Below, one piece after another: positions 1 through 64,000 of a stretch of DNA of 64,000 nucleotides; position 1 is the first letter of the stretch, and each line of letters opens with the position of its first letter. The notes beneath the pieces were generated by a model. The model ran no database searches, was not told where the DNA came from, and worked only from the letters and a program-made list of their open reading frames with translations. Made by a program: the position numbers and the translations under genes. Source of the stretch: Cloeon dipterum (lineage: Eukaryota > Arthropoda > Insecta > Ephemeroptera > Baetidae); assembly GCF_949628265.1 (NCBI RefSeq), contig NC_088790.1, positions 6,700,545 to 6,764,544 of the forward strand. The letters run 5' to 3'.

Positions 1-46
1 AACTGTGGTAATCAGTTGTAATATATTGATTTGCATCTTTTTACAG

Positions 47-240
47 GTCCATTTTCGCATCTTTTTAACGGAGTCCATGAACAGAATTATATTGCCCACG
101 CAATCAGCTGCGCCGGCCAGTTTGGTCCCAATGCTGATATGTGCAAATCAACAAAATCAGCAGCAACAGGCTTTGGTTCAAAAACGCTTCCAATTGCAAT
201 TATGTTGATTTTTATATTTGTTCGAATCACATTGTTATGA
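47..240 (+). CDS. Alkaline phosphatase copy A, terminal coding exon only (5' part lies left of the window)
   Basis: This is the last exon of a membrane-bound alkaline phosphatase, which removes phosphate from monoesters at the outer cell surface. The exon follows a good 3' splice site (pyrimidine run then CAG at 44-46), begins in phase 1 and ends at TGA 238-240. The translated part starts [15 protein letters not shown], matching the family block that follows the GGEDVA zinc-ligand segment, and it lines up with the last exons of copies B, C and D downstream. It ends in a hydrophobic stretch of about 15 residues with no charged tail, as expected of a GPI-attachment signal. The reading frame is open. 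Whether the missing 5' exons are intact cannot be judged. A decayed copy of this same exon lies at 5477-5666. Confidence 0.85.
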
Positions 241-932
241 CTTTAGCAACAAACGATCCAGAAACTCTGTTTTTCTAATGTGTTTTTTCAAGATAATTTA
301 TTTTTTTATCATTGATATTTTATGCTGTCATTCGTCGCATTGAAATTTTAGTGGAAAAATACGATATTTCAAAAGCATGAATAAATTTTACTGATTACAA
401 CCATTACTGATTGTTAAATAGATAAACCTTCCATGTGCTAAACTGCGCAACCCAAAAATATTTGGTATACAAACAGAGGGTGATTTCTAGAACACAATGT
501 AAGAGATAGAGAATGAGTTATTAAAGGAGCCAGGCCAATGAAATTATCTGAGAGACCAATAAAGTAGCTGAATGATATGAGAACGTGATGGATTAGAGAT
601 TTTTCATCATAATTCGTAGCTACTTATCCATAAAGAGTGTATAGAGCCACATGCAGGCTATAAGCAAAATAATTATTTTCGCTTTCTTAATTCCTTGGCG
701 TTAGCCTTATTTGACCCAAAGAACTTACTTTTAAAGAGTTAGACATTATATATTTTTAAGAAGCAACATTTTAGTGAACACCACCACTGCTATCAACTTT
801 GAACGGGGCAAAACATTACCAAAGGATATAATAACTAAGCATAAATAAGGCCATTGGTGCAGGTAGAAAATGATCAGTGTTGGCGCTTAAGTTCTGGGTG
901 AGAGAACGACACGACTCATTGTTGACCTAAAA
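241..932. other. Intergenic spacer between phosphatase A and B
   Basis: AT-rich spacer without a credible reading frame. Much of it can be aligned by eye with 5667-6379 upstream of copy C, for example the shared phrase CTGCGCAACCCAAAAATATNTG near 446 and 5873. It was therefore carried along in the segmental duplication. The last 100 bp hold the probable promoter of copy B. Confidence 0.6.
841..847 (+). promoter_or_regulatory. TATA-like element of phosphatase B
   Basis: ATAAATA lies 92 bp upstream of the B start codon. The same element in the same surroundings lies 91 bp upstream of copy C (6289-6295). That position suits a TATA box with a short 5' UTR, but no transcript start is visible in DNA. 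Confidence 0.4.
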
Positions 933-3210
933 ATGAAGATTCTGAGCTTCATATTATTTTTATTTGGTCCTGCATTGGTTCTCGGAGCGGTACTTCCTGA
1001 CGATAGATCAGCAATCCGTGTTGAGGGTGAGCTAATTTGATTTATTATAGAAATTAAGAACGACTTAAAATATTCTAGATCAACGGGCCTGGTATAATGA
1101 CGCGAAAAACCGCTTACAACAAGAAAATGCAAAGAAGAAAAACACTAATAGAGCAAAAAATATCATTGTCTTTATTGGCGATGGATTTGGAATCTCCAGC
1201 ATTACTGCATCTCGCATTTATAAAGGACAATTAGCCGGCAACAAAGGCGAGGAAAGCTATCACAGTTTTGATTTATTTTCAAACGTTGGTCTCATCAAGG
1301 TGAAAATATTATTTCCCAAATTATATTTTTCACTGAATTGTAATAATATGATTGTTTGGGAAAAGACGTATTCCACAGATAAACAAGTAACTGATTCGGC
1401 AGCCTCAGCAACTGCCATACTTTGTGGCGTGAAGACGAAACAAGGCATGCTTGGGGTGGACCAGTCGGCGCCAAAAAATCCATGCGACAAAAAAAGTTTT
1501 GAAGCAGCCAAAGTCGAGAGCCTTTTAACATGGGCCCAAAAGGCTGGCATGCGAACTGGTGATTTTAAAAACTCTTTAAGATTACATAGGAGTATAAATC
1601 GTTTTCATCTCGGCAGGGTTGGTAACTACAACAAGAATAACTCATGCTACCCCAGCAGCGGCTTACGCACAAGTACCGAACAGAGGTTGGGAGAGTGACA
1701 CTCGCATACCTAAGGAATATAGGTCGTGCGTCAAAGACATTGCTAGGCAACTTGTGGAGGATGCCCCGGGAAAAGACCTAAACGTATAAATAAATGTTTC
1801 ATCGGACATCTTCAAATCAGATAATTAATTTCATATAATTTCAGGTTATTTTTGGTGGAGGCATGTGTCAGTTTGTTTCATGCAGATCTGACAATGAAAA
1901 TTTGCTTTCTAATTGGAAGCAAAGGGCAAACGCCGAAAAGTTGAAAAGCATGTTTGTAATGAACAAAATTCAGATGGACCAACTTACAAATGAAACAAAA
2001 GTATTAGGCCTCTTTGATTCAAGTCACATGTCCTTTGATTTGGAAAGAGATAAAACTGTAACAGGCCAACCTTCAATTGCTGAGATGACGGCCAAGGCAA
2101 TTAGTTTACTTCAAAACGGTGATAAGGGATTCTTTTTATTAGTAAGTATCCAATTAAAAAAATCTTAATTTTTGAACTCTTTTTTCTCATCCTATATTAA
2201 GGTGGAAGGAGGAAGGATAGATCATGCCCACCACTTAAATTTAGCAAAATTAGCTCTGGCCGACGCAGTAAGCTTTGAAAAAGCGGTTCAAACTGCCTTA
2301 AATATGACTTCTAGCAACGACACGCTTATAGTTGTGACTGCTGATCATTCACACACAATGACAATCAATGGCTATCCTGATAGAGGAAATGACATTTTAG
2401 GTTTGTAAAACCAACTTGTTAAATAAGCGTATAAACTCTTTATTTCATGTTAAGAATTTTGAGTTATATCCTACTAAATTTATTTCCTCTGTTATAGGAC
2501 TCAATAAACACACACATAAGAATGCTTATGCAACCGAAACACTCACTTATGCGAATGGGCCGGGATTTTTAAAGCACAGGAAAAATGGGACCATCAAAAA
2601 GGGAGAATATCCTTGGAATGACCCATCAGAAATGACCGACAGAAATGATAGCAGATACAGTCACTTTGCCCCTATCTACAAGGCATATGAATCTCATGGA
2701 GGAGAGGATGTGGCAATCTTTGCAAATGGTGAGAGAATTAAAGCAGTAGATAATTTAGCCAACAAAACACACGAGTTTCTTGGACTGGGGCATTATTTCA
2801 ATTGATTTGCATATTTATACGCCACGAGCTTGCCGTAAACTTTGGTCCCATACAGATTTCGCTGCAACCCCCATCGCTATAATACTGGTAACTGAGAGCT
2901 TTATAATCTCTGAAAAGCTTTTGTTAGTTTCAATCGTTTATAAAATAATTCCGTGAGCCATATTCACCACTAGATTATATATGCAAAAATTTTGATCTTG
3001 GACTTCTCATATCTTTTTTTAACAGGCCCCTTTTCACATCTTTTCAACGGCGTCTATGAGCAGAATTATATCGCACACGCCATCAGCTGCGCCGGCCAAA
3101 TTGGTCCAAGTGCAGACTTGTGCAGTGCAGCACCTTCACGCTTTGGCTTCAAGTCTTTTTCATTCGCGTCTTTGCTAATATTTAAATTAGTTCTTGCTAA
3201 ATTGTTTTAA
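933..3210 (+). CDS. Membrane-bound alkaline phosphatase, copy B
   Basis: Secreted, probably GPI-anchored alkaline phosphatase of 528 residues. Exons: 933-1026, 1079-1299, 1366-1558, 1617-1783, 1845-2141, 2202-2400, 2498-2728, 3026-3210; all phases join. A signal peptide ([18 protein letters not shown]) opens the protein. Visible active-site elements are the first metal Asp in FIGDGFG, nucleophile Ser in [13 protein letters not shown] for the Mg site, an Arg in the PNRGW block, [11 protein letters not shown] with Asp and His ligands, TADHSH, and the zinc His in SHGGEDVA. The C-terminus is hydrophobic like a GPI signal. All key residues are present, so it should be active. The segment after FGGG is about 8 residues shorter than in copy D. 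It pairs with copy C as a recent duplicate and has one more intron (1559-1616) than D. The acceptor before exon 3 has a poor pyrimidine tract, but the frame and the family block KTYSTDKQV fix it. Confidence 0.93.
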
Positions 3211-4714
3211 TTTTTGCAACATGTAATTCAGAAACAATCGCATTCATTGACAAAAATTTGTTCAACCGTAATAGTGACTATATATTCCTCACTGTTTAAT
3301 AACATGTTTGTTGAGATGATCTGAATAAATATATTAATTGAATATGATAGAAGAGGACCAAAGTGCCTGAATTAAATGATGCATGAACCAATTTCTCAAA
3401 TACTTTTGGTGTAAATCACCTCAAGGACCATGGGGAGAAGTCGGGTAAACGATGATATTGCTATAATAAAGCAATAAAGCAGGTAGCTTAAGCTGATTAC
3501 AAAGTGAAAGTTATAAGTTCTAGAGACTGGTGATTAAGCTATAATTATAGTACATAAACACAAAACTTTGATTAGAATTTTTCTTGGAACGGAAATTTGC
3601 GTATCTGTAACTAATACATAGTCAAAAATTTCGCTCATACTTTTTAAATGTAAGTGAAAAGTGATACTATATAATGAATAAAAAATGTCGATTACTATCA
3701 AATTCATGTAACAATACCGTTTAATTATACCTCAAACAATTATGAGGATTTTGGAATCGGTATGACTGACAATTGTTGCGACAGAACAGGTAAACTGAAA
3801 TCTCACCTCTAAATGGAGCAGACCGTCGTCAAATCAAATGAACAGGGGCGAAATGGAGAAGTCGATGGCAGAGGAAAATTTACTCCCTGAGTCATTTTTC
3901 AATTCAAGATGAAATTTCTTGATTTACATACTTGTTGCCAATTTTAGCAAACAATATTTTTAACAGCACATTAATTTTTTTATATTCTCACTTTGAACTA
4001 ACTTTTGTGATGCAAGTGAGTTGAAGAGATGAGTGACACTTTAACAAACAATTCAACAACAAACGTACAATAATTCAATTCGTTCCCCATAAGGCCATAA
4101 GGGATGCCATTTACCAAACAAGAGAATATGGATGCCATTCACGGTGCGCGTGAAATTTTAACTTTGAGGAAAGAGACTCAGACCAAATCACTAACAATAA
4201 GGTCGACCAAAAGCCAAATTCTTAGAATAATAACGCTAACAGGAATCTTATCCAACAAGGCGCAAGGGTTCGTCTTGTTATTAGAAATTATTCTATGCAA
4301 TGAAATTAAATTTAAACTCAGAATATATGTTTTTCTACTATCAAATGTCAAAATAGGAAACAGAAATCGTCACCAACCAAGAGACTGTCGAACAACAGAT
4401 TTTATTATGCAGACTTAGACAAGCAAAAATAACCGTGTTGTCGTGTTTGGTATTGTTGAAATTGTTACAACACAATATTGACGTCAGGGACATTTTTAGA
4501 TATTCAAAATATAACTTAAAAAGAGACGTCAGGGAAAGGGGACATGAATGAAGATTTATAACATAACATATAGAATTTACTATTTATAGAGTATTATAAT
4601 GCAAAATGAACCCTATTGGGATTTTTTTATTTGAAAAATAGCTCTAAGTGAGAACAGCATAATATTAAGAATGTTTTGCACCTTTATTTGTAATTTTGAT
4701 ACAAATTGATTTAG
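3211..4714. other. Spacer downstream of phosphatase B
   Basis: AT-rich. The part up to about 3890 matches 8669-9600 downstream of copy C with many small changes, for example the shared phrase GGGGCGAAATGGAGAAGTCG near 3845 and 9569. It marks the right side of the duplicated segment. From about 3900 to 4714 I see no gene. An open frame at 4104-4418 has no family resemblance. An 11-bp motif, GACGTCAGGGA, occurs twice near 4481 and 4525. Confidence 0.5.
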
Positions 4715-5257
4715 GTTATTTTCGGAGGCGGTTTGTCTCCAATGGGCGTTACGAACTACACTGGTCCTGACGAAGAGGTTTGCAAACGCACCGACGGCCG
4801 AAACTTGGCCGACGAGTGGGTGCGCGACAAAGAGAGCGCCGGTGTCCGCGCTACGTTCGTTCGCAACAACGGAGAGCTGGCGAGGGTCACGCCCGGCGAG
4901 CACGACGCTGTCATGGGTTTGCATTGCAAAAGACCTCGACGGTCGTAAAATTTAAATGTTTTTCCCTCGCAAATGTAGGTTTATTTGCGACGAACCACAT
5001 GGAATATGACGCAGCGAGAGACCAAGGGCCGGAAGGCAGTCCATCTTTGCTCAATATGACCACCACGGCGATGCGACTGCTCCAGAAAGGCCCCAATGGA
5101 TTTTTGCTAATGGCACGTGACAAGACTTAGATCAGATTGCGAAAGATACAAAAAATTAATTAGTAATTTATAACAGGTCGAGGGTGGTCTAATCGACCAA
5201 GCGCATCACCAAAACTACGCCCAGTCAACGAATAAAATGGACAGAGCTGACACGTAA
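4715..5257 (+). pseudogene. Alkaline phosphatase relic R1 (middle exons only)
   Basis: A decayed phosphatase fragment that is distinctly GC-richer than its surroundings. It carries recognisable family blocks in order: VIFGGG from 4715, CKRTDGRNLADEW, NHMEYDAARD, then RLLQKGPNGFLLM, and after an intron VEGGLIDQAHH from about 5178. The equivalents of exons 1-4 and of the TADHSH and GGEDVA blocks are missing, and the last block runs into stop codons at 5255. An apparent intron (4917-4978, GT to AG) interrupts a place where copies B, C and D have none. R1 therefore descends from an older, differently structured paralogue and not from the recent B/C duplication. It resembles copy D more than B or C in the loop after FGGG. 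Expression is unlikely. Confidence 0.8.
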
Positions 5258-5476
5258 TAAAGATAAAATTCTTTATTGATTTTATTGATCATGACAATGT
5301 GCAAGTACCGTAACGGCATTATAAAGAGTAGGCAGCGCAAATGGGCCAGGGCTCTAACTGACCACCTGAACAACGCGACAGACAGGAGCAGCGTGTACCT
5401 TGCAGCGGCGAATATAGTTTTGTTTCCCCACTTAAATTTATTTAGTCGTAACCTCCTTTAATTAACCTTTTTATAG

Positions 5477-5666
5477 GTCCATTTCGCACCTTTTTAACGG
5501 GATCTATGAGCAAAATTATATTGCCCACGCAATTTGCTGCGCCGGCCAGTTTTGTTCTATAATGTTGATGCATGCACAAATCAACAAAATGAGCAGCTTC
5601 AGGCTTTGGTTCAAAGTTCAAAGTCGCTTGCAATTGTACATATTTGTTAGGATCACATTGTTATGA
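5477..5666 (+). pseudogene. Orphan copy of the phosphatase A terminal exon (R2)
   Basis: After an acceptor TTTTTATAG, the sequence follows the terminal exon of copy A almost base for base (GGTCCATTTCGCACC, then CACGCAAT and CTGCGCCGGCCAGTTTTG), but small indels break the frame. No other phosphatase exon of matching type stands just upstream; the nearest, R1, is a different lineage. It is best read as the left edge of the segment that was duplicated together with copy B to give copy C, now decaying because it has no gene body. Confidence 0.8.
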
Positions 5667-6379
5667 CTTAAACAACAAACTAGAGTATCCAGAAACTTTT
5701 TGTAATGTGCTCTTATTCAAATGAATATATTTTTATCAATTATAATTTATGCTATTATTCGTCGCATTGAAAATTTTGTGTAAAAATAAGATAAATCAAA
5801 AGCATGAATATATTTCATATTTGATTAAAACCTTTCTGATTCTTAATGAAAGAACCTTCAATGTGCAAAACTGCGCAACCCAAAAATATGTGGTATATAG
5901 ACAAACAGAGGGTGTTATAGGACAAAAATTAACACAATGCAAGAGTCAGGATATGAGTGTTTAAAGAAGCCAGGCTGGTACAATATAATCTGACGGACTC
6001 AAACATAAAATGGCTATATCTCATAGGAGAACGTGAGAAAATATTTAATTTTTCATCAGGATTCTTGGCTACTTAACCTCACGCAGAAGTAGAGCCAGAC
6101 GCAGGCTAAAATCAAAATTATTATTTTCGCTTTCTTAATTTCTTGGCGTTTGCTTAATTTGAGCCAACGAACTTACTTTCAACGAGTTAGAAATTATACA
6201 TTTTTAAGAAGCAACATTTTAGAGAACACCACCACTGCTATCAGCTTTAAACGGGGCAAAACAATAATAAAGTAAAAAAAAACTAAGCATAAATAAGACC
6301 ATTGGGGCAGTAGAAAATGATCAGTGTTGGCGCTTAAGTTCTGGGTGAGAGAACGACGCGACTCATTGTGAACCTAAAA
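5667..6379. other. Spacer upstream of phosphatase C
   Basis: Duplicate of 241-932, AT-rich and without a credible gene. The last 250 bp are the best conserved against the B upstream region, as expected for a promoter. Confidence 0.55.
6289..6295 (+). promoter_or_regulatory. TATA-like element of phosphatase C
   Basis: ATAAATA lies 91 bp upstream of the start codon, in the same context (CTAAGC before it) as the element of copy B. Confidence 0.4.
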
Positions 6380-8668
6380 ATGAAGATTCTGAGCTTCATA
6401 TTATTTTTATTTGGTCCTGCATTGGTTCTCGGAGCGGTACTTCCTGACGATAGATCAGCAATCCGTGTTGAGGGTGAGCTAATTTGATTTATTATAGAAA
6501 TTAAGAACGAATTAAAAATTTCTAGATAAACGGACCTGGTATAGTGACGCGAAAAATCGCTTACAACAAGAAAATGCAAAGAAGAAAAACACTAATAGAG
6601 CAAAAAATATCATTGTCTTTATTGGCGATGGATTTGGAATCTCCAGCATTACTGCATCTCGCATTTATAAAGGACAACTAGCCGGCAACAAAGGCGAGGA
6701 AAGCTATCACAGTTTTGAATTATTTTCAGACGTTGGTCTCATCAAGGTGAAAACATTTCTCAACTGATATTTTTCCCTGAATAATAATAATAATATTGTT
6801 TTGGAAAAGACGTATTCCACAGATAAACAAGTAACTGATTCGGCAGCCTCAGCAACTGCCATACTTTGTGGCGTGAAGACGAAACAAGGGATGCTTGGGG
6901 TGGACCAGTCAGCGCCAAAAAATCCATGCGACAAAAAAAGTTTTGAAGCAGCTAAAGTCGAAAGCATTTTAACGTGGGCCCAAAAGGCTGGCATGCGAAC
7001 TGGTGATTTTTACAAATTCTTAAAGATTAAATGGAAGTATAAATCGTTTTCAACTCGGCAGGGTTGGTCACTACAACAAAAATAACTCATGCTACCCCAG
7101 CAGCGGCTTACGCACAAGTACCTGACAGAGGTTGGGAGAGTGACACTAAAATACCTGTGGAATATAGATCGTGCGTCAAAGACATTGCTAGGCAACTCGT
7201 GGAGGATGCCCCAGGAAAGGATCTAAACGTATATATTTTTCATCGCACATCTTCAAATCAGAGAATTAATTTAATATAATTTCAGGTTATTTTTGGTGGA
7301 GGCATGTGTCCGTTTGATGAATGCAGATCTGACAATCAAAGTTTGATTTCAAATTGGGAGCAAAGAGCAAACGCCGAAAAGAAGAAAAGCATGTTTGTGA
7401 TGAACAAAATTCAGATGGACCAACTTACAAATGAAACAAAAGTATTAGGCCTGTTTAATTCAAGTCACATGTCCTTTGATTTGGAAAGAGATAAAACTAT
7501 AACAGGCCAACCTTCAATTGCTGAGATGACGGCCAAGGCAATTAGTTTACTTCAAAACGGTGATAAGGGATTCTTTTTATTAGTAAGTATCCAATTAAAA
7601 AAATCTTAATTTTTGAACTCTTTTTTCTCATCCTATATTAAGGTGGAAGGAGGAAGGATAGATCATGCCCACCACTTAAATTTAGCAAAATTAGCTCTGG
7701 CCGACGCAGTAAGCTTTGAAAAAGCGGTTCAAACTGCCTTAAATATGACTTCTAGCAACGACACGCTTATAGTTGTGACTGCTGATCATTCACACACAAT
7801 GACAATCAATGGCTATCCTGATAGAGGAAATGACATTTTAGGTCTGTAAAAACAACTTATTTAATAAGCGTATAAACTCTTTATTTCACGTTAAGAATTT
7901 TGAAATATATGCTACTAAATTTATTTCCTCTGTTATAGGACTCAATAAACACACACATAAGAATGCTTATGCAACCGAAACACTCACTTATGCGAATGGG
8001 CCGGGATTTTTAAAGCACAGGAAAAATGGGACCATCGAAAAGGGAGAATACCCTTGGAATGACCCATCAACACTGACCGACCGAAATGATAATGGATACA
8101 GTCACTTTGCTCCTATCTACACGGCATATGCATCTCATGGAGGAGAGGATGTGGCAATCTTTGCAAATGGTGAGACAATTAAACCAGCCATTTTAGCCAA
8201 TTTTAGCCAACGGAAAACACGCGTTTCTTGGACTGGAGCATTATTTCAATTGATTTGCATATTTATCGCCACGAGCTTGCCGTAAACTTTGGTCCCATAC
8301 AGATTTCGCTGCAACCCCCATCGCTATACTGATTACTGAGAGCTATAATCTCTGAAAAGCTTTTGTTAGTTTCAATTGTTTATCAAAAACATTCCGTGAA
8401 CCAACTGCACCGCTAGATTATCTAAGCAAAAATGTTGATCTTTAATCAGGTGACTTCTCATATCTTTTTAACAGGCCCCTTTTCACATCTTTTCAACGGC
8501 GTCTATGAACAGAATTATATCGCACACGCCATCAGCTGCGCCGGCCAAATTGGTCCAAGTGCAGACTTGTGCAAACCAAGCAGTTCATCATCTACACACT
8601 TTGGCTTCGAGTCTTTTTCATTCGCGTCTTTGCTAATATTTAAATTAGTTCTTGCAACATTGTTTTAA
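6380..8668 (+). CDS. Membrane-bound alkaline phosphatase, copy C
   Basis: Close duplicate of copy B, 531 residues, with the same eight-exon structure: 6380-6473, 6526-6746, 6810-7002, 7062-7228, 7286-7582, 7643-7841, 7939-8169, 8475-8668. Signal peptide, [37 protein letters not shown] and SHGGEDVA are all kept, and the C-terminus is GPI-like. From 7500 to 7843, covering the end of exon 5, intron 5 and exon 6, I see no difference from copy B (2059-2402). The loop after FGGG ([15 protein letters not shown] against [15 protein letters not shown]) and the spacer before the GPI tail differ at many residues. Both copies look functional. They may differ in expression or in surface properties; nothing in the sequence assigns a tissue. 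Confidence 0.93.
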
Positions 8669-9639
8669 TTTTTTCAACATGTGATTCAGATGAAGCAATC
8701 TTAATTGATAAATATTTTTGTTCAGTCGTTAAAAATGACTACTCCTCACTGTTTAAAAAAATGTATGGTTGATGATCTGAATAAATACATTATATGTATC
8801 AATTGAATATGATTGAAGATAACCAAGAAGGTGTCTAAATTCAATGGTTAAAGAAGTGCACGAACCCATTTCTCAAATGCTTTTGTTGTAAATCGCCTCA
8901 TTAGAGTCAAGGACTAAGGGTAGAAGTCTGGTCAAGGAAAGTGATATTGCTACAATGCTATAAAGCAGGTAGATAGCTCAAGCTGATAACAAAAGTGAAA
9001 GGTATAAAATACTGAGGACAGGCGATTAAGCTATATTTTATGGTATGTCATAAACTTTGTTCATAGAAGATATTTTTCAAAACAAAAACAATCTTGAGCA
9101 TCCAGAATTTTAAACCTTGGATAAGAAATTTGCGTATTTGAAAAGTCAACGGGAATAATGTCTCACGCATATTAATTTCGTGCAAAAACCAATGATAAAG
9201 TTAGCTAAAAACTAGCAAATAAATTTTTAGGAAAGTCGCATTATGGTCATTATGGACCATTTCATTCGTGTTTTACCTAAAAGAGAAACTAATCATTGCA
9301 AAATAAAGTTGATTTTAAATGCAAAAATTATTATTTTGACTAACATAATAATATAATATTAAAATTGTACATCATGTACTTTGAGTAACAAGTGACACGT
9401 GAACCAAAAATGTCGATTACTGTCAAATTCATGTAGCAACGTTTGTTTTTTAAGCCTCAAACAATTAATGGGGTTTTGGAATCGGTATGAAGTATTAATG
9501 AAAATTCTTGCGACAGAGCAGGTAAACTGAATGGAGATGGAGACCGTTGTCAAAGCAAATGAACAAGGGGCGAAATGGAGAAGTCGGTGGCAGAGAAAAA
9601 TTTAATCACATTATTATATTATATGGTTGCGGTCACGTA
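8669..9639. other. Spacer downstream of phosphatase C
   Basis: Diverged duplicate of 3211-3890, AT-rich. I see no gene. The match to the first copy fades out near 9600, which sets the right-hand limit of the duplication. Confidence 0.5.
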
Positions 9640-10200
9640 TAGTCAACTGCGACCTAGAGGACACGATAAAGTCTCAAAGGTGACCGCCTTAGATCAGTTA
9701 TTATGGCTCTTGAAGCAATCAGTATGCTGCTGAACTGCCAGAACGGATGTGTGCTGATTTTGAGTTTCACGCGACAGCGAAAATTTTGGCACCTAATGAG
9801 CTATGTTTAATTAGGTAGAAGGTGAGCGGATTGATCACACGCGCTGCGCAAATTTTGCGAATTTAGCCTTGGCCGATACTATATAAATTTCGTCGAACCA
9901 AAATCGCTATAGGGTCATGTTGGTCACGTCTCGAGACGCCACTCTACGGGTACCTATTTTCATGGTTATTGCGTACAATAGTTATTGATGGTCCCTTTTA
10001 ATATTTAATTTTGAGGTTTATTTCGCCCATATGAAGCCAAAGAAAAATATGAATATTATGAGGCTCACATATTTATACGCTAATGGTTCTATGGTTGTCA
10101 ATACACACAAAAATGGGCTTGTTTGCCGACGATGCATTAATTTATCCCTGATGGAGGCAAATCTGCGAAAAGACAGAAACCATGCGATTCGCGGTTTTTG
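9640..10200 (+). pseudogene. Alkaline phosphatase relic R3 (exons 5-7)
   Basis: Heavily decayed phosphatase remains in family order. MALEAISMLLNCQNG at about 9703 matches the [13 protein letters not shown] block of copy D. VEGERIDH at 9825 follows an AG acceptor and continues into NFANLALADT. TSRDATLRV near 9925 matches [10 protein letters not shown] of copy D. LTYLYANGS with THKNG near 10065 matches LTYANG and HRKNG. Several stops and frameshifts interrupt it, and there is no first half. It sits just beyond the duplicated segment, directly upstream of copy D, and is closest to D. Confidence 0.75.
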
Positions 10201-10856
10201 CAGCGTTAAAATAAAATGTTTGTTTTATTTTATTTACAATGGTGATCAATTGATTTTGTTACAGCAAAATTACAGTGGTTATGCATTAATTAGCAAGATG
10301 TGAAGGAAGATATGTTTGGGACCAGTAGACTATTTTTGGTTTTAGATACTTAAAATTATATGATTTGATTATGCATGACAATATAAAGATAATTAAAGAC
10401 AACAGTCAAATTTTTATCAAATCAAATAATTCACTTCAGCGCTTTCACAATCTGAAGTCCCATTGTGTACTTTGTCGCTATGAACACGTGAATGTCTCGT
10501 AAGTTAAGCGATCGACGTATTTATCACATTTTATTATTATATTGACAAAAAATGAGCAAAATATGGAATAACTATATAGAAGTAATAATTTTACGAGGCA
10601 TTTTCCTGCTTTGTTGAAAGGGACAAAGATGAAGGTATTAGCGTATAAGCGTTAATCAATTATGATGATTAAACGCATTATATCAGACGCCTGTTCAAGT
10701 GCATATCGCCTGCCTCTATTCATATTGAGATAATAAAAGCCGCATCGTGAAGTGCTAATCCCGCCACCAACAAACCTATAAATTAAAGCAACGTACCAGT
10801 GGCAAGAATCATAATAGGGTTGTTATCTGGAGCACACTACTGTCCAGCTCTTCAAG
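10201..10856. other. Upstream region of phosphatase D
   Basis: No gene seen. The last 130 bp look like a promoter: AGATAATAAAAG near 10728 and TTATCTGG near 10823 resemble GATA-factor sites, and a TATA box stands at 10777. Confidence 0.45.
10777..10783 (+). promoter_or_regulatory. TATA box of phosphatase D
   Basis: TATAAAT lies 80 bp upstream of the start codon at 10857. A transcript start about 30 bp downstream would give a 5' UTR of roughly 50 nt. Confidence 0.5.
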
Positions 10857-12849
10857 ATGAGGGCTTTGGAAACTGTCGCCGCTTGCGTTCTGCTGCTGCA
10901 AGCGACTGCAGTGTGCAAGTACCTTGAAGTTGTGCAGATAGAAGGTAAATTTGTGATACACCAGAGGGAAAATTTTGTATACCATCATTCATATTAAAAG
11001 CCTTTTTGTATGAACAGTTAAATAAATTATAATTTTCAGATAAAAATTACTGGTACGAATTGGGAAAAAGCCGTCTTCAAGATCAATTGAAAAAGACGAT
11101 GAACCTCAATCGAGCTAAAAACGCAATTTTCTTTGTTGGTGATGGAATGGGCCTAACAACGGTGACTGCATCAAGAATTTACAAAGGGCAACTTAACGGT
11201 GAAACAGGAGAGGAAAACTACCATGCATTTGACCTTTTCCCTGACATAGGATTGGTGAAGGTAATAACAATTTTTATTGATTATAATTCACTGCTTATTA
11301 TTCATTTTTAATCACTCCGTCACGTGATAGACTTACAACACTGACAAGCAAGTTCCTGATTCGGCAGGAACCGCGACAGCTATGTTTTGTGGCGTAAAAA
11401 CTAAGTATTACACTGCCGGCATTGACTCCACTCTACCCACGGGGGAATGTGACCCTGAGCTTTACGAAGCAGCCAAAGTCGACTCTTTGCTTAAGTGGGC
11501 TCAAGACGCTGGAAAGCGAACTGGATTAGTAACAACGACCCGAATCACCCACGCAACCCCATCAGCGGCGTACGCGCACATCGCAGAAAGAAACTGGGAG
11601 TGTGATGGCAAGATACCACCTGAATACCAAGGGTGCATGAAAGACATCGCTAGGCAGCTTGTTGAGGAATCGCCAGGCAAAGATATCAATGTATGTCCAA
11701 CGAAACTGACAACGAGTTACTATATAATTAATGTCCATTTTTTGGACTATTTGGTTTGATAGGTTGTTTTCGGAGGTGGTCAGCAGCAATTGGGATTCGC
11801 AATAGGCGATGATGATTCCTGCGAGAGGACTGATGGCCTTAACTTAACTGAAATTTGGGAGAATGATCGCAAAGCGGAGGGAGTCAGTCACCGATTTGTC
11901 ATCAACAGAGGTCAAATGGAGGAGCTTTCAACGGAGGATAAAGTCCTTGGATTGTTCGGGTTTGGTCACATGGCGTATGATCTTGAGAGAGATACCGGAG
12001 CAGACGGGCCACCATCAATCGTGAACATGACGGTCAAAGCCATTCAAATGCTCCAAAGGGGAGAGAACGGATTCATGCTGATAGTAATTGAGGGGTTAAT
12101 ATTAACAATGGCAGCGAGATAAAAAAATTAAATTAGGTCGAGGGCGGAAGGATTGACCATGCCCATCACGACAACTTCGCGAAACTTGCTCTGTCTGAGG
12201 CGGTAAGGTTTGAAGAGGCCATATCTGCGGCTCTGGCAATGACCTCCAGGGATGACACCCTCATAGTCGTAACTGCTGATCACTCGCATTCACTCACAAT
12301 GAATGGTTATCCAAAAAGAGGAAATGATATTCTTGGTGAGACTTTTCACTTTTGCTCTCATTTCTTTAATAATCAATTAACTCTCACTTAGGTTTTGCTC
12401 ACGATGAGCTTGACAAGCCTATCTATGAGACCCTGACATACGCGAACGGTCCAGGATACAACGTGCACCGCAAAAACGGCAGCATCGACTCAGATGAGTA
12501 CCTTTGGAAAGACCTAACCTTGATGGAAGACCGAGATGAGACGCGTTATATGCACTTTGCACCGATTTATGAAGAGACGGAGACCCATGGTGGTGAAGAT
12601 GTTGCAGTATATGCGATAGGTAGGGCAATAATCAAGTGCCAGGAAAAAATAATTACAAAATATTCGTTTTCAGGCCCTCAATCTCATTTGTTCAACGGCG
12701 TTTTTGAACAAAGCTACTTAGCGCACGCTATCTCGTGTATTGGAAAGTTTGGTCCAAACCCCACGCTTTGTAGTAGCGCACCAGTTTCAGCTAAATCAAC
12801 CTCTGTTTTAATCATGGCTTTCCTTTATATTCTGAACCGTCTCATTTAA
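10857..12849 (+). CDS. Membrane-bound alkaline phosphatase, copy D
   Basis: A more conventional member of the array, 530 residues, in seven exons: 10857-10944, 11040-11260, 11331-11690, 11763-12083, 12137-12335, 12392-12619, 12674-12849. The signal peptide ends near the Cys of ATAVCKYLE. Active-site blocks are [17 protein letters not shown] with the nucleophile Ser, [17 protein letters not shown] with the phosphate-binding Arg, [17 protein letters not shown] and THGGEDVA. The last 15 residues are hydrophobic as for GPI attachment. Exon 3 is continuous where B and C have an extra intron, and the loop after FGGG is full length with the [13 protein letters not shown] block. D looks like the least altered gene of the cluster; B and C are its faster-changing relatives. 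The extracellular reaction is phosphate release from monoesters using two Zn and one Mg. Confidence 0.95.
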
Positions 12850-13796
12850 CATGACAATCAAATGTATCTCTCAAAATGTGATTAAAATAATAAGACTCCA
12901 GCTTTAGGCTAACGACTTAATCAAAGGCATTTTTCATGGCACGCACCATTATTTTAAATATTTAGCATCACAATATAAACGTGAAATGACGTTAGAGATG
13001 TCCCAATTTAAAGCTAGAAAAATTGATAAGAGATTAGATTATGAATCTTTCATGATTTCTGATAGATTTGTGAGGCCCTCCACGCCATTAAGGATAATCC
13101 TATTAATTTATGCTCCAGAGATAAACCGATAAAATAACTGACATTATTTAGATTTTCGCTAGCCATGCCAGTCACCGGCAAAATGTTGAGCAGACGCCCC
13201 AGCCGCTGCCACTAAATTAACGCGCCAGAAACTGCTAATTATAGTCTTTTTATCCATCTAACACTCTTCATTTATTTGGTTTTCCAGTTGAGAAAATGCG
13301 CGCCATTAGTATGCCTACCAAGTAAAAATAAGATCATTTACTGATAAGAATTAGTGCCGCCAACCGAGGGCCACTTTTCATTAATTAGATGATAGGAGTT
13401 TGAAATAAATATTAAATGAATCAGATTTAACTGGCAAAAAATTAAGATTTTGATTTCAAATTCAAAGCATAATATAGCTGAAGCCAAAAACCAATAGCGA
13501 GAAAATACTGGTCCCAAGCAGCGCACATTATTTGACCTTTACATTTAACACTAGGAACCATATCCTCATTCCTTAGCTGCCCACTATCTACTACACGACT
13601 AATCATATTATTTCTTGCATGTCAATACATAAATTTATATAATTAAAAAAATGCAGCAAGAAAAGGCATACATTGGTAGCAAAATTATTGAAAAAACGAT
13701 TAATCACCATGAAAAATTATTTGAAAATAAAATGTAAAAAGGGTTACTATCCACTTACCAAGTTTTAATCTTGGTAGCTTTATTGGCATTTCAAAT
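12850..13796. other. Intergenic region between phosphatase D and bleomycin hydrolase
   Basis: AT-rich 3' flanks of two convergent genes. No credible reading frame or repeat was seen. TTTATT near 13779 is a candidate poly(A) signal for the minus-strand gene. Confidence 0.5.
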
Positions 13797-16700
13797 TTAA
13801 ACGGCCAACGTACCCATTGGGTCCCAGGCCGGCAATACAATGGGTTTCTGCTTGAAAATGTCCATCACATCTTGAGGGACGAACTTTTTGTCCACAACCA
13901 CTTCAAACGCGAACTCATCAAACCAGCGTTGCGTCATGAGCAAATAACCTTTCTCGCCAGTGTCTTCGCCCCAGGAGTTCTCGACGCGCCACTTAATTGG
14001 CGTTCCATCGGTCTGGAATTGAAATTGCATGAGAACGCACCCCGGATTGATTTTTTTGACGCTTACATCAGTGGTAACACCAGTGAACACCATTGCATGG
14101 GTCATCATGGAATCTCCATAATTAAGACGATCAGCCTTGTCAAGCACCAAAAACACTTCCTCTCCTATAAGGCTTTTCCAGTCATGCCTGCAGAAGAAAA
14201 TTAATCAGAATAGTGGTAATGACTTGAACAATATTGATAACTCACAGTTCCACGTCGAGCAGCCCAAGTTTGCTATTGGATCTCCTGCCGACATCACAAC
14301 CGAACCAAACTGCTTCGTTATTCTTAATCGATTCGGCAGCTACCTTTGCTAGCAGCTGGACAGGCTGGTTGTTGTAAATTGTGGGACGGCCACCAACCAT
14401 GTTCCCCAGGCAGTCAACGGTGTAGAGGTGGTTATAGGGGTTAGTTGGACGGGGATCCGTAACCAGGCACACCTGCAGCAGCACATAAATTGTTATTTCA
14501 AAGTTATTCTATAATTCACTTAAATTCACCTTGTCTTCCAGGTTGAAAGTTGGTTTTACATGTTGCTCGTAAAACTGCTGAGGCGTGACTGGTCCTATTG
14601 AGTTGTACTTTTTGTTCTTGTCCAGGTACTGCCAGGTAAACTCGCTTGGAGGCACACCAAGGCAGATTGACACAGTACGGTAAATGAATCTGTGAAATGA
14701 CCCAAACGTTATAGGAATAGCGTAATGGCCAACATCTTGAGATTTCATTTAATGCCGCAAAATCTCCTCCAAACCAACATTGCTCTATTATGGTTTCAGC
14801 CCAAAAGCCTATTTTATGAACAAACATAAATATTTTCACTGTTCAAATTTTCATATAAGTTAAAAGCTATGTTTCATAAGCTTGAAAAATTAACAAATCA
14901 GTAGAACATAAACAAAAATTCAGAAGGGAGTAGTTCTTTGATCCTTTTGCGTTTGTATAAATATATTGAATGAATTCTTATGAGTAATAATTATTTATTT
15001 GTAAGGCACTGACGCAATAGAAAATCAAAATATTTTTTTAAAAATCATTCCATTGCAAACGCTTTATGGTCAAATAACTACTCCCTCATGACATAAGTAG
15101 AGAGAAATGTTGTGTTTTATACTTATTCTTTGAACTGATGACAACTTGCTTGAAAATTATTTATTGACGTGAAAATTGAATTATAATTAATATGTTCTCA
15201 AACATTTTTGTGTACTCATGAAATAAGGCTTTGGTCAGGAGTTGAATCTATTGAAGAGCAATAAAAGCTGACGTTTTTTTGCTTAAAGAATTTCCTGCGT
15301 TTCAAATCATCAGAATAAACAAGTATTATTATGAAAAATTAGCCTCTTAAGAAATTTTCAAAAAATTAGTATATTACTTCATTTGCCGTTTGATCGCGGG
15401 CAGAGGGTCTTCGCCCGCTTCAACCAGTGCTCTCAACTCCTTGGCATATTCCCTGAGCTTGGACTTGAGGATTCCGTTAAGACCGTTGCTAGACTCGCAC
15501 GAAAATGATTCGGGGAAGCTTTTCTTTGGCATCAGGCCGTATTTAGAGATGAGGTTGACGACCATGTCCCACTGGCCACCATCGCACGTAGGGTCGCGCA
15601 GCAAGAAGGAAACCAATCTTCCATCGACCGGCTCACCCCGCCTTGCTGTTTCCACAATGGTGTGCAGCACAAAATGGCACCTTTCGATCTATTAAAAAGA
15701 ATTAAATCATCATGATTTTTTTTTTATTGAAAAGCATGATTTTAGTGCTGACGTGTAACCCTAGACTCAAACAATTCAGTAAAGCCACTTAAAGAAGCCC
15801 CAAAATTCCTCTTTTATTGTGAAACATTAATACACAAATTCACGTACTTCACACTACTTGTCTTCATTAAATTTTTTACAATCCAGAGAGTTTTGAAATC
15901 TTTCAAGATAAAATTACCTTATCGAAGAAGAAGAGATGTCCTTGACTGAACTCAAATTCTTCAATGTTCATGGCCTTGGCAAATGTAATGCGAATTACAT
16001 TGAGTGTGGCATAAAGCCAGCACCGGCCAGAATTCTTTTGGTTGGTCATCGGCTTGATTTCGGCATCCACTTTGTACTCGAAAACATGTTGCAAAACCTC
16101 TTGCAACCGCTTCCTGGAGATGCTCGCCTCATGAACGTTAATCCGGGTGCAAGCATTTTGGGCTACCCTATTTATGGCCTGTGAGGTAAAATCCTCATTC
16201 CAATTACTCAGCTGCTCAAAAGTGATCCCTAGAACCAAAGAAAAAATGCTTATTGTTAGCAATGCTGTAAATTGAGATAAATATAGAGATTTCAATCTAA
16301 AGAAACCTTATTTACATAAAAATCCATTTAATTGGTTCAAAAGAGTATGCCGAGGATGTTTTCAGTGTTGTACAAGTAAGCAGTCTGTGCAAATATTTAA
16401 ATTAAGATAACTTCTTGATTTTCTAATTTACAACAGGGCTTCTGCACACCCATGAGTAAATAAAAAACCCGTTTGAATAGATAACAGAACATATATTATG
16501 TTTAATTATGTTAACTAGGTCAGGCACTTGTTGTGCCACAAGAGCATTGACACAGATGGAGATGATGCAGAAAAGGATTAAGGAAAACAAGTTTCTGCTG
16601 CACTGGCCCTTTTTGATATCAATAATTAATTTATAACTGTATTGCGATATTTTCTTCGAGTGTCCTCCATTAAACATAATATTTCAATTATCTTTGTTAA

Positions 16701-17096
16701 AAAGGCTGTAAAGCTGACGTTTGAAATATTGCCACACGTTCAGCTGTGTAATTGTCAAGGGCGTGGAATCCAAGTCTTTAGTCTTATCATGTAGCAATAC
16801 GTCAGGAAGTGATAAATTTTTGTGAAACTACACAAATATCGCTGGGTGTCTTAGTGAATAAATTACAGATGCTATTCGAGATTCAAGCGGTTTTGTTCGA
16901 TTAGGCAGATTTTATGATGAGGCGGGGGCTGTTATTAAACTCTCGTGCGTACAAACTCTATGTTTAAAAATGAAACTCAAAATTGTTTGAAAGTCTAGCC
17001 TGTAAACTGGAAAGTACGTGCGCATAACCACAGTCAGAAATGTTTGATAAAACGGGATCAATTATAAAGTGTGTACTCACCCTCATCACTCGCCAT
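13797..17096 (-). CDS. BLMH: Bleomycin hydrolase (cytosolic cysteine aminopeptidase, C1 family)
   Basis: Homologue of bleomycin hydrolase, a hexameric cytosolic cysteine aminopeptidase that trims peptides and inactivates homocysteine thiolactone and bleomycin. Exons on the minus strand: 17096-17081, 16228-15918, 15688-15378, 14689-14530, 14472-14246, 14187-13797; 471 residues against about 455 in human. The catalytic triad is visible: Cys in TNQKNSGRCWLYA, His in MTHAMVFTG, Asn in VENSWGED. Other family blocks are FFFDKIERC, SICLGVPP, FTWQYLDK, CLVTDPRP, VGGRPTIYNNQP and AVWFGCDVG, and the C-terminal LPAWDPMGT that reaches into the active site. The first coding exon is only 16 nt (MASDE plus one base) and splices in phase to GITFEQLSNW. 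A longer frame reading into intron 1 was rejected as the main start. Two DREF-type sites stand upstream. Confidence 0.93.
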
Positions 17097-18386
17097 GATT
17101 GTTTTCTCTCGCTCTCTCTCCTAACACTCCTATGGCTTCTTGTTAGTGGTAACGGGAGATGGGGGCTGGATGGGAGTAACCGGACAAGAACAATATCGAT
17201 ATAATTCAGCAAAATATATATCGATATTTTTGTGCTACTTCCCCTCCCCCTCAAGAGTTCACGTGCAGACACTTTAAAATGCGCTAAAGGCGGTACAAGA
17301 ATTGTTAATAATAAATCATTTAAAAAGCATTATGGACCTACTCCGAAATCATAGAGGATGTTTGTGAAATCTTTATGTTCATTTTCCTACTAAGAATTAA
17401 ATAAGTAGTATTTTAGCTAATTTAAACCATGGGGTTAATTATTATAAAATGTATTTATATTTTATTGAACTCTACTGAAATTTAGATTTTTGCAACGCAG
17501 CATTTTTAATAGCTTTAGAATTGTTTGTTTGACAATACACGCGTCATTTTCCAACAAGATAATAATAAATAGATAGATACCGAGAAAATCACATTAAATT
17601 TATCAGAAACAAAAAATAGTCTTGAGAGCTAATTGCTGTATCGCAGAACATATGTCTCAAGTCTCAACGCTCATGGACAGATAAATACATTTTGTAGATT
17701 CATCTTCAACGATTTCCATCGTCAATATTTAATTCCTCGTCTGAACACAATGACCAATAATTTTTGAGCCACGACCGGTCATGACATTAAAAAGTTCAAA
17801 TTAAAAACCAGTGCTTTCAAAACTTTTGAAAGGATTATTTATATATTTAGGTCTCTATTAAATGCACTTGACTCTTGACTTGTGAAGAACTAGTTTTTAC
17901 TTGCACCCTTTGAAGTGAGCAGCGAAAAGTGGTAACATCATCGACTACAAACTAAATTTCTGTTAGAAATTTTAACAAAACTTAACATTTTTTGTTCAAT
18001 TCACTATTCGCCATCAAATTCTGACTAACGGCTTAAGTGTAACGCAGTGAAATGAAATCTGAGACTGAATTATGCAATTCTAGTGATTAGTGAAATTAAT
18101 AAAAAAAAGATAACAAAACATAATTGGATAATAGACAAAGAGGATAAGGATTTTTACATCATGAGATAATGGTTTTGTTATCCCTCAATTAGTTTTATTA
18201 TTATCAAAAAGCTAACAGAAAGTAGTTGAGTGTTTTAAGGTATTGTTATCTTATATTTATGAATTTATTTTTTGTGAATTTAAAGTATTGCTGCTTTTGG
18301 AAATGTACCAGCATTGACATTGCCACAAAACTGACTGAATGAAGGACACATTCGTGGTGGCAGTATAAGTGAAAAATGCAGCAAAA
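17097..18386. other. Bleomycin hydrolase promoter and KDSR 3' flank
   Basis: No gene seen. Near 17105 a CT-rich tract and then two TATCGATA octamers mark the bleomycin hydrolase promoter. The remainder to 18386 is AT-rich with no recognisable repeat. Confidence 0.5.
17194..17226. promoter_or_regulatory. Pair of DREF-type sites (TATCGATA)
   Basis: Perfect 8-bp palindromes TATCGATA at 17194-17201 and 17219-17226, 98 and 123 bp from the bleomycin hydrolase ATG. This octamer is the DNA replication-related element bound by DREF in insects, typical of housekeeping promoters without a TATA box. Spacing of 25 bp puts both on similar helix faces. Confidence 0.65.
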
Positions 18387-19920
18387 TCACTTTAGCTTTT
18401 CTTTTTTGTTTTTGCAGTCGGTAACAATCCTATCCATTTTGTCAAGTATGTAAACAGCAAAGAGACGGAGAAACCCAATGGAGAAGAACTGTAAAAATTC
18501 AATTATCATTGAATGCCATTTATGTTGAGCAGAGCAAGTTACCTGAAGGAAAGCCTCAAGTGCAGTGAATGGTGGAGTGAATCCAGCACAAATATACGAG
18601 GCTAGCGCACATTCCAAACCAACAGTGCTGTAGAATTTTCCATCCTAAAATTACAAACTGTATTAAGCTAGTCGTGATTTTCTCATGAAAACTTACCAAA
18701 GCATCATCAAGCATTTTAGTAGCCACAACTTCAGGCGTTGAAAATCCAGCCTCCTCAGACACTAGACGGCATTCCTCAGGCTTATGTTTCTGTTCTTCGG
18801 CAAAACCAGGTGTGTCTGTGTCTGGAGGGAGAGCCAAAGTGACAGTAACGCCGTACGGTTTCGCCTATCGAACAGAGTTAGAGTTCGATTTTCCTAAACC
18901 CGAGCAACAAAATCACCTCCATGCGGAGAGCCTCTGCAAATCCTCTGACTGCAAACTTAGTTGCGCTGTATCCGCAAAAGCCATACACTCCAATCAAAGC
19001 TGCTTGGGAGGCGACAACGATCACTTTTCCTTCGCCTCTCTCCTTCATACCAGTGATCACCGCTTTTGTAGGTAGAATTGTGCCCAACACATTCAAGTTT
19101 GTGACATACTAATCAAAAGAGATATAATTATTTAAATTATGGGTAAAGTCAAGTATGGTGACGACACCTTAATATCATCATCCTTCAGGTCTTCAAGTTT
19201 CCCACAGAGAGAAGTCCCAGCACAATTCACAAGCATGAAAATAGGTCCGTTTTCTTCCTCTGCAGATTTTATATTTTTCTGTATCTCTTCAAAGTTCCCA
19301 CTCAAATCCACTAGAACGTAAAATGTGAATTATTGGGAGACATTATTTATTTCAAGCTTAAAATCATACTTGAGAGACAGGCAACCTTTTGATCAGGTCC
19401 TTTTACAGCCTTTTGTACGTCAGTAGCAGCAGCTTGTAGATTATTCATGTTTCTGGCAACTAGAGTGATGTTTGCACCTCGTTTTGCAGCTTCTATGGCA
19501 AAACTTCTTCCTATTCCAAGCGAGCCTCCCGTGATCTATGAGAATAAAAACATAATCTTGAGTATGTAATGTATTAACTATTGATATTTATTCACCAAAT
19601 TGGTGTTTGGTTATTATTATTTTTTTTATGATTTCAAAATAAAATTAAAAATTTTCCTGACCTCCACACATGTATATTATAAGAATGCCAGCGAAGAGAC
19701 TTTATTTTTAGAATAAAAAATCCCAGTCTCATTGGATGCGGCTGAACTTCGTGTAAATTATGCACTTTAAGAGTTCAACTTAATGTATGATACGTACCAA
19801 AATATGATTTCCGTTCAGTGACGGTCTGCTCTTGCGTTTCACGAAATGTGATATTAACATCAGAGCGAAGCCGGCTATTACGCCCAGTCCAACGTTTTGC
19901 AGAGACAAGCAACAAAGCAT
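18387..19920 (-). CDS. KDSR: 3-ketodihydrosphingosine reductase (short-chain dehydrogenase)
   Basis: ER-membrane short-chain dehydrogenase that reduces 3-ketodihydrosphingosine to dihydrosphingosine with NADPH, the second step of sphingolipid synthesis. Exons: 19920-19798, 19535-19370, 19310-19168, 19108-18917, 18864-18697, 18644-18543, 18488-18387; 331 residues, matching about 332 in human. Visible elements are an N-terminal membrane segment (VGLGVIAGFALMLISHF), the nucleotide motif ITGGSLGIG, NCAG, the catalytic Ser in VVASQAA, YSATK with Tyr and Lys, and the family-specific PPDTDTPGF. Two hydrophobic stretches follow near the C-terminus. The last five residues KEKLK fit the KxKxx ER-retrieval signal. 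The gene is divergent from RFC4 with 686 bp between start codons. Confidence 0.93.
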
Positions 19921-20438
19921 CTTGACTGTTTAAGTGCAGATGCCGAGTAGTAAAATGAAATTATGTATGTATTCTTATGATTCTTATTGGGATTTGAAAG
20001 TAAACGGAAGTGCCACACAGTCATCAACCGACAGTCCTGTGTTACTATGAAATTTGAATCGAAATTTAGATTCTTATCTAAAGTGTCAGGTGAATACCAC
20101 GCCCCATTCACTTTCAATTTCGGTGATTGGTGTGTTGATTTGATTGGCTGGATTTTACATGTTTCGATTTGCTAGAGGTAAGATAAGAAACCGGTTAAAT
20201 AAAATTCAATTTTATAATTTCAGCTGTTGTTTTGTACTTTACAAAAAAAGTCGCAACTGATTGCAAGCAATGTAGCTTTTTGTTCAAAATAAACAAATTT
20301 GTAGCATTTTTTGTAAATATCTCCTCATTATACCATTTTCTGCGGGATCCCATTTTTTAAAATAACCGGTAACAGTATTATTTTGATATTATCCAAAACT
20401 ATTACCGGCTTGGCCAGCCTTGCTGGTTTCGGCTGGTC

Positions 20439-20450
20439 TTTGCCGCCAAA
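20439..20450. promoter_or_regulatory. E2F-like site 1 of RFC4
   Basis: TTTGCCGCCAAA contains TTTGGCGG on the minus strand, close to the E2F consensus TTTSSCGC. It lies 157-168 bp before the RFC4 ATG. RFC subunits are classic E2F targets. Confidence 0.45.
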
Positions 20451-20589
20451 GAATCACAACAAAAACATTATTGAGTTTGTTAGCCAATTTTGCTCACAAT
20501 CCGTTCCGCACTTTTACGTCACTTTAATCATCACTAACAAAAATTACTTGGACACATAAATATCTCATTTTCGCTCTTAACCTCGTATT

Positions 20590-20598
20590 CCGCCAAAA
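20590..20598. promoter_or_regulatory. E2F-like site 2 of RFC4
   Basis: CCGCCAAAA, again TTTTGGCGG on the minus strand, ends 8 bp before the RFC4 start codon, so it must lie at or just below the transcript start. Confidence 0.45.
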
Positions 20599-20606
20599 TT
20601 TAGAAT

Positions 20607-22297
20607 ATGGAAGGCTTTTTAAAGACTGGAAAGCTTGGATCTAATGCAGGCTCTTCTGGAAAAAGCAGAGCCAAAGCAGATGCTGACGAGAGGAGGTCCA
20701 AGGCGCCTTGGGTAGAAAAATAGTAAGATTGTTTATATACATATTATGATACATACATCTATAATGAAATACGTATTATGTATATGGTGTTATCTCAATT
20801 TCTCTGTACTTTTTCCACAGTCGACCAAAAACCGTGGAGGAAGTTGTCGCTCAGCCAGAGGTTGTGTCTGTGTTGCAACAAGTTTTGTCAAAGGGTGCTG
20901 ATCTTCCCAACCTTTTACTCTATGGCCCACCCGGTACTGGCAAAACAAGTACGATTATGGCAGCAGCAAGACAATTATTTGGTAGTTTATATAAAGAGAG
21001 GCAAGCTCGTGATTTGAATTTTATATATGTATATCTTACAATTTTGTATTTTTCTCAAGGGTTTTGGAGCTGAATGCCTCTGATGAAAGAGGCATCCAGG
21101 TCATCAGGGAGAAGGTCAAGCAATTTGCTCAGTTGGCAGCCAGTTCTGAAAGACCAGAGTAAGCCACTTTGTTTAATCACAATCGAAAAAACATAAATTT
21201 AACGTGCGTATTTCAGTGGCAAAAAATGCCCAGGATTCAAAATTGTTATTCTGGACGAAGCTGACTCAATGACCAAACAAGCACAATCTGCACTTCGTCG
21301 CACAATGGAGAGAGAATCCAAAAGCACAAGATTTTGTCTTGTCTGCAACTATGTCTCAAGGATCATCGAGCCCATCACTTCCAGATGTGCCAAATTCCGC
21401 TTCAAGCCTCTGAGTAATTAACGCTAAAATATTTAGGACATCCATATTTTGAGAAAAACTGACTTCATCCTCGTTACTTCAAAACTACCTCCTTCTTTAT
21501 TTTTCCGACAAGTTTCGGCGTCACAGGAGCACCCTATTTCATAATTAAACATCTGCTGCTTGCTAGTGTTGGATACAGATTTGTCTTTCCACAAAATAGG
21601 AAGCTACTGTGACGCCAAAACTTGTTGAAAGAATAAAGATAAGAGTTTTTTAAGCAACAAGTATGACTGTTTCTGTGGTAATATGGAACAGTCAACCTTG
21701 AGTATTGACAACCTTAACTAAGATTTAGGACTTCCTAAATTAATTAAACATTGTCTCCGCAGGCAAGGAGCAACTGATTGGGCGTCTGGAAATGATCGCC
21801 AAAGAAGAAGGGGTAGCAGTTGGCGACGGTGCGATTGAAGCTGTCATCACCACGTCAGGTGGTGATCTTCGAAGGGCGATCACCTGCTTGCAGTCTTGCT
21901 CCCGACTGAAAAACAAGGGACTGCCTGTGGAAAAGGGAGAGGTTGTTGAATTAATGGGAGTTGTCCCGGGCAACTGGATCCATAAGCTCTTGGAGGTCAC
22001 GGCGACGAAAAATTACGACAAGGTGGACGCCTTTGTAAACAACATTCTCTTAGAGGCGTACTCAGCCTCACAGATCATGCTGCAACTGCACGATCGCATT
22101 CTCGACAAAGACGACTTGAATGACGAGTCGAAGGCAGTTGTTTGCGAAAAAATTGCTGTAAGACGCCGGAATGAACTAAAAAAAATAGCAATTAACTTTT
22201 GGAAATTCCACAGATTTGCATGGCTGCGCTTGAGAGAGGAGCTGATGAGTACCTGCAGTTGATGGCACTGGTGTGCACAATGATGTATGTTTTTTAA
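20607..22297 (+). CDS. RFC4: Replication factor C subunit 4 (clamp loader ATPase)
   Basis: AAA+ subunit of the pentameric RFC complex that loads PCNA on primed DNA. Exons: 20607-20722, 20821-21000, 21060-21158, 21217-21413, 21763-22157, 22214-22297; 356 residues, near the 363 of human RFC4. Visible motifs are [10 protein letters not shown], Walker [18 protein letters not shown], Walker B ILDEAD, the arginine-finger block TSRCAKFRF, and [13 protein letters not shown]. The start [11 protein letters not shown] resembles other RFC4 N-termini. Intron 2 (21001-21059) begins with GC, not GT; the family block [12 protein letters not shown] requires it. Intron 4 carries a foldback repeat. The last exon ends MMYVF and overlaps a good donor (GTATGT at 22286), so a further 3' exon giving a longer tail cannot be excluded. 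Confidence 0.93.
21492..21640. repeat. Foldback inverted repeat in RFC4 intron 4
   Basis: Two arms of about 46 bp (21494-21540 and 21593-21640) are imperfect reverse complements. The core GGCGTCACAG / CTGTGACGCC and the outer CTTTATT / AATAAAG match, with about 80 percent agreement by eye, around a 50-bp centre. It looks like a small foldback MITE. I could not define a target-site duplication. Confidence 0.6.
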
Positions 22298-23937
22298 TGG
22301 GAGCGTCTGGAAAACAAAATCTGATTCCATTTTTTCAGCATGAATGTTCTTGTATTTGTAACTCTTTTTGCAGAAAGTTGATTCTTAAAATACACAAATT
22401 TAAGTCTCCAAAATGTTTGTTTGCTTCCCATAATTTCATTGTTTCCAAATTTACACCTGGTAAATGATTAAATGAAGATTTAATGCCAAAATATGTGTTG
22501 GAAAATATCATTCTCAATCATTATCTTAAAAAACTAAAAGATACATGTCGCGTTCTCTTCATTGATGAACGCTGTTTCAAAAGTAAAACGATTTCTGCTA
22601 ACTGCAAACGTGTATCTACTAAAAGATAATCCATTGCTGCAACAACAGTATGTTGGTTAAGTGAACCTACTACAAACGTGTCAACATTATATATATCAAA
22701 GTACATTTTCCTAGTGGAAATTAGGCAAGAACCAGCTCATTATAAAATCTTATTCACAATTTTTACGAGTAAAAGATCTACGTTGGAGATCAATTTTTGG
22801 AAATCACGAACATCACTTTTTGTACTCCTGCAAATACATCTACGTGAATCAGGTCTGGACAGGCAGTTAGCAAGTAATCCCAGTGACGCTTCCAATTTAA
22901 GCGGCCAGGTACAATCAATCTGGCGTTTTCCCTGGGGCATTGCAACTGCCAGTCATGACATGCTGAGTGGGGAAAGATTGAAATTTGCCCAATGCTCGCA
23001 AAACTCAACATGCTTTTTCATCTCTATTGCCTTTGATTAGGGTCAACTAGTTAAAATTTAGTGAGCATTGAACAGACTGCTGAAATTTCCACTTGCTAGC
23101 AGGTATGAGGTGATCTCATATGATAATGGTAAAAAGCTACTTAGGAGATAGTTGTATCACAATCACTGCGGCTCCACTTTTGGTCCACACCATCCATCAC
23201 TATGCGAGATAAACGAGAACTAGTTGTGTCTTGTCCTGAGAATTGCAGCCACTCCGGCACGCACGTGTCATATAGAATCTCCGTCAGATGGGAAAACAAG
23301 ACCCTGGTCACAGTTACTGGCCGAGCTGAAGCTGCTTGAGCTCAGATCCTCCAAACTACTGTCGCCTGAAATGTTCAATATATTCCAGGGTACTTTCACT
23401 AAGCCACAGAATGAATTTTCGATACTTAATTTTTTGGAAACAAGTTTTTGTCGCGTAAAATCGAATAGCAGGGTCTGGGAGATGCTAAGCAGATATAATA
23501 TAGAAGGAATTCAAGAGAATAGTGATGCCACGATATGGTTTGCAATTAAAATAACCATCTCTTTATTTTGCGAACAATAAATAAATCATTGGCGAGAGTC
23601 AATAAATATATGTCTGGTTAATACACGCACACATTGGCTGAGTAGTCGATTCCTGATTTTACGCAAAAAATCGTTAATGGACACAACATGGGAGTGCTGA
23701 AAATCTCACACTGACAAAATTGCTTTCCACGTGACTTGTCAAGGCAACAATTAACAATTTAATAGGCGAATGATGTTGCTGTGTGTCTATACAATAACTG
23801 GTTGAACTATGTCAGTCTTAAATTACTGTTTCTGAAAACAGAGCAGCAACCAAAGCGTGGAAATGCAGACACAGTTGCACAAACTGGAATCCAGCGAAAT
23901 TAGTCACAACGTTTTGAGCATATATATATATGTAAAG

Positions 23938-23968
<31 letters not shown>

Positions 23969-25119
23969 TGTGTTTGTTCGTAAAAAAGCTGATGGGATAG
24001 CTACAATGGTTCATGTCTGCATTTCCATGCTTTAATTAGCGCCAATACTCACTGGTTGTGTGGTTAACATGGTGTTTCTAGAGATACAATTTGTGTCAAA
24101 TTGGTTGAAATACATAGGGAAACTCATTATTTTTGTCTCAAGTTAATTATGTTACAATACACTTAAATATAATAACTAAGCTTTTTTATTCGACAGGCAC
24201 CGGGCAGTGAACAAATAAATTAATAAATTAAAATCATTTAGCGTATGGGGCTTAGTTTGGAACACCCAAAATTCTCGAGATCAAAGGATAACAGATAATA
24301 TTGCTTCTTCATAATCTTGGTTTTCATACGTTACATATCAATTTGGGCCTCGAGTTTGGTAGAGTTTGTGAAAACTCGTGAAATGATATGTCTTTAACAA
24401 GCTAGCTTGCTAAATTTTGTTTGAAATTACTATCCACGTGTGTGTAGTGGTTGTCATATTTTTTCTTCATGAAGGAGCAATGATTGTTTACAGAATCTTA
24501 CGGGTCTTGTAATCAACAAAAGGTTTGTTGAACGAATAGGGAGATTTGATTCAGTCAATTTGAGGGTGTCTGTTTTTCTCAAAAATCTTTCACAGTCTGG
24601 TGGTCAGCAGTGCTGCCGTCATTTCTTTTACATTTTAATACTTTTTTTGGCAATTTTCTCACTTACTTATAGAAGAGAGATTAAAATAGCATTCTAGTGC
24701 TGGCCATTAATGATTATTGTACATACATGGTTTATTAAAAACGAGTGCACTAGCAAAATTAAGTGACACTAATTAAATTAAGGAATAAAACGGGTAAACA
24801 TAAGCACATAATCACAATACAATAATTCACTTAAACGTTACTTTGCCATAAAAATATGGTCAGCAAAAATATCAAGGTTACCCGAAAATGGTAAATAAAA
24901 TTAACATAAAAAACTTATATCCGTTAATAAGCAATTATTAAATCAAAATCGACTTTTGCAAAAGGATTAGATGATAGGTTCGATCAGCGAGTTAATTTTA
25001 GGTTTAGCAAATGGCCAGCACAAACGTAAGAGAAGGCAAATGTGCACACCCTAATCAAACAAATTGGTCCTGTGAGAACTTACACAGACTCACATTAACA
25101 AGCTATCAAACACGTTACG
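22298..25119. other. Gene-poor region between RFC4 and BCAS3
   Basis: 2.8 kb between two convergent genes. No intact gene is supported. A minus-strand stretch around 22740-23011 reads like decayed coding sequence (LLTACPDLIHVDVF, then DVRDFQKLI in another frame), perhaps from a leucine-rich-repeat gene. An AT microsatellite and a flanking inverted repeat follow. From 24040 to 25119 I see nothing. Confidence 0.45.
23852..24033. repeat. AT microsatellite flanked by a 20-bp inverted repeat
   Basis: AAAGCGTGGAAATGCAGACA at 23852-23871 and its reverse complement at 24014-24033 differ at one base. Between them lies an AT dinucleotide run (about 23920-23965, broken by TGTAAAG). The arrangement recalls a short palindromic element that has lost or never had clear target-site duplications. 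Confidence 0.6.
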
Positions 25120-30981
<5,862 letters not shown>

Positions 30982-31871
30982 CTAGGACCACAAGGGTTTC
31001 GCTGACAGCGTTTCAGCACCTCCGAATTTATCAAAGGGCTTTCAACGCACGGGGTGTGGAGCTAAATAGACGAGGGTGAGCTGTTGCGTGCTGTTGAGGA
31101 ATATCAGAGTATGAGTATTGTGTTTCGAGTAAAGAAAAAATTGGTTCTAGTTTTACGTAAGCCCTTTAGCTGGCAAACCTGTCAAGAGGAATGGCGCTAT
31201 TGGCTGCAACCAGAGAGGGGGTAATAGGAAAAATCGATTACTTTCCCCGGGACAACCGGTTTATAATGTCAGAACATGAACTTCAACCGGTAAAATTTAC
31301 CAGTTAAAACTGAATTGAGAAGTAGAGGAATAAATATGCGAGCTACTGTGAGAGTATACTACACTATTACTATAATGTCGCAATAAATTTATGGGTTTTT
31401 TATTCAAAAAATCCTACTTAAAATATTTTATATTTTCTGGTCTTTAAGATCTAAATATCACCTAGCTAGTATTTTTGAAAACCCAAAAAGAGACTCGCGT
31501 TGTATTTACATTTATGAGTTTTGTACTATTAACGAAAAACTCAATCTTCATATAACGGTTTTCAGAAAGCAGTTTACGAAATTAAAGAATACATATTTAA
31601 TAGGGCTCATCTCAAAATAAATCATTATTTATTTAGTCAGATAACAAATCTAAACAAAAGTGTGCTAACATAATATAACATTTGAGAAAATCTAGAAACG
31701 CTCTTGTCTACGCTTGTCCATTAACTATTTAAGAAATAATTTGTACGCCATAGGACATTATTTGAATTAAACACAAATAAACACACAGTCATGCGGTTGA
31801 GATTCCTTCTTTGACAATGGTGGAGTTAATTTTAGAGATATAATATCGGGTTTCACAATATTTATATACTT
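30982..31871. other. BCAS3 promoter and SLC38A11 3' flank
   Basis: No gene seen. Near 31231-31300 stand AAATCGAT, a perfect AACCGGTT (31254-31261) and CAACCGGTAAA, candidate promoter motifs for BCAS3 about 270 bp above its ATG. The rest is AT-rich. Confidence 0.45.
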
Positions 31872-34800
31872 TTATTTTGGCTCAACCATGGTCGTGTTGT
31901 CTAGGTCGCGGCAGTAAGACATTGATACTCCGTGGCTGCACTCGCTGGCTGTCTCAAAGTTGATGATAAGCATCGTGGTGCCCATGATCGCAACGATGGC
32001 CCCAAATAATGCTGTCAGGAGGGCGGGAAACTTTTTCTTCGAAAAGAGGGATCCTTGTTCCAATTTGCAGTAGCACATGGCCGGGAGCAAATACGCAAGC
32101 GGGACCGCGGCAAGGATGCCCTGCGCAAGAGAAATTATTATTATATTATTTTCTACTCGCGCGGCCGGGAGTGTAAAATTGTTACATTTAATTCCAACAC
32201 GATTCCTAGACAGTCGGTGATCATGGAGAGGAGAAGAGTGACGAGAACCAGCAAGAGGGAGATGCTGACGTGCATTGCTGTTGTGTCAGGTCGCCCGCAA
32301 AGGACGGTGTTCTTCAACACCTCCCGAGCCACAAAGCACTCAAACGGATACGTCAACAGAATGGTCGCGCTGAACAATACCCGGGCACCGTTCATGAGAT
32401 CATCGCTCCAGCAGTAATTTTCCAAAAGATCGCCTTGAATCAGATTAAAAAGGATTAAAATTATAAGGGTCGTTATCTGCAAATTTATTAATGCAGAGAG
32501 AGATGTGTCCCAAAAGCCCAAAAAGCATATTATGCCCCCAAACCTTTATTGTGTAGTAAAAGTGAAAACTCATCACTGCCGAAATGAATCTCAGGTTAAC
32601 TGTGAATGTTATATTTATTTTATGCTAAAAGATAACCCATTAAGGCAAAAAACAACAAAATTATGTTTGCCATTTGAATTATTATTATTATTTTGCCATA
32701 CAATGGAATGATTGATTCTCTAAGTAGTGAGATAGGCGCCCCTGCTTTGCCACAATCGGCAACTGTAACTATGCGTGCACCAGATAACATCACGAACGCG
32801 TAAAATGAGACAGCACACGCAACAAGGGGTGAGCCCGGAACATTTAAGGTTTAAGGTGCAAGGTCGCTCTACCTCCACATCAGAGCGGACTCGAGGCAAT
32901 TAATTGATCCAAAAGTGAGTCAAACGCATGATTTCATCCCAGATTCAGTAGAGAGCTAAAAAAAAATCACGGAAAATTCAATTATGCAGTAACTGCCATC
33001 GATCGCACTTTAATTTTCTTTTCTTTCCATATACATATATTGGTTGGATTTTTTTTTATTTGTGGTTTTAAAGACGTGCCTATAATTGAGACCCACAGCA
33101 GTTGGGTGAGTTTTTAATTAACAATTTACGTCATTCATTTTTATGACTCAAAATTAGTTCGCATCAATAATTTTCCCCGAAAAAAATACATTTTAGTAGA
33201 TTGAGGGTTGTTTTTATTCTTCCTGGGCACAAATGTATTATGGAATTGCCAAATCTAATTTTGAATCTAAAAATATCAAACCCTAAAAATGAAAAAAAAA
33301 ATTGATCAAATAATAAAGAGGGTTTTTAAGAAAATACTTATTTTTCTTTGAGTGAATTGAAATGACAGTAAAAGCCCGAAATAAAATCAATTTACTGCAC
33401 AGCGCAATCAATTTTTCGTACGAACGTAATCCGTTAAGAAAAGCAAAATTTTAAAAAAATCTTTATTTGCTAACGTTCCATGAATGCAAACTTAGAGAGT
33501 TTAGAGTAAATTTCAACCTATTAAAAAAACCGGGACAATTTTCACTTACCTTGCGCCCAATCTGTGAAAGTGGCATAGCCGATGGCGCCGAAAGCAAAGG
33601 AAATGAGTGCGGAGACGCCGACAGAAATGTGCGTGACCGTGTCCCAGCGCCTCTGGCTCGCGTCCTCCATCGAGTGGTAGATGAGGAAGGTGTTGTGGTG
33701 GCACATGAAGGCGAAGGCCATGATGCCAACGGCCTGCACGACGTCCCCCTTAGCAAAGCGCCAGCCGTCGGCAACCGGTGGGACCAGCGGCTCCATGTAC
33801 GGCGCCCTGGCGATGATCGCCGCCAGGATCAGGCCGACGAACACGAGGGACATGAAGGAGACGCGCGAGAGACGCGCCACGTCGCGCTGCAGGCACAGTG
33901 GCAGCGTGATCAGCAGCGTCGCCACCAGCGTCACGAGCTCGCGGTGCGTCAGGGCCGAGTTGTGCGACATGTCAAACACGCGGATCAGTACTTTGGTCAC
34001 GGTGTCGCCCACCACTATGTTGTAGCTGACCATTGCTACCAAGGGACAGTAAAGGTTTTTAGCAAAGTATAGTGATTTTGTAACATTTTTAAAAGGATGT
34101 AGTAAAATATCAGCGATCAAATCTATTAAAAATCCAAGACTATAGAGATGTATACTGCTAGTCCAACAATTAGATTAATTGTGTCCTCTAGATCACATTG
34201 ACATTTTGGGATTTTCATATTTTCTTGCCTTATTAATTTAATTTTTAACTGTGTCTAGCTGATTTATTCTAGAGCCACAAGGACAAAAATCGATAAGATT
34301 GTATTATTTATTAAGGTATCAACATATTTAAAAATTAGGAATGTTTTGAAACAAATTTGTAAACAGTGTAAAAATTACTTTAACTCATGTTTTTTATTTA
34401 TATATAATTTAAAAATAGATATGCTTAACCATTAGCTTCATGGCTAATAATTATCCAGAACTTAATTTCACATAATGTTCCAGAAGAAAATAATGAAAAG
34501 CTTCGGTGCTTGTCAGTGCTAAATTTATATTCATTAAGAGCGAGACTGAATATGAAAATTAAGTTAGGCAACTCCTCTACATGACTGATGCACAGGTTGC
34601 ATAACCATAGACTTATTCTTGCCTCAAACACGTTTCGTTTATGGAACAGATAATAAGGAAAAAGGAAAAGGATTTATTTTCCTAGAGAAAAACTAATTGA
34701 AAATTGCACGGTAATCAATACACACATTCGTCCTTTTCACCAATCAATGTTGAGAATATTTCAATCGTTGTGATAGTAATACAACTAAAGTAATAAAAAA

Positions 34801-37800
34801 TAAATAAGAATAATTGAAATAAATATAAAAACTTTGAAAAATGATCTTTCTTACCAATAAAAGGGTAAAAAAACTGGAGAGTAGAGAGGAGGATGTAACC
34901 GGGCCTGCCGAAAGCTGCGTGCATGATGCCCTGGTAGGAAAAAGCTCCGCAGAGGTGTCCGCTTCGCACCATTAACACGAGTGAATAGTCGGTGATGACA
35001 GCCACAACCAATAGTAGAATCAGTCCGAAGCCAAATCCTGCTTCTTTCAAAGCGTAAGCCATGCCTGCGAAATATTGATCAGCTCGATAAGAACCGCTAA
35101 GTCATTATATAGTCCAATTTTGCTCTGCCTGCACCCACCACATTAACGTTAGCGTAGCTCAAGTGAATATTACGGCCTAAAAGGCGAAGGAAAATTAATA
35201 TCTGCTAATAAATAACTGTGGGCGGATTTCTTCCTTTTTAAGATAAATCTGCCTTAAATATGGTATCAGAAAGGGGAATTCATTATACAAAATAATTTTA
35301 TTCATAAATCTACCCTTGGGCGAAGAAAAATTAACCATCCATCTACGCAACATGGAAAATGTTTATGTCTTCTAAGGGGAAGAGAGTAATTTACAAATAT
35401 TTGCACTCTGCGATTTTATTGACATTTCGCTCTGACAGACTGTAGGCAGTTGAAACCTACTCGTCAGACTGTCCGCCCACTCACTTTTGAGAAATTTGAA
35501 CACGTGACTATAGTTCTGCGCGGAAGATTAATTCTGTGAAATGGGAGGAATAGGGCAGCGCAAAATCCATTTTCAACCCAACCCACGCACGGGATCGCGT
35601 TTTCAATTCAGAAGAGGGAGCGTCCCAGGGGAAAATATGTTATCGCCGCTATGATTAAGAGCGTTTAGCGTCAGATCAAAACAAAAGCGGAGGGCTTTCG
35701 ACTGACCGATCACCCCACTGCCGATGATGGAGTTGATATAGTTGAAGCTGGCCGAGGCAATGCTGCTCTTGAAAACGGCGCCGTCATCCTGCAAAACAGG
35801 CAAACACGACGAGTGAGCGTTATTAATCCATGTCCCTTGACCTCAAGAAGCACCTGTTCAATCAGCTGCTTTGTGTCGCTAGCAGATCCCTCAGAGGCAG
35901 CCGGACTCTAAAAAAATAAGAGGTGCAATTATACCTTTGATACAGATTTTAATTTATCGGTGAAAATGTTTACATATTAAAATTAATCTCACACGTCTTT
36001 TAGAGGGATTTTCCATGAAGAATGGGACCAAAATCAGTGAAAGAAATAGTAAAAATCTTCATAAAAGTTCGATTAATTTAAAATTAGGGATTAACCCACT
36101 TTTCATATTTTATAATGATTTCTACATCCTCAATCCACACGTCATTTAAATAGAGATAAATTTAGAATTTGCCACACACTTAAAATTAACCATATCTCAA
36201 CTCTCTTGTTCGTCTGAAAATTGTAATTATAACTGCCATAAAGCTATCAAGCTTTGCAATGATTGCAAAAGTTTTCCTATCTATCAGACAGGCGATGAAG
36301 TGCGAGCCATTAATTTTCTCCTGTCGATTTTCTCACTTTATTCAGGTCTTGGGCTGTGCTGGCGAGCCGAACGACCCACGCACCTGATGACGATTGCTCA
36401 GCGCCGCGGGAAGGCATCTCTCGATCATACTTGGGCACTAGGGGATTCTTTTTAATTTCGTCCTGTTCTGTGCTGGGCGGCGGGGAATGCGAGGAATTGC
36501 ATTATTGAGTCGCGCGATGGCATGTGCGCGCCGGCCGCACTTGGCAGCCTTTTCGCTCACGTCGTCTGCAGCCTCACGGCATCGCTGCGCTGCAATAAAT
36601 ATGTATTTTGCCTATTTCCTCGCTCAGCAGTCTTCAGTGCACGCCTGTTGCATATTCAGCAGGATCAAAGAGGAGTGGATTGAAACAAAGGCACCCGGCC
36701 GCCTTCTGCCTTCCCCGGTGGACTCGATTTCGCACTCTCTGGGGATGAATATTCAACGGTCTTGCCGTGCCGACGAAGCTTTCAAGGGATAATGATTCGA
36801 TCAAAACGGATTTGCTGATTGATGGAGATGGAGAGAATCTTTTTGCAATAAAAATTGAGACGATGGCGTGTCTACTTTGAATGCAAATCGGCCCATTGCG
36901 AGTGCTTCAAACAACTTTTTTACTGGCTTCGTTTCTTTTTCTCACGTGGAAACTGCATATTCCTTTTCCTCCCTCAGTGCCGAGAGAAAAGAGGAAAAGC
37001 GAACTAACCTCTCTGCTAGCTCTCAGCTTCCAACCGTGCTTTACAACTCTCACGCGAGCTCTCAAAGCTCCACAAGTTGCGATCGATTTAGTGGCACTCG
37101 GCGACAAATTGCGATAATTCACTTACAACCCCTGGACCGAAAGGAAAAGTCAGACAGAAAGAAATTTTCTTTTGACCGTCACGTAGCTCCTTTCCGTTCA
37201 AAAGGCGCATACTGGCTTCCATGGGATTTAGGTATCAAATAATACACGCAATCTAAAGTTTTTAGCAATAAAATAAGCGACTTTGTATTCGAAAAATATC
37301 ATTATTAATAGAGAGGACGAAAAGATATAACACGCTAACCGTTGTTTTTTTTACCGGCACAGTTTATTTTTATAATGTGCTGTGAGAAAATTGGACGTTA
37401 AATTTTATATTTTGATGTAGCTCTATTGACTTGATTGTAATATTAATTATTTCTCTGGGTTTTTTTACTTTAATAAAATATGTTGAGAAAAAATAAAACC
37501 AGGCTTCATCGTTGTTTCAATTTCGACATTTTAATTCTCAACCAGTTTCGACGTCATCAAGTACGTCCTAATCATGAGTAATCATACAACAATACATTTA
37601 TGTCACATCTAAAATTACACAATTCAAAAAAAATCAAAGCGCTTCTTTACAAATACCACCAACCTATTCATGAGGCAGTTGAGGCTTGCTCCAAAGACCA
37701 AATGTGACAATTCTATGTCCACCGCTTGTTTAAATATACGCGATTATCACAGGTGGTTTTATTTTTTCTCAACCTAGAAGCAACCTCGAGCGGTCACCGC

Positions 37801-39209
37801 TATTTCAAAATTTTAACAAAGCATATTAACAAAAAGAAAAAAGCAAGAAATTTACACTCAGCAGCAGGTAATTGTATTAAATTTGAAATATTGAATGGCG
37901 CAGCTCTTTGCAGATTTTCACTTAGGACGGAAAGTTTATTTGTGAAACTTTTATGGTCCGGAATAAAATAACTCGCTGTCGTATACTTTGCAGCGGCTGT
38001 GTCGGTCCAACAGGCCTCATTAGCAGTACTTGAAGTCCGAAATATAAAATTCTTACCACAGTATTAATCGCATAGAGTTCGACATTGCTCAAATTTCACC
38101 AATTTCTTTCAATCCTTAGTAAATTTTCGCACCTTTTGATAGTTCCAATACCCTCAATTATATGAAAAACTCGAAAAGAACTGGTCTGTAATGATCATCA
38201 GAAATTAAACAATAAATAAGCTGATAGTCTGACGGCAATTTCATCGTTTGTTTGTACCAATTTCATTTATTCCCATAAGAAAAGAAGTCTTTATTCTTTT
38301 TAAAGACCACCACTCATTGAGAAATCTTAGGAGGAGGTCTATTATCGATTCAACGGTGAGGTCTTGTGACTTAACTGAGGAGGCTCGCACAATTATGCTG
38401 AATTGACAGACGAGCCGTGGGTATCTAGTTTCACCCGGCGACTAGCAAGTGCTTGTTTTAGCGTCAACTGGCGTCAACGGAGCACAGACAGGCCCCTATT
38501 CCTTTTTTCATGGCTACCACAGCCGTAAACGAAAAAAATTGCTAAGGTTTCGCCTACTCCAAAATATTTGTTCGCAGGATTTGGCAGAAAATCTCCACCA
38601 ATGAGTGAAATGAATTTTACGAAATGCCAAATTTAACCATTTTGGCACTCACATAAAAAGAGAAACTTAATTATTCATTCCCAACTCTTTCTTCAATGGC
38701 AATGCAGGCCAAAAAATCAGAAAAAAATCATGCCTTACTCAGCACGTGACAAATTAGAATTCTTCTGCCGTGCGTTTGACATTAATATTCATAGCACATT
38801 CAAAAGAGCAATTTTTCACCTGACGAGACGCGCTAAAACTGACTAAGCAATCACATAAAAGACAGCATTAATAATTGTACATTCAAGTCAGAAGCCCCTT
38901 TCGCTAATTTTTTTTAATACCGACTGAATTTTAATGAGTGTCTGACTGTCTGCTTATTTCTTCAGAATGTCCTCCAATCGAAGAAATATTAAAACAGTGA
39001 GAGCGAAAAATTTATAATTGAAATTTAGCGTTTTACTTGTGAATTGGTTAACATTGTGATGTGTTGGTTTATATAATTAAAGAAAAATGAATATTGTATG
39101 CCATATAGAGCAAATTAGGTGAAAAATTAGGTACCTGTTGAATGAAAGTTGCCTGGCCAACAGTTTTGGTTTTGAGTGGGGTTGTTTCAGTGGCCGCCTT
39201 GGTGGCCAT
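31872..39209 (-). CDS. SLC38A11: Sodium-coupled neutral amino acid transporter, SLC38A11 type
   Basis: Multipass membrane transporter of the amino acid/auxin permease (SLC38) family. Exons: 39209-39135, 35907-35854 (or to 35842), 35788-35707, 35064-34855, 34035-33550, 32433-32186, 32120-31872; 467 residues or 471 with the longer exon 2. Matching blocks are NYINSIIGSGVIG at TM1, GFGFGLILL, TDYSLVLM, PGYILLSTLQFFYPFIAMVSYN, VQAVGIMAFAFMCHHNTFLIY, GDLLENYC, LTYPFECFVAREV and DCLGIVLELN, in the SLC38A11 order. The start is taken at 39209 (MATKAATETTPLKTK) because it has a strong start context (ACGCCATGG), a perfect CAG/GTAC donor and the right phase. A 3.2-kb first intron separates it from the body. 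Exon 2 has two in-phase donors four codons apart. Substrate is inferred from the family only. Confidence 0.9.
35908..39134. other. Long first intron of SLC38A11
   Basis: 3.2 kb. The section 36340-36790 is GC-richer than the rest and could hold an enhancer or an internal promoter. Open frames here (for example 36487-36792 and 36868-37242 on plus) show no family resemblance and are taken as chance. I see no transposon-coding sequence. Confidence 0.5.
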
Positions 39210-40933
39210 GGCGTAGCCGTGGCCCGTCAGGTGCGGCCGTCACAGGGCGATTGCCGCAGTTGATGGGGTTCGACAAAGCCGACGTGAGACTGCTGAAGAG
39301 TGCATACACATCTCGCTCCGCTCCTATAGCTGCTTCACTGCCATGCGCATTTGGTCCCTCTCACGATATATTGTATGTTGTGCTATGTACCATTGGAAAT
39401 AAATAAAAATAAATAAATTCACTTGCATAATATTGGATGAATTATACTATCACAATCATTTTTAAGTCTTTATATTTTTATAGTAATTAAAAACAAATTA
39501 TACAGACTTAAATTTAACATCATGAGATATATAATCTCAAGTTTAAGGACTTATGCTTTGTAATAAAATTTCTTTCTTTCTAACGGTATTGTCAGGACCT
39601 GAGTTCATTTTATGGAAGCCTTCCGATTTTTTCAAATTTGTTGATCAATGAGACGAATAATATTTAAACTTTTCATTTCTTTCAATTCAATTACTAAGTA
39701 TTATATCCTCTCTTTATCTACAATAATTATAATATTTTTATTAATTAATCTGATATTATTTTTAGGTAATAACTGTACACGCGATGGGTCTATAAATGAG
39801 GACATGTCGGGCAATGGCACCTAAACAAAATTAGAGCAACCCAGAGTTCCACGGCGCCAATCCACACAGCAGGAACCGTGAGGTATACTTGTTTGAGCAG
39901 GATGATTGCCAGGAACCTCGACGACAGTTTGGACAGTTTTTCTTCAAAAATTGAATTGACTGACGAAGCATTTTTTATTATTTTCTTCTCTGTCAAATCT
40001 GTTTTTAATATTCCAACCGTAGACACCACAAGAATCCATCTGATATTTTAAAAATATTTGTTCTAGATTCTTCTAAGTTCAACGAGAAGGCAATTAAGCT
40101 TGAACTTGGTTCAGTCACGTATCACCACCAAGATCGTAAAAATTCCAATGTGTGCTAGCATAATGGCAAATCTCGTAAAAAGCCCTCAAAGGTTAGAATG
40201 AATTGTTTAGGGCCACTTACATCGGTACCACTGCATAATATGTGCTGTAGGAAATCACTTGTCTTGTCCGTACCTGCATCGCAGTTCACAAGAGCAGACG
40301 TTCTTGTGAATACTTATGCCACCCGCACTGAAGGAGTGTGTTGCGGCGCAGCTTCTTTGCCTCTTTAAGGCGTACTCCACAATTACGAGTTTTATTTTAA
40401 CCTTGTCTTCATATCAAGAGGAGCCCCTTTGCCACATGTCCGAAATTTTTTCTATATTAATTTCTGTACACATTTATTGATAAATATTATTGTTATATCC
40501 CAAGAATTCATTCAGGTATTTAATGAATTTAATTTAATTGCTGTTCATTGAACAATTTGCTAACATTAGTTTCTCTAAAACTGAAATCAACTAGTCTAGT
40601 CAAAATTATTTAAAGCGTAAAAATTACTATAAACATAATAAAATATAAAAATTCACTTCCACTTAAGACAGCTAATAACTCTGAAACGATGCTATATTAC
40701 AATAGCAGCCTTTATAATTAGGAAAAGCATGTTTCACAACTCTATCTACTAAAGGTACAATTCAAATTTCTCAAAAAAATCAGTTATTGTTGGATCCTTA
40801 TCTATAAATATAAGAACATGCCACTAACATGGATCAAGAGCGATGATTTGATAGACAAATGAAGTGTGTGATAAGGCGACTGAATATAAAGGAAACAGCT
40901 CCCGCATAAATTACGAATTTGATCAAGAAAACC
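39210..40933. other. Region between SLC38A11 and the serine protease
   Basis: 39210-39360 is GC-rich and is the likely 5' UTR/promoter of SLC38A11. A minus-strand frame at 39790-40029 is hydrophobic but unrecognised. A short hairpin (TTCACAAGA at 40285 with TCTTGTGAA at 40302) stands in a GC-richer island, 40230-40370, which might be an untranslated exon. The last 60 bp are the protease promoter. Confidence 0.45.
40885..40890 (+). promoter_or_regulatory. TATA box of the serine protease
   Basis: TATAAA 44 bp before the ATG, with TGATAAGG just upstream (40869-40876), a GATA-factor type site common at gut-expressed digestive protease genes. This spacing implies a 5' UTR of about 20 nt. Confidence 0.6.
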
Positions 40934-42059
40934 ATGAGGGTCCTGATCGTTGTCCTTTGCTTTGCGGCAGTCACTCAGGTAAGTTTTATTATCATTTGAT
41001 ACGTTTGAAACTGATCTAATATCAATTGAATATATTTCGACCGACTCTTGCAGGCCACTTCATGGGCCAACTTGAGGCCCCTGCACCGCGTTATGCATGT
41101 CAAGCGAGGTGTTCCTCAATACGATAGGCGCATTATTGGAGGCGAGAATGCTGTTGAGGGGCAGTTCAAATACCAGGTCGCAATTCAGATCGAAGGCTCT
41201 GGATTCTGCGGTGGATCTCTGATTTACGAAAATTACGTTCTCACTGCTGGCCACTGCGTTAAAGGGTATGCCACTCAACTACCATTCGAGAGTATTTAAT
41301 CTTGGAAACTCTTATAACTTAATTGCACAATATGCAGCGCAAATCTTTGGACTGTCACTGGAGGAGCACTCAATTTTTTAAACCTGAACGAACCTGGCCG
41401 CGTCACCGTCGGCACTCAAAACGCCACTCTCCATGAAAACTACAACGGACTTGTGATTAACAATGATATCGCCGTCATCAGATTGCCGGCAGGATTCACT
41501 GGACCCAGTTAGTCCCACAGAAAGACTAATAAGACATTTTAACTAACATGTTACTGTAGACATTGCCCCTGTCCGCCTCCCGTCTGCCTCAACCGCCAGT
41601 GATGATTTGGTTGGCCAGACCGCACGTGTTTCTGGCTGGGGAAAATCCTCTGACGGTGAGAATATTCCCTACTATGAAAAATCTGATTTAATTTTAACTT
41701 AATGCTTTATTGCTATGGTCCTGAATTAACCATCAGCATCCATAACCATCAACCCTGACCTCAAATTTGTCGACCTGACGGTCATCACCAACGAAGAATG
41801 TGAAACCTACTACGGATCATTGGTCATCAACGCAAACAAGCTCTGCGTTGGAACCAATGGAGGCATCGTTTCCACATGCAATGGAGACTCTGGCGGACCC
41901 CTTGTCATCACTGAAAGCGATGGCGAGCCCACAGAGGTCGGCATTGTGTCCTTCGGCTCCTCCCTTGGCTGCGAGTCAGGCTATCCCGCTGCCTTCACCA
42001 GAGTCGCCAATTACATTGATTGGATAGCAACTAACACTGGATATCCTGTTAGGCCCTAA
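40934..42059 (+). CDS. Secreted trypsin-fold serine protease (S1A), chymotrypsin/brachyurin-like
   Basis: Secreted S1A endopeptidase of 281 residues in five exons: 40934-40978, 41054-41265, 41338-41507, 41560-41655, 41737-42059. The signal peptide (MRVLIVVLCFAAVTQA) is followed by a short propeptide; activation cleavage is expected at R/IIGGENA. The catalytic triad is complete: His in TAGHC, Asp in NNDIAVIRL, Ser in CNGDSGGPL. At chymotrypsin position 189 (six before the catalytic Ser) there is Ser and not Asp, which argues for chymotrypsin-like or mixed specificity and against trypsin; the 226 position appears to be Ala. Disulphide cysteines at FCGGS, AGHC, the LCVG/TCNGD pair and GCESG are present. 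The single short propeptide, strong TATA box and lack of extra domains suit a digestive enzyme. Confidence 0.93.
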
Positions 42060-43092
42060 ATAAGATTATTCCAAATTCAAATAATCATTACTATAGCATT
42101 TGATTGGAACTTAACAACTTTGTTTTAATTACTCAAACAACGACTATATGTTTAGGGCTTAGATTTCAGTCATTTGAATCTATAAAATCACGCTCTTCAA
42201 CACAAAACTGCTTGATGCAAATCGATTTAAGTCTCTAAGTGATCTTCAATAAACGTTTTAGCTACAAAAAGTTTAAATGTAAAAAATCTATGGACCAATT
42301 AATGAGGCTATTGAACATAGTATGATATTGATAGGAAATTCTTATCAAAGACCAAAAACATGCAGCCATTTGATCAAATCAGCAATATTTGATTAGCACT
42401 TAGACAGATGAGGTGTTAAAGATTAAGGTTAACAATATTTTAGTTTCTTGACATTTTTTATGTTATCAGAGTTTATGGACTATTCAGTTGCTTAAGATCT
42501 TGTTTTGATTTCAAAGAATAGAGTGAGCACAAGAGAGAATCGATATAATTTTACACTATAGACACAATCTCAATTTGCAAGTAAGTCCTTCAAAGAGCAA
42601 TTCCATTGGCCAGGCTATAAGGCCTCTACTCTAAGTTCAGCCTGAGCGGGGAAAAATTTGAATGCCGTTTGTAAAAATTAGAGAGTATACCGTGAAAAGC
42701 TGGAACTGATCGTCTATTAATACAGCAAAGGAAGTTTGTTAGATTTCATTCATCTTCATTTGTGTAACTATTCTAAAAAGTCTGGAATTTCTATTTTCCT
42801 CCAAAAACACAATCCTTAGCAATCCTAATGTTTTGCGAACATTAGGTGATCAGGAAATCGTTGCATTGAAACCTAAGGAGTTTAATAATGCAATAACCGA
42901 TTTTATTCCCCTATAACTTACATTAACACAGCTTTGATTCAAGCGATCACTGATTGATATTTTTTATCTTAGATCTTCAGCTTGGAAGTTGATGTCAGAG
43001 TCTTAACAAAGAGTACTAAGTATAGGAACTGAAAAAGTTAACTCACAGAGAGATGATGAAATTACAAATGTGAACTAGAAACCAGAAGTCTG
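42060..43092. other. Intergenic region between protease and BRAP
   Basis: No gene seen. A perfect hairpin stands at 42824-42846 (9-bp arms CCTAATGTT / AACATTAGG around TTGCG). The rest is AT-rich. Confidence 0.5.
42248..42253 (+). terminator. Poly(A) signal of the serine protease
   Basis: AATAAA, 189 bp after the stop codon, is the first canonical hexamer downstream of the gene. Confidence 0.5.
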
Positions 43093-46000
43093 TTAGCGAT
43101 GTTTCTTTTTCCTGTTTTTTGATGCAGAAGAACTTGTACTAGGCGTAGGCGGCATCACAATTTGTCCCTCAGTGATTTCGTCTTTCAGTTCAGACTGGGA
43201 AATCTGATTCTTGGCCTCAAAGAAAAACATGACATCTCGCAGCTGCTCCCGTACATCAGCCAGTTCCTAGTAAAAATGACAATGTAAATAGATTGTTAAC
43301 TTTGACAAAGACAGTGACATACCTTTTCTTTCTCACTTTGGTAGCTGTTAAACTTTTTCTCTAGGTCCCCAAATTTCTGCTCCCAGGCACTTTGATTTTG
43401 CTGCATGCTTTGGCTCATGCTAACCTCCTGCTGCAATTCGCTTTTTGCACTAGACAATTTAGTGTTCAGCGTTTGGATCTATAGCACGAAACCAAACATT
43501 AAAATACCACAATTATTGCTTAAAGAATCCAATCACCTTCTTCTCTTGAGCAGTTTTTTCCTTCTTTAAAATATCCACCTGCTTTCTTAGAGTGCGATTA
43601 TCCTCAGAGAGCTTATCAACCTTCTCCTTAAGTTCTTCTCTCTAAGAATACAATCATTGTCAAAGTGCAAATAACAATATTGTATGATTTTACGTCATTG
43701 TGGACCTCCTGCTGCATCCTGACTAGCCTATCTTCAAAGTAGAGTCGTTGAGATTCTAGCTGGCTTGTAAGCAAATACGTGAACTCCAACTGAAGCGAGT
43801 CAGCCTTTTCATCTCCACCCTAAAAATGGCAAAATAAAATCAAAACAAAAACACAATAGTCGATTTTACCCCAGGTTTTTCAGGCGAGCGTCCTTGCTGG
43901 TCAGCGCCGACGGCGACCATTTTCCCATCTTCTTTGTTCTGAAGCAGGCGGTGCACAAAGTTGTCGCCTACGTAGTCCCACACTCTGTTGCTTCCCAACT
44001 GCATTGAGTAGCAATGCTGAGTCTCCAAGAAGTGTCTGTAAAACACAGCCATGTAATTATGTGCACTTATATTAGGAGAACAATCTGTTAAAATCGGGGC
44101 GCCTGACAAAGAGCAATGCGTGCAAGTATTAAATGATAGTGGAGACAAAGGATCAGCTCAAAAAATAAGTAATCAAATAACCAGGAAAAAGTCGTGTGCG
44201 GTTACTATTGTATGTTTATTGCTTTTAAATGAATAATACTTGGTTTCAATATTAACTTATTGCACTTTTCATGAAATAGTGCGCGATTTTAACGCTGAAA
44301 ATAGTCAAGCGTAAAAAATTAATCTAATTCTATTTTGAGATTGCATTTAACCTTGAGCAGCAAATTTTAAAAAATGAAAATAATTGAAATGGTTTGGCTT
44401 TTTAGTGAATTAAATCAAGCACTGTGTGATGCTATTTTTTGCAAAACTAGGTGATGGTATAGTTTTGATTTAGAAGACAGTAATTCTATCATAAAAAAGA
44501 AAAAAAAGTTCAAAAAATTAAACGCAAATATCGTTTTGCTTACTGTGAAGCGTGACCCTGAACATATCGCCCACAGCCAACATGTCCACATATTAGACAA
44601 ATCCACAGCGAATCTGCTGATTGGCACTCAAAACACTTGTTGTCCACCGCTTCTGGGGTCTGCACGTAGCGACAAACAGGGCATCTGAAATTTCAGGGGC
44701 AAGTTGTAATTTTATTTTCAAACATAACTTAAAAGTTAAGTAATGAGGGTTATTTTGCGCTAAAGAAACATAAAAGTTGTTAACTAGATCATAACATTAA
44801 AAATCAATACAACAAATAGGCACTACATGATAATTTCTAATTTTTGAAAAGGCAAAACCAATGGGTCTTAAGGCAAAACTGATTGTGAGACTATAATGGT
44901 TGCAACGAGGGAATTTTAATGTAAAGACCAAAATTTACAATGACAAGTGCCATTTATGATTGATGAAAAACACATTTGGAGTTCCCAAATCTGAGGGGAC
45001 GGACAATTGATGTATGTGCAATGAAACGCAGCCATATAGGGACTTTAAATGGAACCCATTAGCTTAAGATTTGGTATCAGTGTCAGGTTATAAGGCATTA
45101 GAAATATGCTTACGTTGCATCGACCCACTTTGCGAGACAGTTGGAATGAAAAGAATGGTTGCACAAAATGGTCAGGATCCCATCAACTGATTCATCCATT
45201 CTCTCAAGACAAACAGGACATGTGGGTAGTTCTGTGTGTCCTGGTGGAGGCTCAACGCAGTTCCCCTCTCGAACAACCTCAACTCCAGACACATAAGCCA
45301 CGTTGCACAGCTCGTCATCAGACAATGAACTGTAAGGAGCACCATGGAAGGTGTGGTAGAACTCGTCCGCAGCGACCTGGCGATGAGAGGTAAATATTAT
45401 ACTGTGGAGATTCTCCCCACTACTTGGTACTTCCAAATGTTTCTCAAGCAAGTTCCAGAATCTTAAATTCAAGGATATTCTATTGCGATTTAACCTTTCC
45501 AAATCAACTTCAACTGAATTATTTATTTTAATTATTATTTGTCACTTAGTAAAAGGAAAATAATTTTTTTATAATTATTTGATGTAATAATTTACATATA
45601 TTCTGACAATAAAGTTTAGCCCAATTTCATAATAGTAAACAGCAAAAATTATAAATATTATTGAAATAAACTCCAAATAGCAAAAGAACGTTCCAACCCC
45701 AGATTTCAAGACCCCATGTTGATTTTGTGAAGTTAAAAAGTAGTTGGGTTACTTGTAGTGTTTGACACCTACTCCTACAATACTATTGCTCTGAGTAATA
45801 AAAGCAAACCTGGGATCTAAACTCGATGAGAGCCATGTAGTGGTTGAGAGAAGCTGATGTGTCCTCAGGTTTGATAATTCTTAAGTGCTTCATGTCCTCG
45901 TGACATGCAGCAGTGAATGCGAGTAGATCTTGGCAGCTAAGAGAGGATGGAACAGCCAGCAGACACACCTGCTCAGAACGCTGAGCTTCACCCTCCAATG

Positions 46001-46439
46001 ATGTCAGTTCACTGCAAGGAAAATAACTGGCATAAAAATTTGCTGAACTATAAGTTGCAAATTTTACTTTTCTTTGTACAGATGCAAAATTCCCTTAGTT
46101 ACTTCCACAAATGGATTTCCAGACACAAAAGATACAAGTTCAGAGGCTCCTGTCTTGCTTGATGAAGCAACAGTTTCAGCAACTGAAGAGCCATCACAAA
46201 TTGATTCTAAAAGATGGGTATAAAATGTACATGTAATCATTGCGCGTCAATATCATCAAACCTGCAGGCTGAGGGGTCTGTTCTTTGCTACTGCAAGGTG
46301 AATTTTTCAAAGGCGTGGATGAGGCTGCTGGTCCCAGAACAGTCTCCACCCGGATTGACCTCATTTCTCTTTGACCCTTTTGCTTCTTCGAGTCTCCACC
46401 TTTCAGCTGCTTTTCTTTAGAGGCACCACGACTGGCCAT
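43093..46439 (-). CDS. BRAP: BRCA1-associated protein (BRAP/IMP), RING and UBP-zinc-finger E3 ligase
   Basis: Cytoplasmic E3 ubiquitin ligase that in animals dampens Ras/MAPK scaffolding and binds nuclear localisation signals. Exons: 46439-46262, 46206-46068, 46011-45810, 45376-45114, 44684-44544, 44035-43870, 43819-43694, 43641-43537, 43478-43323, 43266-43093; 549 residues against 592 in human. In order: a disordered basic/Ser N-terminus, a BRAP2 RNA-binding-like domain (FVSGNPFVEVTKGILHLYK onward), a RING (CPVCLERMDE with CNHSFHSNCL and CPVCR), a UBP zinc finger (CFECQSADSLWICLICGHVGCGRY to HCYSMQL and VWDYVGDNFVHRL), then a coiled coil (LTSQLESQRLYFE onward) and a basic tail NRKKKHR. The start MASRG is preferred over an upstream in-frame ATG because the bases between resemble a splice acceptor region. 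Confidence 0.95.
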
Positions 46440-47606
46440 TTTACTATGTTGGTATTTGGGGGCTGGAATCGAAAAAGAAATCATTAGCAAAGAAATTATA
46501 TTGACTTCAAACTTGATTTGAGGGTTAGATTACTTTGCAAGCATCTCTTAAATTGACGTTAATTGTCACATGATCACATGATTCATGAACTTTCTGTGTT
46601 CAAATTAAGAAGCAGTTATAGTAGGATGCAATCTAAAATTGAGCAGAAGAAAAGACCTGAGTAGGAGAGATGGTCTAGAAGAGGATACTCGTCGCCGATC
46701 TCAAGGCGAAACAGGCAAAGCGAAACTCCATAAGACATCACATAGGCCAAGAGACGGATTCGCACTTAGCAGAACTCAATTTCTAGCCAATGTTAGAGGT
46801 TAAAAAACAAGACTAATGGCAGATCTTTCGTTGAACTTAGATGCCACAGTCGAAATTCGAAAACGCAATCAATCGCAATTTTTATCACAGCCCGTCAAGT
46901 TCCCGATGTTTTGTGTTGTTGTGGTCCTGTTGTAGCCAGTTGTAGCCCACTGCGCAGTGACCAAGCGCAGACATCTGGAATTTGGAGCTGGTACGGAGAG
47001 TGGCGATCGTAGCGGTATGCAGAGAAACCATAATCGTCAAGGTTTTACTTGGCGCGCTCAGGTTAGCACTCGTTCAATTTTGTGCTGTTGCTGTGCATTG
47101 AGCAGTGCAAGTGCATGCTCATGCTCTCGCACTGTTATACTGTTGCTATCGGTTGCTGATGCGTTTTGTGCTGAGAATTGCATTGCATTGCACAGTCCGG
47201 CGTCCGGCCTGATCACAGTGCTCAAAAAATATTTTATTGACGAACAGTTATTCACGTTGATACTAATGTATGTAATGTAATCTTAATCGAAGATAATTTT
47301 GGCAAGCTTGTCAAGCATGATAGTATGGTAGAATACTCACGTTGTCAGTGTTGTATGTTTTTTAATTTTAGATATTATGTATGTATGTGTATGATAACAT
47401 TTATGATAATATCGTTTAGTGCGTGAATGAGATTTGTCTTTTTGTATTATTAGGATATATACATATGTATCAATCAGCAATTACATATTGTTGCAACTTT
47501 AGATCAATAACATTACAGATGATTTGTACATATCCCCTAATTGTACATAAAGTATATTAAATTATATTTTATGTTTTACGTTTGCAGTTGCTTGCAGCGT
47601 TTAGAA
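46440..47606. other. Head-to-head interval between BRAP and the unknown acidic gene
   Basis: 1.17 kb between opposite start codons. 46640-47230 is GC-richer and probably holds both promoters and an untranslated first exon of the plus gene; an acceptor TTTGCAG (47587) and another AG (47597) stand directly before its ATG. The open frame at 46957-47280 has no support. Confidence 0.5.
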
Positions 47607-49137
47607 ATGTGCGACCGTTTTACATCTTTGCGACCCAGGAGACATTCCTTTGACGACTTCATATCTGTGGAAGAATTAAATGCTGGTGGTATCACGCTGC
47701 GGAAATGCAAATCACTGTGGTAAGTAAAGAGCTAAATGATTTTTGTCAACATTAAATGCAATTTCTCAATTTGAGGCCTTAATTAATTCATTAATTTGCT
47801 GCTGTTTAGTGATTAAAATTCAACATTTATATATAATAACATTTTTTCAGTGGTGATAAAGTGGAAACTGAATCTAGTCAATCAAGTGAAGGAGAATGGA
47901 GCGATGATGATTCAACTGACTCCGTCAAGTTTGAAATTAGCGCTGATTGTTTGAAACCAGAGCAAAGACGATTCACTGCCCAATTGAAGGACCAGCAGCT
48001 GGTGAAACCTGTCAAGCAAGAGGCGTATGAGAAGCGCGGAACTGCTCCGGATGATCTTAGTTCGTTCCGTGAACATCACAAGTGGGTGCCGCCGAGACAC
48101 TTGGACAGCTTGCTACCGAGCCACGTCTATGTAAGCCCTGTTCATACCGCTTAGAGCTGTACTTTCTGTTTTCAATATATCTGTTTTTTCAGGCAATACC
48201 CACTCCAAATTATGTCTGGAAAATGCGCCGAAAGAAATTAACAAAAAAGAAGCATTACGATCAAAAGCGTTTTGAGGTTTTGGAGATCGCGTCTGACATT
48301 GACACAGATGATGATAAGTTTGAAGAGGATACGGAGAAAGGCCTTGACGCGTTGCCTGCTCGCCCAACGGTTCGAGAGACGAATATTTCAAGAGTTGAGT
48401 GGTTAAAATCGAAATTGACTCCATTGAGAAATCGCGCGTGCAGTAGTGATGAATATTCGGACACGTCTGACCCAGAGTCTGAAGCGCCAAGCAGTCGGAG
48501 CAACATGAAAACTGCTTGTAACAGCTCTGACGATGACTTTTGTCATGTTGACCGAGATAGTGATTACGAATACTCTCATTTGTGGGGAGAATCTAACTCT
48601 GATGACGACTCCAACTTAGATTATGGGCCTAAGGATGTTGACTTCTTTGGCACTGAATACCTTTCGAATTCCCCAAAGCAGTCGAGAAATGTAGTTGCAA
48701 TGAAAAAGTGTTTCCAAGCCTATGATTCTCCTTCTCCAGAGCCATTTTTGCCTGAAACGCTATGTGAACCTGTGGTTGGACCCATCTGTGTGCACAAAGT
48801 AGGAGCCAGTGATTTACTGGCTCTTGAAATGATGGACTTTGGCCTTGATGCCCATTCAGATATGCCCAGGGTGTCAAATAATGCTCCTACTTTCAAGCTG
48901 GCAGAAGTGCCTGTTGACTTAAGATCTGAAAAGTTGGATATTGATGTAAATTCACTTCTTTCAAATGTTCATGCGGGGGCAGCTAACTGTGATCATGTTA
49001 AAATTTCTGAAACTTCGAATATTGCTGGGATTAAAAGACAATACCACGCTACAGGACCAGGCATTGAGGAATTTGACACTGTGTCAAAATTTGCTCGGTT
49101 GCATACACAAGATACTTCAAGTGGCGACGAATCCTAA
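47607..49137 (+). CDS. Unrecognised acidic, serine-rich, probably nuclear protein
   Basis: Three coding exons (47607-47719, 47851-48130, 48193-49137) give 445 residues with clean phase-2 and phase-0 junctions. I do not recognise the family. What can be seen: an N-terminal block LRPRRHSFDDFISVEELNAG, a run SSQSSEGEWSDDDSTDSV of casein-kinase-2 type, a likely conserved core PDDLSSFREHHKWVPPRHL then IPTPNYVWKMRRKKLTKKK, which is also a strong nuclear localisation signal, more acidic Ser/Asp clusters (for example SDTSDPESEAPSS), and a long low-complexity tail ending SSGDES. No signal peptide, membrane segment or zinc finger is present. It could be a chromatin- or transcription-related adaptor, but that is inference from composition. 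It shares a head-to-head promoter region with BRAP. Confidence 0.85.
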
Positions 49138-51136
49138 CTTTACTTATAATGTGAAATTTCCAATGGAAATTCTATAGATTTTAAACCACTTGAAATGCTG
49201 CGTGATTGAGCATGGAATTTATATAAATTATTTAAATCTTCCTACGATATTAGTCTAGTTTAATGTAAATAAAATCATAAGCTGGCATTTCTGACAAACT
49301 TTATTCACTGGAGGAATAGCTGTAAGAGATGTTCACATATTGACAAAATAATTGGTAATATTATTTATTGTACAGGGGGTGCCATTGTCTAACAAGTCGA
49401 TTCATTTAGTTACTGTGCGAATAAAAACAAGAATTATTGTGATAATGGGAATCGATTAATGCTTACAATTAGCTAAAGCTGTAGTGGTTACTGTCAGTGG
49501 AAAATATAATGGAGTGCTGGTAGGAAAATTATTTAGAGCATTATTTCCTGAGGATTTCCTCCTCACTAACCCTGCATGCAGGGTTTGCAAAAACACGAAT
49601 TTTTCAGGAAAACCCACTATTGCAAATAACTTTTTGCGGGTTTTTCTGCAATTTTCCATAACACATGCATTCTTGTGGAAAGTAAAAAAATTCATGATGG
49701 ATGACCAAAAACAGGGATTTTTAATATCACCAAAATCAGTATTAGAGCCACTGGTTCCACCAAGAGGCTCAAATTTATACTCGACGTAATTTTCCGATAT
49801 TCCGGACTCTTTTGGAGCGAAAATTGACTACTTTCGGGCTAAATTCGGAAAAATGCGGAAAACCCCTAAACTGGTGGGTTTTTCCAGCCGGGTTTTTACG
49901 CAAAAAACCAGTGGTGCATATTTGCGCATTGCAAAATTGGCGAACCCTGCTTGCATGGGCAATGATATAACAAAAATTCACTATTCAATTAACCGCAAGA
50001 CATGACCAAAGGTGAATTCTCACTGAGAAAAATTTCACACTTCCAAAATCAAAGCATCCCTTAGGATTTGCTGTAAATTTTTAAGATTGTTGCTGCAAAG
50101 TTAGCATGCATTTCAAATGGTAAAGAATGTCTCCCTACTTGAAATCAGATTTTATTTCAAAACAAAAGAGTTCCCCGAAAAGTATCATACTGTTGAATAG
50201 ATCTTGACAAGAGGAATCTAAAGCTGCCAAGAAAATGTGGTAAAGCGCTGTAAATTCTGTGGAATGTTTGAATTTTTGCTGTGGCAAGGTCCTAAATTTT
50301 AGAGCAAATTGACTACCAATCAACTACTCACTGCATTTAAAAATTCAAATCATCTTCAGTTTTCGCGCTGTATAGAAACACTATAGAAGAAAAATTCATT
50401 TCTAAACATTTTCGCGCTAGCTGGAAATGGTTGGTGTTTTATGATTTATTTTGATGAAAAGGGTTGCTTGGAATTTCCTACACACGTAATTGCGAGTATT
50501 CCAATTTTAGTTTAATTTAATTGTAAGTTTGACTATCTCTGATAATGAAAGTCTTGATTCTTAGCGCTTACGACTTCCAACCCTAATTAAAGATAAAAAT
50601 TTAGTAGGTTATCTTATTATAAATAAAAGCTCATATCAGCAAGTAATTTGCAATTTTTATTAGCCGTAACTGCAAGAGCTTCAAAAATTTAAACATTATT
50701 TAGGTATTTTATTTCTTTAGGACAGACTAATACAGCTTCTGAGGCGAAAAATTAGGATTAAAAATGCTAAATTAAAATAAATGCCAAAATAATGTTTGGC
50801 GCTGTTGTAACTTTAGCACAACAAAATTATCACGATATATAATTGGATTTTAATACATAATATTTCAGTCACTAATGAGCTGTTGGGCGAACTGTAAATT
50901 AACTGTTAAATTTTGAGCTTTCAGCGTCTCCAAGAAGGGCCTCCAGCCCTGAAATAATCAGTCACAGGTTATTAATATAATATTATTAACCTGTTGCAAA
51001 CCAATTTACATGCAGTTGAAACTTAACCAACGTTAACATTTAATAATATAAAAAGTTATGAAGAAACAAACTGTGTAATATTTGTAGTTAAATGAAAAGC
51101 ACCAAAAATTATTTTGTGACTTATCGCATTGGTTCT
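49138..51136. other. Region between the acidic gene and ALIX
   Basis: AT-rich 3' flanks of two convergent genes, with a hAT-like MITE at 49579-49949. A possible small coding exon on the minus strand (50948-50865) follows a good acceptor and is treated as a finding, not as a called gene. Nothing else was seen. Confidence 0.5.
49579..49949. mobile_element. hAT-like MITE downstream of the acidic gene
   Basis: 371 bp, non-coding. Ends read inward CAGGGTTTGC and CAGGGTTCGC. Flanks CCTGCATG (49571-49578) and CTTGCATG (49950-49957) agree at 7 of 8, fitting the 8-bp target duplication of hAT transposons. Interior repeats of GGGTTTTT and GCAAAAA also pair between halves. Its TIR differs from that of the MITE at 28569, so it belongs to another family. 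Confidence 0.72.
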
Positions 51137-54100
51137 TCACTGCCAAGGGGGTTGTTGGTTTGGTGGCTGCTGTGGAGGGTAGCCTGTGGGTGGATAAGCT
51201 GGGAATCCGCCCTGCTGTGGATAGCCAGTCTGCGGTGGCGGGTAGGGATAGTTGAAAGCAGGTGCGTGCTGCTGTTGCGGGTATGGTGCTTGCGGGTAAG
51301 CGTAAGGATTGTAGCCTGTCGGCATTGGTGCGTAGGCGTAAGGGTTCACACCAGGCTGACCATAGGGTAAAGGCATGCCCTGCTGTTGCACAGGGTACGG
51401 AGGGGCGGCCTGTGCCGCTGGAGCGGACATTGGGGCAGCTGGAGTGCTGTCTGCATGGTGGGCTGGAATGCTAGGGGTTCCAGACGAAACCTTGCTTAAA
51501 TCACTGGTGAGGTCCTTTAGCAGCTCGTCCTTTTCAGTTTTTCTGGCAAAGCAGAAGTCAGACACCTTGTTTTGGAAGTTCACCAGCAGCTGAAATAAGG
51601 ACGATTTATTAACAACCTAAAACTAGCTTAGTTGTTGAGGTTTACATTAGTGAGGTCATTGTAGAAGCGGGAACCTTCCTTCAAATTAACTTGCAACTCC
51701 ATAAAACCGTCATGCGCAGCTGCTAGCTTCTTAAGCATTTCCTCCCTCTGCATAGCGGCAGCTCCAGCACCACTTTTTTCCTTGCAGAAGTCAGTATTCA
51801 CCCTCTGCAAATAAAAGATTAATTAAGGAAGAGCCTTAGGATTGAGATTGAGCCGGACCTGGATCTCTGCCACAAGCGACTCCTGCCTAGTTAAACTGTC
51901 CTTGACTTGCTTGCTCAGTGATCCATAGTTGTGCCCCAAAGCTTCAACGGAAATATTGGCCTCATTGATTGCACCATCCTGAGCCAAAGCCGACAAAAAC
52001 TGGTCCTGCATATCAGAGGTTGGAGAGTTCAGCTCACTCTCAATCACATCCCTCTCAGCTTTGATAGACTCCACCTGAGAAAGAAAAGTTTCATAGTGTC
52101 AGTTCAATAAACCTCTGACTGCGGTATATTACAGTTTCCATCAGTTGCCGTAGCTGGCAAGCTGCCGAGCTCTTGCTCGCACCACTTGAACCGCAGGAAG
52201 GCAGAGCAGCTTGTAAGGCACTTAGGTCTCCATCCAACAGTTGAATACCCTCCAAATGATTTTCGAATTTGCCCCGCACTTTTTTGTCAGCTTCAATGGC
52301 ATTGGTAATGATAGTCCTGCATTTAAATAAATTAGGTTAAGGAATTTAAATACAAACTTGATTTCTCACTGGTATTTGACAACGTTTGCCTTGAATGTGT
52401 CGGTTAATTTTGCAGAAGGAGTTCTGGTCCACTTCTCCTTGAACTGATTTCTCAGCTGAGTGTCGGAGTCCTCTTCCTCTTTCACCATACGATTGCACTG
52501 AAGAATACATTTTTTTATTTTTTATTGCTGCTAACAGTCCAACACAAACCTCATTCAAAATTTCTTGATTCCTTTGCAGCAGTTCAGGAAGCTCTTGGAG
52601 CATCTTCTGTAGCTCACCAAGGCCTCCGCTTGACTTGACGCTTTCCGCCTTGTCCTTGACAGACTGGGGTATCTCCGCTCCGGTCGAATCCTCTAGAGCG
52701 GCAGGCAAATTCAGGGACGCCAAAATACTAAAGATAAATTTTAATTTAACAATAATTTGAATTAATGTTGCACTAACCTGTTTAGGAGTTGTGTGGCCTC
52801 CCTCAGCTTCATTATCTCGGTGTTGACCAACTCTGTCTTCCGAACACTGTATGCCGCCATGGCCTGGAGTACCGGCACAGGAACAAGGTTCTCAAAGAGG
52901 TCTGCAAAATCAACTAACTGAGTAATGCGTTTATCTGAGCCGGTATTACATTAAACCTACAAGTAACAGAAAGTCACGATTAAAGCAATTGTCCTTTTTG
53001 TGTCCTGCTCCAAATATTTACATATAAACTTGTTTCTTCTTGCTTTTCAATAGATAACATTTAAAAAAAACAATAAAAATAAAAAAAACGATCATTTTGC
53101 ATGAAAATAATCATGCCTTCTGAATTTGCAATGTCTGGTTTTTGCTATTGCTACAAGAAAAATATTATAATGACATTATCTACATGTTCCATGGCAATTA
53201 TAATCTCAAACTACCTCAAATAAGATTATAAGATACAAGCAGTTCAATGTTACAGGAGACCCACAAAGAAAAAACAAAAAAATGTTTATATGAAGAAGAT
53301 TTGTAACTGAATTTTCACATTAATTTGCTGCAAACTAGGTAATTTAAAATTCCTAAGTATTATAATCCTTGCAGTTAATAGTTTGCGGATCTTAAACACA
53401 CATCATGAAATTCAGAATGAAAACAAAGAATATAGAATTAAAAGCAAAATAATATAATATAAGTTAAGTAATTTTACTAGACTAACAGGGCTTGTTTGTT
53501 ATTTTTCCACAATAAGTTGCTTTAAAGTCAGTAAACCACTAAAATAGTCGTGAATTGGTCTCATAAATAGATTCATGATTTAGATTTCCAGGTCTCATCT
53601 TGAGGAAGGCACTAAACTGTTCCCTCACCTTTGGACGACTGGCTCATTTTCTCAGTCACAGGGAGCGCTTTGGCCAAAGGAGCTTTTCCGATAGCAGGCA
53701 AGTCTTTGGCGTTAGGCACCTTCTCATGGTATATGAAGTCGTTGTCTTTTTTGCTCTCGGTCAGAGCCTTCTGGGCTCTGTTGACGTAGTCCTGGAAGTA
53801 GGTGGCTTTGCCCATCGTTTGCTGCGCTGTTTTGAAAAGCTCCAGAGCGTACTGTAATCAGAGCAGTGAACTCTATCTCTAATACAAAAACAGTTTTGTT
53901 GAAAAATCACCTGCAGACGCGAGATTTCCTCGCCTACTTTTTTGTCAGCGTTGCACACAAGACTTTGGTAAAACTGCGCTACACCGCGATACGCAGCTTG
54001 CTTGCCACCCACCACAGCCAGCCAGTCACAGTCACCTCTTTCCCAGAGGGGATGCAGGCTTTCCTTTTGCATCTGCTTGTAGGCCTCGGAGTAGAGCTCA

Positions 54101-55337
54101 TCACACTGGGCGCTCAGCTTGGCAATCACAGCATCCTTCATACGATCTGCGAAAATAGCCCAACCTTTATAACTTAAACAAGATTTCTTTCATGAAGACA
54201 AGACCTTGAATCGCTTTCTGAACAAAGATTTCTTGCGCCTGGGCCAACATCAAAGCAGAAAGAGCACCTAGCGTTTCTGGCTTCAAATCCGGGGTAGGAT
54301 CTTGATGGATCGAAGTTAAAACGTTTGATTTCAGATGCCCAAAAATGCCAGCGGACTGTTGCAAGAGTTTGGCCGCCAACTTTCGACCTTCGTCAGTTTC
54401 CATGGTTTGGTTTGCAGCCACACAGCTCTGCAGGGCAGCAATGTTGAACATAACACAAACCTTTTCATAAGCTAATGAGGAAATAGCTGCAATTAAAAAA
54501 AAGAATTAGTTGCGGTGTTGATGGCACGCAGCAATGAAAGTTCTGAGCTCAGGTTCGATTTAAATCTACAATTCAACATACTTAAGCTTAGCCGGCCTCC
54601 AAACAGACTGCCTCGATCAAAAGCATCCTTCCATTTGAACGGTATTTGAACTTCGTGGGCAGGAATCTTTGCCTCCATTGCACACAGCTGATCATAATAG
54701 CTGAGAATGAAAATGAAAATTAATTAGTGTCTCCAAACAACAAAAAATATCTTGACTTGGCTTTTATGATGTGAGATGGAGACAATTGAAAGAAAAACAT
54801 AATATTATGTATAATTCTCAATATAGTATTTAGAGTGAAAACAAAAAAATTAAAGCGATACGGAAAGAGAAATTCAGTCTATTTTGATGATGCGTCGTAA
54901 CGTACATATTACACAAAATCTCCTAATATCAATTTAAAACGTTTTCCTGATATTTGCAGCTGTAATATTGTGTGGAAAGTCTTATCAGTGTTTAATTTTG
55001 ACACGATACATTTTGTTTAGCATGAACAGTGTGTGTCATTAAGAGAGAAATTAGTATCATAGACCTTGCGTCGAGAAAAATTGTCAAATAATAAGCAGGA
55101 ACTGAAAATGGTAATAAAAAGTTCAAATAACCAGTAGATGAGCTCGAGCGACGACTCATATTTCTCGAACGCCTTCCACAGGGCAGAGTTACGCAGCTTG
55201 CTGAACTCGCTGATTTCTTCAGTGTAGTCGACGGGTTTGTCCGACGTGCTGTAAACGGATGCAACCAAGTTTCTCAACGGCTTTATCACGTCAATGTCTG
55301 ACGGCTTCTTCAACGGGACAGCCAGTAAGTCCGCCAT
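51137..55337 (-). CDS. PDCD6IP: ALIX / PDCD6IP homologue (BRO1-domain ESCRT adaptor)
   Basis: ESCRT-associated adaptor that recruits CHMP4/Snf7 for membrane scission in endosomal sorting, cytokinesis and exosome budding. Exons: 55337-55132, 54700-54582, 54486-54205, 54146-53911, 53851-53629, 52901-52778, 52727-52550, 52497-52370, 52316-52133, 52074-51859, 51804-51646, 51589-51137; 835 residues. BRO1 domain is roughly residues 1-360 ([66 protein letters not shown]), the coiled-coil V domain follows ([41 protein letters not shown]), and the C-terminus is a Pro/Tyr/Gln-rich tail. The PSAP motif that binds TSG101 in vertebrate ALIX is not seen; the nearest is APMSAPAA. The donor at 51858 (GTCCGG) is poor but fixed by the frame. 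Confidence 0.94.
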
Positions 55338-56779
55338 TGTTATGATGACTAATTCAGCAAAGAGCAGTGAGACTTCTCGTTCTTCGTACTTCCCGTGACG
55401 GATAGAAAAATAAGTCTGGTGTTTGCAACTTTGCAATAATTTTAGTCAGCGCCACGACGGAGGACTTTAGTGTCGCTAGTGTCTCTCCATTATGTTATCG
55501 AAATCAACAGCGCCAACGCCAAGAGCAGAGCAGCCGCTCGGCTGCGCCCGGCCAGGCCGGCGCAGGTCGGACCTGGCTAGCAAGTAAACTTATTCGTGTT
55601 ATTTGGTCTATTTTGTATTTGAGCTTAAGAACTACAATTAATTCTTTCTCAATAGGTAATATTAAGGATGGTTCCCGCGATAAAAGTCAGCAAACAACAC
55701 AAGAAGTTTAACAAAATTTGGAAAAATTTGGTCAAATCATTTGTTGTATGAAAAGGAGCTTTATTTTATTTCCATTATATTATTTTATTATTTATACCAG
55801 AACTTAAAAAATTACTTTTTCAATTTCCTCCCTTCAATTAAATATGTTTTTTTACATTTAAACCATAAATTTCTAAGCCAGCTACTCTGCGCCACACCAG
55901 CCGGCTACTAATTTTGGCTCATTAGCTGATGCCATGTATTCATTCAAAATGCACCAGTCGCCGGCCGAAAAGTCGAAAAAAATCGAAAAGCTCTTGAGAA
56001 AAAATAGTCTTCAGCCCTTCTTTGTTTGAGAGGCTATTTATAGCTATGACATTTTGTGTATTAAAGTCTGTACCGAGGTTAGAAAAAATAATTATATTTT
56101 TAAATTCTACTCTACACATTTTATACGATATTGGGCGCGAGTCACCACAAAATTCTAATAATACGCTACATTATAAAATATTAAGTTGTAAAAAAACTAT
56201 GAAAAACACGAGAAACATATAGGGAACGATTTAGCCAGAGGGTGTCAATAAATGCGTTCCATAGGAATATCGAAAATTGCAAAATTTATTATTTAATTTG
56301 AAAAGCAGGAAAAGCAATCCGGGCAATCTTTTTCATTGTCGATAGGGACAATCGCCCGCCAATGACAATGGCAATCTTAGTTGTTTGGTAACCAAAATAA
56401 TTAAGAACTGTTGTAGGTTGAGACTTGAGACCAGTCGAGACTGTTTAATTTTTAATTGATACTAGGTTGAGACAATAATTGCTCGCTATAGAAAAATAAA
56501 TCTAATTTAAAGTTTAAATAAGTTGATTTTGACGTACGTAGTAGGTTTTCCGGTTAAAAAATTTTAATTTTGTCATTCGAGACCGGGATCCGCACCTCTA
56601 CCATTTTAAACAGACAGAATTTTGTAGCACGCGTTAAGATTTAAATTTTAGCGGGGACAAACTCTTAAAAACATGGCCGACAGTCGTATGCCGATTTTCG
56701 TTATCTTCATTTGGTAGAACCAATTCGATCGGCCATCTTTTACCCCAGCTGAAAAATCAAGTTGATCCGGCTCGACAAA
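55338..56779. other. Divergent region between ALIX and COX5A
   Basis: 1.44 kb between opposite start codons. A GC-rich patch at 55490-55590 belongs to the ALIX promoter side. Near the COX5A end GCCATCTT (56732-56739) is a YY1-type core. The middle is AT-rich with no gene; the open frame at 56022-56222 has no support. Confidence 0.5.
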
Positions 56780-57492
56780 ATGCTGCGAACAGTAGTCGGG
56801 AGGTTAAATTCCGTCGCCAGGGATGCCGTTTTCCGCAGTGCTGGAAGTGAGTAATATTTTCTTTTTTAAAGAGAAGTAGAGTCTTCATTTAAATCCCGTA
56901 TATTTTCTGACTCTCTACTTGATCGCCGCTTACCCTTCAAAAAATGTTTCAGTCGGCTCTGTTAGGTGTATGTCCAAGCATTCGACCGAGACCGATGCCG
57001 AATTCGATGCTCGCTACGAAGCCTTTTTCAACAGGGCAGACATTGATGGCTGGGAGATCAGGAAGGTGAGAGATAATTTTAATTAGAAGACTTCTGTAAT
57101 CTAAACGTCAAACTACGACAATTCTGAACATAACATGTTGTTTCATTTAGGCCATGAATGACCTGACTGGCATGGACTTGGTACCTGAGCCAAAGATCGT
57201 CACAGCTGCCCTGAAGGCTTGCCGACGAGTCAATGATTATGCCCTGGCCGTGAGGTACTTGGAAGCTGTCAAGGAAAAGTGTGGTGGCAAGGTCAACGAA
57301 ATTTACCCATATGTTCTCAAGGTACTAAACATTGTTTGTCTTGTAATCAGTATGTACCTACAAGTTCTTAAAAATAATTTTTCTTTTCAGGAAATCCGCC
57401 CTACACTTGATGAGCTTGGCATTAACACCCCTGAGGAGTTGGGTTATGACAAACCTGAACTTGGTCTTACAAGTGTGTACGACATGCACTAA
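56780..57492 (+). CDS. COX5A: Cytochrome c oxidase subunit 5A, mitochondrial
   Basis: Nuclear-encoded subunit of respiratory complex IV, facing the matrix. Exons: 56780-56846, 56953-57065, 57151-57321, 57391-57492; 150 residues, the same length as human. An Arg/Ser-rich mitochondrial presequence ([18 protein letters not shown]) precedes the mature block [20 protein letters not shown], then [46 protein letters not shown] and [20 protein letters not shown], all diagnostic. It ends with a slightly longer tail than vertebrates ([10 protein letters not shown]). All residues expected of the family are in place. Confidence 0.96.
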
Positions 57493-58059
57493 TTTTGTCG
57501 TTAATTAATTTTAGTAGAAAATATCCCCTTAGTGTGATAATATTTTGATGACCTGTTTCAATTCCATCTAAACCTTAGAAACTTCATCAAATTTTTAAAA
57601 TTACAAGCCAGGGGTTCTGTGTACAGAGTTATAAAAAAAATAAAAATTGTCATCCCATGCTACACTGTATTTTTCAGTGATCTGACCCATAATGAAACTT
57701 AATTAATTACACATAAATCGACGGCATTAAAAAGTTAGTGTTTTATCATACGATTCCTTAATTAATTGCATGGACAATTCGTAGCATCTGCCTTGTGTGG
57801 ATCTTTTAGAATCCTAATTATACACTAGGTCCACCAGTGCCAAATTAAAGCTTGCAACAAAATCGAAATTTCTAATAAATCATTTCTTTAACCATGAAAA
57901 GTTGGTTATCTTTTAAAGAAATTATTGAACCCATTTTAAGATGTAAAGTAAAAGGGCTACAAATTTACCAAAGATATTAATAAATAAGTATTCTGCTTAA
58001 TATTTTCAAGTTTATTTAACGTCATATCTCTATTATAGCTAGCGTAAAAATTAAAGCAC
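57493..58059. other. Intergenic region between COX5A and mRpS16
   Basis: 3' flanks of convergent genes, AT-rich. AATAAA near 57638 is a candidate poly(A) signal for COX5A. Nothing else was seen. Confidence 0.5.
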
Positions 58060-58589
58060 CTAATTTTTCTCTTTGCTCTCTTCTTTCGCCTTGATCCTAT
58101 TCCTCCAAGCAGTCATGTATGTTCTTGGGTGAATGGGCAAATATCCAGAAAGACCTTTCAAAAACGGTTCAAGGTGTACATTTAATTCTAACTCCCGAAT
58201 TTAATTGATTTCGTACTACCTAAAAGTTCAGCAACAGGATCAGTCAGGTTAACTCCTCTTGCAAGCCAGTGTTGTATCCTTTCAAAATTGAATGCCACTA
58301 GCTTTTGGTTTCTTTCATTTGGCAACGGATCATACGAGCCGACCTGTTCAATTACTGGCATGTGCTGGTCGGTGCGTTGCTGCAAAATTTTAATTATTAA
58401 TATCGAGTATGTATTGGTGATGTAATTAAATAATTTATATACCTCTGCAACGACGATATGGAAGAATGGTCTGTTTGCGCAGCCCATGCGGACAAATCTA
58501 ATTATTTTCTTCGAATCATCTTTGTATGAAGCTCCTCCGCTGGCTGGTTTGATAACGTTTCTCCAGTGAATTATCCTCTTGGCAGCCAT
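58060..58589 (-). CDS. MRPS16: Mitochondrial small ribosomal subunit protein bS16m
   Basis: Component of the mitochondrial small ribosomal subunit. Exons: 58589-58443, 58379-58220, 58154-58060; 133 residues, in line with about 137 in human. The S16 fold is recognisable from KKIIRFVRMGCANRPFFHIVVAE, VEQVGSYDPLPNERN-like text (EQVGSYDPLPN), KLVAFNFERIQHWLARGVNLTDPV and AELLGLSGYLPIHP. The start is the first true ATG of the frame (MAAKRIIHW); the N-terminus is basic enough for mitochondrial import without a long presequence. The C-terminus is rich in Lys and Glu. Confidence 0.95.
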
Positions 58590-59288
58590 ATCCAATTAAT
58601 TTTAAATAACCTAAAATACCCAATACAATATTTATGTTTTAGTTCCTGAGTTTATAGTGTAAAAGTGTACTTAATATTTTTAAAAAGAGAATTCCTTTAT
58701 TTACACATTTTTCCCAAGATTCGGAGTGTGTATGTAAATATGAGAACACTTCTTCAAATCTTTATATATACATATGTGTTGATACATGCAAGACAAGTAT
58801 GAATATGTTTACAAATAAATTTTATAATTTTCCTTACGGTCTTTGGGTTACTAGACGTTCGATTAATACTCAACATCAAGCATTAAATAATCCAACTAAA
58901 TCCTGATCCTGCTCTATAATTTCCTTGCTTGCTCTCCAACTTCGATTTTTATTTTTTTCTCGTCCCTCAACACACACACCCCCTTCACTTGCATCGGTGC
59001 TCCTGCGCACGTGCTCTGTGCTGCACGACACACCCATTTATAAAATTTGGCATTGGAGCTCTCGTTACTCTTTGGCTCTTTTGATATGTAAATAAATATA
59101 AAACAATAATACATATCACTCTTTTCGGTTTGCAAATTATTCTATCTACTAGAAGTTTAAAGTAAGGTTTAGCAGGGTGAGTCTTATAAATCACTCAAAT
59201 CAAATAAATACACAACAAAAATAATTTAATAAATAGTTTCACGTCTTCTGCAATCGATTGGACCGAATTTTTGACTTCTTTTGGTTCA
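58590..59288. other. Divergent region between mRpS16 and Pcc1
   Basis: AT-rich, no gene. An ATCGAT hexamer lies near 59253, 36 bp before the Pcc1 ATG. Frames on the minus strand near 58914-59194 are unsupported. Confidence 0.45.
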
Positions 59289-59688
59289 ATGACTTCGTCC
59301 CTGTGAGTTTGAGTTGAATTAATTTTTCCTTATTTTGTTTACTTACCTTTATGAATTTTCTTATTATCTGTAGGGTGTTGACTGTCCCATTCGCTTCTAA
59401 GCGTGAAGCTGAAATTGTTTATGATGTCCTCAGAGTGGATGAAGAGCCTAAACGTGGAGGCACAAAGAAAACGCTGAAGCTAATCGATTCAACAATTGAA
59501 GTGTAAGCTAAATTTTCCTCAAAGTACCTTATCATGAAACAAAAATAAAAAATTTCAGTTCCTTTGAAGCCCCTGAAGTGAGGCATTTGAGGGTGGCATC
59601 CAACTCATTTTTTGAACACCTCATTCTCGTCCAAGAGACCATCAAAGCATTCGGACCACCAAAGACGGAGAAATATGAGCACTGGTAG
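59289..59688 (+). CDS. LAGE3: KEOPS/EKC complex subunit Pcc1 (LAGE3 family)
   Basis: Small dimerising subunit of the KEOPS complex that makes the t6A modification of tRNA. Exons: 59289-59302, 59374-59502, 59559-59688; 90 residues, close to yeast Pcc1 (88). The first coding exon is 14 nt (MTSSL split) and joins in phase to VLTVPFASKREAEIVYDVL. Family blocks are VPFASKREAEIVYDVLRVDE, then IEVSFEAPEVRHLRVASNSF and FEHLILVQETI. The start has a weak context (T at -3, A at +4). The last 14 nt overlap the start of PIG-P in another frame, with no splice site or room for a promoter between, so both are probably translated from one mRNA. Confidence 0.9.
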
Positions 59689-60082
59689 CCGCAAAGAACA
59701 GCAGGTGCACACACCCGCACCAACACCCAGCAGAGCAATCCAGGGCTTGGTGCTGTATCTAGGCTGTAGGGGTGCATTTATATTCTACCTGATATGGGTT
59801 TTGATTCCCGCACCATGGCTCAAACAAGCAGGTCTGGACTTTTTGCCGCACAAGTATTGGGCTGTCGCGCTACCTGTCCTTGTGTGTGTCATGTTGGCGT
59901 TTACAGCCTTCCTTATTTACCCAGCTCTCGGACTTGTTTTAACTCCCTCCATTGAAGAGCAAGAATCTTTTGTGAGTGATCAAGATTATCAAGACGACAG
60001 TCATGAAGAAAATCGGACTTTCCCTTCGCAGAGGTTTGTGCCCAACGCGGTGGTAAACAGAATTTTGTTTGGTGAACAATAA
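59675..60082 (+). CDS. PIGP: PIG-P, subunit of GPI-GlcNAc transferase
   Basis: Subunit P of the GPI-N-acetylglucosaminyltransferase, which starts GPI-anchor synthesis on the cytosolic face of the ER. The frame is uninterrupted in one exon, 135 residues, with the PIG-P pattern of two membrane segments (GLVLYLGCRGAFIFYLIWVL and WAVALPVLVCVMLAFTAFL) and the conserved KYWAVALP block between them, then an acidic tail. Start at 59675 (MSTGSRKEQQ) is preferred over an in-frame ATG at 59612, because the extra 21 residues would simply be the Pcc1 coding sequence read out of frame and are basic and unlike the family. It overlaps Pcc1 by 14 nt in the +1 frame. The stop codon lies inside an AATAAA hexamer. 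Confidence 0.92.
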   Translation: MSTGSRKEQQVHTPAPTPSRAIQGLVLYLGCRGAFIFYLIWVLIPAPWLKQAGLDFLPHKYWAVALPVLVCVMLAFTAFLIYPALGLVLTPSIEEQESFVSDQDYQDDSHEENRTFPSQRFVPNAVVNRILFGEQ

Positions 60083-60083
60083 A
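60078..60083 (+). terminator. Poly(A) hexamer overlapping the PIG-P stop codon
   Basis: AATAAA contains the TAA stop (60080-60082). If used, it gives a 3' UTR of only 15-25 nt. No other perfect AATAAA was seen in the next 100 bp on this strand. Confidence 0.4.
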
Positions 60084-60466
60084 ACAAGATAATTCAATTC
60101 ACTAAGTAGTATTATTTTTTTATTTCAAACACTTTATTCGCAAGTGTTAACAATTCCACATTAATTAAAGAGTGAAGACTAAACCTATGTCCAAGTCAAA
60201 ACATTATGAGGAATAACTCATTACTTGGTAATATAATGTAATCAGGAAACCGTGGCTTTAGAAGACGCGTGGAACGTCCACGTTGTTTGGGTGGAACACG
60301 GACTGTAAAACAACAGGGTACTTCCAAGGGGTGCCTATGTACCTATAAACCTGTGAATAATAATTACGACTGCTACTGAATCCTAAAGATGGAATCGATA
60401 GATCGGCACTCTAACAGCATAGGTTTCCTAATTAAGCATTGAAATACTAAACAGTCAATGAGTAGT
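60084..60466. other. Short gap between PIG-P and ZFR 3' ends
   Basis: 383 bp between convergent genes. TTTATT near 60118 is AATAAA on the minus strand and a candidate ZFR poly(A) signal, which would place the two transcripts nearly end to end. Nothing else was seen. Confidence 0.45.

Positions 60467-64000
<3,534 letters not shown>

Follow-up and report, generated by a model that had tools for sequence, protein, structure and literature searches.

We identified two complete genes with overlapping reading frames, encoding Pcc1/LAGE3 and PIG-P, on the + strand of a 64,000-nt stretch of Cloeon dipterum DNA (the window). Pcc1 is a subunit of the KEOPS complex and is required for t6A on tRNA, while PIG-P is a subunit of the first enzyme in GPI-anchor synthesis. 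The locus is probably the counterpart of Drosophila CG14550, with both proteins encoded on one mRNA and PIG-P produced by leaky scanning together with reinitiation, a transcript and a mechanism that we infer from the sequence.

Identification of overlapping Pcc1 and PIG-P genes

Splicing of the window sequence gave a complete Pcc1/LAGE3 gene with three exons (Table 1) and a predicted product of 90 aa (MTSSLVLTVPF...FGPPKTEKYEHW up to the stop codon). The Pfam profile PF09341 (Pcc1) spans this product from end to end (profile positions 2-75 of 75). A PDB search matched human LAGE3 (6gwj_B; E=5e-8) and also a plant homologue. With its full-length Pcc1 domain, the protein belongs to the Pcc1/LAGE3 family of KEOPS subunits. 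The Pcc1 ATG is preceded by an in-frame stop without another ATG between them and an intact Pcc1 can therefore start at no other AUG. Both Pcc1 introns are very short, with 71 nt for intron 1 (59303-59373; GTGAGT..CTGTAG) and 56 nt for intron 2 (59503-59558; GTAAGC..TTTCAG). Intron 2 contains an AATAAA hexamer (59544-59549), which, if used with intron retention, would at most yield a truncated Pcc1 transcript without PIG-P.

The profile PF08510 likewise covers the PIG-P protein end to end (positions 2-121 of 121; 81.9 bits against a cutoff of 39.3), which places it in the family of GPI-GlcNAc transferase subunit P. The next methionine of PIG-P is residue 73. As this residue falls inside the domain, the ATG at 59675 is the only AUG yielding an intact protein. 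A PDB search with PIG-P revealed no match. Relatives were likewise absent from the prokaryote and viral contigs searched, in keeping with the eukaryotic nature of the gene. The full-length matches to PF09341 and PF08510 bear out the identities proposed for the two proteins in an earlier note on this DNA.

Table 1. Positions of the Pcc1/PIG-P locus and of flanking features in the window
Feature	Position	Strand	Remarks
mRpS16 (mitochondrial ribosomal protein S16)	58188..58595	-	divergent; bounds upstream promoter region; PF00886 E=5.2e-20
Pcc1/LAGE3 CDS exon 1	59289..59302	+	start codon 59289, weak context GGTTCA-ATG-A
Pcc1/LAGE3 CDS exon 2	59374..59502	+	bounded by GT-AG introns
18-codon ORF in Pcc1 exon 2, +1 frame	59421..59477	+	holds all three internal ATGs; ends 141 nt of mRNA before PIG-P ATG
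Pcc1/LAGE3 CDS exon 3	59559..59688	+	TAG stop 59686-59688; PF09341 E=4.6e-23
14-nt coding overlap ATGAGCACTGGTAG, PIG-P start to Pcc1 stop	59675..59688	+	read from the sequence
PIG-P CDS	59675..60082	+	single exon, 135 aa, complete; PF08510 E=4.2e-23
AATAAA polyadenylation signal overlapping PIG-P stop codon	60078..60083	+	hexamer scan
DZF domain	60784-61233	-	convergent; domain match
dsRNA-binding zinc finger	63187-63825	-	domain match

The PIG-P ATG sits in the last Pcc1 codons, in the +1 frame relative to Pcc1 and within a single shared exon; inspection of the bases confirmed the overlap that had been described before. Since two complete conserved domains occupy the adjoining frames, neither frame is a chance ORF. 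The Pcc1 ORF lies immediately 5' of the PIG-P ORF on the same strand, which is the order that characterises a locus of the CG14550 type. Annotation of such a locus calls for caution, as a pipeline allowing one CDS per transcript would lose either Pcc1 or PIG-P here.

Transcription unit and genomic surroundings

The genes on both sides are opposite in direction to the Pcc1/PIG-P pair, which thus has a single intergenic region on its 5' side (~690 nt) and a single 3' end. A hexamer scan from 59550 onwards, covering exon 3, which is shared by the two frames, revealed no AATAAA or ATTAAA before 60078. Given that no poly(A) signal separates the frames in this exon and that the neighbours are on the opposite strand, a single dicistronic mRNA carrying Pcc1 and PIG-P is the simplest reading of the sequence. 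The downstream DZF domain and dsRNA-binding zinc finger are probably parts of one Zfr-like gene.

COX5A (56880-57492, + strand), mRpS16 and Pcc1/PIG-P (59289-60082) form a compact housekeeping cluster of ~3.2 kb. Elsewhere in the window, a 3.6-kb tandem duplication with 87% identity (37-3559 and 5467-9055) lies in a region with alkaline-phosphatase-like coding pieces, and an alkaline phosphatase exon (11331-11753; PF00245) is located close to it. An open frame of 354 codons at 48073-49134 (+ strand) encodes an acidic, serine-rich sequence with no Pfam match and is possibly transposon-derived or a lineage-specific gene. A tRNA scan and an Rfam scan gave no matches.

Start codon contexts and AUG distribution

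The weak start context previously noted for Pcc1 was verified: position -3 is T at the Pcc1 start, compared with A, the better base, at the PIG-P start. The other ATGs that had been attributed to the leader were not found in the ~200 nt 5' of the Pcc1 ATG, the nearest being located at 59086. The additional ATGs are instead within Pcc1, at 59421, 59424 and 59439. These correspond to mRNA positions +61, +64 and +79 (A of the Pcc1 ATG = 0), and all are in the +1 frame. From the end of the 18-codon ORF to the PIG-P start no ATG is present in any frame, so that PIG-P has the next AUG.

Pcc1 contains no internal in-frame methionine in its 90 codons, as is characteristic of first cistrons of the stoned/snapin scanning type; zero internal methionines in 89 codons is, however, only mildly unusual (~0.13 at 2.3% Met, our estimate). 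Three ATGs precede PIG-P, versus ~4.5 expected from the window background. Permutation of the Pcc1 codons always returned the same four ATGs, where free synonymous choice would lead to an expectation of about two. The permutation is uninformative on AUG avoidance, because every Y or D codon able to create an ATG is TAT or GAT. Nothing at synonymous sites points to selected AUG depletion, as the codons used do not steer clear of ATGs.

We propose that a single promoter between 58596 and 59289, in the region common to the divergent mRpS16 gene, would give rise to one spliced mRNA, polyadenylated shortly past 60083 and encoding Pcc1 and then PIG-P. The majority of ribosomes would initiate at the weak Pcc1 AUG. 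The remaining fraction would bypass it, some of these ribosomes reaching the PIG-P AUG directly and others translating the 18-codon +1 ORF and then reinitiating 141 nt further on at PIG-P. When a short uORF has an AUG in strong context, reinitiation behind it is supported in Drosophila by DENR-MCT-1 (PMC5972666); only one of the three internal ATGs in Pcc1 approaches such a context (+64, with A at -3). The locus would provide a further, base-resolution instance of an insect-conserved dicistronic mRNA, whose start contexts and AUG positions make the leaky-scanning model easy to test.

Alternative explanations

PIG-P might also, or mainly, be expressed from a transcript of its own, started at a promoter inside Pcc1 (exon 2, intron 2 or exon 3), and the overlap would then reflect tight packing. 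Initiator-like hexamers are present 50-70 nt 5' of the PIG-P ATG (TCATTT at 59605 and TCATTC at 59621), and the interval 59303-59675 contains three TCAKTY matches (0.57 expected per 378 nt), one of which is the intron-2 acceptor. The hexamers at 59605 and 59621 fall, however, in conserved coding sequence (SNSFF and EHLIL), we saw neither TATA nor DRE with them, nor a DPE at the correct spacing, and an internally started PIG-P mRNA would still begin inside Pcc1. According to the FlyBase catalogue, Drosophila dicistronic loci have an added monocistronic transcript for one gene in 69 of 159 cases and for both genes in 45 of 159 (PMC4528330), but the Drosophila record for CG14550 shows both ORFs on a single annotated transcript (PMC2276209). 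We regard a separate PIG-P transcript as unlikely.

Slightly less likely again is a termination-reinitiation mechanism, in which ribosomes finishing Pcc1 would step back over the 14-nt overlap and resume at the PIG-P start in a calicivirus-like manner. The short overlap of stop and start resembles that of caliciviruses (PMC5972666). Pcc1 is also short, although its 90 codons are long for reinitiation when compared with a limit of ~55 codons (PMC4705651). The Pcc1 CDS lacks TGGGA, the motif 1 of TURBS elements, and the junction of the two frames shows no special RNA structure, its fold being no more stable than that of shuffled sequences (z=0.23). Together these two results argue against a calicivirus-like restart, and an IRES gains no support from them. 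A Pcc1-PIG-P fusion, produced by +1 ribosomal frameshifting close to the Pcc1 stop codon, appears extremely improbable. Such a fusion would result from a shift at any point in 59591-59686, because no stop interrupts the PIG-P frame from 59591 onwards; yet PIG-P possesses an AUG of its own, and the context of this AUG is good. The sequence around the Pcc1 stop, TGG TAG C, contains, to our knowledge, no recognised +1 slippery site, which counts against a frameshift, and a fusion is further disfavoured because a soluble KEOPS subunit and an ER membrane subunit belong to separate complexes. In addition, the fly study dropped genes in which any splice variant joins the uORF to the main ORF, and it retained CG14550 (PMC2276209).

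The earlier note had called the link between t6A and GPI synthesis in one transcript unexpected. As a functional link it receives no support; fly dicistronic pairs are mostly composed of dissimilar genes, few of which have a known functional relation (PMC4528330). We consider it very unlikely that the overlap both predates holometabolous insects and is retained because a shared mRNA fixes a regulated ratio of t6A capacity to GPI-anchor synthesis, with PIG-P increasing when start stringency or eIF2 activity drops.

Comparison with known dicistronic systems

In leaky-scanning bicistrons of green algae, a first ORF with a weak start and few upstream AUGs is an experimentally supported signature (PMC11892635). 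The locus described here is similar in its weak first start, its stronger second start and the few AUGs before ORF 2; lineage and genes are unrelated, and AUG depletion is statistical in the algae, whereas codon choice shows none here. Wall et al. (2005), as described in PMC3372440, reported that the second cistron of the Drosophila stoned and snapin mRNAs is attenuated when the first contains in-frame AUGs. Like the first cistrons of stoned (stnA/stnB) and snapin, Pcc1 is without an internal in-frame AUG. The proteins are unrelated, and the mechanism was tested there but for Pcc1/PIG-P only inferred.

For D. melanogaster, FlyBase counts 159 dicistronic pairs, and the frames overlap in 18 gene pairs; the stop-to-start distance ranges from -34 to 319 nt at loci making only polycistronic transcripts (PMC4528330). 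The 'multiphasic' pairs of this catalogue resemble the present case in that a few bases are common to two frames of one mRNA, with overlaps mostly <40 nt (PMC4528330). The catalogue differs in covering D. melanogaster only, and its excerpted part does not name the Pcc1/PIG-P pair.

The closest parallel is CG14550, described by Hayden & Bosco (2008) as a putative PIG-P main ORF with a Pcc1-like uORF of 111 aa (PMC2276209). The earlier note's mention of a Drosophila dicistron with the same two functions is correct. CG42497/CG42498 as the fly pair proved partly wrong, as CG42497 pairs with Tim10; CG42498 is listed beside CG14550 among other genes and may encode the Pcc1 of the fly. Ka/Ks values of 0.13 for the uORF (p<0.05) and 0.21 for the main ORF (p<0.0001) indicate purifying selection on both, and the most distant EST supporting the arrangement is Bombyx mori CK562143 (PMC2276209). 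The record from Drosophila and Bombyx makes the arrangement old within holometabolous insects, in line with the earlier suggestion. As the pairing was published in 2008 for fruit flies and silkworm, the locus is already known. Our locus and CG14550 share the same two families in the same order; a single transcript is on record for the fly and predicted here, and the fly Pcc1 ORF encodes 111 aa compared with 90 aa here. What our analysis adds is the exact 14-nt overlap, the start contexts and the AUG layout in another arthropod.
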